64,000 bases of DNA, from contig NZ_KB907307.1 in assembly GCF_000381925.1 (NCBI RefSeq), positions 3,100,001-3,164,000 on the forward strand, read 5' to 3'. The notes under the pieces are model-generated. The model was given only the letters and a program-made list of their open reading frames with translations, was not told where the DNA came from and did not search any database. How positions within the stretch are numbered: position 1 is the stretch's first letter; each line of letters opens with the position of its first letter. This DNA comes from Nocardia sp. BMG111209. GTDB taxonomy: Bacteria; Actinomycetota; Actinomycetes; Mycobacteriales; Mycobacteriaceae. Made by a program: the position numbers and the translations under genes. Shown here in pieces: positions 1 through 64,000 of the stretch.

Positions 1-2
1 CA

Positions 3-140
3 CTGCCCGGACTCGAAGTCCCCGTTGCCCATTGGCGCGCCCCCGCGCGGCTGGCCATGGTCACCGGCATGTTCAACCTGCTGTGGGCCGCGGTCACCGT
101 ACTGATGATCGTGCGACCCGGCTCGACGACGGGAGCGTGA
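3..140 (+). CDS. C-terminal end of a membrane protein (cut by left edge)
   Basis: Only the last 45 codons are inside the window; the reading frame is open from the left edge and ends at a TGA. The visible piece holds one hydrophobic segment, roughly residues 19-38 of the fragment (GMFNLLWAAVTVLMIV core), followed by a short polar tail, so it is the last membrane span of a larger protein. The family cannot be told from this. Its stop faces the convergent repeat-protein gene ten bases downstream. Confidence 0.5.
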   Translation: MPGLEVPVAHWRAPARLAMVTGMFNLLWAAVTVLMIVRPGSTTGA

Positions 141-150
141 CCGACGAGAC

Positions 151-666
151 CTAGTCCGCGGCCCACAGGATGCCCGCCATCGCGCGGCCGGCGATGAACC
201 ACCACGCCGTGGCGATCGCCGCGGTCCCGAACAGGGCGACCGCGATCCGCCAGGCGGGCATCGGGATCGGGGCGGGCCGGTCGTCGGGGATGTTGCGCAA
301 CCGATTCCCGTACCACCGCAGCCACCCCTGCGCGGAACCCAGTGCCTCCCTGGGGAACAGTCCGTAGACCAGTCCGAAGCCGCGGACCGCGCCGACCCCG
401 ATACCGCCGGTCCACAGCACACCGAGCGCGATCTGGCCGATGGCCGCGAGGCCGATGGCCAACTGCCCCACCACGAACAGGCCGCGCGCGAGTTGGCCCA
501 CCGCGACCACTCCGGTCGAAACCTGGCCCAGCGCGAAGAATCCGGTCGCGATCTGACCGATCGCGATGAATCCGGTCGCGTGCTGGCCCACTCCGAGAAC
601 ACCGACCGCCATCGGTCCGACGGCGATCACGCCGACCGTTCCCGGGCCGACAGCAAACATCTGCAT
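151..666 (-). CDS. Repeat-containing membrane protein (nine-residue GQ repeat)
   Basis: A 171-residue protein of unknown function. Residues 5 to about 85 are a tandem array of some eight nine-residue units of the form tG-h-h-A-h-G-Q-h-A, for example TGFIAIGQIA, TGFFALGQVS and TGVVAVGQLA. Near the C-terminus is a normal transmembrane helix (IAVALFGTAAIATAWWFIAG). The regular Gly spacing suggests a packed repeat structure in or at the membrane. The longer open frame extends upstream to 1092, but it then runs antisense to the flavin-protein gene, so the ATG at 666 was chosen. That start diverges from the flavin-protein gene, with 48 bases between them. Confidence 0.7.
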   Translation of the reverse strand: MQMFAVGPGTVGVIAVGPMAVGVLGVGQHATGFIAIGQIATGFFALGQVSTGVVAVGQLARGLFVVGQLAIGLAAIGQIALGVLWTGGIGVGAVRGFGLVYGLFPREALGSAQGWLRWYGNRLRNIPDDRPAPIPMPAWRIAVALFGTAAIATAWWFIAGRAMAGILWAAD

Positions 667-714
667 GGCCCGAAGCCTACGGCCAACCGGCCGTCCGGAT
701 GCGATCATGGGCGC

Positions 715-1170
715 ATGACGACATGGCAGGACGTGGAACAGTCGGTGCCGGAGTTCGCGCAGCGGGTGCGCGCCCTGTTCGACGCGCACCGGCACAAGAC
801 CCTCGCCACCATCCGGGCCGACGGCGCGCCGCGCATCTCCGGGATCGAGGCCGCCTTCACCGACGGCGATCTGGTGTTCGGCTCGATGCCCGCGGCCCGC
901 AAATCCGCTGATCTGCTGCGCGATCCGCGCTTCGCCCTGCACAGCGCCACCGTCGACCCGGTCGAGGGCGAGGAGGCGAAATGGCCCGGCGAGGCGAAGA
1001 TCGCGGGCCGCGCGATCCCGGCCGGGCCGATCGCCGACGGACCGGAGGGCGACAGCTTCCACGCCGACATCACCGAGGTGGTACACACCCACCTGAATGC
1101 CGAGGCGACCCTGCTGGTCGTCGAATGGTGGACGCCCGCACAGGGATTGCGCAGCGTGGACCGCGAATAG
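715..1170 (+). CDS. Pyridoxamine 5'-phosphate oxidase-like flavin-binding protein
   Basis: A 151-residue split-barrel protein of the PNPOx-like family, whose members bind FMN or F420 and reduce or sense small molecules in the cytoplasm. The N-terminal half has the family pattern: a helix (VRALFDAHRHKTLATI), then strand-turn-strand with DGAPRISGIEAAF, and the later G-S-M-P segment that normally contacts the cofactor phosphate. Length is typical of the family. The ATG at 715 was preferred over the upstream frame (from 493), which is antisense to the repeat protein. Substrate and choice of FMN versus F420 cannot be told. Confidence 0.75.
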   Translation: MTTWQDVEQSVPEFAQRVRALFDAHRHKTLATIRADGAPRISGIEAAFTDGDLVFGSMPAARKSADLLRDPRFALHSATVDPVEGEEAKWPGEAKIAGRAIPAGPIADGPEGDSFHADITEVVHTHLNAEATLLVVEWWTPAQGLRSVDRE

Positions 1171-1173
1171 CGG

Positions 1174-2226
1174 TCAGCGATCCGTCCGGTCCAGCCGCTG
1201 CCAGTTCGGGCCGGACGCCGCGAGATTCGGGTCGTAGGAAGCGTCCTCGGACAGGATGTAGTCGCCCTGTCCGTCGCTCCAGACACTCTCGTACCCGTAG
1301 GGCAACTCGACCGGGATCGGCTGCGACGGATCGTCGTACCGCGACAATCCCATGGTCGTCAGATACTGATCGTCGTAGATCCGATCGTACACCTGATTGC
1401 GCTGCTCGTAGCCGCCCATCACGATGTTGTCCATCGAATTCGACAGATCCTGCCCCATGTGCACGAGCTGCTCCCCCATCGCCACCTGCGCCCGATGCGC
1501 GGCCTGCTGCGCGGCGAACCATGTCTGCTGTTGCTGGAGCGCATTGCTCGAGGCCTGCTGGAACAGCCGCTCCAGGGCCTGGATCCAGGCCGGCTCCACC
1601 CGGAAGGTCCGCCGCGCGGTATCCAGATATTCGGCGTACTCGTCCCATCGGTCGATCGGCCCGCCGACCGCCAGCGCGGGGAACGTGAACCAGTACCGCA
1701 CCTGCTGAATCCCACACAGCGTGGGCATCGGGGTGGGGTCCGCGACCCGCGACACCATCGACACGATCTCGCGAAATGCCTGCCCGCGCATCGTGTATTC
1801 GACGGTGGCCCGGATGCTGTCGTCCCCCTCCTGCACCCGCCGCTGCAACTGCGAGGGCCACGGCGGCGCCGGCTCGTGCTCCACCCGCACCACCCGCAGA
1901 TTCCCGATTCCGGGCCGGACTCGCGGAAACAGCATGCCCAGCAACACATCCGCCGCGGGCCGGGGCCGCAGGATCGGGGCACCGTACTCCATCGCCCCCT
2001 CGGGCAGATGCCCGCCATCGACCCAGCTGAACGCCGAATTAGGCAGCAGCGCCAGCCACGCGCTCCCGTCCGGCGACTGCGCCGACGCCGCGGGCGTCAC
2101 CGGATTCAACAACGACTGATTCCACTGCAACCCCGACTGCGCCCGCCATCCTTGCGGCACAAGGAAAGTGAAGGCCACACGCTGCGTCGCCGGATCGTGA
2201 CAGCGCTGCACGCTGAGGCGGATCAT
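1174..2226 (-). CDS. Hypothetical protein (350 aa), unknown family
   Basis: I do not recognise this protein by name. It has no signal peptide or membrane span. The N-terminal two thirds look like a mixed alpha/beta domain (start MIRLSVQRCHDP; WLALLPNSAFSWVDGG near residue 60). A Gln/Ala-rich helical segment (LQQQQTWFAAQQAAHRAQ, about residues 235-255) is followed by a Tyr/Asp-rich tail (YGYESVWSDGQGDYIL) that may form a small beta domain. It ends four bases after the stop of the convergent flavin-protein gene and is divergent from the ABM-globin gene, with 72 bases between starts. Confidence 0.65.
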   Translation of the reverse strand: MIRLSVQRCHDPATQRVAFTFLVPQGWRAQSGLQWNQSLLNPVTPAASAQSPDGSAWLALLPNSAFSWVDGGHLPEGAMEYGAPILRPRPAADVLLGMLFPRVRPGIGNLRVVRVEHEPAPPWPSQLQRRVQEGDDSIRATVEYTMRGQAFREIVSMVSRVADPTPMPTLCGIQQVRYWFTFPALAVGGPIDRWDEYAEYLDTARRTFRVEPAWIQALERLFQQASSNALQQQQTWFAAQQAAHRAQVAMGEQLVHMGQDLSNSMDNIVMGGYEQRNQVYDRIYDDQYLTTMGLSRYDDPSQPIPVELPYGYESVWSDGQGDYILSEDASYDPNLAASGPNWQRLDRTDR

Positions 2227-2298
2227 CCCTCCAGTCTAGGACCGCACCGGGAACGCCACCCGGAATCCGGCCGTGCAACAGTGATTACAGTGTTACAG

Positions 2299-3060
2299 AT
2301 GACAATCGAATACATCCGTTACCGGATCGAGCCGCCGGCCGCCGAATTCGAGGCCGCCTACGGTCGCGCGTCCCGCGCACTGGCGAAAGCGCCGGAGTGC
2401 GTCGACTACGAACTGTCGCGCTGCGTCGACGATCCCGGCAGTTACATCCTGCGCATCACCTGGACCTCCGTCGCGGACCATCTGCGGGGATTCCGCGGCG
2501 GTGCGCATTTCGCCGAGTTCTTCGCCGAGATAGAACCCTATGTGCGGCAGCTCGAGGAGATGCGGCACTACGAACGCACCGCAGTGGCGGGCGTCGGCGC
2601 CTCGGTGCCCACCCTGTACGAATGGCTCGGCGGCACAGCGGCATTGGAACATCTCACCGCGATCTTCTACGTCCACGTCCTGGCCGACGACCTGATCGGC
2701 CCGCTGTTCGCCGGTATGGACCCGGACCATCCCCGCTATGTGGCGATGTGGCTCGCCGAGGTGTTCGGTGGCCCGTCGCGCTACACCGACGAGCGCGGCG
2801 GCTACCACAGCATGCTGGCCCATCATCTGGGCAAGGCCATCACCGAACCGCAGCGGCGGCACTGGGTGTCGCTGCTCCTGGACTCCGCCGACGAGGCCGG
2901 TCTCCCCGCCGATCCGGAGTTCCGGGCCGCCTTCGTCGGCTACCTCGAATGGGGAACTCGCCTCGCCTTCACCAACTCCCAGCCCGGCGCCCACCCGCCG
3001 CAGCAGGCCCCGGTTCCGCACTGGGGCTGGGGCGTCGCGCCGCCCTATACCCCGGCCTGA
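2299..3060 (+). CDS. Antibiotic-biosynthesis-monooxygenase / truncated haemoglobin fusion
   Basis: A two-domain protein of 253 residues. Residues 1 to about 95 are a dimeric ferredoxin-like ABM domain (MTIEYIRYRI start; W-T-S-V-A-D-H-L-R-G-F core). Residues about 103-235 are a group II truncated haemoglobin: the LYEWLGG start, the conserved PLFAGMDPDHP stretch, EVFGGPSRYT, and HHLGKAI with the likely proximal haem histidine, then YLEWGTRLA. The C-terminal tail is Pro-rich. Such fusions are known in actinomycetes; a role in oxygen, NO or quinone chemistry is the usual suggestion. The ATG at 2299 was chosen because upstream codons in the same frame are antisense to the neighbouring gene. Confidence 0.85.
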   Translation: MTIEYIRYRIEPPAAEFEAAYGRASRALAKAPECVDYELSRCVDDPGSYILRITWTSVADHLRGFRGGAHFAEFFAEIEPYVRQLEEMRHYERTAVAGVGASVPTLYEWLGGTAALEHLTAIFYVHVLADDLIGPLFAGMDPDHPRYVAMWLAEVFGGPSRYTDERGGYHSMLAHHLGKAITEPQRRHWVSLLLDSADEAGLPADPEFRAAFVGYLEWGTRLAFTNSQPGAHPPQQAPVPHWGWGVAPPYTPA

Positions 3061-3152
3061 CCCTCGGCGCGGCGTTCGGGCGTAGAGTGCGCGATCGGGG
3101 AGGTCGCCGGTCCATCGGGGACGTACGCCCCGGGCCAGAGGGGATGCTGCGG

Positions 3153-3617
3153 ATGTTGGAGACGGTTCCGGAAATCGTGGCCGCGGCCGTCGCGGCCGGT
3201 GCTGCCGCCGGGCTGAAGGAGACCGCCGCGCGCGCGGTCGGGGACGCCTACCGGCAGGTGAAAAGCCTGATCACCGGCCGGTATCGGCAGGTCGATCTCG
3301 CCGCGGTCGAGGCCCGGCCCGCCTCGGCGCATCGGCGCGACGAGCTGGCGGAGGATCTGACCGCCGCGGGCGCGAGCGGCGATGCGGAGTTGCTGGCGGC
3401 GGCGCAGGCCCTGCTGGCGGCGGTGCGCGCGCACGAGGCCGACGCGGGTGTGGCGGTGGGTGTCGATCTGGAACGGGTCCAGGCCGCCGCACTGCGGGTG
3501 CGCGAGGTCGAATCCACCGGTACTGGAGTACGGGTCGTCGACGGGAGTTTCGACGGCGACATCGAGATCGGTTCGGTGCGCGCCGGACGGCAGGACCCGC
3601 CGCCCGCACACCCCTGA
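3153..3617 (+). CDS. NLR-associated adaptor-like protein A, paralogue of the 5663-6331 gene
   Basis: A 154-residue protein of unknown family, homologous along its whole length to the small protein at 5663-6331: shared AAV-x-x-G near the start, AYR-x-V-x-SLI-x-x-RYR, and a C-terminal segment GVRVVDGSFDGDIEIGSVRAG that matches GVRIADG...VEIGDVRAG. The N-terminal part is predicted helical; the C-terminal 25 residues are beta-prone and contain I-E-I-G, similar to the (I/V)-Q-(I/V)-G core of RHIM-type amyloid motifs. The ATG at 3153 was chosen over 3144 because a GAGGGG site lies 9 bases upstream and the paralogue aligns there. Its stop is 18 bases from the stop of the convergent NLR gene. Confidence 0.6.
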   Translation: MLETVPEIVAAAVAAGAAAGLKETAARAVGDAYRQVKSLITGRYRQVDLAAVEARPASAHRRDELAEDLTAAGASGDAELLAAAQALLAAVRAHEADAGVAVGVDLERVQAAALRVREVESTGTGVRVVDGSFDGDIEIGSVRAGRQDPPPAHP

Positions 3618-3635
3618 TCTCCGGGAGATCGCTTG

Positions 3636-5843
3636 TCAGACCGCTGAATTCGCATTGCCGATCGCCGCGGACTGCTGCTTCCAGGTCGCGAGGATCGCCT
3701 CGAGGTGGCGGGTGTCCGGATGGTCCGGTCCCAGGGTCCGCCGGTGGTTGCCGAGGATCTGCTCGTAGAGTCTGATCGCGTCGTCCATGCGCCCCGCGGC
3801 CTTGTGCGCGCGCATCACCTGATCGCGACTGGTTCTGGTGTCGAGATGATCGGCGCCGAGCAATCGCTCACGATCGGCGAAGGTGCTGTGCAGCAACCGG
3901 ATCGACTCGTCCAGCCGGCCCACGGCGCGATAGGCCTCGGCGAGATTGCCGCGGGAGGCGAGGGTGTCCGGATGGTCGGCGCCGAGCAGCCGCTCGCGAT
4001 CGGCGAGGATCTTCGCGTAGAGCAGAATCACCTCGTTCGACCGGCCCGCGACGCGATAGGCGTGGGCCAGATCGCTCTGCGAGACAAGGGTATCCGCGTG
4101 GTTGGCGCCGAGGATGCGCTCCCGGTCGGCGAGGGTGCGGCGCAGCAGTGCGATCGCCTCGTCCAGCCGGCCGGCGCTGCGATAGGCGGCGGCCAGACTG
4201 TTCCCGGCGGCGAGGGTGTCCGCGTGCTCGGCGCCGAGGATTCGCGCACGGTCCGCCAGCACCTGTTCGTGCAGCGCGATCGCCTCGCTGATGCGTCCCG
4301 CCGCGCGGTAGGCCCTCGCGAGATCGCCACGGGACGTGAGGACTTCGGGGTGCGCGGCGCCGAGCAGCCGCTGCCGGGCGGCGAGGGTCCGTTCGAAGAG
4401 CGGGATCGCCGACTGCGGCCGGCCCGCCGCGGTGTAGGCGATCGCCAGGACACTGCGGCAGGCGAGGAGATCCGGATCGTCCGGCTCGAGTACCCGTTCG
4501 CAGTCGGCGAGCAGCCGTGCGGCGAATCGGATGGCGCGCGTGGTGTTCTCGGCCGCGGTCAACTGCTCGGCGGCCCAGATCCGGACGTGGATCAGGCGGC
4601 GCGCGACCTCCGGAACACCGTCGGCCGGAAGGGTATCGGTGATCGCGTCGATATGGTCGGCCAGCCGCGCGCCCTCGATCCGCCGCTGCCACGCGAAAGT
4701 GCGCTCGAAGACATGGTTTTCGACGGTGGTGAGGGCATGGTCGAGCAGCCGGAGCCGATCGCCGGGACGGTCGGCGCGTTCGCGCACGACCCGGCCGACC
4801 AGCCGATGCATGACGACCGCGGTGCCGTCGTCGGACCAGGCGAGCAGCGAACTTCCGACACAACGGGCGAGCGCCTCGTCGACCCGCGGTTCCCCGGCCA
4901 GCAGGCTGCGCGCGACGCCGGTCGGCGACAACATCGCGGTCAGTTCCAGCAGTCCGGTGACCGCCGCATCGAGTTCGCCGTCGCCACCGAGGGTTTCGGT
5001 GGTCTCGAGCGACAGCAGGATCGCCTTGTCGGCCCGGCTCGGATGCGCGTGCCCCGGTAGGCGGGTGAGCGCGCTCGGCAGCGCCGCCAGCAGTTGCCGG
5101 TAACGGCCGTAGTCCAGGCGGCGTTTCGCGATGGTGGCCGCCGCCTGCGTCAACGCGAGCGGCAGATCACCGAGATCCGCGGCGACGGCATCGGCGCCGT
5201 CCGCGTCGGCGATCCCGGTGGCCGCGCCGAGATAGCGGACGGACTCGGACCGGTCGAAGACCGGGAGGTGCAGCAACTCCCCCAGCGTGCCGAAATCGTT
5301 GTCGGTACTGGTGATCAGAACCTTGGTGCCGCTGTGGGTCGGGAGGAACCGGCTGATCCGGTCGGGATCGGTGGCGTTGTCCAGGACGAGCAATCCGGGG
5401 TCGGGCCGCCCGCTGAGATGGTCGCGCAACCGGACCGCGGATCGCTGCGAATCCCCGGTCGGATCGGCGACACCGATCCGGGTGGCGACCGCGGCGAGGC
5501 CGTCCAGCAACGTATCCGGTGTCTCGGCGTCGACCCAGGCGATCAGCGCGCAGGTCCCCGCGGCGAGCGCCGCCCGCGCACAGGCCGCAGCCAATTGCGT
5601 CTTCCCGACGCCGCGCATCCCGGTGGCCACCACGGCCACCGAGGTTTCGGCCAGCAGATCGGTCAGCAGTCCCGATTCGTCGCGCGCCACGAAATGCGCC
5701 GGCGCGGCGGGTATCCGGCCCACCACGATGTGCCGCTCCGGATCCTCGATCGGCGGGCCACCGGCCCCGAGGTAGAAGGCGATCTTCTCGGCGTTGTTGC
5801 CGACGACGCGGAACGTGGCCCCCTGCGCGATCGAGGCAGGCAC
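3636..5843 (-). CDS. NB-ARC/TPR STAND NTPase (NLR-like)
   Basis: A 735-residue signalling ATPase. Residues 1-30 are a short non-catalytic leader with a beta-prone motif (FRVVGNNAEKIAFYLG). The NB-ARC domain spans about 50-330, with P-loop GMRGVGKTQ at 75-83, Walker B LLVLDN at 151-156, an ITST sensor around 177, and the GDLPLAL motif near 228. A helical region leads to seven 42-residue kinesin-light-chain-type TPRs (about 450-725), each starting like LGADHPDT. Such STAND proteins oligomerise when the repeats sense a ligand. The GTG start at 5843 lies inside the 3' end of the upstream adaptor gene; the frame is also open further upstream. Context suggests an anti-phage or cell-death module, which is inference. 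Confidence 0.85.
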   Translation of the reverse strand: MPASIAQGATFRVVGNNAEKIAFYLGAGGPPIEDPERHIVVGRIPAAPAHFVARDESGLLTDLLAETSVAVVATGMRGVGKTQLAAACARAALAAGTCALIAWVDAETPDTLLDGLAAVATRIGVADPTGDSQRSAVRLRDHLSGRPDPGLLVLDNATDPDRISRFLPTHSGTKVLITSTDNDFGTLGELLHLPVFDRSESVRYLGAATGIADADGADAVAADLGDLPLALTQAAATIAKRRLDYGRYRQLLAALPSALTRLPGHAHPSRADKAILLSLETTETLGGDGELDAAVTGLLELTAMLSPTGVARSLLAGEPRVDEALARCVGSSLLAWSDDGTAVVMHRLVGRVVRERADRPGDRLRLLDHALTTVENHVFERTFAWQRRIEGARLADHIDAITDTLPADGVPEVARRLIHVRIWAAEQLTAAENTTRAIRFAARLLADCERVLEPDDPDLLACRSVLAIAYTAAGRPQSAIPLFERTLAARQRLLGAAHPEVLTSRGDLARAYRAAGRISEAIALHEQVLADRARILGAEHADTLAAGNSLAAAYRSAGRLDEAIALLRRTLADRERILGANHADTLVSQSDLAHAYRVAGRSNEVILLYAKILADRERLLGADHPDTLASRGNLAEAYRAVGRLDESIRLLHSTFADRERLLGADHLDTRTSRDQVMRAHKAAGRMDDAIRLYEQILGNHRRTLGPDHPDTRHLEAILATWKQQSAAIGNANSAV

Positions 5844-6331
5844 GGCGACCGGGGGTGCTGTCGGCGTGCCCGGGAAGGGCCCGGCGGATCGACCGGCCCG
5901 GCCCGGACGTCGCCGATCTCGACCGGGCCGGCGACGATGCCGTCGGCGATCCGGACCCCGGTCTGCGGTGATCGGACCGTCCCGATCCGGATCGCGGACG
6001 CCCGGACCCGCACCAGATCGATACCGGCCGCGGCGACCGCCGGGACCTGCCGATCGTCCAGCACGGAGATCAGATGGATTGCGGCAGTGAGTAATTCGTG
6101 ATCGTGCGCGGCACCCGCGTCCTGCAACTCCTCCGCCAGGACCGCACGCCGCGCCGGCGAATCCGGACGCCGCTCGACCGCGGTGACATCGGCGGATCGA
6201 TACCGGCTCGCGATCAGGCTCCCGACCGCCCGATAGGCCGCGGCGACCGCCGGTTCGGCGCTGTCGCCTCCGGCCGCGGCGCCGGAAGCCACCGCATCGG
6301 CCACGATCGCCGGCAGCGACTCCGACCCCAT
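5663..6331 (-). CDS. NLR-associated adaptor-like protein B (frame overlaps NLR gene)
   Basis: A 222-codon frame whose first 149 or so residues are homologous to protein A at 3153-3617, including the terminal motif GVRIADG...VEIGDVRAG. Beyond residue about 150 the translation becomes Arg/Ser/Pro-rich and runs 181 bases into the NLR gene in a different frame, where the NLR frame is clearly the coding one. So either the real protein has a junk tail, or a frameshift (natural or a sequencing error) has separated what was one long adaptor-NLR protein. The ATG at 6331 follows an AGGGGA site. The protein is first in an adaptor-NLR operon. Confidence 0.6.
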   Translation of the reverse strand: MGSESLPAIVADAVASGAAAGGDSAEPAVAAAYRAVGSLIASRYRSADVTAVERRPDSPARRAVLAEELQDAGAAHDHELLTAAIHLISVLDDRQVPAVAAAGIDLVRVRASAIRIGTVRSPQTGVRIADGIVAGPVEIGDVRAGPVDPPGPSRARRQHPRSPCLPRSRRGPRSASSATTPRRSPSTSGPVARRSRIRSGTSWWAGYPPRRRISWRATNRDC

Positions 6332-6358
6332 GGATTCCCCTGTCCGAGCGGAACAGTC

Positions 6359-6370
6359 GACCGTACGGTC
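6359..6370. promoter_or_regulatory. Perfect palindrome upstream of the adaptor-NLR operon
   Basis: GACCGTACGGTC is a perfect 12-base palindrome 28 bases upstream of the adaptor B start. Read on the minus strand, a TACGGT that could serve as a -10 element lies inside it. It may be a repressor site, but no regulator is assigned. Confidence 0.35.
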
Positions 6371-6418
6371 ATGAAACTACCACTGTCCGAACCGGACCCG
6401 GCGCCGAGCCGGTGGCCG

Positions 6419-7207
6419 TCACGGCCGGAACGCGCCGGGGTCCTCGATCACGGCGACCGCCATCCGGCCACCGTCGACGTCGACGACGGTGCCGTGCACG
6501 AACGCGGCGTCGTCGGAGGCGAGGTAGGTGGCCGCGGCGGCGATCGCGTCGGGGTGCCCGGCCCGGCCGGCCGGAGTGCCGTGCATGAGGACCTCGGAGG
6601 CGCGGGCCGGGCCGGCCGCCTGCGCGGGGTCCACGATCACTCCGGGCGAGATCGCGTTGACGCGGATGCCCCGCGGCCCCAATTCGGCCGCCCAGGCGCG
6701 GGTGAGCGTTTCCATCGCGCCCTTGGTCGAGGCGTAGAGCGCGCCGACCGGCAGGCCCAGGCGGGCCACCCAGGAACCCAGGTTGACGAGCACGCCGCCA
6801 CCGGCCTCGATCATCCGCGGCGCGATCGCCTGGGTGAGGAAGTACGGCGCCTTGACGTTGACCGCGTAGACCCGGTCGAACATCTCCTCGTCGGCGGTGA
6901 GGGTCGTCGACGCCGGGAAGATGCCGGCGTTGTTCACGAGGATGTCGAGACGGCCGCCGAGCCGTTCGGCGGCCGCGTCGGCGAGTGCGCGGCTCGCGGC
7001 CGCGGTGCCGTCGAGGTCGGCGTGCACGAAGTCCGCGCGGCCGCCCTTGTCGCGGATCTGCGCGACCACGGCCGCGCCGCGGGCGTCGTCCCGGCCCGAG
7101 ACGACGACGTGCGCACCCGCGCCGGCGAAGGCCAGCGCGATGGCACGTCCGATATTGCTGGTGGAACCCGTGATCAGGGCCGTCCTGCCCTGGAGACGTG
7201 ATGACAT
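6419..7207 (-). CDS. SDR family NAD(P)-dependent oxidoreductase
   Basis: A 262-residue classical short-chain dehydrogenase/reductase, cytoplasmic. The nucleotide motif TGSTSNIGRA is near residue 12, VNNAGIF near 90, and the catalytic Tyr-Lys pair is in YASTKGA near 160, preceded by the active-site Ser of NLGS. The ATG at 7207 was preferred to the longer frame from 7243, which would place coding sequence inside the palindromic operator. It lies 57 bases downstream of the TetR gene on the same strand, so it is the likely target of that repressor. Substrate unknown. Confidence 0.85.
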   Translation of the reverse strand: MSSRLQGRTALITGSTSNIGRAIALAFAGAGAHVVVSGRDDARGAAVVAQIRDKGGRADFVHADLDGTAAASRALADAAAERLGGRLDILVNNAGIFPASTTLTADEEMFDRVYAVNVKAPYFLTQAIAPRMIEAGGGVLVNLGSWVARLGLPVGALYASTKGAMETLTRAWAAELGPRGIRVNAISPGVIVDPAQAAGPARASEVLMHGTPAGRAGHPDAIAAAATYLASDDAAFVHGTVVDVDGGRMAVAVIEDPGAFRP

Positions 7208-7230
7208 GTCCGCGACGGTAGGAGCGGATT

Positions 7231-7250
7231 TCTGGACCGGCAAGTCCAGA
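7231..7250. promoter_or_regulatory. Probable TetR operator and leaderless promoter of the SDR gene
   Basis: A perfect inverted repeat with 7-base arms (TCTGGAC, 6-base spacer, GTCCAGA) sits in the 57-base gap between the TetR gene and the SDR gene. On the minus strand a TTGCCG within the site is followed 17 bases later by TACCGT, which ends 7 bases before the SDR ATG. This would make a nearly leaderless transcript with the operator covering the -35 region. Confidence 0.55.
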
Positions 7251-7264
7251 AAATATCCGGCCGG

Positions 7265-7849
7265 TCAGACACCCCTGAGGTGCTCGATGAGGGTGTCCAG
7301 GGCCGCCTCGAGGTGGCCGATCTCGCCCGTCGAGCGCAGCACCTGCACGCCGCCCTGGATACCCGCGACGAACGCGGACGCGACCCGGTCGGGGTCCAGC
7401 CCGGCGCGGACCTGCCCACTGTCCTGCATCGCGGTGATCCCGCGCCGCACCCCGTCCTGCCACTGCTCGAGCAGGGTGGTGATGACCTCCGTCGCGCCGG
7501 GGGTGCTGCGGGCCTGGCTCATCAGCGCGCCGAGCGGGCAGTTCATCCCCTGGGCGCGGTAGCGCGCGACCACCGCGTCCCGCCACGCGGTCCACGCGGG
7601 CCAAGAGGTCAGGGCCCCGAGGTGGGGCTGCTGATCGTCGAGCACCCGGTCGGCCTCGTACCGCGCGACCGCGAGGAACAGTTCCTCCTTGCCACCGGGG
7701 AAGTAATGGAAGATCTGCCCCTTGCTGGTGCCGGTGACCGCGCGGATGTCGTCGAGCGTCACATCCGCGGGGTCGCCGCTGCGCAGATGCGTCGCGGCGC
7801 CCTCGACGATGCGCTGCCGCGTCGCCTGACCCTTTGCCGTGAGTGCCAC
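7265..7849 (-). CDS. TetR/AcrR family transcriptional repressor
   Basis: A 194-residue TetR-type regulator. The N-terminal HTH (TRQRIVEGAATHL ... VTLDDIRAVTGTSKGQIFHYF) is followed by a ligand-binding helical domain with the CPLGALMSQ segment common in repressors of oxidoreductase genes. The frame is open up to 7918, but the usual distance from start to HTH favours the GTG at 7849. It is transcribed with, and just upstream of, the SDR gene; the palindrome in their gap is the likely binding site. Confidence 0.8.
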   Translation of the reverse strand: MALTAKGQATRQRIVEGAATHLRSGDPADVTLDDIRAVTGTSKGQIFHYFPGGKEELFLAVARYEADRVLDDQQPHLGALTSWPAWTAWRDAVVARYRAQGMNCPLGALMSQARSTPGATEVITTLLEQWQDGVRRGITAMQDSGQVRAGLDPDRVASAFVAGIQGGVQVLRSTGEIGHLEAALDTLIEHLRGV

Positions 7850-8101
7850 CGAACCGACGGTAGCGAAGTGCGGTGACCGGCGCGCTCGGGGGATCCCGGC
7901 CACCACCCGGGCGAACATGGGGACCGTCGCCGCGGCAGTGATTGCGGCGGGTATCGGGAGCCGATTACACTCGGCGTCCGGACGCGCGAAGACACAGCCG
8001 GGTATAGGTTAGTCCCGGCAGCGCTCGACGCCGAACACCACATCTCTCCAGTGTGACCTGTGCGTTCCTTCCATTCATGCTGCATGCGAAGGGATATGGT
8101 C

Positions 8102-9286
8102 ATGTCGAGGTTCACTGTTGCTGTCGTCGGTGCCGGATTGGGCGGGCTCGCCTTGGCGCAGGCACTGCGTCACCGCGGTATCGATGTCACCGTCTACGAG
8201 CGGGACACCGCCTTGAACACCCGGCGTCAGGGTTATCGGCTGCACTTGGATCCACGTGCGCACGATGCATTGCACCAAGTGCTCCCACCCGCGCTGATGG
8301 AGTTGTTCGCCGCCACCGCCGGCACCCCGAAATCTCGGTTCACGCTGCTGGACAACGACTTGCGGGAACTGTTCGCGCGGGAATCCGACGAACCCGCTTT
8401 CGCGGTGGACCGGCTCACCCTGCGCTCGATCCTGCTGGCCGGCCTGGAGCGAACCGTCGTCTTCGGTAAGCCGGTGCAGCGCTACCGGATCGACGACGCC
8501 GGCCGAATCGAGGTCCGTTTCGCCGACGGCGACACCGCGCGCGCCGACGTCCTCGTCGCCGCCGATGGCATCAACTCCATTGTCCGGCAGCAGTATCTAC
8601 CGCACGCTCGGATCGTCGAGACCGGTGTGTGGCAGATCTACGGCATGATCCCGCTCACCGAGCGAACTCGAAAGCTGTTCGACGACAATATGTTCGGTGT
8701 CTTCACGATGATCACGGGTAACGACGGCAGCTTCGTCGGCGTCGCGCCGGTCGAGTTCACCGAGAACCCGGTCGCGGCAGCGGCGCGCCTGCTGCCCGGC
8801 TCGACACTCCTGCCGGTGCCGGACTATATGACCTGCTCGTTCGGAGCCCGCGCCGAATGGTTCGGATCTGCCCGATCATCGTTGCGGGACTTGGACGGTG
8901 GGCGGCTGCACGACATCGTCGCCACCGCGGTGCGGACCTGGCATCCTCGGGTCCGCGAGATCATCGGCCACTGCGACCCGGCGAGTCTGTTCGCGTTGCC
9001 GCTGCGAAGCAGCGTGCCGATCCCGGCATGGGCGACCACATCCGTGACCCTGCTCGGCGACGCGATCCACGCCATGAGCCCGGCGTCGGGATCCGGTGCC
9101 TGCACGGCATTGCGCGACGCCGCCAACCTGGCCCGGGCACTGACCGAAGCCGCTGCCGGTCGCGAACTGCGAGCCGCACTGCGGGACTACGAGAACCACA
9201 TGATCGAATACGGCTTCACCGCGGTCCGGGAGGGTGCCGGCAACGGGCAGCGATTTCTCGGTCAGAATCCCTTGCCGATCGAGTGA
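8102..9286 (+). CDS. FAD-dependent monooxygenase (PHBH-like)
   Basis: A 394-residue class A flavoprotein hydroxylase, which uses NAD(P)H and oxygen to hydroxylate an aromatic or polycyclic substrate. The FAD-binding Rossmann motif VGAGLGGLALAQAL is at residues 9-22, with the ribose-binding Glu in VYERD. A DG-type segment (VLVAADGINSIVR) lies mid-protein and the second FAD motif GDAIHAMSP is near residue 320. The ATG at 8102 has GAAGGG 8 bases upstream. It stands alone between the TetR-SDR unit and island A; substrate unknown. Confidence 0.85.
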   Translation: MSRFTVAVVGAGLGGLALAQALRHRGIDVTVYERDTALNTRRQGYRLHLDPRAHDALHQVLPPALMELFAATAGTPKSRFTLLDNDLRELFARESDEPAFAVDRLTLRSILLAGLERTVVFGKPVQRYRIDDAGRIEVRFADGDTARADVLVAADGINSIVRQQYLPHARIVETGVWQIYGMIPLTERTRKLFDDNMFGVFTMITGNDGSFVGVAPVEFTENPVAAAARLLPGSTLLPVPDYMTCSFGARAEWFGSARSSLRDLDGGRLHDIVATAVRTWHPRVREIIGHCDPASLFALPLRSSVPIPAWATTSVTLLGDAIHAMSPASGSGACTALRDAANLARALTEAAAGRELRAALRDYENHMIEYGFTAVREGAGNGQRFLGQNPLPIE

Positions 9287-9375
9287 ACGCTGCCCGGGTC
9301 ACGGCCGCGCGCCGCCGCAACCGGGGCGGTGCCTGTGGTCGCCCGCCGGCGTTCGACCCGACTTCGACTCGGACC

Positions 9376-10161
9376 CTAGGCGCCGAGCATGTTGAATCCG
9401 CCGTCGGCGTTGAAATACGAGCCGGTCATGTGGGCGGCGTCGTCGGTGGCGAGAAACAGGGCGGTACCGGCCAATTCGGCCGGCGCGGGGATGTGCTTCA
9501 GCGGTGTCTTCGACAGCAGTTCCTCGCGGCGGCCGTTGCGCCAGTCGTCGCGGGACAAGGTCGCCTCGGTTTCGATGAATCCGGGTGCGAAGGTGTTGAC
9601 CCGCACGGTCGGGGCGAAGGCCTGGGCATAGGACTTGGTGATGCCGAGGACGCCGTATTTGCCGGCGGCGTACTGCGGGGCACGGGCACTGCCGCGCACG
9701 ATCACCGTCGAGCCGATGTTGACGATCGCGCCGTGGCCCTGCTCCAGCATCCGGGAACCGAATTCGTGGACGCACAACAGCGTGCCCTTGATGTCGACCG
9801 CCAGGACCCGGTCGATCGACTCCTCGGTGATGTCGCGCCACGACATCTGTTCCGTGGCAACGTCACCGACGTTGTTGACCAGTACGTCCAGCCCGCCGAA
9901 CCGGCCGAACACCTCCTGCGCCATTGCGATGATCTCCGCGTGCCGACCGATATCGGCCTGCACGGTGAACGCCTCGCCACCGATCTCCTCGATGCGCGCC
10001 ACGGTGGCCTTCGCGCCGGCGGCGGAACTGCGGTAGTGCACGGCCACCCGGGCGCCCTCCTGCGCGGCGCGGAAGGCGATCTCGGCGCCGAATCCGGTGC
10101 CGGCGCCGGTGACCAGCACCGTCTTACCGATGAACCGCTGCGGAATCCGACTGTCGGTCAT
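9376..10161 (-). CDS. SDR family oxidoreductase of island A
   Basis: A 261-residue classical SDR. TGAGTGFGAEIA near residue 19 is the coenzyme motif, VNNVGD replaces the usual NNAG, and the catalytic pair is in YAAGKYG near 160. The C-terminus GSYFNADGGF is typical of the FabG-like subgroup. It is the last gene of a three-gene operon: its start overlaps the stop of the preceding FAH-family gene by 4 bases (ATGA). It probably oxidises or reduces an intermediate handled by those hydrolases. Confidence 0.85.
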   Translation of the reverse strand: MTDSRIPQRFIGKTVLVTGAGTGFGAEIAFRAAQEGARVAVHYRSSAAGAKATVARIEEIGGEAFTVQADIGRHAEIIAMAQEVFGRFGGLDVLVNNVGDVATEQMSWRDITEESIDRVLAVDIKGTLLCVHEFGSRMLEQGHGAIVNIGSTVIVRGSARAPQYAAGKYGVLGITKSYAQAFAPTVRVNTFAPGFIETEATLSRDDWRNGRREELLSKTPLKHIPAPAELAGTALFLATDDAAHMTGSYFNADGGFNMLGA

Positions 10162-11045
10162 GGGATCCTGACTTCCTGTGTCTCTGGAGTGGACGGCGTG
10201 GACTGCGAGAAGTGCTGCCGCAGTTCGCCGATGGTCTCGATGCGGCTGACGAGTTCGTCGCCGGGCCGCAGATATCGGGGTGGGTTGCGCCGGTTGCCGA
10301 CCCCGGCCGGGGTGCCGGTGAAGATCAGATCGCCGGGCAGCAGCGGCACGATCGCGGAGATCCGCGCGATCAGCTCCGGCACCGAGAAGATCATCGAGCT
10401 CGTGCGATCATGTTGCACCACTTCACCGTTGAGCAGACCGGTGATCTCCAGATCGTCCGGATCCGCGAACTCGTCCGCGGTGACCAGCACCGGACCGGTC
10501 GGCCCGAAACCGGGAAACGACTTCCCGAGCCCGAATTGGGCCGGGGCGCCCCGGGACTGGACGACGCGCTCCGAGATGTCCTGCCCCACAGTCAGTCCCG
10601 CGACCACCTGCCAGGCCCGGTCGACCGGAACGCGATGTGCCGGTGCGCCGATCACGGCGACCAGTTCCGCCTCCCAGTCGACCTTGCCCGGGGGCAGTTC
10701 GATCGTGGTGACCGGGCCCGCGATACAGGTCGGAAACTTGGTGAACACCAACGGATCCGACGGCGGCGTGAAACCGGCCTCGGCCGCGTGCGGCGGATAG
10801 TTCAGCGCCACGGCGAACACCTGCCGCGGCCGCGGCACGGGTGCGGTGAGCCGCGCCGGATCCACGGCGAAGGACTGCTCGGCGGCGCCGATCTCGCGGC
10901 CGACGGCCCAGTCCCGCAACGCCTCCCACTGCCCCAGCACCGCCATCGGATCCGCCGGGAACCGGCCGCCGGAACCGTCCTGGACGTCCAGCGCCCGGTC
11001 GCCGTCGACCAGCACGGCCCGGCCGGCGACCGCGGCGAACCTCAC
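10158..11045 (-). CDS. Fumarylacetoacetate hydrolase family protein (second of pair)
   Basis: A 295-residue FAH-fold enzyme that hydrolyses a C-C bond in, or hydrates or decarboxylates, a 2-oxo acid with a divalent metal. The catalytic domain starts near residue 78 (QVFAVALNYPPHA). The metal ligands are expected in the E-A-E pair of WEAELVAVIG and the Asp of GQDISERV; LIFTGTPAGVG is the family signature. It overlaps the flanking genes by 4 bases on each side, so translation is coupled with the FAH-family gene upstream and the SDR downstream. It differs clearly from its neighbour, which suggests consecutive steps of one pathway. Confidence 0.85.
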   Translation of the reverse strand: MRFAAVAGRAVLVDGDRALDVQDGSGGRFPADPMAVLGQWEALRDWAVGREIGAAEQSFAVDPARLTAPVPRPRQVFAVALNYPPHAAEAGFTPPSDPLVFTKFPTCIAGPVTTIELPPGKVDWEAELVAVIGAPAHRVPVDRAWQVVAGLTVGQDISERVVQSRGAPAQFGLGKSFPGFGPTGPVLVTADEFADPDDLEITGLLNGEVVQHDRTSSMIFSVPELIARISAIVPLLPGDLIFTGTPAGVGNRRNPPRYLRPGDELVSRIETIGELRQHFSQSTPSTPETQEVRIP

Positions 11046-11914
11046 CAGTCCACCTTCTGCGGCACCGGGGTGCCGTGGCCCTCGGTCCAGCCGATGATCG
11101 GGGTACGCAGCACACCGAGCCGCTCGACCTGGGCCTCGACCACATCACCGGGCTTCAGATACATGTCCGGATCGCCGCTGAAACCCGCGACGCCCTGGAT
11201 GGTGCCGGTGGTGATCAGATCACCGGCGCTGTAACCCTGCGGCGAGTGGTACGCGACCAGGTGCGGGATCGACACCGACATCCGGTTGGTGTTCGACTTC
11301 TGCCGCACCACACCGTTGACCCGCAACTCCATATCCAGGTTCTGCGCGTCCGGGATCTCGTCGGCGGTGACGATGTACGGGCCGACCGGGCAGAACGTGT
11401 CGATCGCCTTGCAGAAGGAGAACACCCCCGATTCCATCTCCCGGCGCTGGATGTCACGCGCGGTGATGTCGTTGAACACCACATATCCCGCGATGTGCTC
11501 CGGTGCGTCGTCGACGCCGAAGAATTTGCCCGGCTTGCCGATCACCACCGCGATCTCGAGCTCGTAGTCCAGCTCGCTGGTCAGATGCTCCGGATAGATC
11601 ACCGGCTCGTCGGGACCGACGATCGCGTCCACGTTCTGAAAGAACACGATGCCCTTGTGCATCGGATGCGACCAGTCGACCTTCTTCGACTCGTCCTCGT
11701 GCTCCCGGAAATTGCCGGAGGTGTGGAAGAACTTCTTCGGCACGATCGGCGCACGCAGCCGCACCTCGTCCAGCGCGAGGCGATCACCGGTCTCGGCAAC
11801 CTTGCCGTCACGCTCGAAATACTCACGGGTGCTGCGCACCTCGAGCGGCAGTACCAACCGCTCCGCCAGTTCCAACCGACCCACCCGGCCGTCGTCGAAG
11901 GTGATGAGTTTCAT
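11042..11914 (-). CDS. Fumarylacetoacetate hydrolase family protein (first of pair)
   Basis: A 290-residue FAH-family enzyme and first gene of the operon 11914-9376. Metal-binding residues are expected in DYELEIAVVIG (E-x-E) and FNDITARD (Asp); LITTGTIQGV is the end-of-domain signature. N-terminal residues 1-60 form the small lid region typical of 2-hydroxyhepta-2,4-diene-1,7-dioate isomerase-like members. An 18-base palindrome 43 bases upstream of the start is shared with four other promoters in the island and suggests IclR control. Confidence 0.85.
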   Translation of the reverse strand: MKLITFDDGRVGRLELAERLVLPLEVRSTREYFERDGKVAETGDRLALDEVRLRAPIVPKKFFHTSGNFREHEDESKKVDWSHPMHKGIVFFQNVDAIVGPDEPVIYPEHLTSELDYELEIAVVIGKPGKFFGVDDAPEHIAGYVVFNDITARDIQRREMESGVFSFCKAIDTFCPVGPYIVTADEIPDAQNLDMELRVNGVVRQKSNTNRMSVSIPHLVAYHSPQGYSAGDLITTGTIQGVAGFSGDPDMYLKPGDVVEAQVERLGVLRTPIIGWTEGHGTPVPQKVDW

Positions 11915-11956
11915 GAGAGACGCCTTCTTTGCTTCGCTATCGGGACGAATGCCCGA

Positions 11957-11974
11957 CTTTCACTGACTGAAAAT
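11957..11974. promoter_or_regulatory. IclR-type operator site 1 (FAH operon)
   Basis: CTTTCACTGACTGAAAAT matches the palindrome CTTTCA-N5-6-GAAAGT that recurs at five promoters of island A. It lies 43 bases upstream of the first FAH-family gene. Confidence 0.55.
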
Positions 11975-12024
11975 TGAATTCGCTAGATGAATGCTGCCGA
12001 GTATCGTCGCGGGCCCCGGAGCTG

Positions 12025-12597
12025 TCAAGCGCCGGGCCCTTCACCGGCGAACACCCGCAATTGCAGGGCCAGCAACCCGTAGTAGCCGACCAGGGTGGTG
12101 AGTTCGAACAGTCCGCGCTCGGTCAGCGCCGCCACCGCGGCGGCGTAGCCGGCGGCGTCGAGGCAACCGGTGCGGACCAGCGTGCGGGCCGTGTCCAGCG
12201 CGACCAGCTCGACCGGGTCCGTCACGGCGGATCGGTCCCCGGCGCGCACCGCGGCCAGCTCGGCCGCGGTGAGACCGCACGCGCGGCCCACCGCCTCGTG
12301 TGCCGACCGCTCGAAATCGCTGTCCCAGTGGGCGGCGACGACGAGGATGACCAGCTCCCGCACCCGCGCGGTGAGTACCGAGTGGTACCGCACCGCCGCA
12401 CCCACCGACTGCAACGCCTGGCCGACGGGCGGGCTGAGCAGCATCGCGTTGAACGGCCCGCGCAGCCGGCCGTCGGCCTCGGTCAGCGCGAACGCCTGTG
12501 GCCCGGCCGCCCGCGGTCCGCCGGTGATCGCGCGGTACACCTCGGCCTGCTCCTCGGTCAGATCGCCGGGCAGGAACCCGGCCAGCCGTGCCGTCAC
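12025..12597 (-). CDS. Carboxymuconolactone decarboxylase-like (AhpD-fold) protein
   Basis: A 190-residue all-helical protein of the CMD/AhpD superfamily. The core helix pair is ARVRELVILVVAAHWDS followed by FERSAHEAVGRACGL; the redox Cys pair of AhpD is absent (W-D-S-D replaces it), but the His of the E-R-S-A-H segment is kept, so decarboxylase/isomerase-type chemistry is more likely than peroxidase. The frame is open to 12660, but the GTG at 12597 has a strong GAGAGGAGA site about 6 bases away, and this start leaves the operator at 12654 outside the gene. Divergent from the IclR gene. Confidence 0.75.
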   Translation of the reverse strand: MTARLAGFLPGDLTEEQAEVYRAITGGPRAAGPQAFALTEADGRLRGPFNAMLLSPPVGQALQSVGAAVRYHSVLTARVRELVILVVAAHWDSDFERSAHEAVGRACGLTAAELAAVRAGDRSAVTDPVELVALDTARTLVRTGCLDAAGYAAAVAALTERGLFELTTLVGYYGLLALQLRVFAGEGPGA

Positions 12598-12653
12598 CAA
12601 CGTCTCCTCTCGTTGCGCGGTAACGCCCGCGTCCAGGGTCTGCGTAATATCAG

Positions 12654-12671
12654 CTTCCATACAGTGAAAGT
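12654..12671. promoter_or_regulatory. IclR-type operator site 2 (iclR / CMD divergent promoter)
   Basis: CTTCCATACAGTGAAAGT, a one-off variant of the island-A palindrome, lies in the 92-base divergent region between the CMD-like gene and the IclR gene, 18 bases before the IclR ATG. Placement suggests autoregulation. Confidence 0.55.
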
Positions 12672-12689
12672 CAGGAGAGTGGGGTATTC

Positions 12690-13517
12690 ATGGCACGCGG
12701 AACCGCCGCGGATCCGGCCCGGGCCGAGCCCACCGAGACCGCCGAGACCGGTAAGCGCACCTATCAGGTCGAGGCGCTGGCCAAGGGGCTGCGGATCCTG
12801 TCGCTGTTCGACGAGAAACGCACCTCGATGAAGCTCACCGAAATGGCCACCGAGACCGGAATTCCGCTGCCCACCGCGTTCCGGATGGCCGCGACGCTGG
12901 TCACCGAGGGCTTCCTGGAACAGCTCGCCGACGGTGAATACCGGCCCGCGCCGAAGGTACTCACCCTCGGCTTCGCCTCGCTGCGCGGTCTGGACCTGGT
13001 GCAACTGGCCGACGGGCCGCTGCGGCGGCTGTCCGCGGTCACCGGCCAGACCGTCAACCTCGGCACCCTCGCCGGCGACCGGGTGCTGTACCTGATCCGC
13101 ATCCGCAACAACGACCTGGTCACGGCCAATATCCAGGTCGGCTCGCAACTGTCGGCGGTGAGCACCTCGATCGGCAAACTGCTGCTCGGCATGCTCGACG
13201 AAACCGAGTTGCTGCGGCGGGTGACCGAGGATTCGTTCGACGGTTCCGCGGGCCCGAACGCGATCCGCTCGCTCGACGAACTGATTCCGGCCCTCGACGA
13301 GATCCGCGAGCGCGGCTGGGCGATCCAGGACGAGGAGCTCGCCTACGGCCTGCGCTCGGTGGCCGCGCCGATCCACGACGAGACCGGCGCGGTGGTCGCG
13401 GGCGTCAACGTCGCGGTCCCGGCCCGGGAGTTCCCGGTGCGCCGGCTGCGGCAGGAGCTGCTGCCACGACTGCTCGACGCCTGCGGCGAGGTCTCGCGCC
13501 TGCTCGGCGGCCACTGA
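12690..13517 (+). CDS. IclR family transcriptional regulator of island A
   Basis: A 275-residue IclR-type regulator. After a disordered 22-residue N-tail comes the winged HTH (YQVEALAKGLRILSLF to about residue 90, with TEMATETGIPLPTAFRM as recognition helix region) and then the GAF-like effector domain (about 100-270; SAVSTSIGKLLLGML and ELAYGLRSVAAPI). The family usually senses small aromatic or 2-oxo acids. It is divergent from the CMD-like gene, and five copies of one palindrome, including one in its own promoter, make it the best candidate regulator of genes from 9376 to 18186. Confidence 0.85.
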   Translation: MARGTAADPARAEPTETAETGKRTYQVEALAKGLRILSLFDEKRTSMKLTEMATETGIPLPTAFRMAATLVTEGFLEQLADGEYRPAPKVLTLGFASLRGLDLVQLADGPLRRLSAVTGQTVNLGTLAGDRVLYLIRIRNNDLVTANIQVGSQLSAVSTSIGKLLLGMLDETELLRRVTEDSFDGSAGPNAIRSLDELIPALDEIRERGWAIQDEELAYGLRSVAAPIHDETGAVVAGVNVAVPAREFPVRRLRQELLPRLLDACGEVSRLLGGH

Positions 13518-13530
13518 CCCGGCGATACCG

Positions 13531-13562
13531 GTGTCCGCCGGCAGGGGACGGCCGGCGGGCAC
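13531..13562. terminator. Hairpin between convergent iclR-type and SDR genes
   Basis: GTGTCCGCCGGC, loop of 8, then GCCGGCGGGCAC forms a 12-bp stem with one G-U pair. It lies just after the IclR stop and before the SDR stop. There is no T-tract, so it could be an actinobacterial-type terminator for either strand. Confidence 0.4.
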
Positions 13563-13605
13563 CCGGGCCGGGGTGAATGTGCTCGCGGACGGCATCGTGG
13601 TGGCC

Positions 13606-14361
13606 TCAGACGAGGGTGCGGCCGCCGTCGACATACAACACCTGCCCGGTGACGAAGGCCGCCCGCGGCGAGGCCAGGAACAGCACCGAACCCACCACGT
13701 CCGCCGGCACGCCCAGCCGCCCGGCCGGGACCAGACCCGTCATACCTTCGCGCACACCGGGTTTCGCGAGATAGTCGCGGGTCAACTCGGTTTCGGTGTA
13801 CCCCGGCGCGACCGCGTTGACGGTCAGCCCGGCCGCCGCGGTCTCCCGCGCCATCACCTTGACCAGCTGATCCAGCCCGCCCTTCGAGGCCGCGTAGGGG
13901 CCGTGGTTGGGGTGCGCGAGCTGCGAGGACACCGACGAGAAGAACACCATGCTGCCGCGCCCGGCCGGCCGCATCAGCCGCGCCGCGGCCCGGCCCGCCC
14001 AGAACGCGGTCGACAGGTTCAGCGTCAGGATCCGTTCCCACACCTCGTCGGGCATGTCCTCGATCGGCCGCCGATCGTTGGCCCCGACCGCGTGCACCAG
14101 CGTGTCCAGACCGCCGAGCGCGTCGGCGGCCTCCCGCACGGCCGCATCGCAGGCCGCCGACGTGGTCAGATCCGCCGGTAGCGGCCGCACCTCGGCCGCG
14201 GCGAGTTCCGGCTCGGCCACGAGCGCCTTCAACTTCACCCGGTCGACATCCGCGACCACCACCCGGGCACCGACCTCGGCCAGCCCTCGCACACACGCGG
14301 CACCGAGCCCGCCCGCGCCCATCACCAACACCCGCGCGCCGTCGAGTCCGAGCCATCCCAT
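13606..14361 (-). CDS. SDR family oxidoreductase
   Basis: A 251-residue SDR with coenzyme motif MGAGGLGAACV, V-H-A-V-G in place of NNAG, active Ser in FFSSVSSQ, catalytic YAASKGG and C-terminal GQVLYVDGG. The glycine motif GxGGxG lacks the first Thr and resembles those of bacterial 3-oxoacyl-reductase relatives that act on catabolic intermediates. It is monocistronic, with IclR-type operator site 3 beginning 13 bases before its ATG, so it belongs to the island A regulon. Confidence 0.82.
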   Translation of the reverse strand: MGWLGLDGARVLVMGAGGLGAACVRGLAEVGARVVVADVDRVKLKALVAEPELAAAEVRPLPADLTTSAACDAAVREAADALGGLDTLVHAVGANDRRPIEDMPDEVWERILTLNLSTAFWAGRAAARLMRPAGRGSMVFFSSVSSQLAHPNHGPYAASKGGLDQLVKVMARETAAAGLTVNAVAPGYTETELTRDYLAKPGVREGMTGLVPAGRLGVPADVVGSVLFLASPRAAFVTGQVLYVDGGRTLV

Positions 14362-14373
14362 ACCGTCACCGTG

Positions 14374-14391
14374 CTTTCACTCAATAAAAGT
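14374..14391. promoter_or_regulatory. IclR-type operator site 3 (SDR gene)
   Basis: CTTTCACTCAATAAAAGT matches the shared island-A palindrome with one change in the right arm. It begins 13 bases upstream of the SDR start codon. Confidence 0.5.
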
Positions 14392-14449
14392 TAGTTTTGC
14401 CAGTCGATCGTAACCGCCGTCGGCCACGGCCGGGCACGAGGGCGGACGA

Positions 14450-15850
14450 TCAGCGCGAGAGTGCCTCCAGCGGAAGCTGTCTGGTTTCCACACCCCAGCG
14501 CAGCGTCACCGCGCCGCCGACGACGAGCACACCCAGGAACAGCCCGAACACCGCGGCCGCGCCACCGCCGGCATCGAGGATCCAGCCGATCACCGTCGGC
14601 GCGATGACCACCGCGAGACAGCGCCACGCGCTCGCCGACAGCACGCCCCAGGACCGCATCCGGGTCGGATAGATCTCGGCGGTGTAGGCGTAGACCAGCG
14701 GATCGATCCCACCGACCGCGGCCAACATCAGCCCGCCGGTCAGCAGCAGCGCGGGCACCGAGTTCAGATGCCCGGTGGCGGCGAACAGCACGGCGAGTAC
14801 CGCGCCGATCGCCGACACGAGATATCCGGTCAGGAACCAGCGTCGCCGGCCCACCCGGTCCACGGTCAGGCCGACGGCGACGATCATCGCGATGACGACC
14901 CCGTTGACCCCGGCACTGGCGAGACTCGCGGTCGACTGCGAGACGTGCGCGAGCTTCACGTAGAGGCTCGGCATCCACACCGTGCCGCCGAGCAGGGTGA
15001 AGTAGACGCTGAACCACAACACCCACGCGGTCACCGAGCGAATCCGGTACCGCCGGGAAACCAGCTCGCCCAGCCGGGTCGGTGCCGCGTCCGCGACCAC
15101 CGGATCGGTCGTCGACTCGGCACCGGGTTCGACACCCGCCGCCGCCTCCATCGCCGCGATCGTGCGTTCGGCCGCGTCGAGCCGGCCGCGGCGGATCAGC
15201 GCGCGCGGCGATTCCGGCAGCACCCGCCAGGACAACGCGGCGATCAGCACGGGCACGGCGCCGACGGCGAACAACACCCGCCAGGCGGTTTCGTGCGAGA
15301 CCGTCGCGAGCAGGACCGCCGAGGCCAGCGAGGTCGCCAGATTCCCCAGCGGCGAGGCTAATTTGTACAGCACGGTCACCAGGCCACGCTGCGAGGACGC
15401 GACGAACTCGCCCAGCATCGCCGACGCCGCCGGCGCCTCGACACCGAGACCGAAGCCCTGGATCAGCCGGATCGCCGCGAGACTGCCGATACTCCAACTG
15501 AAGGCGGAGATCAGCGCGAAGGTGCCCATGACCAGCAGCGAGGCCAGGAACACACCGCGGCGGCCCAGCCGGTCGGCGACCAGTCCGAAGCCGATCGCGC
15601 CCACGCCCTGACCGATGAAACCGGCGCTCACCAGCATGCCGGCCTGCCCGGGACCGAGATGGAAGGTCGACGAGATCGCGGCCAGCACCGTCCCGATGGA
15701 CACGATGTCGAAGGCGTCGAAGAAGGTGCCCGCGGCCAGCGGGCCGACGACCCGCGCATGGAACCGCGAGACCGGTATCCGTTCCATTCGCGCGATCAAC
15801 CGGTCCGCCGGGGAGGCGGTCCGGGATCCGGATTCGTTCGACACGACCAT
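14450..15850 (-). CDS. MFS transporter (aromatic-acid/sugar-porter type)
   Basis: A 466-residue major facilitator protein with twelve predicted membrane helices and a cytosolic loop near residues 220-265. The TM2-3 motif ADRLGRRGVF and its second-half repeat VDRVGRRRWF are intact; PESPRALIRRGR after TM6 is the sugar-porter/AAHS-type signature. It probably imports the substrate degraded by island A. The ATG at 15850 is 26 bases after the best copy of the island-A palindrome, so expression is expected to follow the IclR regulator. Substrate unknown. Confidence 0.85.
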   Translation of the reverse strand: MVVSNESGSRTASPADRLIARMERIPVSRFHARVVGPLAAGTFFDAFDIVSIGTVLAAISSTFHLGPGQAGMLVSAGFIGQGVGAIGFGLVADRLGRRGVFLASLLVMGTFALISAFSWSIGSLAAIRLIQGFGLGVEAPAASAMLGEFVASSQRGLVTVLYKLASPLGNLATSLASAVLLATVSHETAWRVLFAVGAVPVLIAALSWRVLPESPRALIRRGRLDAAERTIAAMEAAAGVEPGAESTTDPVVADAAPTRLGELVSRRYRIRSVTAWVLWFSVYFTLLGGTVWMPSLYVKLAHVSQSTASLASAGVNGVVIAMIVAVGLTVDRVGRRRWFLTGYLVSAIGAVLAVLFAATGHLNSVPALLLTGGLMLAAVGGIDPLVYAYTAEIYPTRMRSWGVLSASAWRCLAVVIAPTVIGWILDAGGGAAAVFGLFLGVLVVGGAVTLRWGVETRQLPLEALSR

Positions 15851-15874
15851 GGGTCACCGATCCCGTAACTGATG

Positions 15875-15895
15875 GACTTTCACATTGCGAAAGTC
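15875..15895. promoter_or_regulatory. IclR-type operator site 4 (MFS gene)
   Basis: A perfect inverted repeat, GACTTTC, 7-base spacer, GAAAGTC. It is the most symmetric of the five related sites and lies 25 bases upstream of the transporter ATG. Confidence 0.6.
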
Positions 15896-15943
15896 GATTT
15901 CTCCATCGAAGCCTGTGCAGCACATCACGGTGACCGATCCGCG

Positions 15944-16879
15944 TCAAGAGCCGGTTCGTCGGCGTCCCGGCCGATCGTGCCGCGGATCGTCCGGGTCGCT
16001 CCCGGCCACGACCGGGTCGCGGGCGACCGTGCGCGCGCTCGATATCGCCGGGACTCCGGTCACCGTCCGGCAGAAGCGGAGAGCGGTGTCGACCAGGTAC
16101 GGCACGTCCGGTGCGCCGTCCCAGAAATGCCCGGCGCCGGCGATCAGGTCCAGCTCCACGGGCGCACCCACCGCCCGGAGTGCGGACGCGAGCCGGATGC
16201 TCTGCGCGGCGGGCACGTGCGCGTCGGCGGTCCCGTGCGCGAGCAGGATCGGCGGCGCCTCCGGATGTACGTGGGTCAACGGGCTCGCCGTCCGGGCCCG
16301 GTCCGGCGCGGCGGCGATCGGGACGCCGAGGAAACGGTCCTCTCGCGAGGTGTCCGGTTCGTGGGTGGCGCCGTGCAGCGCGCGCAGGTCGTCCGGCAGG
16401 CCCGGCAGATCGGTGGGCGGAAACCACGCCACCACACCGCGGACGGCGAGCGGATCGTCCCGCCGCAACGCCGCCAGCAGCGCGAGGTGGGCGCCGGCGC
16501 TCTCGCCCCACAGCACGATCGCGTCCGGATCGAGCCGCAGGCGCCGGTTTTCGGCGCGCAACCAGTGGACCGCCGCGCACAGATCGTCGACCGCCGCCGG
16601 CCAGATCGCCTCCCCGCTGAGCCGGTAGTCCACGGCGGCCACGGCGAATCCGCGTGCGGCGACGGCGGAATGGAAGGCCGGCCCGTCGCCGCCGAGCACC
16701 GGCAGTGCCCGTCGGCGGGAACCGCGCTGCCAGCCGCCGCCGTGTACGTACACGATCACCGGACGGTCGCCCGAAACATGGTGCGGTAGATACAGATCCA
16801 TTTCCAGCGGCCGGAATCCGACCACCTCGCGATAGACGGCGCCGGGCATTCGCTCGATGTCCGCATCCGTCCCGCTCAT
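15944..16879 (-). CDS. Alpha/beta hydrolase (HSL-type esterase)
   Basis: A 311-residue carboxylesterase of the hormone-sensitive-lipase group. The oxyanion motif YVHGGGW is near residue 44, nucleophile GESAG near 120, and the catalytic His in AGAGHFWD near 255. The last 30 or so residues are Arg/Asp-rich and probably disordered. The ATG at 16879 overlaps the end of the amidohydrolase gene by 4 bases, so the two are co-translated. It probably cleaves an ester or lactone form of the island-A substrate. Confidence 0.82.
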   Translation of the reverse strand: MSGTDADIERMPGAVYREVVGFRPLEMDLYLPHHVSGDRPVIVYVHGGGWQRGSRRRALPVLGGDGPAFHSAVAARGFAVAAVDYRLSGEAIWPAAVDDLCAAVHWLRAENRRLRLDPDAIVLWGESAGAHLALLAALRRDDPLAVRGVVAWFPPTDLPGLPDDLRALHGATHEPDTSREDRFLGVPIAAAPDRARTASPLTHVHPEAPPILLAHGTADAHVPAAQSIRLASALRAVGAPVELDLIAGAGHFWDGAPDVPYLVDTALRFCRTVTGVPAISSARTVARDPVVAGSDPDDPRHDRPGRRRTGS

Positions 16880-18186
16880 CGGGCGCCGGCGAGTTCGGAT
16901 CGCAATTGCGGTGCGCGATGGACGAATTCGCCGTCCTGGAGCACGGCGAGCAGGTTCGCGGGATCGGCCAGCCGGGATACGTCCCGGCACGGATCGCCCT
17001 GCACCACCAGCAGATCCGCGAGGTAGCCGCCGGTGAGCAACCCCACCGGCCGCTGCATCAACAGGCCGCCGAGGTGGGTGGCCGCGCGCAGTACCTCGGC
17101 CGGGGTGTAGCCGAACAGGTCGACGAACAGCTGGAGATCGCGCGCGTTGCGGCCGATCGGATTGTTGGGGAAGCCGTAGTCGCCGCCGGGAAGTACCCGC
17201 AGGCCACGGCGGCGCAGCTCCCGATACAGCTCCTGCTGCGCGGCCAGTGCCGCCACCGAACCCATCGCCTCGGCGCGGCCCGCGTCGATACCGAATTCCG
17301 CGCCCTCGTGCACGTTCGCCCACATTATGCCGACCGCGGGCGAGAGGAAGATCTCGTCCTTGTGCTCCTCGAGCAGATCGATCGCCGCCTCGTCGGCGTA
17401 GGTGCAGTGGTAGATCGATCGGAAGCCTTGCCGCACAGCCAGTTCCACGGCCTGCGAGGACTGCGCGTGACAGTTGAGCAGCACCCCGGATGCCCGTGCC
17501 TGCTCCCCCGCCGCGGCGGCCTCCGCCGCGCTGTACTGCGTGACCCGCGATCCGCCGGGCACGAAGACGTCGTCGTTGCTGAGCAGCAGTTTGACGCTGT
17601 CGAAACCCAGTTCGGCCTGTTCGCGGACGAAGTCCCGGACCGCGGCGGGTCCGGTGGCCTTCGGCTCGGGGCCGCGCGGGCCCAGTCGCACCGGATTGTT
17701 GTCCCGTTCGAAGGAGGCGGTCCGCAGCCGTGGCCCACGCGAGATACCTTGTTCCAGTTCGGCTTTCAGGTGCACCTCGGTGGGCACCGGGGTCAGCGAA
17801 CCGGCCGAGTAGGCGCTGGTGAAGCCGGCGCGCAACAGGATGGCGGCATTGCGTCGGGCGATGGCGAGCAGTTCGTCCGGCGGCGGCAGCTCCCGGAAGA
17901 AGCTGACGTCCAGCGGCGGGTTGAACCGGGTGTCGAGATGGCCGACGGCGGACGGAAAGGTCAGGTGCGCATGCGATTCCACCAGGCCGGGCATGACCGT
18001 CGCGCCGGTGCAGTCCACCACCACGTCGCCGGGTTCGGCGACGGTCCCGCCGCCGACGCGGACGCTCTCGATCGTGTTGCCCCGCACCACGACGTCGCCG
18101 GGCGCCGGCGGAGTACCCGAACCGTCGAAGACCAGACCGTTGCGGAAGAGTAGCCGGGCATCGGCGATCGGCGACTGCACATTCAC
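16876..18186 (-). CDS. Amidohydrolase family protein (imidazolonepropionase-like)
   Basis: A 436-residue metal-dependent hydrolase of the amidohydrolase superfamily. The HxH motif is intact in PGLVESHAHL; a Lys in FDSVKLLLSN, His in NCHAQS and IYHCTY, and an Asp in LPGGDYGFP are the expected metal/active-site residues. The frame extends to 18246, but the GTG at 18186 has AGGA 7 bases upstream and places operator site 5 outside the gene. It heads an amidohydrolase-esterase operon divergent from the LysR gene. Confidence 0.82.
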   Translation of the reverse strand: MNVQSPIADARLLFRNGLVFDGSGTPPAPGDVVVRGNTIESVRVGGGTVAEPGDVVVDCTGATVMPGLVESHAHLTFPSAVGHLDTRFNPPLDVSFFRELPPPDELLAIARRNAAILLRAGFTSAYSAGSLTPVPTEVHLKAELEQGISRGPRLRTASFERDNNPVRLGPRGPEPKATGPAAVRDFVREQAELGFDSVKLLLSNDDVFVPGGSRVTQYSAAEAAAAGEQARASGVLLNCHAQSSQAVELAVRQGFRSIYHCTYADEAAIDLLEEHKDEIFLSPAVGIMWANVHEGAEFGIDAGRAEAMGSVAALAAQQELYRELRRRGLRVLPGGDYGFPNNPIGRNARDLQLFVDLFGYTPAEVLRAATHLGGLLMQRPVGLLTGGYLADLLVVQGDPCRDVSRLADPANLLAVLQDGEFVHRAPQLRSELAGAR

Positions 18187-18198
18187 TGTTCGATCCTC

Positions 18199-18216
18199 AC
18201 TATCGCTTACTGAAAG
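18199..18216. promoter_or_regulatory. IclR-type operator site 5 (amidohydrolase-esterase operon)
   Basis: On the minus strand, CTTTCAGTAAGCGATAGT matches CTTTCA-N6-GAAAGT with one mismatch in the right arm. It ends 12 bases upstream of the GTG start, just before the ribosome-binding site. Confidence 0.5.
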
Positions 18217-18322
18217 CTGCTTTCCACTATTGGTGACCTGGACCACAAACTCCAGTAGGATCCGACCCGTTATCGTGAGGCAGAACCGAACGATGCTGTT
18301 CGATTGCTCCGGGAGTGGGCCG

Positions 18323-19216
18323 ATGGACCTGTCGCTGCACGCGCTGCGCTACTTCGTGGCCGTCGCCGAGGAACTGCATTTCGGCCGCGCCGCGCAACGG
18401 CTGCGCCTGACCGCGCCGACGGTCAGCGAGCAGATCACCAAACTCGAGGCCAAACTCGGCGTGGCGCTGCTGCGGCGCACGTCCCGGCGGGTGGAGCTCA
18501 CCCCCGACGGCCTGGAACTGCTGGAGCTGGCGCGGGCCACGCTGGCCGACCACGATCGGATCGTCGCCTGGGCCGAGCGCAAACACCGGCAGCGGGAGCC
18601 GGTGCTGCGCGTCGGCTTCGTCGGCGCCAATTCCGTCATCACCGAGATCCTGAGCAGCGCGGCCCGGGAACTGCCGGGCATCCGGCTGGAGACCCGGCAA
18701 CTGAGTTTCACCGGCGGTGTCGAGGCCCTGGTGGACGGCGAGGTCGACGCGGCCTTCCTGCCCGGCCCGGTGCCGCGGCGGCCCGGACGGCTGCGCAGCC
18801 TCGTGGTCGACCGGGACCGGCGGGTACTGGTCGTCCCCGCCGGACATCCACTGGCACAGCGGGACAGCGTCGGCATCGCCGAACTGGGTGACGAGACCTT
18901 CATCGCCGCAGCGGGTCCGGCGGAGGTCGTGAACTGGTGGGTGGTCGATCCGCGGCCCGACGGGACCTCACCACGGCGCGGCCCGCGGGCCCGGTCGCTC
19001 GAGGAGATGCTCGAGCTGTGCGCGGCCGGGCTGGGCGTCAACCTCGCGCCGGAATCGGTCGCCGTCTACCACAGCCGGCCCGATCTGCGTTTCGTACTCG
19101 TCCCCGATATCCCGCCCGCCGAGGTCCTGCTCTGCACCCCGGCCGAGCCCGGACATCCGCTGACCACGGCATTCGTCCGCATCGCCCGCCGGCACGCCCG
19201 GACTGCCACAGCCTGA
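18323..19216 (+). CDS. LysR family transcriptional regulator
   Basis: A 297-residue LTTR. The HTH is at residues 1-60 (LHALRYFVAVAEELHFGRAA ... TVSEQITKLEAKLG), followed by the two-lobed inducer-binding domain (about 90-295; LRVGFVGAN, VDAAFLPGP, VVPAGHPLA). The ATG at 18323 follows GGGAG by 8 bases; an earlier ATG at 18293 would add ten residues before the conserved start. Divergent from the amidohydrolase operon over 136 bases, so it may co-regulate that operon with the IclR protein. Confidence 0.85.
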   Translation: MDLSLHALRYFVAVAEELHFGRAAQRLRLTAPTVSEQITKLEAKLGVALLRRTSRRVELTPDGLELLELARATLADHDRIVAWAERKHRQREPVLRVGFVGANSVITEILSSAARELPGIRLETRQLSFTGGVEALVDGEVDAAFLPGPVPRRPGRLRSLVVDRDRRVLVVPAGHPLAQRDSVGIAELGDETFIAAAGPAEVVNWWVVDPRPDGTSPRRGPRARSLEEMLELCAAGLGVNLAPESVAVYHSRPDLRFVLVPDIPPAEVLLCTPAEPGHPLTTAFVRIARRHARTATA

Positions 19217-19337
19217 GCGGTCCGCCGATGTGAACGCCCACAACGCGATTCGGTGACGATTTGCGCGCAAGGGGTTCCGCGCGGGGGGAACTCGTGGATC
19301 ATCTACGCGTCCGCGTTGTCACGATGGGGTTCCGGTC

Positions 19338-19550
19338 ATGATCCGAAAGTTCGTCCTGCTTGCTGCCACGGCTGTGGTCACCGTGCTTTCCGCAGCGGTT
19401 CTCTCGGCGCCCGCGGGCGCGACGACCGTCAACTGCGCGTATTCGGGGCCCATCGTCGGAAACCCTGGCATGCAGTATGTCTGCTATGTGGTCCACGACG
19501 ACGGTTCGAGGGAGACGTTCTATGCCCCAGGCCCCCGAGCAATCCCCTGA
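19338..19550 (+). CDS. Small secreted protein
   Basis: A 70-residue protein with a clear Sec signal peptide: MIRKF, a hydrophobic core, then cleavage expected after APAGA near residue 28. The mature part is about 42 residues with two cysteines (NCAYSG and YVCYVV) that could form a disulfide. Function unknown. Its 3' end overlaps the next gene by 29 bases in another frame. Confidence 0.6.
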   Translation: MIRKFVLLAATAVVTVLSAAVLSAPAGATTVNCAYSGPIVGNPGMQYVCYVVHDDGSRETFYAPGPRAIP

Positions 19551-19875
19551 TCCGGTCGTCCATGTGACACAACAACCGCGGTTCGTGTCGCAATCGGACG
19601 GGCGGGTGCGCGCCTACTATCCCGGCGAGGACTGGTTTGTCGTCGGCGCCGACCGGGCGGACGCGGTCGACAAACTGGCCGACGAAGTCGATCTCCGGAT
19701 GCAGAATCCGGATTATGTGGCAGATCATTTCGCCATGACCCAGCGCCACCTGGCCGGCGAGCGGACCCCCGGATTCGAAGCCAGCGAGATCAGCCGCGGC
19801 GAGTACGAGCATCGCATCATCGTGGCGGCCGACCGGCTGCACGACCTCCCCCGGCCCGATCAGGGCGACGAATAG
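19522..19875 (+). CDS. Hypothetical protein (117 aa)
   Basis: A soluble, acidic 117-residue protein with no membrane span. It contains GRVRAYYPGEDWFVVGAD followed by a helix-rich region, and resembles small actinobacterial proteins of unknown role. The ATG at 19522 has a GAGGGAG-type site 10 bases upstream, inside the secreted-protein gene, so the two genes appear translationally linked. Confidence 0.6.
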   Translation: MPQAPEQSPDPVVHVTQQPRFVSQSDGRVRAYYPGEDWFVVGADRADAVDKLADEVDLRMQNPDYVADHFAMTQRHLAGERTPGFEASEISRGEYEHRIIVAADRLHDLPRPDQGDE

Positions 19876-19993
19876 GCCCCGTCCGGTCCGGACGAAGGAG
19901 AGCGGGATGGTCGCGGCGGCCCGGATGGCATGGATCCGCGATATGGCCGGGCATTCGGAATAGTCCGGCGGCGGCGCGCTGTTGAGTGTCCGT

Positions 19994-20944
19994 ATGCGAG
20001 CCATCGGGTTGAGTGAGTTCGGCGGTCCGGACGTGTTGCGGGAGTTCGAGTTACCGGAACCGGAGGTCGGGCCGGGTCAGGTGCGGATCCGGGTGCGCGC
20101 GGCGACGGTGAATCCCGCCGACGCGGTGTTCCGGGAGGGTCTGCTCAACCGGGCCTATTTCGGCGAGGTGACGCCGCCGTGGATTCCGGGCTGGGAGGCG
20201 GCCGGGGTCGTGGACGCCGCCGATCCGGCCTCCGGCTGGCGGGTCGGCGACGAGGTCACCGCGATCGTCGGGACCGTCCTGCGGGCTCGCGGTGGTTACG
20301 CGGAACAGATTGTGCTGGACGGTGATTCGGTGACGGCCCGCCCCGCGGGCACCGACTTCGCCGCCGCCGCGACACTGCCGATGAACGGGCTCACCGCGGT
20401 CGCGGCGCTGGATCAGCTCGCACTCGCCGACGGTGCGGCGCTCGCGGTGACGGGCGCCGCGGGGGCGGTCGGCGGCTATGTGGTGCAGCTGGCGAAGGCC
20501 GCCGGGCTGACCGTGGTCGCCGACGCCGCACCCGCGGATGCGGACACCGTCCGCGCATTCGGCGCGGATGTCGTGGTGGCACGCGGTGATTCGTTCGCCG
20601 AGCAGGTCCGGCGCGTCTTCCCCGCCGGTGTGGACGCGGTGATCGATGCCGCCGTCGTCGGCGCCGCGGTCCTCGCGGCGGTCCGCGACGGCGGCGCCTA
20701 CGCGGCGCTGCGCCGGGCCGAACTGACCGGCGGCGTCGAATCCGTCCGCGGTATCGCGATGCACGACGTGAAGGTCCCGGAATACATCCACCGCCGCGAT
20801 CGGCTGGACGGACTCCGCGAACTGGTCGAGGCGGGCCGCCTCACCCTGCGTGTGGCGCGGACCCTTCCCGTCACCGAAGTCGCTGCGGCCCACCGGTTGC
20901 TGAACACCCGGGGACTGCGCGGCCGCATCGTGCTGGAGTTCTGA
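19994..20944 (+). CDS. Zinc-independent quinone oxidoreductase-like MDR protein
   Basis: A 316-residue medium-chain dehydrogenase/reductase of the NADPH:quinone reductase group. Features are GVVDAADPASGWRVGDEV in the GroES-like N-domain, VTGAAGAVGGYVVQLAKAAG as the nucleotide-binding Rossmann motif, and a C-terminal RIVLEF. The zinc-binding Cys/His residues of alcohol dehydrogenases are absent. The ATG at 19994 was preferred to the TTG at 19982. It stands alone; substrate unknown. Confidence 0.82.
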   Translation: MRAIGLSEFGGPDVLREFELPEPEVGPGQVRIRVRAATVNPADAVFREGLLNRAYFGEVTPPWIPGWEAAGVVDAADPASGWRVGDEVTAIVGTVLRARGGYAEQIVLDGDSVTARPAGTDFAAAATLPMNGLTAVAALDQLALADGAALAVTGAAGAVGGYVVQLAKAAGLTVVADAAPADADTVRAFGADVVVARGDSFAEQVRRVFPAGVDAVIDAAVVGAAVLAAVRDGGAYAALRRAELTGGVESVRGIAMHDVKVPEYIHRRDRLDGLRELVEAGRLTLRVARTLPVTEVAAAHRLLNTRGLRGRIVLEF

Positions 20945-21104
20945 ACCACGCGGCAAACTCCGTTCCGATTGCGCCGCGACTATTTCGGACGATGGACCAG
21001 ATCGCCGAAACGGCCGCGCCGTTTCCGGTACATCGACGCGTCGTTCCGGATGTGTCAGAATTGATTCGGTGGGGCTCGTTTCATCCAGTGAATCGATCTG
21101 ACGC

Positions 21105-22469
21105 ATGCGCATATTCATCAGTCATGCCGGCACGGATGTGGCCGCCGCACTGGCCCTGAAACAATGGCTCGTGCGGCAACGCCCCGAGCTCGCGGGCGGC
21201 ATTGTTCTCGACACCGAAGTCGCCGGTATCCGAGCCGGAAAGCACTGGCGGGACGCGATGCGAGCTGCGGTGACGGATGCGGATGCGGTGATCTGCCTGA
21301 TCTCGCCGCGCTGGCTCAGATCGGCGGAGTGCCGGGCGGAATTCCGGACCGCGGAAGTTCTCGGCAAGCGAATCCTCTGCGCCGGAATAGAACCCGCCGA
21401 GGACGACACGATGCGCGAGTGGCAGCGTTTCGAACTGTTCGGTCCCGGACCTTCCGTCGCGATTGCGGCCCGGCCGTATCCCGATCCCGTGCGCTTCACC
21501 GAATCGGGTTTACGGCTGCTGATTTCGACCGTCGAGGCGCCACCGGCACCGCCGGCGGCCGAACACGATGCGGCGATCCCCGGGCAACAGGCGATCGTGT
21601 CCGGCGAGGAGAACATCACCTTCCAGTCGAATCGCGATGCCGAGGTCATCATCAACCACGCGCCGTCGAATGCGGCGGTCCGCTCCGGCGCGCTGATCAT
21701 CGGCGGCACCGTGCTGCTGGGCGCCACCATCATCGGTGCGACGCTGATGTTCTCGCCGGGCCGGCACGAGATACCGCGCGCCCCAAGGGCATTCGGCGCC
21801 CCGGCCGCTGTGCCCGGGGCGGACGGCGTCCCGCCGTTGCAGTGGGCGGTCACCATGGCCGACAGCGATCTCGACAACTGCCACGCCTGGACGTTCCCGC
21901 CGCCGGTATCGGCGCTGCCCTACCACGAATTCGCCGACGACATGGCCGAGAACGACGCGTGGGCACTGAGCCACGGCGGTATCGAGAAGGACCGCGCCGT
22001 GTACACGATCGTCGTCCAGGGCACCGACGACCGGCCCGTGGTCATCCGCGACCTCCGGCTGAAGATCCTGTCGACTTCGGCTCCGCGCCAAGGGTTCACG
22101 CTGCATCGCGCACTGGGCTGCGGCGGTCAGCCGAACGAGCGGCACTACGAGGGCGACCTCGGCGGCACGGATCCGCGCATCCGGCTGATCGATCCCGACC
22201 GGCCCGATTCGGCCACCGCCGCGCCGGCCGGGACCTACACCGTCTCCCGGAACGAGCCGGAGGTCTTCGCGGTCTACGTCTTCGACTCCGCACCGCAGCC
22301 CGCACTGTATTCCTACGAGTTCCAGCTGGAGTGGAGCCGCGGCGGCGTCGCCGACACCGTGCACATCTCGTCCGCGAACAACCGGCCCTTCCAGCTGAAC
22401 GCGACCGATCGCTCCGAGTCCGACCCCGGCTACTACCCCGCCGACGGTGCGTGGCAGGAGATCCGCTGA
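21105..22469 (+). CDS. Membrane-anchored TIR-domain protein with extracellular beta domain
   Basis: A 454-residue protein with three parts. Residues 1-140 are a TIR domain: RIFISHAGTD start, SPRWLRSAECRAEF containing the likely catalytic Glu79 of TIR NAD-hydrolases. Residues 160-190 are a Gly/Asn-rich beta-prone linker (GEENITFQSNRDAEVIIN). One transmembrane helix lies at about 195-216 (ALIIGGTVLLGATIIGATLM). Residues 240-454 form a beta-rich ectodomain of a type seen in many actinobacterial surface proteins (LGCGGQP, PEVFAVYVFDS, YSYEFQLEWSRGG). With an N-in topology the TIR is cytosolic and the ectodomain faces the wall. It could couple an envelope signal to NAD depletion; that is inference. 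Confidence 0.8.
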   Translation: MRIFISHAGTDVAAALALKQWLVRQRPELAGGIVLDTEVAGIRAGKHWRDAMRAAVTDADAVICLISPRWLRSAECRAEFRTAEVLGKRILCAGIEPAEDDTMREWQRFELFGPGPSVAIAARPYPDPVRFTESGLRLLISTVEAPPAPPAAEHDAAIPGQQAIVSGEENITFQSNRDAEVIINHAPSNAAVRSGALIIGGTVLLGATIIGATLMFSPGRHEIPRAPRAFGAPAAVPGADGVPPLQWAVTMADSDLDNCHAWTFPPPVSALPYHEFADDMAENDAWALSHGGIEKDRAVYTIVVQGTDDRPVVIRDLRLKILSTSAPRQGFTLHRALGCGGQPNERHYEGDLGGTDPRIRLIDPDRPDSATAAPAGTYTVSRNEPEVFAVYVFDSAPQPALYSYEFQLEWSRGGVADTVHISSANNRPFQLNATDRSESDPGYYPADGAWQEIR

Positions 22470-22479
22470 ACGGCGAGAA

Positions 22480-23391
22480 TCAGCGCACCGGGGGCGGATT
22501 GCCGTCGGCGCTGGCCGCGAGCGGATACGGCCACTCGCAGACCCGGCAGGCATACCGGAACGCCGAGCGGGCGAAGGCCAGGGCGTCGGCGGCCGGATCC
22601 GCGGCGGCGCGCACGTCGTCCCAGTCGAGCAGATACTCCCCGACCTCGGAATTCCAGTGCGCGGCAGCAGGTTCCAGCGTCAGCGAGTCGAAACCCGCCG
22701 GGGCGGGGTGCGCGTAGGCGTAGAACGCGGCGCGGCCGTAGCGCTCGTCACCGGGCCACCAGCCGACCGCGACCTCCTGAGCGTCCATGGCGTTGCGCAT
22801 GATGAAGTCGTTCGACGGCGGCGCGGCGGGTTCCCCGGAGAACAGGCTGACGGCCAGGTCGAACGAACCCCACCAGGCGTTCACCGGGGTGGCGCGGCCG
22901 CGATAGGGCGCCCGGTACGCGGCCAGCACCTGCGCCGCCGAGGTCGCGGCGGCGAAGTAGGCGTCGACCTGTTCGGGGACATAGGTGGCGTGTTCGTCGT
23001 CGGCGTCCAGCGGCACCGTCCACGACACCTCCTGCGGCACGGGATCGAAGTCGACCGGACCACCCAGCCCGCGCACCGCCGCCAGCACCGCGCGGGTCAC
23101 CTCACCGACGGATCGGTTCGGGGTCAACGGAATTCGCGTCGCGGCCCCGCCGCTGTGCTCCACCACGGCGGTATGCGCCCGCAGATCGAGCAGCACCACC
23201 AGCGAGCCCGAACCGTCCGGGGCCGGCAGGGCGCCGGTTTCCCAGCCCCGCGCGGTCAGTTGCAGCGCCGCGTGTTGCAACTGCGGCTGCGGCGGCGCCA
23301 GCCGCGCCGACAACTTCCCCAGCACCTGAGTGTGCGCGTGCAGGGTGTCGCAGGTGGGACGCCACTTCTCGTAGGGCAGTTCCGGCCACAT
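22480..23391 (-). CDS. DUF5996 family protein
   Basis: A 303-residue protein matching the actinobacterial DUF5996 family: WPELPYEKWRPTCDTLHAHTQVLGKL at the start, and the central FDPVPQEVSWTVPLDADDEHATY stretch. Soluble; no catalytic role is known. The ATG at 23391 begins at the conserved Trp-Pro; a GTG three codons upstream is also possible. It ends 10 bases from the convergent TIR gene. Confidence 0.75.
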   Translation of the reverse strand: MWPELPYEKWRPTCDTLHAHTQVLGKLSARLAPPQPQLQHAALQLTARGWETGALPAPDGSGSLVVLLDLRAHTAVVEHSGGAATRIPLTPNRSVGEVTRAVLAAVRGLGGPVDFDPVPQEVSWTVPLDADDEHATYVPEQVDAYFAAATSAAQVLAAYRAPYRGRATPVNAWWGSFDLAVSLFSGEPAAPPSNDFIMRNAMDAQEVAVGWWPGDERYGRAAFYAYAHPAPAGFDSLTLEPAAAHWNSEVGEYLLDWDDVRAAADPAADALAFARSAFRYACRVCEWPYPLAASADGNPPPVR

Positions 23392-23495
23392 GGATCGCAC
23401 CCGGCCACGCTATCGCCCGCCGGCCCCGGCAGCCGACCGATGCACGCCGATCGTTGCCCATCGGATACCTCCCGCGGCGGCGGCGATCGCGGATG

Positions 23496-24233
23496 TCACC
23501 GCAGTATCGTGTCGAGAACCTGTGCGGGCGTTTCGATCTGGGGCATGTGGCCGGTGCCGGGCAGCAGGGTGAAGGTGGCCCCCGGGATCGCGGCGGCATA
23601 GGCCCGGCCGTAGCCGGGACGGACGATGCGGTCGCTGTCGCCCCAGACGACGTCGACCGGCAGCCGCAGCTCGGCCAGGCGGCGCCGCAGGGTGGGATCG
23701 GTCATCGTGGGGCCGGTGTAGGCCGTGAGCGCGTCGAGATCGGGCGCCGGGGCGGGAACGCCGGGCGGCGGCACCGGCGCGGCCGACGGATCGTGGAAGG
23801 AGTAGGTCCGGACCTCGGCCGGTGACATGCCGCTGATATCGGTGATCGGCTGGTCGTCGACCTCGATGCCGACGGCGTCGACGACGACCGCGCGGGTGAC
23901 GCGCGGGTTGCCGCGCAGGGCCATCTCGGCGGCGAGCCAGCCGCCGAAGGAGTTGCCCACCAGCGTCACGTCGCGCAGTTCCAGCCGGTCCAGCAGGCCG
24001 AGGTAGAGGTCGGCCAGCGCCGCGACATCGCCCACCTCGGCGGGGCGCGGGGTGCCGGCGAAGCCGGGGTGGGTGGGGACCAGGACCCGGGCCCGCGCGC
24101 GTTCGGCGAGCAGCCCGGCGAACGCGGCCATGGTCGCGGGGCCGCCTCCGCCGTGCAGCAGCAGGTAGGTCCGGGTGCGGTCGTGGTCGGCGACAGTCAG
24201 ATCGACGGTGCCGAGCGTGGTGGGGGTGATCAT
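23496..24233 (-). CDS. Alpha/beta-fold hydrolase under MarR control
   Basis: A 245-residue hydrolase. LLLHGGGGP supplies the oxyanion hole, GNSFGG the nucleophile (Ser about residue 93), and GTGHMPQIE the catalytic His; the acid is probably the Asp of WGDSD. The protein is compact with a short cap. It is divergent from a MarR gene, with two palindromic elements in the shared 99-base promoter region, so the hydrolase is the likely repressor target. Confidence 0.85.
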   Translation of the reverse strand: MITPTTLGTVDLTVADHDRTRTYLLLHGGGGPATMAAFAGLLAERARARVLVPTHPGFAGTPRPAEVGDVAALADLYLGLLDRLELRDVTLVGNSFGGWLAAEMALRGNPRVTRAVVVDAVGIEVDDQPITDISGMSPAEVRTYSFHDPSAAPVPPPGVPAPAPDLDALTAYTGPTMTDPTLRRRLAELRLPVDVVWGDSDRIVRPGYGRAYAAAIPGATFTLLPGTGHMPQIETPAQVLDTILR

Positions 24234-24270
24234 CGGTTCTTCTTCCGTCCGTGGGGCCTCGCGTTCTATG

Positions 24271-24306
24271 TAAGCAACCTTAGATCAGCTTCCTTATATA
24301 AGCAAC
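24271..24306. promoter_or_regulatory. MarR-type operator region
   Basis: The divergent promoter holds TAAGCAACCTTA (24271-24282) and the perfect palindrome CTTATATAAG (24293-24302), and the octamer TAAGCAAC occurs twice as a direct repeat (24271 and 24299). This AT-rich patch is the likely binding region of the adjacent MarR protein. Confidence 0.5.
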
Positions 24307-24332
24307 GTTCTTCGGTCGGGTAGCATCGCGGC

Positions 24333-24755
24333 ATGGCACGCCACCCCGCCGAGGTCGCCCTCGCCGTCAAACGGTTGCAGCACCGCCATCACCGGGCGTT
24401 GAGCCGGGCCCTGGCGCCGCTGGATCTCTCACTCGTGCAATGGGATACGCTGCGCCACCTGCATCGGCAGCCGGACGCGTCGCTGCACGATCTCGCGATC
24501 CTGACCTTCCAGACCGATCAATCGTTCGGCTCGCTGGCCACCCGGATGGCCGACCGCGGCCTGATCGAGCGGGTGCCCGGTCCGGGACGGGCGGTGCGGC
24601 ATCGGCTCACCGAGAAGGGGGAACGGCTGCGCGAGCAGGGGCAGCGGATCGCGGACGGCGTTGTCGCCGAATCGTTTCGCGCGTTGTCGGCCGAGCAGCT
24701 GGATCAGCTGGGACGCCTGCTCGATACGGCGCTGGGGCCGGACCCGGTGAGCTGA
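24333..24755 (+). CDS. MarR family transcriptional regulator
   Basis: A 140-residue winged-helix repressor. The dimerisation helices flank an HTH (ASLHDLAILTFQTDQSFGSLATRM) and a wing ending RAVRHRLTEKG. Length is typical. It is divergent from the alpha/beta hydrolase at 23496-24233, and the palindromes between them fit classic autoregulated MarR control. Confidence 0.85.
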   Translation: MARHPAEVALAVKRLQHRHHRALSRALAPLDLSLVQWDTLRHLHRQPDASLHDLAILTFQTDQSFGSLATRMADRGLIERVPGPGRAVRHRLTEKGERLREQGQRIADGVVAESFRALSAEQLDQLGRLLDTALGPDPVS

Positions 24756-24800
24756 CATTTCTCCAAGACACCGCCGCCGCGGTCCGCGAAGGTGAGCGGT

Positions 24801-25742
24801 ATGCACGAAAAAACTACCGCCGCAACGACACCCGGTCGGCGGCGCTTCCTCGGTCTGGTGACCGCGGCGGTCGCCCTGGCCCTACCGGCGGGCCGCACCG
24901 CCGTCGCGTCCGCCGATTCCCTCGATTCCCCCGATTCCCGCGAACAGCTGGTGCCCCTGCCGGACGGGAACATCCACGTCGTCACCGACGGGCCGCCCGG
25001 CGCGCCGGCGGTCGTGCTGCTGCACGGCCTGGCCGGATCGACCGCCTGGTGGGATCCGGTGGTCCCTGCCCTGGCGGATCGCCGCGTGGTGCGGATCGAT
25101 CTGCTCGGGCACGGCCGCTCGGACAAGCCCGACACCGGATACGGCATCTCCGAACAGGCCGGTCGGGTCGCGGCGGTCCTCGATCGGCTGGGTGTGGACC
25201 GCGCGGTGATCATCGGCCATTCCACCGGCGGCTACGTGGCGACCGCGCTGGCCGAACAGCACCGGGATCGGGTCGCCGCGATCGGCCTGATCGACACCGG
25301 CCCGCGGCTGGACGCGTTCACCGACAACGGGCCGGTCGGCGATCTGCTGTTCGTCCCGGCGATCGGCCGGCCCCTGTGGCCGCTGCTGCCGGACGCGGCG
25401 ATCCGGGCCTCGCTCGCTTCGGCGTTCACCCGCGATGTGCCGATCCCCGATCAGCTGGTCGCCGACGTCCGGAGCATGACCTACCGCAGCGTCACCGCCA
25501 CCTCGGCGGCCTCGGACGCCTACCTGCGGGAACGACCCGAACCGGACCGGCTCGCCGACCTCGGCCTACCGGCGCTGCTGCTCTACGGCAGCCGGGATCG
25601 GCGCTGGCAACCGGGGGCGTTCGAGGAGTACCGGCAGGTCCCTCGCCTCCGGCTCGAGAGCCTCGACTGCGGTCACACCCCGATGATCGAGGAACCCGGG
25701 GCCACCGGTGCGATCCTGCGCGCCTTCGTCGAACAGTCTTGA
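24801..25742 (+). CDS. Tat-exported alpha/beta hydrolase
   Basis: A 313-residue hydrolase with a twin-arginine signal (TPGRRRFLGLVTAAVALAL, cleavage after about residue 38), so it is exported folded. The catalytic set is visible: HGLAGS oxyanion region, GHSTGG nucleophile near residue 140, LLYGSRD acid and DCGHTPMIEEP histidine. The ATG at 24801 follows GAAGG by 8 bases; a GTG at 24792 is the alternative. It lies 45 bases after the MarR gene on the same strand and could share its transcript. Confidence 0.82.
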   Translation: MHEKTTAATTPGRRRFLGLVTAAVALALPAGRTAVASADSLDSPDSREQLVPLPDGNIHVVTDGPPGAPAVVLLHGLAGSTAWWDPVVPALADRRVVRIDLLGHGRSDKPDTGYGISEQAGRVAAVLDRLGVDRAVIIGHSTGGYVATALAEQHRDRVAAIGLIDTGPRLDAFTDNGPVGDLLFVPAIGRPLWPLLPDAAIRASLASAFTRDVPIPDQLVADVRSMTYRSVTATSAASDAYLRERPEPDRLADLGLPALLLYGSRDRRWQPGAFEEYRQVPRLRLESLDCGHTPMIEEPGATGAILRAFVEQS

Positions 25743-25762
25743 GGCGCAGGCTGTTTCACCGA

Positions 25763-26698
25763 TCACCGATCACCGCGACGCGGCCGGGCCGCGCGGCGGT
25801 AGGCGCCGGGAGTGGTGCCGACGCGGGTGCGGAAGCGGCGGCGCAGGTTGACCGCCGAGGTGAGGCCGACCCGGGTCGCGATCACCTCGACGGGCAGATC
25901 CGTCTGTTCCAGCAGGGTGCGGGCCTCGGCCACGCGGCGGGCCAGCAACCAGGCGCCCGGACTGGTGCCCAGGCGGTCGGCGAAGCGGCGGGCCAGGGTG
26001 CGCGGCGACACACCGAGGTGAGCGGCCATGTCGCGCACCGACAGTGGGGTCGCCAGCCGCGAACCGGCCCAGGCGAGCAGCCCGTCCAGATCGTCGATCG
26101 GCGGATGCGGCGACCGGTCGCCGTCGCGATGCGGTGACATCACCATGTGCCGCGCGAGCAGCGCGGCGTGGGCGGGTCCGTGGTCGCGCCGGACCAGGTG
26201 CAGGCACAGGTCGAGCACGGCGCCGGCGCCCGCGCTCGTGGCGACGTCGCCGTGGTCCACGTACAACCGATCCGGTTCCACCCGCACCCGCGGGAATTCG
26301 GCCGCCAGCTGCGCGGCCCGCGCCCAGTGCGTGGTGGCCGAGCGGCCGTCCAGCAGTCCGGTGCGGGCCAGCGCGAAGACGCCGGAGCAGATCGTCACCA
26401 GGCGCGCGCCCCGCGCGTGCGCCGCGAGCAGCGCCCGGCGCACCGGCGCCGGCAGCGGTTCGGCCACCGGCGCCCAGCCCGGGATGAGGACGGTGTCCGC
26501 GGTGGCCAGTGCCGACAGATCCCGTTCCACGGAGATCGTGTATCCGGCGGTGGTGGGCACCGGCCCCGCGGACTCCGCGCACACGTCGAATTCGTAGTAC
26601 TGCGGCACCTCGGCGCGCACGGTCCCGAACACCTCGACGGCACAGCCGAGTTCGAAGGTCGACTGCACCGGACGGACCAGGGCCACCACGCGATGCAC
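25763..26698 (-). CDS. GlxA-type AraC family regulator (DJ-1/PfpI sensor)
   Basis: A 311-residue regulator. The N-terminal half is a DJ-1/PfpI amidotransferase-like domain (ICSGVFALARTGLLDGR near residue 105), where Cys is the residue often used for sensing; the C-terminal 100 residues are an AraC double HTH (VRDMAAHLGVSPRTLARRF and the TTPGAYRR end). It is divergent from a small cupin gene and convergent with the Tat hydrolase. The cupin gene is the obvious target. Confidence 0.85.
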   Translation of the reverse strand: MHRVVALVRPVQSTFELGCAVEVFGTVRAEVPQYYEFDVCAESAGPVPTTAGYTISVERDLSALATADTVLIPGWAPVAEPLPAPVRRALLAAHARGARLVTICSGVFALARTGLLDGRSATTHWARAAQLAAEFPRVRVEPDRLYVDHGDVATSAGAGAVLDLCLHLVRRDHGPAHAALLARHMVMSPHRDGDRSPHPPIDDLDGLLAWAGSRLATPLSVRDMAAHLGVSPRTLARRFADRLGTSPGAWLLARRVAEARTLLEQTDLPVEVIATRVGLTSAVNLRRRFRTRVGTTPGAYRRAARPRRGDR

Positions 26699-26769
26699 GG
26701 CAGAAATGTACCCCTCGCGGACCCGTCCGGCTCTGTCCGGGTGCCGTGATGCTCGGCATCGTGGCAGGT

Positions 26770-27105
26770 ATGCATCCCGAGATCCTGTCCCAGGACGGCT
26801 ATGTCGCCGTCGCCGTCACCGAAGCCCCGGTCCGCGAACTGTTCCCGGGTATCCGGCTGCGCCCGCTGTGGCGCGACGGGTCCGGCGCCCACGCGAACGT
26901 GCTGGAGATGGACCCGGGCTCGTCGTGGCCGCGCCGCGACGTGCACGAGCCCGGACCGGAGGAGGTGTTCGTGGTCGCGGGTGTATTCCACGACGGCGCA
27001 AGGGATTACCCGGCTGGCACGTTCCTGCACGCCCCGGCCGGGACCTGGCACGTGCCGGCGACCACCACCGGCTGCACGCTGTTCCTGTTCTATCCGCGGG
27101 GCTGA
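26770..27105 (+). CDS. Cupin domain protein
   Basis: A 111-residue single-cupin protein. The motif-1 region is HEPGPEEVFVVAGVFHD and motif 2 is AGTFLHAPAGTWHVP, giving His/Glu ligands for one metal ion. Similar to the ChrR/anti-sigma-type cupin group that binds or detoxifies small molecules. The ATG at 26770 has AGGT close by; an ATG at 26749 would add seven residues. Divergent from the GlxA-type regulator. Confidence 0.75.
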   Translation: MHPEILSQDGYVAVAVTEAPVRELFPGIRLRPLWRDGSGAHANVLEMDPGSSWPRRDVHEPGPEEVFVVAGVFHDGARDYPAGTFLHAPAGTWHVPATTTGCTLFLFYPRG

Positions 27106-27111
27106 CGCCGC

Positions 27112-27654
27112 TCAGCGGTGGTCGACCAGGCGCACCTGCGGGGCGACCGCCGCCAATACCGCGGTGAGCCGGGCGATGTCGAGGCTCCAGCCGTCGATCC
27201 CCTTGGCGCACTGGAGCAAACGCTCGTCGGGGGCGCCGGCCAGCGCCGTGACCGCGTACATCAGGCCCCGGCCACCGGAGTTGGCCGGCATGCTGGGCAG
27301 CGGCGGCGCGCAGGTGTGCCGCAGGATGCCGATCCACGGATGACCCGCGGCGGTGTACTGCCGCCACAGCACGACGGCCTCGACATCCGCCCACGGGAAC
27401 TGCCGCGTGGTCGCGCGATACCGGATCATATTGCCGCCCAGCGTGATTCCCGACGGATCGACGCGCAGCGCGACCCGCCGGGACAGCGAACTGACCAGCG
27501 CCAGCAGCCCACCGCCGCCGAAGAGCAGCAGCGTGCCGACCCGCGCGCTGAGGGACATGTGCGGCGCGAGAATCGCGCCCGCCACGAAGGCCGCGGCACA
27601 CAGCAGCAGGAACACCGTCTTCGGATTGAAGCTGTATCGCTGTTCGTAGACCAT
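27112..27654 (-). CDS. Membrane protein with PH-like domain
   Basis: A 180-residue protein with two predicted N-terminal membrane helices (residues about 11-30 and 38-56) followed by a beta-rich soluble domain (RVALRVDPSGITLGG, FPWADVEAVVLW) of the bacterial PH-like type. Function unknown. The ATG at 27654 was chosen because the upstream extension has no coding character. It is related in organisation to the larger protein at 56417-57205. Confidence 0.7.
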   Translation of the reverse strand: MVYEQRYSFNPKTVFLLLCAAAFVAGAILAPHMSLSARVGTLLLFGGGGLLALVSSLSRRVALRVDPSGITLGGNMIRYRATTRQFPWADVEAVVLWRQYTAAGHPWIGILRHTCAPPLPSMPANSGGRGLMYAVTALAGAPDERLLQCAKGIDGWSLDIARLTAVLAAVAPQVRLVDHR

Positions 27655-27905
27655 CCCCGCACCCCGGCATCCGGACCGGCCCTCCTCCGGATCCACGCTA
27701 GCACCGCCGTACTCCGGCCCACAGGGCCGCCGCGGTGAACCTCCGCGCTCGGATACGTTGCCGGACAACGACTCAGGCGTGCCGGTCGGCGGAGCGGGCC
27801 GGTAACCGGCGTGCGGCGGCACGGATCCGGGACGCGGCGGCACGGACGGACCGGCCTGGTCGCGGGCGGGGCACGAAATCGTAACCATTGTGCTGCCGCA
27901 CAGCG

Positions 27906-27941
27906 TGCATCGCTGTGCATCGTTTCTGCATCGTTTACGCT
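27906..27941 (+). promoter_or_regulatory. crt promoter with three phased TGCATCG repeats
   Basis: In the 325-base gap before crtE, the heptamer TGCATCG occurs at 27906, 27916 and 27927, spaced 10 and 11 bases, so all lie on one DNA face. They end at TACGCT (27936-27941), a plausible -10 element about 40 bases before the ATG. Direct repeats at one-turn spacing recall MerR-type (LitR/CarH) light-response operators of carotenoid genes; no such regulator is in the window. I see nothing else in 27655-27905. Confidence 0.45.
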
Positions 27942-27979
27942 AGGCTGGAGGCACCTTTCGAGGAAGGACCCTTGCCCGC

Positions 27980-29095
27980 ATGGGCTCACATTCGCTTGCC
28001 CCCAGCGCCGCGCCGGGCGTCGACGGCGCGCCGCCGGGCGCCGCCGAGCCGATCGGCGCCTGGCGCGCCGGCGTACGGGCGCGCGTACTCGACGAACTCG
28101 GATCCTTCCTGGACCGCAACCACATCGCCCCGCTGCACGGCATCGCCGTCGACGACGTCGCCCGGCAATACGTCGGCGGGGGGAAGTGCCTGCGGTCGAG
28201 TTTCATGTATCTGGGCTGGTTGTGCGGTGGTCCGCCCGAGCCGGCGGCGGTGCGCGCCGCCGCCGCGCTGGAACTGCTGCACGCGTTCGCGCTGCTCCAG
28301 GACGACGTGATGGACGAGGCGGAGGCGCGCCGCAATCGGCCCGCCGCCCATGTCCACTTCGAACAGCGGCACCGGGCGGCCCGCCTGCCCGGCGACGCGC
28401 GCCGATTCGGCGAATCCGCGGCCGTGCTGCTCGCCGACATCTGCCTGATCTGGGCCGACACCATGCTGCGCGGCAGCGGGATCGACCGCGAGGCCCTGCA
28501 CCGGGTGCTGCCGCGCTACGACGCCATGCGCACGGAATTGGCGCTGGGGCAGTTCGCCGATCTGCTCAACGACGCCCGCACCGATCCGGACCTCGAGACG
28601 GTGCTGGCCGTCGCGGCCGCCAAATCCGGCAACTACACCGTGCGCCGACCGCTGGAACTCGGTGCGGTGATGGCCGATTGCGCGGCGGACACGCTCGCGG
28701 CGCTCGGCCGCTACGGTCACATCATCGGTGAGGCGTTCCAGCTGCGCGACGACATCCTCGGCGTGTTCGGCGCTCCCGCGGTCACCGGCAAACCCGCCGA
28801 CAGCGATCTGGGCCAGCACAAGGCCACCACGGTGGTGGTCGCCGCCCGCCGGCTCGCCGACGCCGCCACCCTGCGCGAGCTGACCGCGCTGTTGTCGGCG
28901 CCCGCACTCGACGCCGCGGGGGTCGAACAGCTGCGGGTGCTGATCACGGCGACCGGCGCGCGGGAGTACATCGAGCGGATGATCGACGAGCGGATCGCCG
29001 AGGCGCGCGGGATCACCGCCGCCGCACCGCTGCCCGAGCCACAACGGCAGCTGCTCGACGGCATGGCCGACATCTGCACCGACCGGGAAACGTGA
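27980..29095 (+). CDS. crtE: Geranylgeranyl (polyprenyl) diphosphate synthase
   Basis: A 371-residue trans-prenyltransferase that supplies the C20 precursor of carotenoids. The first Asp-rich motif DDVMD is at 108-112 (LLQDDVMDEAEARRNR) and the second in FQLRDDILGVFG; GGGKCLRSSF is the substrate-binding region. The N-terminal 25 residues are Ala/Pro-rich and dispensable-looking. The ATG at 27980 is 11 bases after GAGGAAGGA. First gene of a crtE-I-B-U-Rieske operon, 9 bases from crtI. Confidence 0.9.
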   Translation: MGSHSLAPSAAPGVDGAPPGAAEPIGAWRAGVRARVLDELGSFLDRNHIAPLHGIAVDDVARQYVGGGKCLRSSFMYLGWLCGGPPEPAAVRAAAALELLHAFALLQDDVMDEAEARRNRPAAHVHFEQRHRAARLPGDARRFGESAAVLLADICLIWADTMLRGSGIDREALHRVLPRYDAMRTELALGQFADLLNDARTDPDLETVLAVAAAKSGNYTVRRPLELGAVMADCAADTLAALGRYGHIIGEAFQLRDDILGVFGAPAVTGKPADSDLGQHKATTVVVAARRLADAATLRELTALLSAPALDAAGVEQLRVLITATGAREYIERMIDERIAEARGITAAAPLPEPQRQLLDGMADICTDRET

Positions 29096-29104
29096 AGGAG
29101 CGCG

Positions 29105-30637
29105 ATGCGCACGATCAGGGGCCGCAGCGACCACATCGTCGTCGTGGGGGCCGGACTGGCCGGACTGTCGGCGGCCCTGCACCTGGCGGGCCGCGGCCGG
29201 ACGGTCACGGTGCTGGAACGCGATCCGGTGCCCGGCGGCCGCACCGGACGGGCGGATATCGGCGGCTACCACCTCGACACCGGTCCCACGGTGCTCACCA
29301 TGCCGGAGCTGATCGAGGAGGTCTTCGCCGCCGTCGGTGACCGGATGTCGGACCGCCTGACCCTGCGGCCCGTCGAACCCGCGTACCGGGCGCGCTTCGC
29401 CGACGGGCGGGAGATCGACGTGCACACCGATGCCGAGCGGATGGCCGACGAGGTCACCGCGTTCGCGGGTCACGCGCAGGCGAACGGCTATCTGCGCCTG
29501 CGGGATTGGCTGACCCGCCTGTACGACGCGGAGTTCGATCGGTTCATCGCCGCCAATTTCGACTCGCCGCTGTCGATGCTGACGCCGGGGCTGGCCCGGC
29601 TCGCCGCCCTCGGCGGATTCCGGCACTGGGACCGCGCGGTGGCCGATCACGTCAGCGATCCGGATCTGCGGCGGCTGTTCACCTTTCAATCCCTCTACGC
29701 CGGTGTCACACCCGACCGGGCCCTGGCCGTCTACGCCGTCATCGCCTATATGGACACCATCGGCGGGGTGTGGTTCCCGGAGGGCGGTATGCGCGCGCTG
29801 CCCGACGCCCTCGCCGCCGCGGCCGAGGCGGCCGGGGTGCGGATCCGCTACTCGACCACGGTGACCGGCGCCGACCGGGAGGGATCGCGGGTGCGCGCGG
29901 TCGTCACCGCCTCGGGTGAGCGGATCGCGTGCGATGTGCTGGTCACGACCACCGAACTGGCCGACACCTACCGCATGCTGTCGCATCGGTCCCGGCGGCC
30001 GCGGCCGGTCACCGCGGCGCCGTCGGCGGTGGTCCTGCACCTCGGATGCACCCGGGTACCCCATGCGGCGCACCACACCCTGCTGTTCGGCCGTGCCTGG
30101 GAGGAGGCGTTCCGCGACATCACGGTGCACGGCCGCGTGATGTCCGATCCGTCGCTGCTGCTGACCCGGCCCACCGCCGGGGATCCGGCGCTGGCGCCGG
30201 CGGGCCGCGATCTGCTGTATCTGCTCGCGCCGGTGCCGAATCTCGAACGGGGCCCGATCAATTGGGACAGATTCGCCGCCGCGTACACCGAGGAACTGCT
30301 CGGGGTGGTCCGCGACCGGCTGCCGGACGCGCTGCCGGACGCGCAGGTCCTGCGCGTGACCACACCCGCCGACTGGGCCCGGCAGGGTATGACGGCCGGC
30401 AGTCCGTTCGCCCTGGCCCACACCTTCGCCCAGACCGGACCGTTCCGGCCCGCCAACATGATCCGGGGCCTGGACAATGTGGTCCTGGCCGGCGGTTCCA
30501 CCGTTCCCGGAGTGGGTATCCCGCCCGTGCTGATCTCCGGACGGCTGGCCGCCGATCGCGTCACCGGCGTCGCGGCCCGGTCGCGGGCGTATCGCGGCCG
30601 GGTCGTCGCCCGCCCCCGGCCCGCCCCTGCGAGCTGA
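29105..30637 (+). CDS. crtI: Phytoene desaturase
   Basis: A 510-residue FAD enzyme that desaturates phytoene, normally to lycopene, at the membrane. The dinucleotide motif VVVGAGLAGLSAALHL is near residue 15, GGRTGRADIGGYHLDTGPT follows, and the C-terminal flavin motif VVLAGGSTVPGVGIP is near 465. An AAGGAG site sits 5 bases before the ATG. It lies between crtE and crtB, with 9 and 10 bases between genes. The number of desaturation steps cannot be read from sequence. Confidence 0.92.
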   Translation: MRTIRGRSDHIVVVGAGLAGLSAALHLAGRGRTVTVLERDPVPGGRTGRADIGGYHLDTGPTVLTMPELIEEVFAAVGDRMSDRLTLRPVEPAYRARFADGREIDVHTDAERMADEVTAFAGHAQANGYLRLRDWLTRLYDAEFDRFIAANFDSPLSMLTPGLARLAALGGFRHWDRAVADHVSDPDLRRLFTFQSLYAGVTPDRALAVYAVIAYMDTIGGVWFPEGGMRALPDALAAAAEAAGVRIRYSTTVTGADREGSRVRAVVTASGERIACDVLVTTTELADTYRMLSHRSRRPRPVTAAPSAVVLHLGCTRVPHAAHHTLLFGRAWEEAFRDITVHGRVMSDPSLLLTRPTAGDPALAPAGRDLLYLLAPVPNLERGPINWDRFAAAYTEELLGVVRDRLPDALPDAQVLRVTTPADWARQGMTAGSPFALAHTFAQTGPFRPANMIRGLDNVVLAGGSTVPGVGIPPVLISGRLAADRVTGVAARSRAYRGRVVARPRPAPAS

Positions 30638-30647
30638 TCGGAAACAT

Positions 30648-31580
30648 ATGACGGACAACATCTTCGCCGTGGACGACCGATACAGCGGGACCCTGCGCGA
30701 GTCCTACCGCGCCTGCCGGGAGCTCAATGCCCGGCACGGCCGCACCTTCTTCCTCGCGACCCGGCTGCTCACCGCCGAGCAGCGGCCGGCGATCCACGCG
30801 CTGTACGGCTTCGCGCGCCGCGCCGACGACATCCTCGACCGGATCGATCCGGCGGCCGGCGCCGACGAGCGCGCGACGCAACTGGACGCGCTCGCCGCGC
30901 GGTTCCGGGCCGGCGACACCGACGGCGAGGCGGTACTTCCCGCGGTCCTGCACACCGCGCGCACGCACCGCATCCCCGACGCCCTGTTCGAATCGTTCCT
31001 GACATCGATGCGGATGGACCTGACCGTCACCGACTATCCGGACCGCGCCGCGCTGGACCGCTACGTGTACGGATCCGCGGAAGTCATCGGCCTGCAGGTA
31101 CTTCCGGTGCTCGGCACGGTCGCGCCGCCCGAGGAGACCGCGCCGTACGCGGCGGCGCTCGGAAAAGCGTTCCAGCTGACCAACTTCCTGCGCGACGTGG
31201 ATGAGGATCTGGTCCGCGACCGCGTGTACCTGCCCGCCGACGAACTCGCCGCGCACGGGGTCGACCGCGACCTGTTGCAGTGGTGCCAGGCGCACCGCCG
31301 CACCGAGCCCCGGGTCCGCCGGGCACTCGCCGCGCAGCACGCGATCACCCGCGACGTCTACCGTTACGCGCGCAGGGGTATCGCGCTGCTCGAACCGCGC
31401 TCGCGGCCGTGCGTGGCGACCGCGTGCACGCTCTACGGCGAAATCCTGGACCGCATCGAGGATCTCGACTTCGACATCTTCGTTCACCGTGCCCGCGTGG
31501 GCATTCCGCGCCGGGCCGTGGTCGGGGGCCGCGGGCTGGTACAGGCCTGGCGCGCGCGGCGCGCGGACGGGCAGCGATGA
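30648..31580 (+). CDS. crtB: Phytoene synthase
   Basis: A 310-residue squalene/phytoene synthase family enzyme that joins two GGPP head to head. The two Asp-rich motifs are present: RRADDILD near residue 58 and LRDVDEDLVRDRVYLP near 180. Third in the crt operon; its stop overlaps the crtU ATG by 4 bases, indicating translational coupling. Confidence 0.92.
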   Translation: MTDNIFAVDDRYSGTLRESYRACRELNARHGRTFFLATRLLTAEQRPAIHALYGFARRADDILDRIDPAAGADERATQLDALAARFRAGDTDGEAVLPAVLHTARTHRIPDALFESFLTSMRMDLTVTDYPDRAALDRYVYGSAEVIGLQVLPVLGTVAPPEETAPYAAALGKAFQLTNFLRDVDEDLVRDRVYLPADELAAHGVDRDLLQWCQAHRRTEPRVRRALAAQHAITRDVYRYARRGIALLEPRSRPCVATACTLYGEILDRIEDLDFDIFVHRARVGIPRRAVVGGRGLVQAWRARRADGQR

Positions 31581-33148
31581 CCACCCCGGTCCGTGCGGAC
31601 GCGGCGGGCACCGACCCGCGCCGAGTCCGGCATCCCGGCACACCCGGTGCGCAGGATCTCACCCAGCTGGGCGTCGCGCCGCGGGTGGCGGTGATCGGCG
31701 CCGGTATCGCCGGGCTGGCCGCGGCGACCGGTCTGGCCGAACGCGGGGTGACCGTCGAACTGCTCGAGCGGGAGGATTTCCTCGGCGGCCGGGTCGCCGG
31801 CTGGACCGAACAGCTCGCCGACGGTGCCGACGTCGGGATGAACCGCGGCTTCCACGCCTTCTTCCGCCAGTACTACAACCTGCGGAAGTTGTTGTCCCGC
31901 AGCGATCCCGGCCTGACCCGGCTGCGCGCGCTGCCGGACTATCCGCTGATCGACGCCGACGGCCGCCGCGACAGCTTCCGCAACCTGCCTCGTACCCCGC
32001 CGTGGAACGCGCTCGCCTTCGCCCTGCGCAGCCCCACGTTCCGGCTACGCGACCTCGTGCGCATCGACGCGCGCGCCGCCGCGCCCCTGGCCGCGGTGTC
32101 GGTCCCGGAGATCTACGACACCCTCGATCATCTGGACGCGGACAGCTTCCTGCGCTCGGTCCGATTCCCCGCCGCCGCACAGCATCTGGCCTTCGAGGTG
32201 TTCTCCCGCAGCTTCTTCGCGGTGCCGCACCACATGTCGGCCGCGGAACTGGCCGCGATGTTCCACATCTACTTCCTCGGCTCGAGCGAGGGGCTGATCT
32301 TCGATGTGGCCGAGGACAATTTCGACACCACGCTGTGGACACCGTTGCGGGAGTATCTGACCGGCGACGGGGTGCCGGGTACGGTCACCGTCCGCACCGG
32401 GGTCCGCGTCACCGGGATCCGGCGGCCCGGCGCGACCGGTCTGCGGGTGCTCGACGAGACCGGCGGCGCACTGGATGTCGACGCGATCGTGCTCGCCACC
32501 GATATCGCCGGACTGCGTGAGATCGTCGCCGCCTCACCGGAACTCGGTATCGCACCGTGGCGCGCCGCGATCGCCGGACTCGCCACCGCCCCACCGTTCC
32601 TGGTGCACCGGCTCTGGCTCGACCGCCCCGTGGACCCGAATCGCCCGGCGTTCATGGCCACCGGCGGCCTGGATCCGCTGGACAACGTGAGCGTCCTGGA
32701 ACGCTACGAGAAGGGCGCGGCCGACTGGGCCCGGCGCCACCACGGCAGCGTCGTCGAACTGCACGCCTACGCCCTGGATCCCGAATCCGGGGCCGATCCG
32801 CGCGACCGGTTGCGCGACCGCCTGCACGAGCTCTATCCGGAGACCGCCGACGCGCGCGTCCTCGGCGAGACGACCCTGCGGCGGGCCGACTGTCCGCGTT
32901 TCGCCCCCGGCGATTTCGCGGGCCGGCCGAGTATCCGCACCCCCGATCCCGATGTGGTGCTGGCCGGTGACGGTATCCGCATCGATCTGCCGGTGGCCCT
33001 GATGGAACGCGCCGCCACCACCGGCTGGACCGCCGCCAACACGCTGCTGGCCCGCTGGGGCGCCGCGGGCCACGGCCTGCAGACGGTGCCGACCCACGGC
33101 CGCTCCCGCCTGCTGCGCAGCCTCGCGACCCGGACGGCGGCACTGTGA
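31577..33148 (+). CDS. crtU: Carotene desaturase/methyltransferase-like FAD protein (CrtU type)
   Basis: A 523-residue FAD-dependent protein with VAVIGAGIAGLAAATGLAERG near residue 38, FLGGRVAGW after it, and the GFHAFFRQYYNL stretch characteristic of CrtU/isorenieratene synthase relatives; the flavin C-terminal motif is VVLAGDGIRIDLPV. CrtU converts beta rings to aromatic rings, giving isorenieratene-type pigments. A beta-ring substrate needs a lycopene cyclase, which is not in this window. The first 30 residues are polar and Pro-rich. Overlaps crtB and the Rieske gene by 4 bases each. Confidence 0.8.
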   Translation: MTTPVRADAAGTDPRRVRHPGTPGAQDLTQLGVAPRVAVIGAGIAGLAAATGLAERGVTVELLEREDFLGGRVAGWTEQLADGADVGMNRGFHAFFRQYYNLRKLLSRSDPGLTRLRALPDYPLIDADGRRDSFRNLPRTPPWNALAFALRSPTFRLRDLVRIDARAAAPLAAVSVPEIYDTLDHLDADSFLRSVRFPAAAQHLAFEVFSRSFFAVPHHMSAAELAAMFHIYFLGSSEGLIFDVAEDNFDTTLWTPLREYLTGDGVPGTVTVRTGVRVTGIRRPGATGLRVLDETGGALDVDAIVLATDIAGLREIVAASPELGIAPWRAAIAGLATAPPFLVHRLWLDRPVDPNRPAFMATGGLDPLDNVSVLERYEKGAADWARRHHGSVVELHAYALDPESGADPRDRLRDRLHELYPETADARVLGETTLRRADCPRFAPGDFAGRPSIRTPDPDVVLAGDGIRIDLPVALMERAATTGWTAANTLLARWGAAGHGLQTVPTHGRSRLLRSLATRTAAL

Positions 33149-34140
33149 GCCGGATCCGAGCGGTCACCGACCGGGCCAGGAAAACCCTTCCCCTGCACCT
33201 GTTCTCGCAAACCCCGTGGCCCGCACAGCAACCCACCTACGAACAGGCCCGGCCCGACCTGATCGAGTCCGCCCTGAAATCGGCGACCGCGCAACCCTCC
33301 GGAAACTGGTACGTCTTCGCCCCGAGTCGCGATATCCGCCCCGGAAAACCGTTCGGCGCCACCGTCTCCGGCGTGGAGATCGTCGCCTGGCGCGACACCG
33401 GGGGCGTCCTGCACACCGGTCCGCGCGCCTGCCCGCACCTGGGCGCCGACCTCGCGACCGCCCGGATGCACGACGGCGCCCTGCTGTGCCGCTGGCACGG
33501 CCTGCGCCTCGACGGCGCCTGCACCGCCCGCTGGGCCCCGTTCCCCGCACACGACGACGGGGTGCTGGCCTGGGTCCGGCTGGATCCGGTCGGCCGCGAA
33601 ACCCCCACGGACGCACCGATACTCCCCGAACGCCCGGCGAACACCCGGGTGCACGCGGTCGCCACGGTCACCGGCGCCTGCGAACCGGACGACATCATCG
33701 CCAACCGCCTCGACCCCTGGCACGGATCGTGGTTCCACCCGTATTCCTTCGCGAACCTCGAGGTCACCCGCACCCCCACCCCCGACGACGACCGCTTCCT
33801 GCTCACGGTCACCTTCCGCGTCGCCCCCCGCGTGGGCGTCCCCGTCGAGGCCGAATTCACCTGCCCCGACCCGCGCACCATCGTCATGCGCATCCGGTCC
33901 GGCGAGGGCGTGGGCAGTGTGGTCGAAACCCACGCCACCCCGGTGGATCCCGGCCCCGACGGCAGCGCCCGCACCATGGTGACCGAGGCCGTGATCGCCG
34001 ACTCCGCCCGCCCCGGCTTCCGCGCCGCCCACCACGCCCTCCCCCTGCTGCGACCCCTGATGCGCCACACGGCCTTACGTCTCTGGCGCGACGACCTCGC
34101 CTACGCCGAACGGCGGTATCGGCAGCGGATGCGGACCTAG
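33145..34140 (+). CDS. Rieske [2Fe-2S] protein of the crt operon (DUF5914 type)
   Basis: A 331-residue protein with a Rieske domain at about residues 50-140: C96-P-H98 and C115-RW-H118 are the cluster ligands. The C-terminal half (about 160-325) is a DUF5914-like region with HGSWFHPYSFANL, which lacks the clear 2-His-1-carboxylate motif of ring-hydroxylating oxygenases. Last gene of the crt operon; it may hydroxylate or ketolate the carotenoid or pass electrons to CrtU. The role is inference from position. Confidence 0.78.
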   Translation: MSRIRAVTDRARKTLPLHLFSQTPWPAQQPTYEQARPDLIESALKSATAQPSGNWYVFAPSRDIRPGKPFGATVSGVEIVAWRDTGGVLHTGPRACPHLGADLATARMHDGALLCRWHGLRLDGACTARWAPFPAHDDGVLAWVRLDPVGRETPTDAPILPERPANTRVHAVATVTGACEPDDIIANRLDPWHGSWFHPYSFANLEVTRTPTPDDDRFLLTVTFRVAPRVGVPVEAEFTCPDPRTIVMRIRSGEGVGSVVETHATPVDPGPDGSARTMVTEAVIADSARPGFRAAHHALPLLRPLMRHTALRLWRDDLAYAERRYRQRMRT

Positions 34141-34206
34141 CCGCGCCGCGGCCGGGTGGCGAGCGCGGCAGTCGAGCGCGGGGCGGATTCGGGAGGCATA
34201 TCGACG

Positions 34207-35466
34207 ATGCCGGGCACGGCGACCGAACGCGCTGCGGTAACCTTCTGCCGCATGTGTCGTCGGCCGAGACAGTTCAGTCCGGATATTCGGCGATCAGCGC
34301 GAATCGCACCTTCAGCTCCGGAGACCGCTTTGCCTTCTCGACCAGATCCGACCCGCAGATACCGCTGGTGGCCCGGGGTGGTGATCGCGACCATCTGCCT
34401 CGCCGCGATCGTGTTCTTCGGTCTCGTATCGCTGACCCTCGACGGACGGCCCGCCGCCTCGCCGTTCGACGGCTGGGTCGCGGTGCTCGGGTCCGATCAG
34501 GACCCGATGGACGATCACGTCGAATTGTCCGTCGCCCCTGCGCTTCCCGGCGCACCCGGGGATCACCCGCAGCTGACCTATGCGGTGGCCGTGTGCGGGG
34601 ACAACCCGTTTCACGGCATTCTGCTTCTCGGCGGTGATGCCCGGCTGGCGGATCTGCGGCCGACCGGGCCCGCCTCCGCCGACGCCGCCCCGCCGGCGGT
34701 GAACACCCTGCCGAATCCGATCGTCGACGACATCCAGTCCGGGCAGCGGCTGACGCTCGGCGGGACGCAGCAGGTCGATCTGGATTTCCCGGCCGTCGAA
34801 CCGTGCGTGCCGTCGCCCTCCGGCGCTCCGATGGCCGGTGCCCCGGCACAATTCACCGGCACGGCGGGCGCGAGCATCCAGCGGCACTGGGACCTCGGCT
34901 GGTGGAGCGCACCGCGGCAGAATCAGGCCTGGCCCCGGATCGGTTCGCTGCCGGGAACTTCCGCGAACGACCTGGGTCCGTTCGCCGGCGTCGACGGGTT
35001 GTCCGGTACCTGGGCCAGGCCACCGGCGACGACCTTCCGAGTAACCGCCGGGCCGGTAGCCGGCACGACGTTCGTCGAGGCCGCGGCGCCGGCCGCCACC
35101 ACACCGGCCGGATTGGGCTGGGAGCTGCCGAATCCGTTCCAGCCCTCGGCACGGTTGACCGACACCGAATCCCAGAATCGCTGGCAGCAACTCCGCGTCC
35201 TCGCCGGCGTCCTGCTCGGGCTCGCGGTCGGTGTGGCGGCGCTGCGGCTGTACGGATGGCTGCGGGGCAGGAGGACCGTCGGCACACCGGCCGTGGAGCT
35301 GCCGGTGACTCCACAGCCGGTGTGGCACAGGCGTTCCCACGACGCCCGGCCGCCGGTCGTCATGGACGAGCCCCGGCCGCCGCTGGAGCTGATCGCGGTC
35401 TCGCTCGTGCTGATCTCCACGGCGGCGATCTGGTTCGCCAGATCGACCCGGCGCCGGGGCCGGTAG
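34207..35466 (+). CDS. Membrane protein, unknown function
   Basis: A protein of about 419 residues, not recognised. It has one membrane helix near the N-terminus (WWPGVVIATICLAAIVFFGL), a long external domain rich in Pro/Ala/Gly, a second helix near residue 335-355 (LAGVLLGLAVGVAALRLYGW), and a third close to the C-terminus (LIAVSLVLISTAAIWFA). The external domain has few cysteines and no visible catalytic motif. The start is uncertain: ATG 34207 has GGAGG 10 bases upstream; ATG 34252 is the alternative. Confidence 0.65.
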   Translation: MPGTATERAAVTFCRMCRRPRQFSPDIRRSARIAPSAPETALPSRPDPTRRYRWWPGVVIATICLAAIVFFGLVSLTLDGRPAASPFDGWVAVLGSDQDPMDDHVELSVAPALPGAPGDHPQLTYAVAVCGDNPFHGILLLGGDARLADLRPTGPASADAAPPAVNTLPNPIVDDIQSGQRLTLGGTQQVDLDFPAVEPCVPSPSGAPMAGAPAQFTGTAGASIQRHWDLGWWSAPRQNQAWPRIGSLPGTSANDLGPFAGVDGLSGTWARPPATTFRVTAGPVAGTTFVEAAAPAATTPAGLGWELPNPFQPSARLTDTESQNRWQQLRVLAGVLLGLAVGVAALRLYGWLRGRRTVGTPAVELPVTPQPVWHRRSHDARPPVVMDEPRPPLELIAVSLVLISTAAIWFARSTRRRGR

Positions 35467-35528
35467 GGGCCCGGCCGAACCGGGCCACCGCACCCGTTAC
35501 CACCGTGCTACGTTGAAGAGGCCGGGTT

Positions 35529-35735
35529 GTGGCCCAGGCAGGACAATGCCGCGTACGCGTCACCCGCGCCGCGCCGACCAGCCACGGATTGCTCGATGAG
35601 TGCGCCTCTGCCCGCGACACCGATCATGCGATCGCCAACCACCGACCGGAACGAACATCGGCCCGCGCGCCCGCCTCGCCGCCGCCGTTCACCCGAGTCG
35701 GCACCGTCAGACGGGGCCCGAGCAACCGAAAGTAA
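35529..35735 (+). CDS. Small ORF ahead of the glycosyltransferase
   Basis: A 68-codon frame with GTG start, an AGAGG site 9 bases upstream and high GC in third positions, which the overlapping frames lack. The product is basic and Pro/Arg-rich without recognised domain. It ends 11 bases before the proposed glycosyltransferase start, so it may be a leader or a small real protein. Could also be non-coding. Confidence 0.3.
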   Translation: MAQAGQCRVRVTRAAPTSHGLLDECASARDTDHAIANHRPERTSARAPASPPPFTRVGTVRRGPSNRK

Positions 35736-35746
35736 GGCTGCACAAC

Positions 35747-36886
35747 TTGATATCGTTCATCTGGTCTCCAGGGAATCCGTTGCCCGCAGGCACCGGCGGA
35801 TCGGAAAATTACACCGTCGGACACGTCCGGGAACTGAATCGGCGTGGTGAACCCGCCCAGGTGGTCACGGTCGGCCTCGGGATCGAGGACGGCCGGAACG
35901 AATTCACCGATGTTCCGTTCCACTCGTTGCCGGCGCTCGCCGATGTCGCCGAGTTGGACGGCACCGTCGTCTTCGTCAACGAACCACATGATGTCGCGAC
36001 CAGGCAACCCGCCTTTCTCATCCTGCACAACCCGCCGCCCATCCGGGAACGGCACCGAGCGTTCGCCGTCGAGGGCACCCGAGACCGGGCGCTGATAGTC
36101 ACCAGCCGGTACGCGGCGCGGCTGTGGTCGGACTACCTGGACGTCGATATCGCCACCGTCAGCATCGTCTATCCGTTCGCCGAGCCGTGTTTCGCGACGC
36201 ACGTGCGGGCCGCCAACGACACCGGTAGGACCCGAGTGTTGTTCGCGGGCAGGCTGAGTCCGGAGAAAGGCGTCTACACCCTGTTGGAGACACTGCACAT
36301 CGACATCATCGAGCAGGATCCGGAACTCACGTTCACGGCCACGACGGCAGGCGTGGACAAGCCGCAGGGAAGGATCATCGAACGACTGCTGATCGAGCAT
36401 CCGGCGATCTCGGTCGTCGCGACCCGCAAGTCGGCGGAGAGCATGGCGGGTCTGATGACCACGCACGATATCGTGGTGATGCCGTCCAACAGCCAATACT
36501 GGCACGAAACCTTCGGGATCGTCTCGATCGAGGCCCAGCATTCGGGCTGCCGGGTGGTCGCCTCCGACGACGGCGGCCTGCCGGAAACAGACTGCGGCGG
36601 GGTGATTCTCATCGCACCGGACAATGCCGAGGCACTCGCCTGGGGTATCCGCGCGGCAGTCGACAGCGGTCCCCTGCCCGCCGCGGTCCGGGAGGCCGCC
36701 GGGATGAGGTTCACCGTCGAACAGTCGGTGGACGCGCTACTGAGCGTGTTCACCCGGCCGTTGCCCGTCTCGCCACGGACCATCGTGCGGCAACTCGAGG
36801 AACTGATCCTGGCGCCGTCGACCGTGGAATCGGATTCGCGCCTCCGGCTGCAGGGCGTCGGCGGAAGTCCTGATTCGATGCCGTGA
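35747..36886 (+). CDS. GT4 family glycosyltransferase
   Basis: A glycosyltransferase of about 379 residues with two Rossmann-like domains. Near the N-terminus GTGGSENYT is the acceptor-side glycine loop; LFAGRLSPEKGVYTLLE starts the donor-binding domain; HETFGIVSIEAQHSGC holds the conserved E-x7-E region that contacts the nucleotide sugar. The TTG at 35747 gives the usual distance to the glycine loop and has AGG 10 bases upstream; the open frame reaches back to a GTG at 35600 but overlaps a better-looking small frame. Acceptor and donor unknown. Confidence 0.75.
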   Translation: MISFIWSPGNPLPAGTGGSENYTVGHVRELNRRGEPAQVVTVGLGIEDGRNEFTDVPFHSLPALADVAELDGTVVFVNEPHDVATRQPAFLILHNPPPIRERHRAFAVEGTRDRALIVTSRYAARLWSDYLDVDIATVSIVYPFAEPCFATHVRAANDTGRTRVLFAGRLSPEKGVYTLLETLHIDIIEQDPELTFTATTAGVDKPQGRIIERLLIEHPAISVVATRKSAESMAGLMTTHDIVVMPSNSQYWHETFGIVSIEAQHSGCRVVASDDGGLPETDCGGVILIAPDNAEALAWGIRAAVDSGPLPAAVREAAGMRFTVEQSVDALLSVFTRPLPVSPRTIVRQLEELILAPSTVESDSRLRLQGVGGSPDSMP

Positions 36887-36909
36887 CCTGCGGACGGAGG
36901 CCCGGGACG

Positions 36910-36940
36910 GAGGCTGTTTCCCGAAGCAGGAAACAGCCTC
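36910..36940. terminator. Strong bidirectional terminator hairpin
   Basis: GAGGCTGTTTCC, a 7-base loop CGAAGCA, then GGAAACAGCCTC forms a perfect 12-bp stem. It sits exactly between the convergent glycosyltransferase (ends 36886) and acyl-CoA dehydrogenase (ends 36944) genes. Confidence 0.8.
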
Positions 36941-36943
36941 TCG

Positions 36944-38095
36944 TCAGCGCAGCCCGAGGTCCTTGGCGATGATGGTCTTCATCACCTCGCTGGTGCCCGC
37001 GTAGATGCGGGCCACGCGGGCGTCGGTGTAGAGGCGGGCGATGGGGTATTCCATCATGTAGCCGTAGCCGCCGAACAGCTGGAGGCAGCGGTCGACCACG
37101 CGGGCCTGGACCTCCGTGCAGAACAGCTTGGTGCGGGCGGCATCCGGGGCCGAGAGGCGGTTCTCCACCAGTTCCATCACCGCCCGGTCCAGCATCGCCT
37201 GGGCCGCTTCGACTTCCGCGGACATGGCGGCGAGTTCGAATTTGGTGTTCTGGAAGCCGGCGACCGGCTGGCCGAAGACCTTGCGCTCCTTGACGTAATC
37301 GATCGTCGCGGCGATGGCGGCGTGGGCCTGGGCCACCGAACCCGTTGCCACCGTGATGCGTTCCTGAGCGAGGTTGTGGCCGAGGTAGCCGAAGGCGGCG
37401 CCCTCCTCACCGAGGCGGTTGGTCACCGGGACGCGGACGTTGTCGAAGTGGAGTTCGACGGTGTCCTGGACCTTGCAGCCCATCTTGTCGAGGACGCGGC
37501 CCTTGGTGAAGCCGGGGCGGCCGCTCTCCACCACGATCAGGGTGAGGCCGGCGCGGCGGTTGTCCGGATCGGTGGAGCTGCGGCCGCACACGATCACCAG
37601 ATCGGCGAGCAGGCCGCCGGTGATGAAGGTCTTGCCGCCGTTGATGACGTACTCGTCACCGTCGCGGATCGCGGTGGTGCGCATACCCGCCAGATCCGAG
37701 CCGGTGCCGGGTTCGGTCATGCCGATCGCGGTGAGCAGGGTGCCGTTGGCGAGGCCGGGGAACCAGCGGTCGCGCTGTTCGGCGTTCGCGTACTCCAGGA
37801 AATACGGCAGGATCACGTCGATCTGGGTGCGGACCGTGCTCAGCGTGACCTGGGCGCGGTACGACTCCTCCTGCAGCACCATGTTGTAGCGGTAGTCGCG
37901 GACACCGCCGCCGCCGTACTCCTCGGGGATGGCGGTGCCGAGCAGGCCCAGCGAGCCGAGCTTCTCGAACACCTCGCGGGGCATCCGGCCGGCCTTCTCC
38001 CACTCGGGATAGTGCGGGACGATCTCCTTCTCGATGTACTCCCTCGCCAGCCGGCGGAAGGCCTCGTGGTCTTCGGTGAAAATATCGCGGCGCAC
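36944..38095 (-). CDS. Acyl-CoA dehydrogenase (last gene of leftward operon)
   Basis: A 383-residue FAD-dependent acyl-CoA dehydrogenase. The family signatures are clear: IGMTEPGTGSDLAGM near residue 125, TGSVAQAHAAI, and the C-terminal QLFGGYGYMMEYPIARLYTDARV with the usual catalytic-base region nearby. The GTG at 38095 has a near-perfect AGGAGG 7 bases upstream, much better than the longer frame to 38158. It lies 11 bases after the thiolase gene. Role: first oxidation step of beta-oxidation of a CoA ester. Confidence 0.9.
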   Translation of the reverse strand: MRRDIFTEDHEAFRRLAREYIEKEIVPHYPEWEKAGRMPREVFEKLGSLGLLGTAIPEEYGGGGVRDYRYNMVLQEESYRAQVTLSTVRTQIDVILPYFLEYANAEQRDRWFPGLANGTLLTAIGMTEPGTGSDLAGMRTTAIRDGDEYVINGGKTFITGGLLADLVIVCGRSSTDPDNRRAGLTLIVVESGRPGFTKGRVLDKMGCKVQDTVELHFDNVRVPVTNRLGEEGAAFGYLGHNLAQERITVATGSVAQAHAAIAATIDYVKERKVFGQPVAGFQNTKFELAAMSAEVEAAQAMLDRAVMELVENRLSAPDAARTKLFCTEVQARVVDRCLQLFGGYGYMMEYPIARLYTDARVARIYAGTSEVMKTIIAKDLGLR

Positions 38096-38106
38096 GAAAA
38101 TACCTC

Positions 38107-39252
38107 CTAGGCAACGAGTTCGACGATGGTGGCGTTGGCGGTGCCGCCGCCCTCGCACATGGTCTGCAGGCCGTAGCGAATTCCCTTGTCGCGCAGGTGA
38201 TGTACGAGCCTGGTCATCAGGACCGCACCCGAACCGCCGAGCGGGTGGCCCAGCGCGATGGCGCCGCCGAGCGGGTTGGTGCGCTCGATGTCGGCGCCGG
38301 TCTCGGCCAGCCAGGCCAGCGGGATGGGGGCGAAGGCCTCGTTGACCTCGAAGGCGCCGATATCGCCGATGCTCAGGCCGGTCTTGCGCAGTACCTTCTC
38401 GGTGGCGGGGATCGGGCCGGTCAGCATCAGCACCGGATCGGAGCCCGCGACCGCGCCGCCGGTGTAGCGGACGATCGGGGTCAGGCCCAGCTCACGCGCC
38501 TTCTCCGGGGTGGTCACCAGGATGGCGGCGGCGCCGTCGGAGATCTGCGAGGAGTTGCCCGCGTGCAGGACGCCGTCCTCCCGGAACGACGGCTTCAGCT
38601 TGGCGAGTTTCTCGGCGGTGGTGCCGCGCCGGATACCCTCGTCGGCGGTGACCTCCCCGTCCTCCGTCGGCACCGCGACGATCTGGGCCGCGAAGGCGCC
38701 CGCGTCCTGGGCGGCGGCGGCCAGTTCGTGCGAGCGCGCGGAGTACTCGTCGACGGCGGTGCGGTCGAAACCCCACTTCTGCGCGATCATCTCGGCGCCG
38801 ACGCCCTGGTTGAACTCGAAACCGTTGTAACGGGCCAGGGCCTTCGGCCCGTACGGCATGCCGGTGCCGCGCGCCGCGCCCATCGGGACCCGGCTCATCG
38901 ACTCGACACCGCCCGCGACCACCACGTCCTGCTGGCCCGACATCACCGCCTGCACCGCGAAATCCAGGGCCTGCTGGCTGGATCCGCACGCGCGGTTGAC
39001 GGTCGTACCGGGCACGCTCTCCGGCCAGCCCGCGGCCAGCACGGAATAGCGGCCGATATTGCTGGACTGGTCGCCGACGGCGGAGACGCAGCCCCAGATC
39101 ACGTCGTCCACGATCACCGGATCGATACCGGTGCGCTCGGCCAGCGCGGTCAGCACGATCGCGGACAGGTCCGCCGGATGCACCGTGGACAGGCCACCGT
39201 TGCGCTTGCCGACGGGGGTCCGTACGGCCTCGGCTATCACTACTTCACGCAT
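38107..39252 (-). CDS. Acetyl-CoA acetyltransferase (thiolase)
   Basis: A 381-residue degradative thiolase. The nucleophilic Cys89 is in VNRACGSSQQAL, with NEAFAPIPLAW, ALGHPLGGSGA and C-terminal MCEGGGTANA completing the active site. It cleaves a 3-ketoacyl-CoA with free CoA. Position between an acyl-CoA dehydrogenase and an enoyl-CoA hydratase fits one beta-oxidation route. Confidence 0.92.
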   Translation of the reverse strand: MREVVIAEAVRTPVGKRNGGLSTVHPADLSAIVLTALAERTGIDPVIVDDVIWGCVSAVGDQSSNIGRYSVLAAGWPESVPGTTVNRACGSSQQALDFAVQAVMSGQQDVVVAGGVESMSRVPMGAARGTGMPYGPKALARYNGFEFNQGVGAEMIAQKWGFDRTAVDEYSARSHELAAAAQDAGAFAAQIVAVPTEDGEVTADEGIRRGTTAEKLAKLKPSFREDGVLHAGNSSQISDGAAAILVTTPEKARELGLTPIVRYTGGAVAGSDPVLMLTGPIPATEKVLRKTGLSIGDIGAFEVNEAFAPIPLAWLAETGADIERTNPLGGAIALGHPLGGSGAVLMTRLVHHLRDKGIRYGLQTMCEGGGTANATIVELVA

Positions 39253-39321
39253 GTTCTTCCCTCACTCTGCCGGATATTCCGCCGAACCGTCGTGGGGTTC
39301 GGAACTGTGGCTGCCCGATGT

Positions 39322-40122
39322 TCACTTCTCCGCCGAGGGCCGGGGCACGGCCCAGCGGCCGGTGAAGGTCGCGGACCGCTTCGCGGCGAACGCGGCGTAC
39401 GCCTCGCCCGCGTCGGCGGTGCCGAAATTCATTGCCTGCGCACGCTGTTCGCTCGCCAGCGCGTCCCGCAGGGTGCGGTCGCCGCCCTCGTTGAGCAGAG
39501 CCTTGGTCTGTGCCAGCGCGATCGGCGGACCGGCGGCCAGCCGGTCGGTGAGATCGTCGACGAACGCGTCGATCCCGTCGCCGGGCACCACCCAGGTCAC
39601 CAGGTTCAGCGCGTGCGCCTCGGCGGCGTCGATCGTCTCCGCCAGCAGCGCAAGGCGTTTCGCCTGTTGCAGGCCGACCAGCTTGGGCAGCAGCCACGAG
39701 CCGCCGAGGTCCAGGGACAGGCCGCGCTTCGCGAAGATCTGCGAGAAGGTGGATTCCGGGGTCGCGACGACGAGATCGCAACCCAGCGCCAGATTCCAGC
39801 CGGCGCCGACGGCCACCCCGGTCACCTTCGCGACGGTCGGGATCGGCAGCTCGTGCACCAGCAGCGCGACCTCGTTCATCAAGCGCACCTTGTACATCGG
39901 GTGCGTGTCGTCGCCGGCGGCGAGGTCGGAGCCGGAGCAGAACGCTCCCCCGGCCCCGGTGATCACCAGCGCGCGGATCGAGGGATCGGTACCGGTCTGG
40001 GTGAGCGTGTCCCGCAGGGTCAGCCACAGCGCGCGGTCGATCGCGTTCTTGCGGGCCGGCCGGTTCAGCGTCAGCGTCCGGATACCGTCGCGGTCCGAGA
40101 TCAGCAGTGCCGCTTCGGTCAT
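39322..40122 (-). CDS. Enoyl-CoA hydratase/isomerase family protein
   Basis: A 266-residue crotonase. LNRPARKNAID near the start, GAGGAFCSGSDL as the oxyanion region, and AKRGLSLDLGGSWLLPKLVG with the position of the second catalytic acid (here an Asp within LSLDLGGS). The ATG at 40122 overlaps the CaiB gene end by 4 bases; the longer frame running to 40878 is antisense-like noise. Hydrates an unsaturated acyl-CoA in the operon's pathway. Confidence 0.88.
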   Translation of the reverse strand: MTEAALLISDRDGIRTLTLNRPARKNAIDRALWLTLRDTLTQTGTDPSIRALVITGAGGAFCSGSDLAAGDDTHPMYKVRLMNEVALLVHELPIPTVAKVTGVAVGAGWNLALGCDLVVATPESTFSQIFAKRGLSLDLGGSWLLPKLVGLQQAKRLALLAETIDAAEAHALNLVTWVVPGDGIDAFVDDLTDRLAAGPPIALAQTKALLNEGGDRTLRDALASEQRAQAMNFGTADAGEAYAAFAAKRSATFTGRWAVPRPSAEK

Positions 40123-41339
40123 CGCGGGTACTCCGGGCCGATCGCCTTCGCCGTCCGCAATCGCGCCAGTTCCGCGGTGTCCACGCCGAGTTCGTTCAGG
40201 ACCGCGTCGGTGTGCTCGCCCAGCCCGGGTACCGCACCCATCGGCGGGGTGTAGCCCGCGATGACCGGTGGCGGCAGCAGGGACGGGATCGCGCCGCCGG
40301 GGCTGTCGATCTCGTGCCAGCGGTCGCGCTCGGACAGTTGCGGATGCGCGATCACCTCGGCGGGGGTGTTGTAGCGCGAGTTGCCGATGCCGGCGTCGTC
40401 GGCGGTCTTCTGGATGTGCGCGAGATCGTACCGGGCACACCAGGTTCGGATCTCGGCGTCGATCAGTTCGCGGTGCCGGCAGCGGTCCGGGTTGGTGCGG
40501 AAGCGTTCGTCCTCGGCGAGGTCGGGACGGCCGAGGATCTCGCGGGCCAGCCGCTGCCATTCGCGGTCGTTGGTGGTGCCGAGCACCACGGTCTGACCGT
40601 CGGCGGTGGGGTACGCGCCGTAGGGGGCCACCGCCGGCGAGCTCATGCCCAGCGGCTGCTGCTCGATACCGGAGTGCCGGGTGTAGGTGAGGTGGTAGCC
40701 CATCATGTCGGCCATGGTGTCGAACAGGCTCAGCGACACCTGCGCACCGCCGGTGCGGCCGCGTTCGCGCGCGGTCAGCAGCGCCAGGATCGACAGCGCC
40801 GCATGCAGTCCCGTGGTGACGTCGGCCATCGGCGGGCCGGGTTTGGCGGGCTCGCCCGGGAAGCCGGTCACCGAGCACACCCCGGATTCGGCCTGCACCA
40901 GCAGGTCGTAGGCCCGCTTGTGCGACAGCGGGCCGCCCGCGCCGAAACCGTCGATCTCGACGGCGATCAGATCGGGATGGCTGCGCGCCAGCTGATCCGG
41001 GGCCACGCCGAGCCGGGCCGTCGCGCCGGGCGCCAGATTCGACACCAGTACGTCGGCCCGGTCCAGCAGTTTGTGCAGGAGTTCCACGCCCGCAGGCGAT
41101 TTCAGGTCGAGGGTGACCGATTCCTTACCGCGGTTGCACCACACGAAGTGCGCGGCCTGGCCGGAGACGACATCGTCGTACCAGCGGGCGAAGTCGCCGC
41201 CGGCCGGATTCTCCACCTTGATCACCCGGGCGCCGAAATCACCGAGCACCCGGGTGCACATCGGCGCCGACACCGCCTGCTCGAGCGCCACCACGGTGAT
41301 GCCCGCCAGCAGTCCGCCCTGCGGCGGCGCGGCGGTCAT
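40119..41339 (-). CDS. CaiB/BaiF family CoA-transferase
   Basis: A 406-residue class III CoA-transferase that moves CoA from a donor acyl-CoA to a carboxylic acid, thereby activating the substrate. GARVIKVENPAGGDFARWY and the RGKESVTLDLKSPAG segment are typical; the catalytic Asp is expected in MADVTTGLHAAL near residue 168. It overlaps the hydratase gene by 4 bases. It is the likely CoA-activation step of the operon, since no acyl-CoA ligase is seen. Confidence 0.88.
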   Translation of the reverse strand: MTAAPPQGGLLAGITVVALEQAVSAPMCTRVLGDFGARVIKVENPAGGDFARWYDDVVSGQAAHFVWCNRGKESVTLDLKSPAGVELLHKLLDRADVLVSNLAPGATARLGVAPDQLARSHPDLIAVEIDGFGAGGPLSHKRAYDLLVQAESGVCSVTGFPGEPAKPGPPMADVTTGLHAALSILALLTARERGRTGGAQVSLSLFDTMADMMGYHLTYTRHSGIEQQPLGMSSPAVAPYGAYPTADGQTVVLGTTNDREWQRLAREILGRPDLAEDERFRTNPDRCRHRELIDAEIRTWCARYDLAHIQKTADDAGIGNSRYNTPAEVIAHPQLSERDRWHEIDSPGGAIPSLLPPPVIAGYTPPMGAVPGLGEHTDAVLNELGVDTAELARLRTAKAIGPEYPR

Positions 41340-41414
41340 CGCGGCACCCGCGCGCGGGAATCGTTGCAGCCCATACCTGTCACTCCTGCTCTCTCGTGGC
41401 TCGTCCGGGACCGC

Positions 41415-42593
41415 TCAGTAACTGCGGGGCATACCCAGCACGTGCGAGCCCAGGTAATTGAGGATCATTTCCTGGCTGACCGGGGCGATACGCATCACCC
41501 GGACCTCCCGGAAATACCGGGCCACGTTGTACTCCTCGGCATAACCCATGCCGCCGTGGGTTTGCAGCGCGCGGTCGGCGGCGGTGAATCCGGCATCCGC
41601 GCACAGATATTTCGCCGTATTCGCCTCACGGCCACAGGGCTTTCCGTTATCGTAGAGCCATGTCGCCTTCCGCAAGATCAGCTCGGCCGCATCCAGGTGC
41701 GCCAGCGAATCCGCCAGGGGGAATTGGATAGCCTGATTCATGCCGATCGGCCGGTCGAAGACGATGCGTTCGTTCGCGTACCGCACAGCGCGGTCCAATG
41801 CCACCCGGCCGATGCCGAGCGCCTCCGCGGCGATCATCATCCGTTCCGGATTGAGGCCGTCGAGAATGTATTTGAAGCCCTTGCCCTCCTCGCCGACGCG
41901 GTCCTCGACGGGAATGCGCAACCCGTCGATGAACAACTCGTTCGAGGTGACGGCGTTGCGGCCCATCTTCTTGATCGGCCGGATGTCGACCTTGTCGCGA
42001 TCCAGATCCGTGAGGAACAGCGTCATACCGTCGGTCTTCTTCTCGACCGAGTCGTAACTCTGGGTGCGCGCCAGCAGCAGGATCTTCTCCGATTCCTGCG
42101 CCTTGGAGATCCACACCTTGCGGCCGTTGACCACGTAGTGGTCACCGTCGCGGCGGGCGAACGTGGTGATCCGCGAAGTGTCCAGGCCCGCACCGGGTTC
42201 GGTGACGCCGAAGCACACGTGCAGGTCGCCCGCGGCCACCCGCGGCAGCACCCGCTGCTTGAGCTCCTCGGAGCCGTGCACCGCCACCGGATGCATACCG
42301 AAGATCGACAGGTGGATCGCGGTCGCGGCGTTCATGCCGCCACCGGAACGCGCCACCTCCTCGGCGAGGATCGTCGCCTCGGTGATCCCCAGCCCGTGCC
42401 CGCCGTATTCCTCCGGAATCGCGATGCCCAGCCAGCCGCCCTTGGCCATCGCCTCGTAGAACTCGGTCGGGAATTCGTGCGCGAGATCCTTCTCCATCCA
42501 GTACTGGTCGTCGAATCGCTTGCACAATTCGGCGACGGATTTCCGGATGAGCTGCTGGTCATCGCTCAGCTCGAAATTCATACCCTCGGCCAC
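41415..42593 (-). CDS. Acyl-CoA dehydrogenase (second of leftward operon)
   Basis: A 392-residue acyl-CoA dehydrogenase: FGVTEPGAGLDTSRI as flavin/substrate loop, IGRVALDRAVRYANERIVFDRPI, and THGGMGYAEEYNVARYFREVRV at the C-terminus. The GTG at 42593 has GAAGG 9 bases upstream; GTG 42599 and ATG 42581 are alternatives. It differs from the operon's other dehydrogenase enough to suggest another chain length or ring position. Confidence 0.88.
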   Translation of the reverse strand: MAEGMNFELSDDQQLIRKSVAELCKRFDDQYWMEKDLAHEFPTEFYEAMAKGGWLGIAIPEEYGGHGLGITEATILAEEVARSGGGMNAATAIHLSIFGMHPVAVHGSEELKQRVLPRVAAGDLHVCFGVTEPGAGLDTSRITTFARRDGDHYVVNGRKVWISKAQESEKILLLARTQSYDSVEKKTDGMTLFLTDLDRDKVDIRPIKKMGRNAVTSNELFIDGLRIPVEDRVGEEGKGFKYILDGLNPERMMIAAEALGIGRVALDRAVRYANERIVFDRPIGMNQAIQFPLADSLAHLDAAELILRKATWLYDNGKPCGREANTAKYLCADAGFTAADRALQTHGGMGYAEEYNVARYFREVRVMRIAPVSQEMILNYLGSHVLGMPRSY

Positions 42594-42702
42594 ATTCACC
42601 AACCTTCATATTGCGCCGCTGCCGTGGTGCGGCGGATCGAATTCGTCCGGGCGGCCACCGGCGCGGGTGCGGTCCCAGAACACCCGCGCCGGTGAAACCC
42701 GT

Positions 42703-43995
42703 TCACCGCGCCGCGACCGCCCGGCGGGCACGCTCACGGTAACCCGCCAGCTTGTCCTCCGGCGCCACCACTCGGTGGCTGCGCGACTGCGTGCTCACGT
42801 CGTGATCCGCCACCGAATTCCGCAGGGCGCCGACCGTGGCCCGCTCCCTCGGAATATGCGCGAACGGATCGAAGGAATACCAGCGCATCGCGTTCTGGTA
42901 GGTCATCTTCGCGATGTCGGCGTCCGGTACCCGGTGGTCGGTGAACACCCCGTGCAGTTCCTCCGGCGCGTGCGGCCACATGGAGTCGCTGTGGGGATAG
43001 TCCGCCTCCCAGCAGATGTTGTCGATACCGATGTCGTGCCGCAGCCGGACCCCGAGCGGATCGCTGATGAAGCAGGTCAGGAAGTGCTCACGGAACACCT
43101 CCGACGGCAGTTTCCCGCCGAAGTCCTGCAACGTCCAGGTGGAATGCATCTCGTAGGTGCGGTCCACCCGCTCCAGGAAATACGGGATCCAGCCGGTGCC
43201 GCCCTCGGACAGCGCGATCCGGATACCCGGATAGTCCTTGATCACCCGCGACCACAGCAGATCCGCCGCGGCCGACACGATGTTCATCGGCTGCAGGGTG
43301 ATCATCACATCCGGCGGTGAATCCACCGCCGGCACCGACAACCGCCCGGACGAGCCGATGTGCACGCTCAGGACGGTGTCGGTGTCGACCAGGGCCTCCC
43401 ACAAGGGATTCCAGTACGGGTCGTGGAAGCTGGGGTAGCCCAGCGCCGCCGGATTCTCGGTGAAGGTCAGCGAGTGCACGCCCTTGGCGGCGTTGCGCCG
43501 CACCTCGTCCGCACACAGCCGCGCATCCCAGATCACCGGCAGCGCCATCGGAATGAACCGGCCCGGATAGGCCGCGCACCACTCGTCGACGTGCCAGTCG
43601 TTGTACGCCTGCACGAGCGCGAGCGAGAACCCGGGATCGTCGGTCGCGAACAACCGCGCCGCGAATCCCGGGAACGACGGGAAGTTCATCTGCGCCAGAA
43701 TGCCTCCGGCGCTCATGTCCTTCACCCGCTCGTGCACGTCGTAGCAGCCGGGCCGGATCTCGTCCAGGCCCTGCGGCTCCATGCCGTACTCCGACTTCGG
43801 CCGTCCCGCAACGGCATTGAGCGCGGCGTTCGGGATGACGACATCCCGGAACGTCCACACGTCGGTGCCGTCCTCGCGATGCACCAGCTGGGGCGCGTCG
43901 CCCCAGTACCGCCGGTGCAGGTGGTTCACGAACATGTCGGGCGGTTCGATGATGTGGTCGTCGACACTGATCAGGATCAGATCCTCGAGTTCCAC
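42703..43995 (-). CDS. Amidohydrolase-2 family TIM-barrel protein
   Basis: A 430-residue metal-dependent hydrolase/decarboxylase of the PF04909 type. ISVDDHIIEPPDMF carries a D-H-x-x-E variant of the N-terminal metal site; VHIGSSG, SEGGTGWIPYFLERVD and CWEADYPHSDSMWP (Asp/His near residue 340) are family hallmarks. Members cleave C-C bonds or hydrolyse cyclic compounds. It lies between the beta-oxidation genes and the importer genes. Confidence 0.85.
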   Translation of the reverse strand: MELEDLILISVDDHIIEPPDMFVNHLHRRYWGDAPQLVHREDGTDVWTFRDVVIPNAALNAVAGRPKSEYGMEPQGLDEIRPGCYDVHERVKDMSAGGILAQMNFPSFPGFAARLFATDDPGFSLALVQAYNDWHVDEWCAAYPGRFIPMALPVIWDARLCADEVRRNAAKGVHSLTFTENPAALGYPSFHDPYWNPLWEALVDTDTVLSVHIGSSGRLSVPAVDSPPDVMITLQPMNIVSAAADLLWSRVIKDYPGIRIALSEGGTGWIPYFLERVDRTYEMHSTWTLQDFGGKLPSEVFREHFLTCFISDPLGVRLRHDIGIDNICWEADYPHSDSMWPHAPEELHGVFTDHRVPDADIAKMTYQNAMRWYSFDPFAHIPRERATVGALRNSVADHDVSTQSRSHRVVAPEDKLAGYRERARRAVAAR

Positions 43996-44025
43996 GGCTA
44001 CCCCTTTCTCCTCGTCCGCGGTCGA

Positions 44026-44337
44026 TCAGTCGGACGCGGGAAGCGCCTTGGCGGCCTTCAGGGTCAGCGCCACGCCGCCGAGCGCGAGCTCACCGGTTCC
44101 GGAGTTGGTGCACAGCAGCTCGACGGTCTCGTCGGCGTCGACGTACCGCTTGCCGACCAGGGTGACCGCCTCGTTCGCGCCGACCTTGCCGGGCGCGGGC
44201 TTACCGGCCGCCGACTCCATCGGCGCTCCGCCGCAACTGATCTCGATCTCGGCGCCGGGCGCCCGCACGACCACCACCCGGGTGGTGCACACCGTGCTGG
44301 CCAGTTGCTCACCGGGACGCAGTGAAACTGCCGTCAT
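44026..44337 (-). CDS. Small hypothetical protein (103 aa) of the importer operon
   Basis: A 103-residue soluble, Ala/Val-rich protein with TVCTTRVVVVRAPGAEIEISCGG and a likely beta fold; three cysteines. No known family. The ATG at 44337 has AGGAGG 6 bases upstream, and the gene overlaps the preceding membrane-protein gene by 29 bases. Its place between transporter and amidohydrolase suggests a helper role; function unknown. Confidence 0.65.
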   Translation of the reverse strand: MTAVSLRPGEQLASTVCTTRVVVVRAPGAEIEISCGGAPMESAAGKPAPGKVGANEAVTLVGKRYVDADETVELLCTNSGTGELALGGVALTLKAAKALPASD

Positions 44338-44676
44338 GATCAACCTCCTTGTGGTTCAGTCGATCCGCGAACACCGCGAGATCGAAGGCTTGCCGCGCCA
44401 GCCAGAAACGCAGGAATCCGGTCAGCGAGTACCGCAGGAACAGCGCCGCCCCCACCACCGCCGCGACGACCGCCCCGCCGACGAGCGTGATGGCGTCGCG
44501 CTGCACCAGCGGGTCACGGGTGCTGTGCGACATGAGGAATGCGACCACGGCCAGGACCGGGCCCAGCACCAGCAGCAGGGTGCCGAGGCGCAGCCACAGC
44601 TGGGAGCGACCGGCGGCGGGGTCGGCGATCTTCAGCTCCGCGAGTTCACGGACGAAACGGTCCGCGCGTGCTTCGG

Positions 44677-44680
<4 letters not shown>
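44309..44680 (-). CDS. Small two-helix membrane protein of the importer operon
   Basis: A 123-residue protein with two predicted membrane helices (LGTLLLVLGPVLAVVAFLM and ITLVGGAVVAAVVGAALFL), a cytosolic N-tail and a C-terminal amphipathic stretch (FWLARQAFDLAVFADRL). Unknown family. The ATG at 44680 overlaps the LivF-type gene by 4 bases, so it is co-translated with the ABC importer and may be an accessory subunit. Confidence 0.7.
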
Positions 44681-45440
<760 letters not shown>

Positions 45441-45444
<4 letters not shown>

Positions 45445-46154
45445 GACTCCCCCAGATAGGCCGCCAGCACGGTCTTGTCGCGACGGACCACCTCGGGCGG
45501 ACCCGAAGCGATGATCTTGCCCAGATCCAGGACGAACAGCTGATCGCAGACGTTCATCACCAGGTCCATGTCGTGTTCGACGAGCAGCACCGCGGCGCCG
45601 TCCTCGGCCAGCGACCGCAACAGGGCGGCGAACTTCTCGGTCTCGGTGTGGTCCTGACCCGCGGCGGGTTCGTCCAGCAGCACCAGCGCCGGCCGGACGG
45701 CCATCGCCCGCGCCACCTCGACCAGTCGTCCGGTACCCGTCGGCAGGGCATCCGCCGACGAGTCCGCGACGTGGTGCAGGTCGAGCCGCTCGATGATGTC
45801 ACCGACGGTGCGGCGCGCGTGCCGGCGGTGCGGCCCGAGCTCGGCGGCGACCAGCAGGTTGTCGCGAACGCTCAAGCGCCCGAACAGTTCCAGTCGCTGG
45901 AAGGTACGGGCCAGCCCGTGCCGGGCCCGGCGAGCCGGGTTCAGCCGGGTGACGTCGCGGCCGTCGATGGCCACCGATCCGGTGTTGGGCCGGCGCAGGC
46001 CGGAGATCACATCGAACAGGGTGCTCTTCCCGGCCCCGTTGGGACCGATCAGGCCGGTGACGTGGCCACGTTCGGCCCGCAGCCCGGCGCTGTCGAGCGC
46101 CTTGTGACCACCGAAATTGACGGTGACGTTCTCAACCTCGAGCAGTGACGGCAC
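45441..46154 (-). CDS. livG: ABC importer ATPase, LivG type
   Basis: A 237-residue ATPase. Walker A GPNGAGKST, Walker B LVLLDEPAAGQDHTE and the H-loop LLVEHDMDLVM. The signature region reads LPTGTGRLVEVARAMA, not the canonical LSGGQ, as is usual for LivG proteins. The GTG at 46154 has GAGGAGG 9 bases upstream and overlaps the permease stop by 23 bases; the frame is open to 46199. Confidence 0.87.
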
Positions 46155-48255
46155 GATCGAGCACCTCCTCGTCCTCGGCCCGCCAGGGTCGGCGGACACC
46201 CCACCATTCGACCGGGATCTCCGGCTCCACTTCGGGTTTCGGTGCCCGGGCCTGGGCCCAGTACCGGGCCACCACGGCGACGATCAACGCGCCGAGGGTG
46301 AACAGCCAGCCGTTGATCACGTCGTTGAGGCGCAGCACCCACAACACGATCGGCCCGCCGATCAGCAGGACTCCGGTCACCTTGTCGCGCAGCACCGGAA
46401 CGAAACTGTTGCGCATACCGGCCACCGCGCCCTCGCCGAGGGCGCCACCGGCGAAGAACGCGCCACCGGCGGACGGCAGCACCTGTGCCAGGTTGGTCAG
46501 CGACGGCCACAGCACCGGAATCACGTTCAGCGGTCCGGCGAAGGTGACGCCGGTGAAGAATCCGCTGCCCACCGCACCGAGGCCGCCGATCACGACGATC
46601 AGGAAGATCGGCAGTCCCGCAACGAGATTGAACTGATCCGCGGTCACCGACCGCAGCTGCATCCCGAGCAGCGCACCACCGAGTCCGGCGATGGCCGCCG
46701 ACAGCGCGAACACCGCCACCTTGGCGAACAGCAGGTTGCCGCCGAGGGTGGCGTAGGCGGATTCGCTGTCGCGCAACGCGATCAGCCGCCGGCCGAACCG
46801 GCTGCGCCGCAGCAACGCGACCCCGAGGGTGGCCACGGCCAGACAGACCGAGGCGAAGATCGTGATCTTCCACGTACTGTCCAGGTGCAGGCCGAACAGG
46901 TTCGGCCCGACCAGTTCCACCGAACCCTGATCGAACAGCGCGATCTTCAGGCCGAACACGTGGAATTCCGGCAGGGTGAAGATCCAGCGATCCAGTACCA
47001 CCGCGAAAGCCGTTGTGGCCAAGGCGAGATAGACGCCGGACAACCTCATCGCCGGAACCGCGATGAGGGCGCCGACGACGCCCGCGACAGCCATGGCCGC
47101 GAGGATCGCCCACCATTGCCCGTGCACACCGAAGTGCGAATAGGCGACGGCGCCGATGCCCGCGATACTCAACTGGCACAAGGAGATCTGCCCGGCGAAA
47201 CCGGCCAGCGGGATATACGACAACGCGATGATGGCGAAGGCGAACATCTGCCCGTAGGTGATCAGATTCGCCTCACCGAGCATCGTGGCGAGCATGATCC
47301 CGACCATGACGATGATCGCGCCGAACACCAGCGATCCGTTGATCGTCGGCAGCGGCACCGGACTCAGCTTCCGGTCCCGGCCGCGCAGGCGGCCGTGCGG
47401 GAACAGCAGCAGCGCCAGGAACAGCAACAGCGCGGGCGCGGCCAGCCGCAAGCCGGGCAGGTACTCGTTCTGTGGCAGATAGCCCGCGAGGTAGCTCTCC
47501 AGGCAACCGACCACGATCGCACCGAGGAAGGTCATCGGCAGGTTGGACAACCGGCCGAAGATCGCCGCGGTGTAGGCGCTGACGATCAGCAGCGACAGCT
47601 GCTGGGCGTCCAGCGCCACGGTCGGCGCGATCAGGATGCCGCCGATCGAGGCGAGCTCGATGCCGAGCATCCACGCGACCTTGTTGGCCCGCTGCGGATC
47701 GGCGCCGGTGAGTCCCACCAGCGCCCGGTCGTCCACGGTGGCCCGCATTTCCGCACCGGTTCTGGTGCGGTACAGCAGGATTCGGAGTCCGGCCGCGACC
47801 GCGACCGCGACCAGCATGGTCAGCGCCTGATGCCAGGTGATGGTGACGGGCCCGAGGTGGATCGGACGCTCGCCGGCGAAGAACTTCGGCAGCGTCCGGG
47901 ACACGTTCGGATTCCATATCCAGCGGGCGACGATGATGAGGCCCGACAGCAGGGCCACTGTCATCACCAACTTCTCCGCGTCACCCAGTCCCTGGGTCGG
48001 TGCCAGCGCCCGGGCGAACAGCAACCCGAACAGGGGTGCGAACACCGCGAGCACCAGCACCACGGCCACCGGTACCGGCACGCCCCACCCGATGGTGAGC
48101 TGCCAGTACACGAACGCCGACATCATGCCCGCCGCCCCGTGCGCGAAATTGAACACGCCGGTCGTCGTGTAGGTGACCACCAGGCCACTACCGATGACCG
48201 CATAGATCGCCGCGGTACTGAGCCCGACGATCCCGAAGGCGAGGAACTTGTCCAT
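46132..48255 (-). CDS. Fused LivH-LivM ABC permease
   Basis: A 707-residue membrane protein in which the two permeases of a HAAT importer are one chain. Residues 1 to about 300 are LivH-like (AIYAVIGSGLVVTYTTTGV, NFAHGAAGM); residues about 335 to 640 are LivM-like (IIALSYIPLAGFAGQISLCQLSIAGIGA). About 18 membrane helices are expected. The C-terminal 60 residues are cytosolic and polar. It lies two bases from the binding-protein gene and overlaps livG. Confidence 0.87.
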   Translation of the reverse strand: MDKFLAFGIVGLSTAAIYAVIGSGLVVTYTTTGVFNFAHGAAGMMSAFVYWQLTIGWGVPVPVAVVLVLAVFAPLFGLLFARALAPTQGLGDAEKLVMTVALLSGLIIVARWIWNPNVSRTLPKFFAGERPIHLGPVTITWHQALTMLVAVAVAAGLRILLYRTRTGAEMRATVDDRALVGLTGADPQRANKVAWMLGIELASIGGILIAPTVALDAQQLSLLIVSAYTAAIFGRLSNLPMTFLGAIVVGCLESYLAGYLPQNEYLPGLRLAAPALLLFLALLLFPHGRLRGRDRKLSPVPLPTINGSLVFGAIIVMVGIMLATMLGEANLITYGQMFAFAIIALSYIPLAGFAGQISLCQLSIAGIGAVAYSHFGVHGQWWAILAAMAVAGVVGALIAVPAMRLSGVYLALATTAFAVVLDRWIFTLPEFHVFGLKIALFDQGSVELVGPNLFGLHLDSTWKITIFASVCLAVATLGVALLRRSRFGRRLIALRDSESAYATLGGNLLFAKVAVFALSAAIAGLGGALLGMQLRSVTADQFNLVAGLPIFLIVVIGGLGAVGSGFFTGVTFAGPLNVIPVLWPSLTNLAQVLPSAGGAFFAGGALGEGAVAGMRNSFVPVLRDKVTGVLLIGGPIVLWVLRLNDVINGWLFTLGALIVAVVARYWAQARAPKPEVEPEIPVEWWGVRRPWRAEDEEVLDRAVTARG

Positions 48256-48257
48256 GG

Positions 48258-49652
48258 TTACTTCAGATCACCCAGACTCTTGCCGACATCCGCGAGGGTG
48301 AGCGGCTTACCACCCGGGGTCTTGTAGACGTACGGGTCGACGTTGCAGCGGTACGGCCCGTTGTCCGGTTTGAAGTCCGGCGTGCTCCAGCCCTGCGGGC
48401 CGGCCTGCTCGGCATTGAAGCACTTCTGGATGAAGTTGGGGTCGCCCATATTGGTCGGGGCCTCCAGACCACCTGCGGTCCAAGCGGTTTCGCCCTTGCC
48501 GGCGTCGAGGAGGCACTTGCGGGTGAGCTGGTCACCACAGCTCGCGGCCGACTTGGCGAACAGCAGCCACTGGCCGAACGCGCGCACCGCGGGGTAGGTC
48601 ATGTCCTCACCCGGCGCGTACTTGGCGAACAGATCCTTGAGCTGCTTCATCGCGGGCAGGTTCGACTCCAGCGGCGCGGTGCCGCTGATGTCCGCGTAGT
48701 TGTGCTGCACGGCGAGCGAATTGCCGGCCAGCTTGATGAACTGCGAGTTGTACGCGTTGGAGTTGGTGTCGATCCAGTCCAGCTTGTAGTCCATGCCGGT
48801 CAGCACGTCCTCGAGCTTGGCGAGGCTGTTGAAGTCGCCCAGGAAGATCAGGCCCTTGACACCCTTGGTCTTGATGGACTGCGCGTAGGGGGTCCAGTCG
48901 GACACGCCCGCGGCCGGGTACAGATCGTCGTAGACGATGGTCGCGCCCTGCTGCGGCAGCGCCTCCTCATAGGCGGTACCCATCACCTTGGTGACCGGGG
49001 AGTCGCCGTTGATCAGGCCGATCGCCGAGGCCGACGCCGGGTAGGCGTCCTTGAACAGCCACTGGTGGAAGCCGGTGTACGGGTCGTACCGGCCGCCGGC
49101 GGTCACGCCGCCACCGACCTGCAGGTCGGCTCCGGCGTTGGCGATCTGGTCGACCTGCGCCGGGAAGTCGGGCAGCAGGCAGGACAGCCGGTCCTTCACA
49201 CCCAGTCCGTCGAGGGCGGCACTACCGCCGACGAGCGCGAAGTCGTCGCGGCAGGACTCCAGCATGCGCTGCCGGACCTCCATCAGCTTCGCGTCGCGCA
49301 TGTTGTAGGTGATCTTGCGGCCGTTGATCCCGCCGTTGTCGTTGCACCAGGAGGTGAACACCTTGGCGGCGTCGGCCAGCTCGGGGTTCTTGGTGAAGCC
49401 CATGTCGGTGAACACACCGACCTTGATCTCACCGGCGGTCACGCCTTGTGCGGGTGCGCTCGAGGCCTTGCCGCTGTGGCATAGGCCCTTCAGGTCACCG
49501 AAGTCGGCCGACACGGAACTGCTGCTGCTACTGCCGCCGCTGTTGCCGCCGGTCGCCGAACTCTCCTCACCACTGCTGCCGCTACGGCTGCAGCCCGCTG
49601 CCGCGAGTAATGCCACCGCGGTCAGCGCGACGAGTATGCGCCTGGGTTTCAC
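48258..49652 (-). CDS. ABC importer substrate-binding lipoprotein
   Basis: A 464-residue periplasmic-binding protein type I. The lipobox LLAAAGC (Cys about residue 21) follows a KPRR start and a Ser/Gly-rich spacer, so it is anchored outside the membrane. The binding domain begins near GEIKVGVFTDMGFTKNPEL. It resembles LivK-like sensors for acids and aromatics. The GTG at 49652 has AGGAGG 8 bases upstream and gives a standard lipoprotein signal. First gene of the leftward operon that ends at 36944. Confidence 0.87.
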   Translation of the reverse strand: MKPRRILVALTAVALLAAAGCSRSGSSGEESSATGGNSGGSSSSSSVSADFGDLKGLCHSGKASSAPAQGVTAGEIKVGVFTDMGFTKNPELADAAKVFTSWCNDNGGINGRKITYNMRDAKLMEVRQRMLESCRDDFALVGGSAALDGLGVKDRLSCLLPDFPAQVDQIANAGADLQVGGGVTAGGRYDPYTGFHQWLFKDAYPASASAIGLINGDSPVTKVMGTAYEEALPQQGATIVYDDLYPAAGVSDWTPYAQSIKTKGVKGLIFLGDFNSLAKLEDVLTGMDYKLDWIDTNSNAYNSQFIKLAGNSLAVQHNYADISGTAPLESNLPAMKQLKDLFAKYAPGEDMTYPAVRAFGQWLLFAKSAASCGDQLTRKCLLDAGKGETAWTAGGLEAPTNMGDPNFIQKCFNAEQAGPQGWSTPDFKPDNGPYRCNVDPYVYKTPGGKPLTLADVGKSLGDLK

Positions 49653-49743
49653 CAGATTCCTCCTTGAAGGGGGCCGTTTCCGCACCCCACTGCTCTCCGT
49701 CGAGCAGCGCGAGCCATGGTGCTCTCGCTGTCAGAAAACTATC

Positions 49744-49760
49744 TTCTCAGAAATGGAGAA
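49744..49760. promoter_or_regulatory. Inverted repeat in the divergent promoter of island B
   Basis: TTCTC, 7-base spacer, GAGAA lies in the 135-base region between the binding-protein gene and the flavin-protein gene. A TATCTT (49740-49745) that could be a -10 element for the rightward gene overlaps it. Confidence 0.35.
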
Positions 49761-49787
49761 TCAACATGTTGGCTTTGGGGAGATCAA

Positions 49788-50252
49788 ATGACCGGGCAAC
49801 GACGCGGCCACGCCATCGCCATGACCGCCGAGGAGCGTGACGCCTTCCTCGGCGCGCAGCCGCTGGTCCGGATCGCGACCCTCGGGCCGGGCGGACATCC
49901 GCACACCAGCGCCCTCTGGTTCGTCTGGGACGGCACCGCCCTGTGGCTGAACTCGCTGGTCCGGAGCCAGCGGTGGACCGATCTGGGCCGCGACCCGCGG
50001 CTGTCGGCGATCGTCGACGACGGTGGCGCCGACTTCCTGCAGCTGCGCGGGGTGGAGCTGCGCGGCACCGCCGAGACCGTCGGCGAGGCGCCCCGCACCG
50101 GCGAGGCGAATTCCCAGCTCGAGGAGCCGGAGCGGCTGTTCGCGCAGAAGTACTCCCCCGGGCGCGGCTTCCACTACGACGGCCGCCACGCCTGGCTGCG
50201 GCTGGTTCCGGAGCGGGTCGTGAGCTGGGATTTCAGCAAGATGCGGCGATGA
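49788..50252 (+). CDS. PPOX-class flavin/F420-binding protein
   Basis: A 154-residue split-barrel protein: FLGAQPLVRIATLGPGGHPHTS, WFVWDGTALWLNSL, QRWTDLGRDPRLSAIVDDG are the family core. Many actinobacterial members use F420 to reduce substrates. The ATG at 49788 is preceded by GGGGAGAT. Divergent from the importer operon and upstream of the Rieske operon, suggesting a reductive step in the same pathway. Confidence 0.8.
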   Translation: MTGQRRGHAIAMTAEERDAFLGAQPLVRIATLGPGGHPHTSALWFVWDGTALWLNSLVRSQRWTDLGRDPRLSAIVDDGGADFLQLRGVELRGTAETVGEAPRTGEANSQLEEPERLFAQKYSPGRGFHYDGRHAWLRLVPERVVSWDFSKMRR

Positions 50253-50320
50253 CTCACCCCCGGTGAGGGGACGCTCTGTTGACTAACACGCGGCTTCATG
50301 GAAATCTAGAGTTCAGTTTT

Positions 50321-50337
50321 TGAGAATGCGATTCTCA
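50321..50337. promoter_or_regulatory. Perfect 7+7 palindrome before the CMD-Rieske operon
   Basis: TGAGAAT, GCG, ATTCTCA is a perfect palindrome 16 bases before the CMD-like ATG. Size and symmetry fit a TetR-type operator. No TetR gene is next to it in the window. Confidence 0.5.
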
Positions 50338-50353
50338 CGAGAGGAGGACAAGG

Positions 50354-50878
50354 ATGCGCCTGCCACCGCTGCCAGCCGAGCGCTGGGACGATCGGACCCG
50401 GGACGCGTTCAAGGCACTACTGCCGCGAGCACGCCGTAATCCCGAAGGCGCGGGGCCCGCCATGGCGCCCTTGGCGTGGCATCCGGACCTGACCGAGAAG
50501 TTCCTCGGATTCAGTGTCCATCTGCTGTTCACGTCCACACTGCCGCCGCGGATCCGGGAACTGGTGATCCTGCGGGTCGCGCACCGCCGCAACTGCGCGT
50601 ACGAGTGGGAACACCACAGCGGATTCGGTTCGGAGGCAGGCCTGTCCGCGGAGGACATCGCCGGGATCCTCGACGGCACCGCCGCCGACGAATTCGAGCA
50701 GTTGGTCCTCAACGCCGTCGACGAACTCGACGAGAAGTCCGAACTCTCCGATGAGACATGGGCCGCACTCAGCGAGCGGCTCGACGAAAAGCAGCGCATG
50801 GACCTGGTTTTCACGGTCGGCGGCTACATCACGTTGTCGATCGCCTTGAACACCTTCGGCGTCTCCAGCGAACACTGA
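50354..50878 (+). CDS. Carboxymuconolactone decarboxylase family protein
   Basis: A 174-residue CMD/AhpD-fold protein. The core is RIRELVILRVAHRRNCAYEWEHHSGFG: a single Cys with E-W-E-H-H, the gamma-CMD-like pattern rather than the CxxC of AhpD. It is the first gene of a rightward operon, 16 bases from the Rieske oxygenase, directly after a perfect palindrome. Confidence 0.85.
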   Translation: MRLPPLPAERWDDRTRDAFKALLPRARRNPEGAGPAMAPLAWHPDLTEKFLGFSVHLLFTSTLPPRIRELVILRVAHRRNCAYEWEHHSGFGSEAGLSAEDIAGILDGTAADEFEQLVLNAVDELDEKSELSDETWAALSERLDEKQRMDLVFTVGGYITLSIALNTFGVSSEH

Positions 50879-50894
50879 GAGGGAATCTCCTGTA

Positions 50895-52178
50895 ATGGCA
50901 CACTTCACCAAGCCGGCTGCGGGTAGCTGGACGAAGACCTACCCCGAACTCGGCACCGGGCCCGTCGATTTCACCGATTCGATCGATCCCGCCTTCTACG
51001 AGGACGAGAAGGCCGCGATCTTCCGCAAGAGCTGGCTGAACATCGGCCGGATCAACAAGCTGCCGCGGGTGGGCAGCTACTTCACCAAGGAACTGCCGTT
51101 CCTGAACACCTCGATCGTGGTCGTCCGCGACTCCGAGAAGGAGGTGCGGGCGTTCTACAACATCTGCCGGCACCGCGGCAACAAGCTGGTGTGGAACGAC
51201 TACCCCAACGAGGAAGTGCAGGGCGTCTGCCGGCAGTTCACCTGCAAGTACCACGCCTGGCGCTACAGCCTCGAGGGTGACCTGACCTTCGTGCAGCAGG
51301 AGAAGGAGTTCTTCGACCTCGACAAGGGTCAGTACGGGCTCAAGGGCCTGCGCTGCGAGGTGTGGGAGGGCTTCATCTTCGTCAACCTCGACGACAACGC
51401 GAAGCCGCTGGAGGAGTACCTCGGCCCCTTCCTGAAGGGTGTGGAGGGCTACCCGTTCCACGAGATGACCGAGGTGTACAGCTACAAGGCCGAGATCGGC
51501 GCCAACTGGAAGCTGTTCATCGACGCGTTCGCCGAGTTCTACCACGCGCCGGTGCTGCACCAGAAGCAGGCGGTCAAGGACGAGGCCGACAAGCTGATCA
51601 ACGTCGGCTTCGAGGCGCTGCACTACGAGGTCGCCGCGCCGCACTCGATGGTGTCCTCCTGGGGCGGCATGGCCCCGCCGAAGGATCCCGGCATGGTCAA
51701 GCCGATCGAGCGGGAGCTGCGTTCGGGCCTGTTCGGCCCGTGGGACCGCCCTGACATCGAGGGCCTGGACGTGCTGCCCGAGGGCATCAACCCGGCCCGC
51801 CATCGCGCCTGGGGCATCGACGAATTCGAGATCTTCCCGAACTTCTCGCTGCTGTTCTGGGCGCCGGGCTGGTTCCTCACCTACCATTACTGGCCGACCG
51901 CGGTGAACAGCCACACCTTCGAGGCCAGCCTGTACTTCGTGCCGCCGAAGACCGCGCGCGAGCGCCTCGGCCAGGAGCTGGCGGGCGTCACCTTCAAGGA
52001 GTACGCGTTGCAGGACGCGAACACCCTCGAGGCCACCCAGAAGATGCTCGAGACCCGGGCCATCAAGGAATTCCCGCTCAACGACCAGGAAGTCCTGCTG
52101 CGCCACCTGCACACCCACGTCCAGAAGATCGTCGCCGACCACCGTGCCGGCGCCGGCCGTAACGGGAAGGCCAACTGA
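50895..52178 (+). CDS. Rieske ring-hydroxylating oxygenase, alpha subunit
   Basis: A 427-residue oxygenase. The Rieske cluster ligands are C91-R-H93 and C117-KY-H120; the catalytic iron site is in NWKLFIDAFAEFYHAPVLH, with H217 and H222 and the bridging Asp210. Enzymes of this class add oxygen to aromatic or steroid-like rings using electrons from a separate reductase, which is not encoded here. The operon position (CMD-like, small partner, amidohydrolase-like) suggests it starts breakdown of the imported compound. Substrate unknown. Confidence 0.9.
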   Translation: MAHFTKPAAGSWTKTYPELGTGPVDFTDSIDPAFYEDEKAAIFRKSWLNIGRINKLPRVGSYFTKELPFLNTSIVVVRDSEKEVRAFYNICRHRGNKLVWNDYPNEEVQGVCRQFTCKYHAWRYSLEGDLTFVQQEKEFFDLDKGQYGLKGLRCEVWEGFIFVNLDDNAKPLEEYLGPFLKGVEGYPFHEMTEVYSYKAEIGANWKLFIDAFAEFYHAPVLHQKQAVKDEADKLINVGFEALHYEVAAPHSMVSSWGGMAPPKDPGMVKPIERELRSGLFGPWDRPDIEGLDVLPEGINPARHRAWGIDEFEIFPNFSLLFWAPGWFLTYHYWPTAVNSHTFEASLYFVPPKTARERLGQELAGVTFKEYALQDANTLEATQKMLETRAIKEFPLNDQEVLLRHLHTHVQKIVADHRAGAGRNGKAN

Positions 52179-52179
52179 T

Positions 52180-52521
52180 ATGACGAACACCGAAACCAAA
52201 ACCCTCCCGGCCGATTTCGCCGATCTGCAGAAGTACGAGCCGTGGATCCTGGCCACCGAGCCGGAGCGTTACGCCAAGCGGCTGGCCTCCTCGATGGAGG
52301 AGATGCAGGACCTGTACGACACGGTCTTCCCGCGTCTGCAGCCCGCGCTGGACCACATCGAGACCTTCGACTGGTCCGATCTGCCCGACCCGCAGCGGTA
52401 CCTGTTCCACCTGCTGCAGTCGCTGGTGATGGTGTCGTTCCCCGTCGAGGTCTGGAAGCAGGCCCGCGTGCCCGACTCGGGCGCCGCCTACCTGGACTGC
52501 ATCCAGGAGCCGGTGGTCTAG
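52180..52521 (+). CDS. Small helical partner of the Rieske oxygenase (113 aa)
   Basis: A 113-residue acidic, helical protein (LQKYEPWILATEPERYAKRL; LFHLLQSLVMVSFPVEVW) with no recognised family. It starts one base after the Rieske oxygenase stop and ends 3 bases before the next gene, so stoichiometric co-expression is expected. It does not look like a beta subunit (no NTF2-like fold). Possibly a stabilising or regulatory subunit; function unknown. Confidence 0.7.
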   Translation: MTNTETKTLPADFADLQKYEPWILATEPERYAKRLASSMEEMQDLYDTVFPRLQPALDHIETFDWSDLPDPQRYLFHLLQSLVMVSFPVEVWKQARVPDSGAAYLDCIQEPVV

Positions 52522-52524
52522 AAC

Positions 52525-53736
52525 ATGCTGACACTGAAGGCGGCCGGCCTGCTCGACGTCGAATCCGGCGAGATCGTGCGGCCCGGCATCGTGCGCATCG
52601 AAGGTGAAACCATCGTCGGCGTAGGCGGTGCGGTGGAAGGCGAAGTCATCGATCTCGGTGACCGGATTCTGCTGCCCGGCCTGATGGACATGGAGGTCAA
52701 CCTCCTGATGGGCGGTCGCGGCGAGACCGGCCTGGCCTCCAGTGTCACCGACGATCCGGCCCTGCGGATGCTGCGTGCGGTGGGCAATGCCCGCCGCACG
52801 CTGCGGGCCGGATTCACCACCGTCCGTAATCTCGGCCTGTTCGTGAAGACCGGCGGATATCTGCTGGACGTCGCGCTGGGCAAGGCGATCGACCAGGGCT
52901 GGATCGACGGGCCGCGCATCGTGCCCGCCGGTCACGCGATCACCCCGCTGGGTGGTCACCTGGATCCGACCATGTTCTCCGCGTTCGCGCCCGACGTGCT
53001 GCACCTGACCCTCGAGGAGGGCATCGCCAACGGCGTGGACGAGGTGCGCAAGGCGGTCCGGTACCAGATCAAGTACGGCGCCGAGGTCATCAAGATCTGC
53101 GTCTCCGGTGGTGTCATGTCGCTGACCGGTTCGCCCGGCGCACAACACTATTCGGACGACGAGCTGCGGGCGATCACCGACGAGGCGCATCGCCGCGGCA
53201 TGAAGGTCGCCGCGCACACGCACGGCGCCGACGCGGTGAAGCACGCCATCCTGTGCGGCGTGGACTGCATCGAGCACGGCTTCCTCATCGAGGACGACAC
53301 CATCGACCTGATGGTGGAGCGCGGCACCTGGCTGGTGCCGACCACCGGGCTCACCGACTACATGGACATCTCGAAGGCCGACCCGAAGCTGAAAGCCAAA
53401 GCGGCCGAGATGTATCCGAAGGCGCGCAACTCGGTGCTGGCGGCGTACAAGGCGGGCGTGAAGATCGCGGTCGGCACCGACGCTCCGGCGATCCCGCACG
53501 GCAAGAACGCCGCCGAACTCGTCGCACTCGTGCAGCGCGGCCTGGATCCGGCGGATGTGTTGCGGGCGGCCACCGTCAACGCGGCCGAGTTGATCGACGC
53601 CGAGGACCGCGGCCGCATCGCCGAGGGCATGCTGGCCGACATCATCGCCGTTCCCGGCAACCCCATCGACGACATCACGGTGACCCAGCAGGTGTCGTTC
53701 GTCATGAAAGGCGGCAAGGTCTTTGTCCAGAACTGA
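52525..53736 (+). CDS. Amidohydrolase-fold protein lacking the HxH metal motif
   Basis: A 403-residue member of the imidazolonepropionase/prolidase-like amidohydrolases. Lys190, His231/His233 (AAHTHG), His251 (IEHGF) and Asp319 (GTDAP) match the metal and catalytic positions, but the N-terminal HxH after strand 1 is replaced: PGLMDMEVNL has Glu57 and Asn59 where His and His are expected. It may bind a single metal, or use a different chemistry such as hydration or decarboxylation. It lies in the Rieske operon and its stop overlaps the next start by 14 bases. Confidence 0.82.
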   Translation: MLTLKAAGLLDVESGEIVRPGIVRIEGETIVGVGGAVEGEVIDLGDRILLPGLMDMEVNLLMGGRGETGLASSVTDDPALRMLRAVGNARRTLRAGFTTVRNLGLFVKTGGYLLDVALGKAIDQGWIDGPRIVPAGHAITPLGGHLDPTMFSAFAPDVLHLTLEEGIANGVDEVRKAVRYQIKYGAEVIKICVSGGVMSLTGSPGAQHYSDDELRAITDEAHRRGMKVAAHTHGADAVKHAILCGVDCIEHGFLIEDDTIDLMVERGTWLVPTTGLTDYMDISKADPKLKAKAAEMYPKARNSVLAAYKAGVKIAVGTDAPAIPHGKNAAELVALVQRGLDPADVLRAATVNAAELIDAEDRGRIAEGMLADIIAVPGNPIDDITVTQQVSFVMKGGKVFVQN

Positions 53737-54139
53737 AGATCTGCTGGAGATCCAGCAGCTGCTCGCCAAGTATGCCGTCACCATGACCAAGGGCGATGTG
53801 CAGGGGGTGCTCGAGGTGTTCACCCCCGACGGCTCCTACAGCGCCTTCGGCGACACCTACACCCTGGACCTGTTCCCGGAACTGGTGGAGGCGGCACCGA
53901 AGGGGCTGTTCCTCACGGGCACACCGCTTCTGGAGATCGACGGCGACACCGCCACCGGAACCCAGCCGCTGTGCTTCGTGGAGCACAGCGCGCACGATAT
54001 GCGGATCGGTTACTACACCGACACTCTCGTGCGCACCGAGCAGGGCTGGCGGTTGAAGACCCGGCGGATGACGTTCATCCGGCGCAGTGGTGATCACGAC
54101 TCCGGCATCCCGCATGCCTTCGAAAACTCGAAGGCCTGA
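53723..54139 (+). CDS. NTF2-like/SnoaL-fold protein
   Basis: A 138-residue cone-shaped NTF2-like protein: LLEIQQLLAKYAVTMTKGDVQGVLEVFTPDGSY at the start and GWRLKTRRMTFIRR at the end. Such domains act as isomerases, dehydratases or oxygenase beta-subunit-like partners. The TTG at 53723 overlaps the preceding gene by 14 bases. It could be the beta-like partner that the Rieske oxygenase otherwise lacks; inference. Confidence 0.78.
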   Translation: MSRTEDLLEIQQLLAKYAVTMTKGDVQGVLEVFTPDGSYSAFGDTYTLDLFPELVEAAPKGLFLTGTPLLEIDGDTATGTQPLCFVEHSAHDMRIGYYTDTLVRTEQGWRLKTRRMTFIRRSGDHDSGIPHAFENSKA

Positions 54140-54150
54140 CATGCTTTCCA

Positions 54151-54181
54151 GGGCCTCGCTCCGTTCCATGGGGCGGGGCCC
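54151..54181 (+). terminator. Terminator-like hairpin after the Rieske operon
   Basis: GGGCCTCGCTCC, 7-base loop, GGGGCGGGGCCC pairs over 12 bp with two G-U pairs, 11 bases after the NTF2-like stop. No T-tract. It may end or attenuate transcription before the dehydrogenase pair. Confidence 0.35.
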
Positions 54182-54349
54182 TCGTCACCGTTCCACCCGG
54201 TGGTCACGCGCCGTTCCGGCCGCGTGGCCCCGGCTCTTCCCCTTCCGCCCGCTCGCTGTGAACTGTTCCGCCGCCGGTCTCGAATCGGAGCGGATCGCGC
54301 GGCGGGCGAGCCACTTTCACCGGTTTCGCCCGGCGCGAAAGGACGCTGT

Positions 54350-55471
54350 ATGAGTGCTTCCGTGATCCCCGATGTGGCGCAGTTCCGCTCGGAGTTGCGC
54401 AGTTGGCTCGACGAGAACGACCTGTCCCCCGGGGCCGATCACTCACTCGACGGGCAGGTGGCACAGCTCGGCCGGGTGCGCAAGGCGCTGTTCGACGCCG
54501 GGTGGATGCGGTACGGGTGGCCGGCCGAGGTCGGCGGGCTCGGCGGGCCCGCGGTACTGCGCGCGGTACTCGGCGAGGAGGTCGCCACCCGCGATCTCGC
54601 CGAGCCGGGTCTGTACTCGATGATCGAGGTCCTGGTGCCGACCATGATCTCCTACGCCCGCCCCGAGCTGGCCGCGGAGATGGTGCCGCTCATGCTCTCC
54701 GGCGCCGAACAGTGGTGCCAGGGCTTCTCCGAACCCGGCTCCGGCAGCGATCTGGCCTCGCTGACGACGAAAGCCGTTCCCGACGGCGACAATTGGGTCG
54801 TCAACGGGCAGAAGGTGTGGACCAGCCTGGCGCAGTACGCGTCCCGATGCGTCCTGCTCACCCGGACCGCACCGGGCCACGCCGGGATCACGGCCTTCTT
54901 CGTCGATATGGACACCCCCGGTATCACCGTCCGCCCGCTGAAGACCATGCACGGGCTCGACGAATTCGCCGAGGTGTACTTCGACGACGTGGTGGTGCCC
55001 GGTGACCGGATGCTCGGAAACCTCGGCGACGGCTGGCAATTGGCGATGGACCTGCTGCCGCACGAGCGTTCCACCTGCTTCTGGCACCGTGGCGCCTACC
55101 TGTTCAACCGGCTCGACAAGCTGATCGCGCAGACCACCGCACCGCCCGGCGACACCCAGGCCGACGCCGAGATCGGTTCCACCTACCTGGCTCTGCACAT
55201 GCTGCGCTGCCGCTCCCGGACAACCCAGCAGACCCTTGCCGACGGCGGGCATCTGGGCCCGGAGACCTCGGTGGACAAGGTGCTGCTCGCGACCGCCGAA
55301 CAACAGCTGATGAACACCGTGCGGGACCTCATCCCCGGCGCGGTGGAATTCGACGACCTCGAATGGCGCACGGAGTTCCTGTATTCCCGCGCCGCCACCA
55401 TCTACGGCGGCACCGCGGAGATCCAGCGCAACATCATCTCCCGCCGCCTGCTGGACCTGGGCAAGGAGTGA
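54350..55471 (+). CDS. Acyl-CoA dehydrogenase, large partner of a pair
   Basis: A 373-residue acyl-CoA dehydrogenase. CQGFSEPGSGSDLASL is the flavin/substrate loop, VNGQKVWTSLAQYASRCVLL follows, and YSRAATIYGGTAEIQRNIISRRLL is the C-terminal flavin-binding end. The ATG at 54350 has GAAAGGA 6 bases upstream. It is followed after 2 bases by a shorter dehydrogenase, the arrangement of heteromeric (alpha2beta2) enzymes known from steroid catabolism. Confidence 0.88.
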   Translation: MSASVIPDVAQFRSELRSWLDENDLSPGADHSLDGQVAQLGRVRKALFDAGWMRYGWPAEVGGLGGPAVLRAVLGEEVATRDLAEPGLYSMIEVLVPTMISYARPELAAEMVPLMLSGAEQWCQGFSEPGSGSDLASLTTKAVPDGDNWVVNGQKVWTSLAQYASRCVLLTRTAPGHAGITAFFVDMDTPGITVRPLKTMHGLDEFAEVYFDDVVVPGDRMLGNLGDGWQLAMDLLPHERSTCFWHRGAYLFNRLDKLIAQTTAPPGDTQADAEIGSTYLALHMLRCRSRTTQQTLADGGHLGPETSVDKVLLATAEQQLMNTVRDLIPGAVEFDDLEWRTEFLYSRAATIYGGTAEIQRNIISRRLLDLGKE

Positions 55472-55473
55472 GC

Positions 55474-56280
55474 ATGAGTGTGGACACCGCCGAGCTGGAA
55501 CTGCTCACCGGAACCCTGCGCAAGACGATGTCGACGGTCACCGGCGGCGCGCTGGACCACGCGCTGACCGAACTCGGCTGGCACGAGATGCTCGCCGAGA
55601 TGCCGGAAGTCGCTGTGCCCCTGGTGTTCCGGCTGCTGGGTGAGACCGGCGCGCACGCCTCCGTCCTCAACGACGTGGTGCGGCACGCGGCGGGACAACC
55701 GCCCGAGGACGGCGCGACCGTGCCGCTGCCGTCCTCGGGCGGCTCCTGGATCGTCTGGGAGCGCGGGGAATCCGCCGTTTCCGCAGCGGGCGCCGCGGTC
55801 GACGGCGAACTGCCGTTGCGGAAAGTTCCCTCCGGCAACGCGATTCCGCTCGCTGCGGGTCGTACCGCGCTGGCGTGGTGGTTGATCGGTTCCGGGCGGA
55901 CCATGCTGGCACTGGCGCGTACGCACGTGCTGGATCGCGTGCAGTTCGGCCGCCCACTGGCCTCCTTCCAGGCCGTACGGCACCGGCTGGCGGAAACCCT
56001 GGTGGCGCTGGAAGGCGCCGAGGCGACCCTGACGGTCGCCGACAGCGAACTGGGCGCGCTGCTCGCCAAGGCCGCCGCGGGCCAGGCCGCCCTCACCGCC
56101 GCCCGGCACTGCCAGCAGGTGCTCGGCGGTATCGGCTTCACCGACGAGCACGATCTGCACCGGCACATCCGCCGGGTGCTGGTGCTCGACGGATTGCTGG
56201 GCAGCACACGGGAACTCACGCGCGAGGCGGGCGCGCTGGTTCGCGCCGAGGGCGGGGCGCCCCGGCTGGCGCAGCTGTAA
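55474..56280 (+). CDS. Acyl-CoA dehydrogenase, short partner of a pair
   Basis: A 268-residue protein with the C-terminal helical half of an acyl-CoA dehydrogenase (VQFGRPLASFQAVRHRLAE; CQQVLGGIGFTDEHDLHRHI) but a reduced N-terminal region lacking the flavin loop TEPGxGSD. Short members like this form alpha2beta2 enzymes with a complete partner. It directly follows that partner. Last gene of the rightward catabolic set. Confidence 0.85.
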   Translation: MSVDTAELELLTGTLRKTMSTVTGGALDHALTELGWHEMLAEMPEVAVPLVFRLLGETGAHASVLNDVVRHAAGQPPEDGATVPLPSSGGSWIVWERGESAVSAAGAAVDGELPLRKVPSGNAIPLAAGRTALAWWLIGSGRTMLALARTHVLDRVQFGRPLASFQAVRHRLAETLVALEGAEATLTVADSELGALLAKAAAGQAALTAARHCQQVLGGIGFTDEHDLHRHIRRVLVLDGLLGSTRELTREAGALVRAEGGAPRLAQL

Positions 56281-56416
56281 CGGAAGAGTTGCTTCGACGG
56301 TGCCGGTGGCGCGAGGGATTCGCCACCGGCACTGCGCGTTTCGGGCTCGCCGGCGTTGCCGAGAGGTTTTGCCCCAGGTAATGTCATAGGTTCGCGCTGA
56401 ACGCGGAGGGGGTGGG

Positions 56417-57205
56417 ATGAACTCCGTACGCAGGGGTGTGCCGTCCGACTATCATCGGAGCACCGAATGGAGTCCGAGGCGGCAATGGCCGACGGCGGTG
56501 GTCGGCGGCGTGCTGTTACTGATCGCTTTCGCTGGACCACGACTGCAACCACACGACCTGCTCGCCCTCGGCACCGCATTGATCGGCCTGATGTTGTTGA
56601 GCAGCACTTACCTGCCCCGCCGCCCGGCAGTCGAGATGAACCGAACGAACCGGGCGATTCTGCGGTACCGGCCGTTCCGCGGCGCGCAACTGTACATGTT
56701 CCTGCTCCTCACGGCTCTGGGTGTCATCTCCTTTCTCGCCGGAGGGTACGGCGAATTGCCCGGGCGTTACCTCGTCTACGGGCCGGTGACAGTCCTCCTC
56801 GGCCTGACCTGTGTCGTGATGTTCGCCCATCAGGGCTACGCCGTGCGCCTGACATTCGGCGTGCACTCCCTGCGCCTCGTCGCTCACCTACCGTGGCGCC
56901 GAACCGATCTCGAATTTCCCTGGGACGGTATCGACGATCTGCGAGTGCAACCGAATCCACGAACGCGCGTCCGGATCCAGGTCCTCACCTTCACCTGCGA
57001 CCGGCAATCGGTGTTCTTCCACAGTGATCCGCACCGGAAATACCCTGGGAACGAGGGTGATTCGTGGACCCTGTACCCGACGTGGTGGACCGTGGACACC
57101 AACGCGCTGCTGTCGACCCTGCGGTACTACATCGACCATCCCGAGCGGCGGGGCGACCTCGATGCGGCGACCACACGGGCGATGCTGACACCGGCGCCGC
57201 ATTGA
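56417..57205 (+). CDS. Membrane protein with C-terminal PH-like domain
   Basis: A 262-residue protein with four predicted membrane helices (about residues 26-44, 50-66, 95-112 and 120-137) and a soluble C-terminal domain (YAVRLTFGVHSLRLV, LEFPWDGIDDLRVQP) resembling bacterial PH-like domains. Function unknown. Similar domain layout to the shorter protein at 27112-27654. Confidence 0.65.
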   Translation: MNSVRRGVPSDYHRSTEWSPRRQWPTAVVGGVLLLIAFAGPRLQPHDLLALGTALIGLMLLSSTYLPRRPAVEMNRTNRAILRYRPFRGAQLYMFLLLTALGVISFLAGGYGELPGRYLVYGPVTVLLGLTCVVMFAHQGYAVRLTFGVHSLRLVAHLPWRRTDLEFPWDGIDDLRVQPNPRTRVRIQVLTFTCDRQSVFFHSDPHRKYPGNEGDSWTLYPTWWTVDTNALLSTLRYYIDHPERRGDLDAATTRAMLTPAPH

Positions 57206-57214
57206 ACCGCTCGT

Positions 57215-57556
57215 TCACCACTCCCGGCCGGAGATCAGCTCGTCGGCATCCGCATCGTCGAAACCGTAGGCCCGCGCCACGAACCAGAACTCCTCGCCGA
57301 TGTCCTCACGCGCTACGGTGTCGAATTCGCTACCCGCCGAGTCGAACTCGGCCTCCAGGTCATTGAACTCGGCGGTGGCAGCCTGGGTGAGGGTGTACAA
57401 GGCGGCCAGATCGGCAGGCGCCTCGGCCTCGATGCGCGCGCACAGCCTCAGCAGGATCGCCTTGCCCAGCTCCACCAGATGGTCGGGATAGAACTCGTCC
57501 TCCGACAGCACCTCGAGAAAAGCATGCGATGTCACCTGCTGATTACCGATCGGCAC
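57215..57556 (-). CDS. DUF5713 family protein
   Basis: A 113-residue acidic protein matching DUF5713: FLEVLSEDEFYPDHLVELGKA, LCARIEAEAPADLAALY, FVARAYGFDDADADELI. All-helical, cytosolic, function unknown. Convergent with the PH-like membrane protein and divergent from the MazG-like gene. Confidence 0.75.
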   Translation of the reverse strand: MPIGNQQVTSHAFLEVLSEDEFYPDHLVELGKAILLRLCARIEAEAPADLAALYTLTQAATAEFNDLEAEFDSAGSEFDTVAREDIGEEFWFVARAYGFDDADADELISGREW

Positions 57557-57706
57557 GACGTCCCCGCTCTCGAACTTCGATTGTCCACCGCATCATTGCA
57601 CGCCCCGCCCGAGCCCCGGCCGGGCACGCCACCGCAGGCTCGCCGCCGATACTGCGGCACGCCGTGGAATTTGCGGCGCGACAGCATTTCCCGGCACCGT
57701 GACGGT

Positions 57707-58042
57707 ATGGACTGGGCGGCGTTCGGCGCGGAACTCGATGCGGTGTCACAGCGTTACGCACAACGGCACGGGATCCGGCGCACACCCGAGTGGTACGTCA
57801 TGAAGATCGCCGAGGAGTCCGGCGAGCTGATGCAGCAGTTCCTCGCCGAAACCGGGCAGGGCCGCTCGCGTGGCAAAACCCCTGAGCAACTGCGCGACTC
57901 GGTCGACGACGAGATCGCCGACGTCCTCTGCCACGTGGTACTGCTCGCACATCACCGCGGAATGGACCTGCAGGCGGCCATCGACCGGAAATGGTTGCGG
58001 CACCGACCGGATGCGACCGGTGGTCAGGCGGTTACGGGCTGA
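57707..58042 (+). CDS. MazG-like nucleotide pyrophosphohydrolase
   Basis: A 111-residue all-alpha NTP pyrophosphatase. The metal-binding pattern is visible: KIAEESGELMQQF (E-E-x-x-E) and DEIADVLCHVVLLAH (D-E-x-x-D). Such enzymes hydrolyse non-canonical or excess (d)NTPs to NMP. The ATG at 57707 starts a protein of the expected length. Divergent from DUF5713. Confidence 0.78.
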   Translation: MDWAAFGAELDAVSQRYAQRHGIRRTPEWYVMKIAEESGELMQQFLAETGQGRSRGKTPEQLRDSVDDEIADVLCHVVLLAHHRGMDLQAAIDRKWLRHRPDATGGQAVTG

Positions 58043-58062
58043 TCCGAGTCCGGCCTCGGTCC

Positions 58063-58962
58063 TCACGGATCGGTGCGAATGTCCCGCCGGTAGGCGCCCG
58101 GCGCGATTCCGAACTCCCGTTTGAACGCCTTCGCGAAGGCGAATTGCGAGCTGTAACCCACCTGCCGGGCGACGACCACGAGTGGCGTCCGGTCCCGGCG
58201 CAGCAGTCGGGCCGCTGTGATCATCCGCCAGCGGGTGAGGTACGTGAGCGGCGGTTCGCCGACCAATCTGGTGAAACGGCGAGTGAAAGTCGCTCGCGCC
58301 ACACCGATCTCGCCCGCCAGGCGATCCACGGTCCACGGTTCGGCGGGGTGGGCGTGCATCCGGTGCAGGATGTGCCCGATCGCCTTGTCCGCCATCGCCG
58401 CGGTCCAGCCCGTGGAATTGCCGTCGTGCCAGGCGCGCAGAATGTAGATCAGCAACGCGTCCACCAGTGCGGCGACGACGGCATCCCCGCCGGGATCGTG
58501 TGCTTGGATCTCGGCGCCGAGCAACGCGACGGCCGCAGCCAGCCGATCCTGCCGCGGGCCGGACAGGTGCACCACCTCGGGCAGGCCCGCCAGCAGCGGG
58601 TGCCGTGTACCCGGTTCGATGCGATAGGCCCCGGACACCACGATGGTTTCCGCGCCGTCACCACCGATCGAGACCCTGTCGACGCGGCGGTCCACGACGA
58701 GATCGAGGGGTTCGGCGTCACCCGGGTCCGCGAGGGTGTGCTCCGCCCCGCTGGGCATCAGCACGACGTCCCCGGCACGCAACAGCACCGATCGCGCACC
58801 GCCGCAGTGCAATAGGCACTCCCCGCGCACGATGACGTGGAACCCGAATCCCCGCCGCCCGCCGAACCGCAATCCCCAGGGAGCGCGGGCGCGGATATGC
58901 ACGGACAGGGCGGGCGCGGTCGTCACCGCGGCCACCGCGTCGCTCAGGACATCGATCTCCAT
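58063..58962 (-). CDS. AraC family regulator with cupin sensor domain
   Basis: A 299-residue regulator. The N-terminal half is a cupin sensor (GDVVLMPSGAEHTLADPG), the C-terminal 100 residues an AraC double HTH (VDRLAGEIGVARATFTRRF; FAKAFKREFGIAPGAYRR). The ATG at 58962 has GAAGGA 7 bases upstream. Divergent from an SDR gene over 119 bases, a common regulator-target pair. Confidence 0.85.
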   Translation of the reverse strand: MEIDVLSDAVAAVTTAPALSVHIRARAPWGLRFGGRRGFGFHVIVRGECLLHCGGARSVLLRAGDVVLMPSGAEHTLADPGDAEPLDLVVDRRVDRVSIGGDGAETIVVSGAYRIEPGTRHPLLAGLPEVVHLSGPRQDRLAAAVALLGAEIQAHDPGGDAVVAALVDALLIYILRAWHDGNSTGWTAAMADKAIGHILHRMHAHPAEPWTVDRLAGEIGVARATFTRRFTRLVGEPPLTYLTRWRMITAARLLRRDRTPLVVVARQVGYSSQFAFAKAFKREFGIAPGAYRRDIRTDP

Positions 58963-59081
58963 CGTGCCGTTCCTTCGATCCGATCGAGCATGTTTCGGGC
59001 ACATTCGACCATAGATCGGATCACGCACCACCCATAACGTCAGTGGGACACAGCAATTCGACTCATCGAGAGGGGACCGTC

Positions 59082-59816
59082 GTGACCGACCGTCCGTCCG
59101 TCATCGTCACCGGCGCCGCCCGCGGAATCGGCCGCGCCGTCGCAGAGCGACTCGGCTCGCAGGGAGCAGGCGTCGTTGTCAATTATCGTTCCGATGCCGA
59201 GACCGCCGAGGCCGTCGTTGCCACCATCCGTGCCGCCGGCGGCGATGCGACGGCGGTGCCCGCCGATGTCGCTGTGCCCGAACAGGTTCAGCGCCTGTTC
59301 GACGTCGCCCGCCGGCAGTACGGCGATCCGGACGTCGTGGTGCACTGCGCAGCCGTCACGCACTTCACACCGCTCGCCCAGGCCACCGACGCCGACTACG
59401 AGCAAGTGTTCAGCGCCAACACCAGAGCTACGTTCGCCACGTTGCGCGCGGCCGCAGGCCAGGTGGTCGACGACGGCCGGATCATCGTCATTTCCAGTGG
59501 GGCGGCGGTGGTTCCGCGCGCAAACGCGGGCCTGTACGCCGCGAGCAAGGCCGCCGGCGATCAACTCGTCCGAGTATTGGCCACCGAACTCGCGGCGCGC
59601 CGAATCACCGTGAACAGCGTGCTCCCCGGCCCGACCCGCACCGAGACCGTCGTGGCCACGGTGCCCGACGACCGGCTCGCCGCGATCGCCGCCGATATCC
59701 CCCTCGGCAGACTCGCCGAACCCGCCGACATCGCCGACGTGGTCGCCTTTCTCGCCTCCGACGCCGGCCGCTGGATCACCGGTCAGGCCATCCACGCCGG
59801 GGGCGGGATGTTCTGA
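59082..59816 (+). CDS. SDR family oxidoreductase next to AraC regulator
   Basis: A 244-residue classical SDR: VTGAARGIGRAVA, HCAAVTH in place of NNAG, active-site Ser in VISSGAAVV, catalytic YAASKAA, C-terminal GQAIHAGGG. The GTG at 59082 follows GAGAGGGG. Divergent from and probably controlled by the AraC protein. Substrate unknown. Confidence 0.85.
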   Translation: MTDRPSVIVTGAARGIGRAVAERLGSQGAGVVVNYRSDAETAEAVVATIRAAGGDATAVPADVAVPEQVQRLFDVARRQYGDPDVVVHCAAVTHFTPLAQATDADYEQVFSANTRATFATLRAAAGQVVDDGRIIVISSGAAVVPRANAGLYAASKAAGDQLVRVLATELAARRITVNSVLPGPTRTETVVATVPDDRLAAIAADIPLGRLAEPADIADVVAFLASDAGRWITGQAIHAGGGMF

Positions 59817-60005
59817 CCGGTCGGGGGCCACCTTCGTATGAACCGCCTGCCCAGGTTGCGCGACCACCGCAGTATGCACGGTGCCGGTGGTGCACCGACC
59901 GACACGCCCGTGAGCATGCCACCTCCCATCGATACCAGGTCCGATCGGGTATCCACGAAACCGGTACATCCCAACCCCATGCCGGCACCGGATCAGGACG
60001 TGATG

Positions 60006-60533
60006 ATGACCGATATTCACCGCACGGCGCACACCGTGACGCGTTTGCAGATCGGCACCGGGCGGCCGTTCGAGGCGTTCCGGCGGGATTTCGAAAGTGC
60101 TGCACCGGTATTCGATCACGCTGCGGTCGAGGCGATCACCGCCCGGGGCGGATCCTGGGACGAGATCCGTGCGGCTGTCGCCGCGAACGCCCCGCACGGC
60201 CTGATGATCTTCGTGTCGATCGACGCGCGGCCGCTGATGGCGGCTGCCGGTCACCGCAGCCCGGCGGTCGAGTATCTGCTCGGCAACCATGTAGTCGCCG
60301 AACGGATGTACCGGCACAGCCCACTGGCCCTGCTGTACGCACCGCTGCGCGTGCTGCTCTTCGCCGACGAACGCGGCGACGCGGTTGTCGCCCTGGACCA
60401 GCCGAGCACCGTCTTCGCCGCGCTGGACGATCCCCGCATCACCGAGGTCGGCCACGAACTCGACCGGAAGGTCGCGGCCCTGCTGGCATTCGTGGGCGCA
60501 GACGCGCAAGAGATCCTCGCCGACGGTGGCTGA
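60006..60533 (+). CDS. DUF302 family protein
   Basis: A 175-residue protein with the DUF302 pattern: RPFEAFRRDFESAAPV near the start, LLGNHVVAERMYRHSPLALLYAPLRVLLFADE in the second half and VALDQPS after it. Soluble, role unknown. The ATG at 60006 has AGGA 7 bases upstream; ATG 60003 is equally possible, and the frame is open back to 59838. Confidence 0.72.
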   Translation: MTDIHRTAHTVTRLQIGTGRPFEAFRRDFESAAPVFDHAAVEAITARGGSWDEIRAAVAANAPHGLMIFVSIDARPLMAAAGHRSPAVEYLLGNHVVAERMYRHSPLALLYAPLRVLLFADERGDAVVALDQPSTVFAALDDPRITEVGHELDRKVAALLAFVGADAQEILADGG

Positions 60534-60590
60534 GCCCGGTCCCGAGGCGAGCACATCGGTCCGGCTCGATCCACCGACCTTGGAGGACGA

Positions 60591-60830
60591 ATGCCCGAAA
60601 CAATCGCCGGAATAACCATTCCGGACACCGAACTCGTCCGAGCTGCGACAGCACTCGTCCGCGCCGCGGCCGACGACACGATCTTCAGCCACTCCCGCCG
60701 GGTATTCCTCTGGGGTTCACTGTCGATACCGGCCGCATGCCCGTCAGCGACGACCGCACGATCCGACGCCTTCGAGCCGGGCAGAGCTCGAGCGCTCCCG
60801 CCGGGCTGTCGGTGGCATCCGCTACGGTGA
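60591..60830 (+). pseudogene. Truncated HD-domain protein gene at island junction
   Basis: The first 43 or so codons (PETIAGITIPDTELVRAA ... DTIFSHSRRVFLWGSL) match the start of HD-domain (cyanamide-hydratase-like) proteins, including the S-R-R-V-F-L-x-G that precedes the HD motif. After that the frame becomes Ala/Ser/Pro-rich noise to a stop at 60830, and the H-D metal residues are absent. The start has a good GGAGG site. The gene appears to have been cut at about 60,720, where the CRISPR-Cas segment begins. Confidence 0.6.
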
Positions 60831-60891
60831 CCGCTCGTAACGTCGCGCAAGTGATCTGCGACGAGTTTCTTGTTGCAGCAGAGGATATTTC

Positions 60892-62091
60892 ATGACAATT
60901 CTGACATATCGGGACCTACTGGACGCATGCTCGCCCGGCGGGGCGGCGGTCCTGACGTCGGTGACGGAACTCGCGCCGGCCGGCGGTCCGCATGCCGCGG
61001 TTGCGCCGGCAAAGTTCAGCGTGGGCAAGAATTCCGTATTCGCCTACGAGACAAGGTTTATCGTCGACGAGCCGCTGGTAACGGTAATTATCGACTCCAA
61101 GCAGTCGCAGTTGAACCGTATGGAGCAACCGCTGTCGATCGCTATCGATGACGGGCACCCGGTGCTGGGCAGGACCCCGCGGATGCGGGTTTCCTATGGC
61201 AATGCCAGCTATACGGACCTCGAGTTGCCCCACAGGGCCTTCGACGGTCACATTCGCGCTGGAACCGTGGCAGGAACGCCGGTGACCGAGCACCTGGAAT
61301 ACCGCGCGGCGCGCGATGCTTCGGCCCGCAATGCCCGCGCACTGCTGGAGATGAGCCCGGTGAGCCTCATTTTCGGGGCCTGGGACTCGTCTCGGCGCAC
61401 CCATCAGGGTCGTTACCGCAGCGCCCTGGTCGGCGAGATCATCGGAGTGCTGGCCGATCAGAGCGCAACGGCGACGACCTCGCCGTTGCGCGGCGGGGCC
61501 CGGGTGGACCCTGTGGCGATGAGTGTGCAACTGCCGGGCGCGGAGCTCGAAAAGCTGGTTCGCGCACAGGAATCCGAACTCAGTACCAAGACCGTCGCAG
61601 GCCTCCGCGACGAGATCGCGAAGGCCAAGTCGAAGCCGCTGTCGGCATCGCCGCTGGGGATGGGCGGGATCCCGCCGACGCTGGACGCTTTGGGGGCGGT
61701 GGCCTGTCGCCAGATCATACGCACCCATGTGCTGAGCTTCAGTGCGTTGCGGCAGTTGCGGTTCGGCGCAGACGCCGCAGGCGACGCGGCGTGCCGGGCG
61801 TTGCTGGCGGCGTTCGCTTTGAACGGTCTGGCGCGCTCGGATGCGGAGCTGAGCTTGCGGGCCAACTGCGATCTTCGCGAACTGGGTCCGGCGGAGGTGG
61901 TGCTGGATCAACGGTACGGCAAGACAGCGGAATTGGAGCCGCTGACGATCGAGGAGGCGGACGAACTGCTGGCGACCGCGATCGCCGGGGCCATCGAGAA
62001 GGCCGGGGTGCGTTGGGAGGGGCAGGTTTTCGAGGTGACCGGCAATCTGGCGGTCTTGCGCGGTGCGGTCGATACGGATGACGACAAATGA
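60892..62091 (+). CDS. csb1: Type I-G CRISPR-associated Csb1 (Cas7-like backbone)
   Basis: A 399-residue RAMP protein of the Csb1/GSU0053 family, which forms the crRNA-bound backbone of type I-G (formerly I-U) Cascade. Family features are the N-terminal YRDLLDACSPGGAAVLTSV, AVAPAKFSVGKN, and SPVSLIFGAWDSSR mid-protein. The ATG at 60892 follows AGAGGA by about 7 bases. It overlaps csb2 by 4 bases. The 60-base stretch upstream is locally AT-rich. Confidence 0.85.
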   Translation: MTILTYRDLLDACSPGGAAVLTSVTELAPAGGPHAAVAPAKFSVGKNSVFAYETRFIVDEPLVTVIIDSKQSQLNRMEQPLSIAIDDGHPVLGRTPRMRVSYGNASYTDLELPHRAFDGHIRAGTVAGTPVTEHLEYRAARDASARNARALLEMSPVSLIFGAWDSSRRTHQGRYRSALVGEIIGVLADQSATATTSPLRGGARVDPVAMSVQLPGAELEKLVRAQESELSTKTVAGLRDEIAKAKSKPLSASPLGMGGIPPTLDALGAVACRQIIRTHVLSFSALRQLRFGADAAGDAACRALLAAFALNGLARSDAELSLRANCDLRELGPAEVVLDQRYGKTAELEPLTIEEADELLATAIAGAIEKAGVRWEGQVFEVTGNLAVLRGAVDTDDDK

Positions 62092-63638
62092 GCAACCGGT
62101 TCGGAATCCGCGCGCGGTTTCCACTGGGCGTGTACACCGGGCATCGGTCCGACCTCACCCCGGATCCGTTTCCCGACCCGGCGCGGTTACATGCCGCGTT
62201 ACTGAACGCGGCAGGTCAGGGGTCTACTGCCGTCGTCGAGGGAACGGAACTGCGGCCCAATGATGCGGCGGTAGCGGCGTTGAGCTGGCTGGAGAGGAAT
62301 CCGCCGACCGGAATCCGGCTGCCGCGTACTCTGCCGGTGGCGAGCCGGCCGGTTACCGCGTACCGGGCCGAGGGCGTAGTGCGCAAGGAACAGGGCCGGT
62401 GGGTGGACAAGAAAGTCCAGCGCGCATATTCCGACGGGGTCGCAGTCGATGGCGCGTTCGGATGGTCGTGGGACGGTGTCGTGGTGCCGCCCGCGGTGGC
62501 AGAGGCATTGGCCGTGCTGTGTGCCGATGTCTCGTACCTGGGGGAAGCGACCAGCCCGGTGGTCCTGGAGGTCGGTGAGGTGGAGGCGACCGAGGTGCTG
62601 CGGCGTGACCTGAATGCGTATCAGTCCGGTGGTCACCGGGTGCGCGCGGCGGTTCCCGGGCGTGGCGAGGCGCTGGCCCGCGCCCACCTGGCCGCGCGCC
62701 CGGCGAAGTCGCCCAGTACCGCTGGTGACCGGCACACGACCACCGACAGTCCCGCGCCGGGCCCGGTACCGGCCGAGGGGTTGACGGAACTGCGCTATGT
62801 GCCGAGGGTTGCCGAGCCGCCGGCCGCACCGTGGCGGCATGTCCTGCTGATCGAGTCGGATCGGGAAGTAGAGTCGGAGAATCGTCTGCTGTGGTGTGTC
62901 GCCATGCATCAGGCTTTGATCGCCCGCATCGGTTACGGCGCACCACCGTTGATCACCGGCAAGTACGAGAACGGGGTCCGGCCGCCGGTGAACCGCCTGG
63001 CGATCCAGTTTCTCGACCGTTCCGTGACGGCTGGACACGGCCTCGACAGCCCGGCATTCGGGCTCATGCTGCCAGGTGATGTTGCGGCCGAGGACCTCTT
63101 GACGCTCGGTGGAGCGTTGCGTGATCTGACCGGATTGCGCAGTCCCTACGGCCGAATGCGAGTGTCATCGACAGGGCGGGCGATCGAGGCGACGGCGTTC
63201 TGGCCGGCGCCGCTGCCCGGACATCGGCGGTTGTGGCGGACGCATCCGGCGGTACTGCCCGAGACACAGCGGAAACGCCGCGGCGACCGGCCATGGTCGC
63301 TCGTGGACGCGGCGCTGTTGTCGGTCGGATTCGTCTGGCGCGGCGAGTTCCCCGGCATCGACGCCCGGAACTACCGCGGACTGGCTGAGGCGGTGGAAGC
63401 TGCTGGGGTGAAGGCATTCTCACCTACCTTGGTGACTCGCGAGACGGCGAAGTACGCGCACAAGATGCCCCCTGGGGTCCCGGTCCAGCCGTATCGGGCC
63501 ACGATCGACCTGGGTTTCCTCGCCGGAGATCGGACCATCGCCGCCATCGGGCAGACCCGGCATCTCGGAGGTGGTCTGCTGGTGCCCTTGGACATTCCCG
63601 CCGATGCGGCGGCGCTCATGTTCGAGGAGAACAGATGA
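62088..63638 (+). CDS. csb2: Type I-G CRISPR-associated Csb2 (Cas5/Cas6-like)
   Basis: A 516-residue Csb2/GSU0054-family protein, thought to combine Cas5-like and crRNA-processing Cas6-like roles in type I-G. IRARFPLGVYTGHR at the start and FPDPARLHAALLNAAGQ match the family; SPYGRMRVSSTGRAIEATAFW and HLGGGLLVPLD lie in the C-terminal half. It overlaps csb1 by 4 bases and its TGA overlaps the cas3 ATG. Confidence 0.82.
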   Translation: MSNRFGIRARFPLGVYTGHRSDLTPDPFPDPARLHAALLNAAGQGSTAVVEGTELRPNDAAVAALSWLERNPPTGIRLPRTLPVASRPVTAYRAEGVVRKEQGRWVDKKVQRAYSDGVAVDGAFGWSWDGVVVPPAVAEALAVLCADVSYLGEATSPVVLEVGEVEATEVLRRDLNAYQSGGHRVRAAVPGRGEALARAHLAARPAKSPSTAGDRHTTTDSPAPGPVPAEGLTELRYVPRVAEPPAAPWRHVLLIESDREVESENRLLWCVAMHQALIARIGYGAPPLITGKYENGVRPPVNRLAIQFLDRSVTAGHGLDSPAFGLMLPGDVAAEDLLTLGGALRDLTGLRSPYGRMRVSSTGRAIEATAFWPAPLPGHRRLWRTHPAVLPETQRKRRGDRPWSLVDAALLSVGFVWRGEFPGIDARNYRGLAEAVEAAGVKAFSPTLVTRETAKYAHKMPPGVPVQPYRATIDLGFLAGDRTIAAIGQTRHLGGGLLVPLDIPADAAALMFEENR

Positions 63639-64000
63639 GTGTGCGGTTCGACGACTTCGAAGAATTCTTCGCCCTCTCCCATGACGGGCACAGTCCCTTC
63701 CGCTGGCAGACCCGGCTGGCCCGGCAGCTCTGCGAGACCGGTCGCTGGCCGGACCGGATCGCCGCCCCGACGGGCGCTGGCAAGTCGAGCGTCGTCGATA
63801 TTCATCTGTTCGCCAACGCATTACACGCCGCCGGTGCCGGTTCACGAGTGCCGCGGCGTCTGTCGGTGGTGGTGAACCGGCGCGGTCTGGTCGATCAGCA
63901 TGCGCTCCACGCACGGGCACTGTCCGAACTACTGCGGACCGCTGACGACGGCTCGCTGTACGCACGAATAGCCGATGCGTTGCGGTCGTTGCGCATCGGT
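63635..64000 (+). CDS. cas3: Cas3 helicase, N-terminal part (cut by right edge)
   Basis: The first 122 codons of a type I-G Cas3-like nuclease-helicase. HSPFRWQTRLARQL is the Q-motif region and APTGAGKSS (residues 44-52, Lys50) the Walker A of a superfamily 2 helicase, followed by SVVVNRRGLVDQH as motif Ia. The HD nuclease domain is not at the N-terminus here, so it should follow the helicase if present. Overlaps csb2 by 4 bases. Confidence 0.82.
   Translation, partial: MSVRFDDFEEFFALSHDGHSPFRWQTRLARQLCETGRWPDRIAAPTGAGKSSVVDIHLFANALHAAGAGSRVPRRLSVVVNRRGLVDQHALHARALSELLRTADDGSLYARIADALRSLRIG

Follow-up and report, generated by a model that had tools for sequence, protein, structure and literature searches.

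What kind of gene unit encodes the NLR-type receptor at this locus, and how is it related to the small protein genes around it? In the window, by which we mean the whole stretch of 64,000 nucleotides of Nocardia sp. BMG111209 DNA that was analysed, a start-codon search places the NLR gene on the minus strand at 3636-5843, with a GTG start at 5843, a product of 735 aa and the P-loop GMRGVGKTQ. Small1 (3153-3617, plus strand) is convergent with it, and small2 (5663..6331, minus strand) overlaps it by 181 nt. The first-pass annotation regarded the two small proteins as adaptors flanking the NLR. We consider it probable that small2 and the NLR are instead one gene unit, expressed through a predicted programmed -1 ribosomal frameshift. 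Small2 would then most likely also serve as the N-terminus of the NLR, and small1 looks like an orphan copy; the picture of two flanking adaptors is not supported.

The NB-ARC/TPR protein itself is real. Besides the P-loop, it has a Pfam TPR_10 match in seven stretches (E 1.5e-55) and scores 320 bits for NCBIfam FxSxx_TPR (NF040586), where the cut-off is 300; its NB-ARC profile match is weak (17.8 bits, under the cut-off of 23.5), and that to AAA_22 is likewise weak and sub-cut-off. The small proteins are paralogous, as had been noticed: small1 as query finds small2 at E 1.5e-31 with 53% identity, and both carry the beta motif (GVRVVDG..IEIGSVRAG in small1, GVRIADG..VEIGDVRAG in small2). The earlier size of 154 aa holds for small1. 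Small2 had been given about 150 residues ending at the motif, but its frame-0 ORF continues past it to 222 codons, and the helical domain and beta motif are followed by an out-of-family tail. The small protein was modelled by AlphaFold2 as a helical bundle followed by short strands (pLDDT 82). Two additional copies of the family occur in the same genome, at C1:1146422 and C2:24416. Foldseek returned no PDB fold match at E<=0.001, and there was no PDB sequence match at E<=1. Between window positions 3000 and 6500, no Rfam match at E<=1 and no terminator-like or promoter-like sites were found. PADLOC gave no match, the plasmid search gave none, and NLR residues 1-70 used as a protein query yielded 182 candidates, 0 of them at E<=0.001.

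The NLR frame stays open upstream of its annotated start and into small2, where it encodes a proline-rich linker at the place at which the small2 family resemblance ends. This -1 frame (3636..5879, minus strand) comprises the linker, the N-terminal motif, NB-ARC and the TPRs in 747 codons plus a stop. For comparison, 65 related loci from 43 genomes were collected, which together with small1 and small2 make 67 rows. L102 and L104, an in-frame fusion and a partial match, were excluded by choice; the full-length-like matches G072:C37, G135:C69 and G016:C122 lie outside the set; L123 and L124 are the contigs of L040 and L044 and add no evidence; and L119 and L163, matches on the minus strand for which the plus strand was read, are effectively outside the examined loci. 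The slip site was taken as an alignment column for counting slip codons and -1 frames, and as the C CCY with the longest -1 frame in the stem, start-codon, RNAalifold, MFE and -1 product analyses. As judged from sequence, comparison among these relatives brings out a frame relation, a slip codon, a covarying stem and a scarcity of start codons. An ORF of at least 300 codons follows the junction in the -1 frame in 50 of the 67 rows, and in none of them in frame 0 or frame +1; the median open lengths for -1, 0 and +1 are 790, 6 and 49 codons. The -1 frame reaches at least 180 codons in 58/67 rows, and of the 56 -1 products that were scanned, 36 match FxSxx_TPR. Homologues of the small proteins are thus not found mainly away from NLRs, the outcome that the first-pass annotation had set against its own reading. 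The NLR is indeed linked to small helical proteins whose C-terminal motif is beta-prone; the first-pass reading as a whole was partly right and overlooked the frame change between small2 and the NLR. Broken or short -1 frames are found in L048, L050, L069, L077 and L081, and the same head is fused in frame to NLR or TPR parts in L093, L103 and L107. Since relatives conserve the -1 frame change at this junction, small2 and the NLR most likely form a single translational unit.

The frame change falls at a constrained codon. The window has the slip tetramer C_CCT (5876..5879, minus strand), in which the 0-frame codon CCT occupies 5878-5876 and the -1 codon CCC 5879-5877. The aligned proline codon is C CCT in 49 rows and C CCC in 12 (61/65 aligned rows); CCT and CCC together make up 21% of 207 other proline codons in the small genes. 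Exceptions are L055, which has T CCT, and L079 and L089, in which the slip site is absent; small1 has C_CCG at this position and no -1 gene behind it. In the available text of work on E. coli, C_CCU and C_CCC are among six clearly shift-prone tetramers, and C_CCA and C_CCG are weaker (PMC4066793). The efficiency of the six best tetramers is given there as 0.26 to 5.6% with a strong stimulator, which also began 5 nt downstream (PMC4066793), so that C_CCY appears only moderately shifty in E. coli, as far as this part of the source goes.

A stem about 5 nt downstream of the slip codon covaries across the family, with double changes in 10/10 pairs. The number of doubly changed cells is 42, against 15.6 +/- 3.2 after shuffling, and 0 of 500 shuffles reach 42; pairing with a junction's own 3' arm beats pairing with the arms of others (p<=5e-5). 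A stem score of at least 18 is reached by 43 of 58 junctions as against 2.7% of 3162 control CCCY sites, and in about 3% of the control sites the stem is no worse than that of the window. The predicted hairpin of the window (5837..5872, minus strand) consists of an 8-pair stem, 5872-5865 with 5844-5837, plus an inner 4-pair helix; as folded, it starts 3 nt behind the slip codon, and in the family register 5 nt behind it. RNAalifold gave no consensus structure on alignment A2, and for single junctions the MFE z-score is often close to 0 in a scan that covered all but the last loci. A covariance model of the junction (R1) misses the window's own site in its own genome, though the site was in the training set; it recovers the two other family junctions there, together with C4:285043 (E 0.07). 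By eye, C4:285043 sits in a long open frame resembling a modular synthetase. Across 148 genomes, R1 finds 36 places at E<=0.01, all among its training loci, and this result therefore speaks of specificity, not of new finds.

As to the motifs, the first-pass annotation had noticed a short beta-prone motif at the NLR start (FRVVGNNAEKIAFYLG). For the window, its likeness to the motif of the small proteins is weak (shuffle p 0.062); such a likeness has p<0.05 in 22 of 59 loci, small1, L048, L050, L079, L081 and L089 being excluded. It had also placed the locus among amyloid-signalling systems. Other proteins with the same helical domain carry a RHIM-like C-terminal motif; the ORFs that follow them are of NLR type or of other kinds, and several of these ORFs start with a matching motif. 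The amyloid-signalling frame therefore suits the wider family. The C-terminal motif of the window-type family itself gave no Pfam RHIM match at E<=10 among 24 members. The name 'RHIM domain-containing' of the homologue P0023 was likewise not reproduced, and the RHIM label was not adopted.

We propose the following course of expression. Most ribosomes would complete the small protein in frame 0, while the GC-rich hairpin would slow some of them, which would slip one base back at C_CCY. tRNA-Pro would re-pair from CCY to CCC and translation would resume in the -1 frame, and the product would be a fusion that runs from the helical domain and beta motif through the linker to NB-ARC and the TPRs; both the slip and the ratio in which it occurs are predicted. 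The rarer fusion may act as sensor and seed. Upon detection of a trigger by the TPRs, NB-ARC would oligomerise, and the fused heads would cluster and recruit free small protein, which may execute the response; this may take place at the membrane, where Bell-domain proteins have been proposed to act. The outcome would be a suicidal defence; the defence role and the output of this predicted small-NLR system are what we infer from its architecture. It is possible, if on the unlikely side, that frameshifting is real and that the free small protein, instead of being an effector, acts on the fusion as a brake or decoy. Nothing identifies an effector activity, there is no PDB fold match, and in-frame fusions occur, all of which would suit a brake, but the likeness of the wider family to effector/NLR pairs that share motifs speaks against it. 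We are very doubtful about a further idea, in which the frameshift is part of immune sensing: disturbance of translation by phage or drugs would shift the ratio of fusion to free protein and arm the system, and the stem would be kept as a sensor, beyond a device for a fixed ratio.

An unlikely alternative to the frameshift is that of ordinary overlapping genes, with the NLR starting at its own codon, GTG 5843, by translational coupling or from an independent ribosome site. Ordinary coupling is seen in the RHIM-like relatives, for which a control set of 21 helical-domain-only matches was used (L116 and 20 more, a subset of all; L186 among them is truncated). ATGA overlaps occur in 5 of these 21, and 16/21 have a start within 40 nt, in mixed frames (10/6/3 of 19). 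In the window-type family, a start within 40 nt is found in 11/58, of which 10 are in the -1 frame. Of 53 family loci (excluding L048, L050, L069, L081, small1 and those loci that have no site under the rule of this analysis), 51 lack a -1 start at a distance of up to 30 nt from the 0-frame stop, which counts against coupling, and the first -1 start comes at a median of 29 codons past the slip. In L084 and L085 a GTG overlaps the 0-frame stop. The third-position excess ahead of the first -1 start is modest (184/147/111, with pairs that are not independent). In the window, a start of the NLR at the GTG, 12 codons past the slip, is conceivable, and the failure of the covariance model to find the window's hairpin also favours coupling; yet this GTG lies inside the predicted hairpin arm, and coupling leaves the constant -1 frame, the C_CCY constraint and the covarying stem unexplained. 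A sequencing error, or decay of the window copy into a pseudogene, is hardly credible as the source of the frame change: some relatives are clearly broken (L048, L050, L069, L081) and the window copy has no near 0-frame stop (the stop comes 71 codons on), but the same -1 change is found at the same codon in dozens of genomes, and the window copy retains the slip site, a hairpin and a -1 frame that is open for 747 codons and scores above the family cut-off.

If the programmed frameshift is true, there is a family of cellular bacterial NLR-type receptors assembled in this way, and one message would set how much free effector or adaptor there is relative to receptor-bound seed, a quantity that nucleation-based immune signalling must control. 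Annotation by start codons would break each such receptor in two, a small protein and an NLR that is too short. Natural variants offer themselves for direct tests, namely C_CCT, C_CCC, the C_CCG orphan, the in-frame fusions and the ordinary coupled pairs. The family is rare outside Nocardia: it was found in 8 of 298 genomes of the order at 1e-15 and, with a second alignment, in 6 of 394 of the class, both counts including the own genome and other Nocardia, and in 2 of 396 of the phylum at 1e-12, the own genome included. The same arrangement is found in one genome of another genus in the family (L118/L156).

No frameshifted NLR was found in the literature searched. Dyrka et al. in 2020 reportedly described gene pairs of an NLR and a Bell-domain/BASS (bacterial amyloid signalling) effector. 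As far as the available text on these pairs goes, they share with the window family a small helical protein that carries a beta motif at its C-terminus and whose gene adjoins or overlaps that of an NLR (PMC7889193). Helical-domain relatives of the window family have RHIM-like motifs on both partners. The text on the pairs describes the genes as adjacent or overlapping and does not mention frameshifting (PMC7889193), whereas the partners of the window family are joined by a predicted -1 frameshift and their C-terminal motif is another beta repeat, with no RHIM match. The NLR is above the cut-off of FxSxx_TPR, but no FxsB radical SAM partner is over its cut-off in the genome; the system behind that name was therefore not found, and an FxSxx-COOH system was rejected. 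Bacterial TRADD-N and other effector-associated-domain STAND systems also link small adaptor domains to STAND receptors, and the word 'frameshift' is absent from the available main text on them (PMC8195603). Unlike theirs, the small protein of the window family is modelled as helices and then short strands; among the 24 members TRADD-N had no Pfam match at E<=10, though Pfam may hold no TRADD-N model, and this label was not adopted either. A parallel in mechanism would be the Z_ZZN-type -1 programmed frameshifts of bacterial IS elements, which, in the part of the source available, likewise combine a tetramer, a structure 5 nt downstream and a downstream part in the -1 frame (PMC4066793). They differ in that A and U tetramers predominate there and C_CCY is used here, and in that the product there is a transposase and here an NLR-type receptor.

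In the window, the small gene small1 (3153-3617, plus strand, 154 residues) is convergent with the ORF of an NB-ARC/TPR receptor-like protein (NLR; 3636-5843, minus strand), whereas its paralogue small2, which reads from 6331 downward on the minus strand, continues into this NB-ARC/TPR protein. A search with small1 matched small2 at E 1.5e-31 (53% identity) and found two further family copies elsewhere in the same genome. The small2 ORF has 222 open codons and overlaps the NLR ORF, whose frame is also open upstream, into small2. TPR_10 was detected in seven stretches of the NLR, which scores 320 bits against NCBIfam FxSxx_TPR (cut-off 300); PADLOC returned no match on the window. With C_CCG in place of the slip codon, just 59 codons in the -1 frame, and its convergent placement, small1 is read as an orphan copy. 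Directly upstream of it lies a bacterial-like globin (2398-3060, plus strand; 46 bits) with about 70 additional residues on its N-terminal side, and an ORF at 151-1092 (minus strand) has a repeated VGQxAxG-like pattern and is possibly a membrane protein.

Of 150 genomes searched in the genus of the window, 76 gave a family match, and the named relatives are mostly from Nocardia, with a few from Streptomyces and one from Longimicrobium. Around family members, 80 stretches were fetched, and 65 loci above 100 bits, from 43 genomes including the window's own, were kept (L102 and L104 excluded). Among the cases listed, every distinct NLR-matching ORF that overlaps the small gene on its downstream side lies in the -1 frame. 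In 67 rows (the 65 relatives, small1 and small2), with the junction set by protein alignment, an open frame of at least 300 codons follows in -1 in 50 rows and in none in frame 0 or +1; at a threshold of at least 180 codons, the counts are 58 (-1), 0 (frame 0), and 6 (+1). The median open lengths, small1 aside, are 790, 6, and 49 codons, respectively. Within the same taxonomic family, one genome of a different genus shows C_CCT with a -1 frame of 237 codons.

The -1 products share a head but differ in domain type: among 56 scanned, FxSxx_TPR was matched in 36 and TPR_12 in 42, while one locus (L045) encodes WD40 repeats and another (L078) an NPHP3-type NTPase. Varied STAND-like receptors thus stand behind one head. 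In six loci (L083, L090, L098, L100, L101, and L156), the same head is followed by a -1-frame partner of about 225-237 residues; in the two scanned (L083 and L098), this domain had no Pfam match.

A -1 programmed frameshift very probably operates in this family. At the predicted slip site, the aligned proline codon (65 rows) is C CCT in 49 and C CCC in 12, the remainder being small1 (C CCG), L055 (T CCT), L079 (a gap), and L089 (another codon). CCT and CCC make up 6% and 15% of the other 207 proline codons of the small genes, and 10% and 39% of the 1679 proline codons of the -1 ORFs past codon 60. A 10-pair stem starts 5 nt past the slip codon. In an alignment of 58 junctions, 71% of its cells are paired (shuffled, 65.9 +/- 0.9), double changes occur in each of the 10 pairs, and 42 cells are doubly changed (shuffled, 15.6 +/- 3.2), a value reached in 0 of 500 shuffles; registers shifted by 1 to 3 gave 10 to 34. 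For a given 5' arm, the 3' arm of the same junction is a better partner than those of other junctions (p <= 5e-5, 20000 permutations), the own arm beating the mean of the others in 42 of 58. Stem scores of at least 18 were found in 43 of 58 junctions versus 2.7% of 3162 control CCCY sites from the same loci. The phase of the register tells little: 52 of 58 junctions have their best register in phase modulo 3, but mismatched arm pairs favor that phase too (2801 of 3306). Counting against the stem, RNAalifold gave no consensus structure for the family junctions, and a covariance model trained on the 58 junctions fails to find the window's own site; its 36 places in 148 genomes at E<=0.01 are without exception training loci.

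Separate initiation in the -1 frame finds few candidate codons: in 51 of 53 loci no -1-frame ATG, GTG, or TTG lies 30 nt or less from the 0-frame stop, and the first -1 start lies a median of 29 codons beyond the slip (53 loci). Between codon 8 and that start, substitutions number 184, 147, and 111 at the third, first, and second -1 positions (24 non-independent pairs), an order that would be expected of a translated -1 frame, with a modest effect.

The window junction keeps C_CCT (5879-5876) and a predicted hairpin, whose stem of 8 pairs and a 4-pair inner helix (-19 kcal/mol, z -1.75) is equaled by about 3% of control CCCY sites; its -1 frame has 747 open codons. Frameshifting is likely here too, at a somewhat lower estimate than for the family, because the 0-frame stop has moved (71 codons downstream versus the usual 2 to 7), the NLR could conceivably initiate at a GTG 12 codons past the slip, and the covariance model misses this site. 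In 22 of 59 loci, the -1 product is similar in its N-terminal part to the small-protein repeat at p<0.05 (window, p 0.062). By its N-terminal motif, L048 is the closest relative of the window NLR; its NLR frame is broken and it looks like a decaying copy.

Other Nocardia proteins with the same helical domain serve as an internal control. By eye, 19 of 21 have a RHIM-like C-terminal end, e.g., GVQIGDHGTQHNTF, presumably of RHIM/BASS3-like type, and several downstream proteins start with a matching motif. Among these loci, L116 and L167-L185 precede NLR-type or other ORFs, mostly with ordinary start codons; L161 and L162, which come from a different family within the class, resemble them. In 16 of 21, the start codon of an ORF of 150 codons or more lies no farther than 40 nt from the stop (five with ATGA overlaps), and the downstream frames, in the 19 with such an ORF, are -1 in 10, 0 in 6, and +1 in 3. 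Judged likewise, 11 of 58 frameshift-family loci have such a start; 10 of the 11 have it in -1, and the window is among them. From this contrast, the frameshift cassettes seem to derive from coupled Bell/NLR-type pairs, the downstream start presumably having been exchanged for the slip site and hairpin. In-frame fusions also exist: head plus NLR (L093) and, by eye, head plus TPRs (L103) or another NTPase-like part (L107). Four loci (L105, L110, L111, and L113) have only the helical domain, which by eye continues in a single frame into Sel1- or TPR-like repeats.

Judged by title and start of abstract, none of the papers listed in the literature searches deals with frameshifting in an NLR or STAND receptor; in its main text, the GeneTack survey (PMC3711429) names neither Nocardia, TPR, nor NB-ARC, and the word 'frameshift' is absent from PMC8195603 and PMC7159879. 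AlphaFold2 (24 sequences; mean pLDDT 82) predicts small1 as helices within residues 5-100 and then four short strands; the small protein had no match in the PDB, and Pfam gave no RHIM or TRADD-N hit at E<=10 in 24 members. A defence role of the putative cassette is plausible. According to PMC7889193, Bell proteins are small and helical, have C-terminal amyloid motifs, adjoin NLRs in adjacent or overlapping genes, and are thought to target membranes. By analogy, the free small protein may act as effector, with the fusion as sensor and seed, a use of the fusion to which we give roughly even chances. As for the slip site, Sharma et al. 2014 (PMC4066793) assayed all 16 Z_ZZN tetramers in E. coli; C_CCU and C_CCC belonged to the six that were clearly shift-prone, with C_CCA and C_CCG weaker, and the stimulator started 5 nt past the motif, the same spacing as in the family register.
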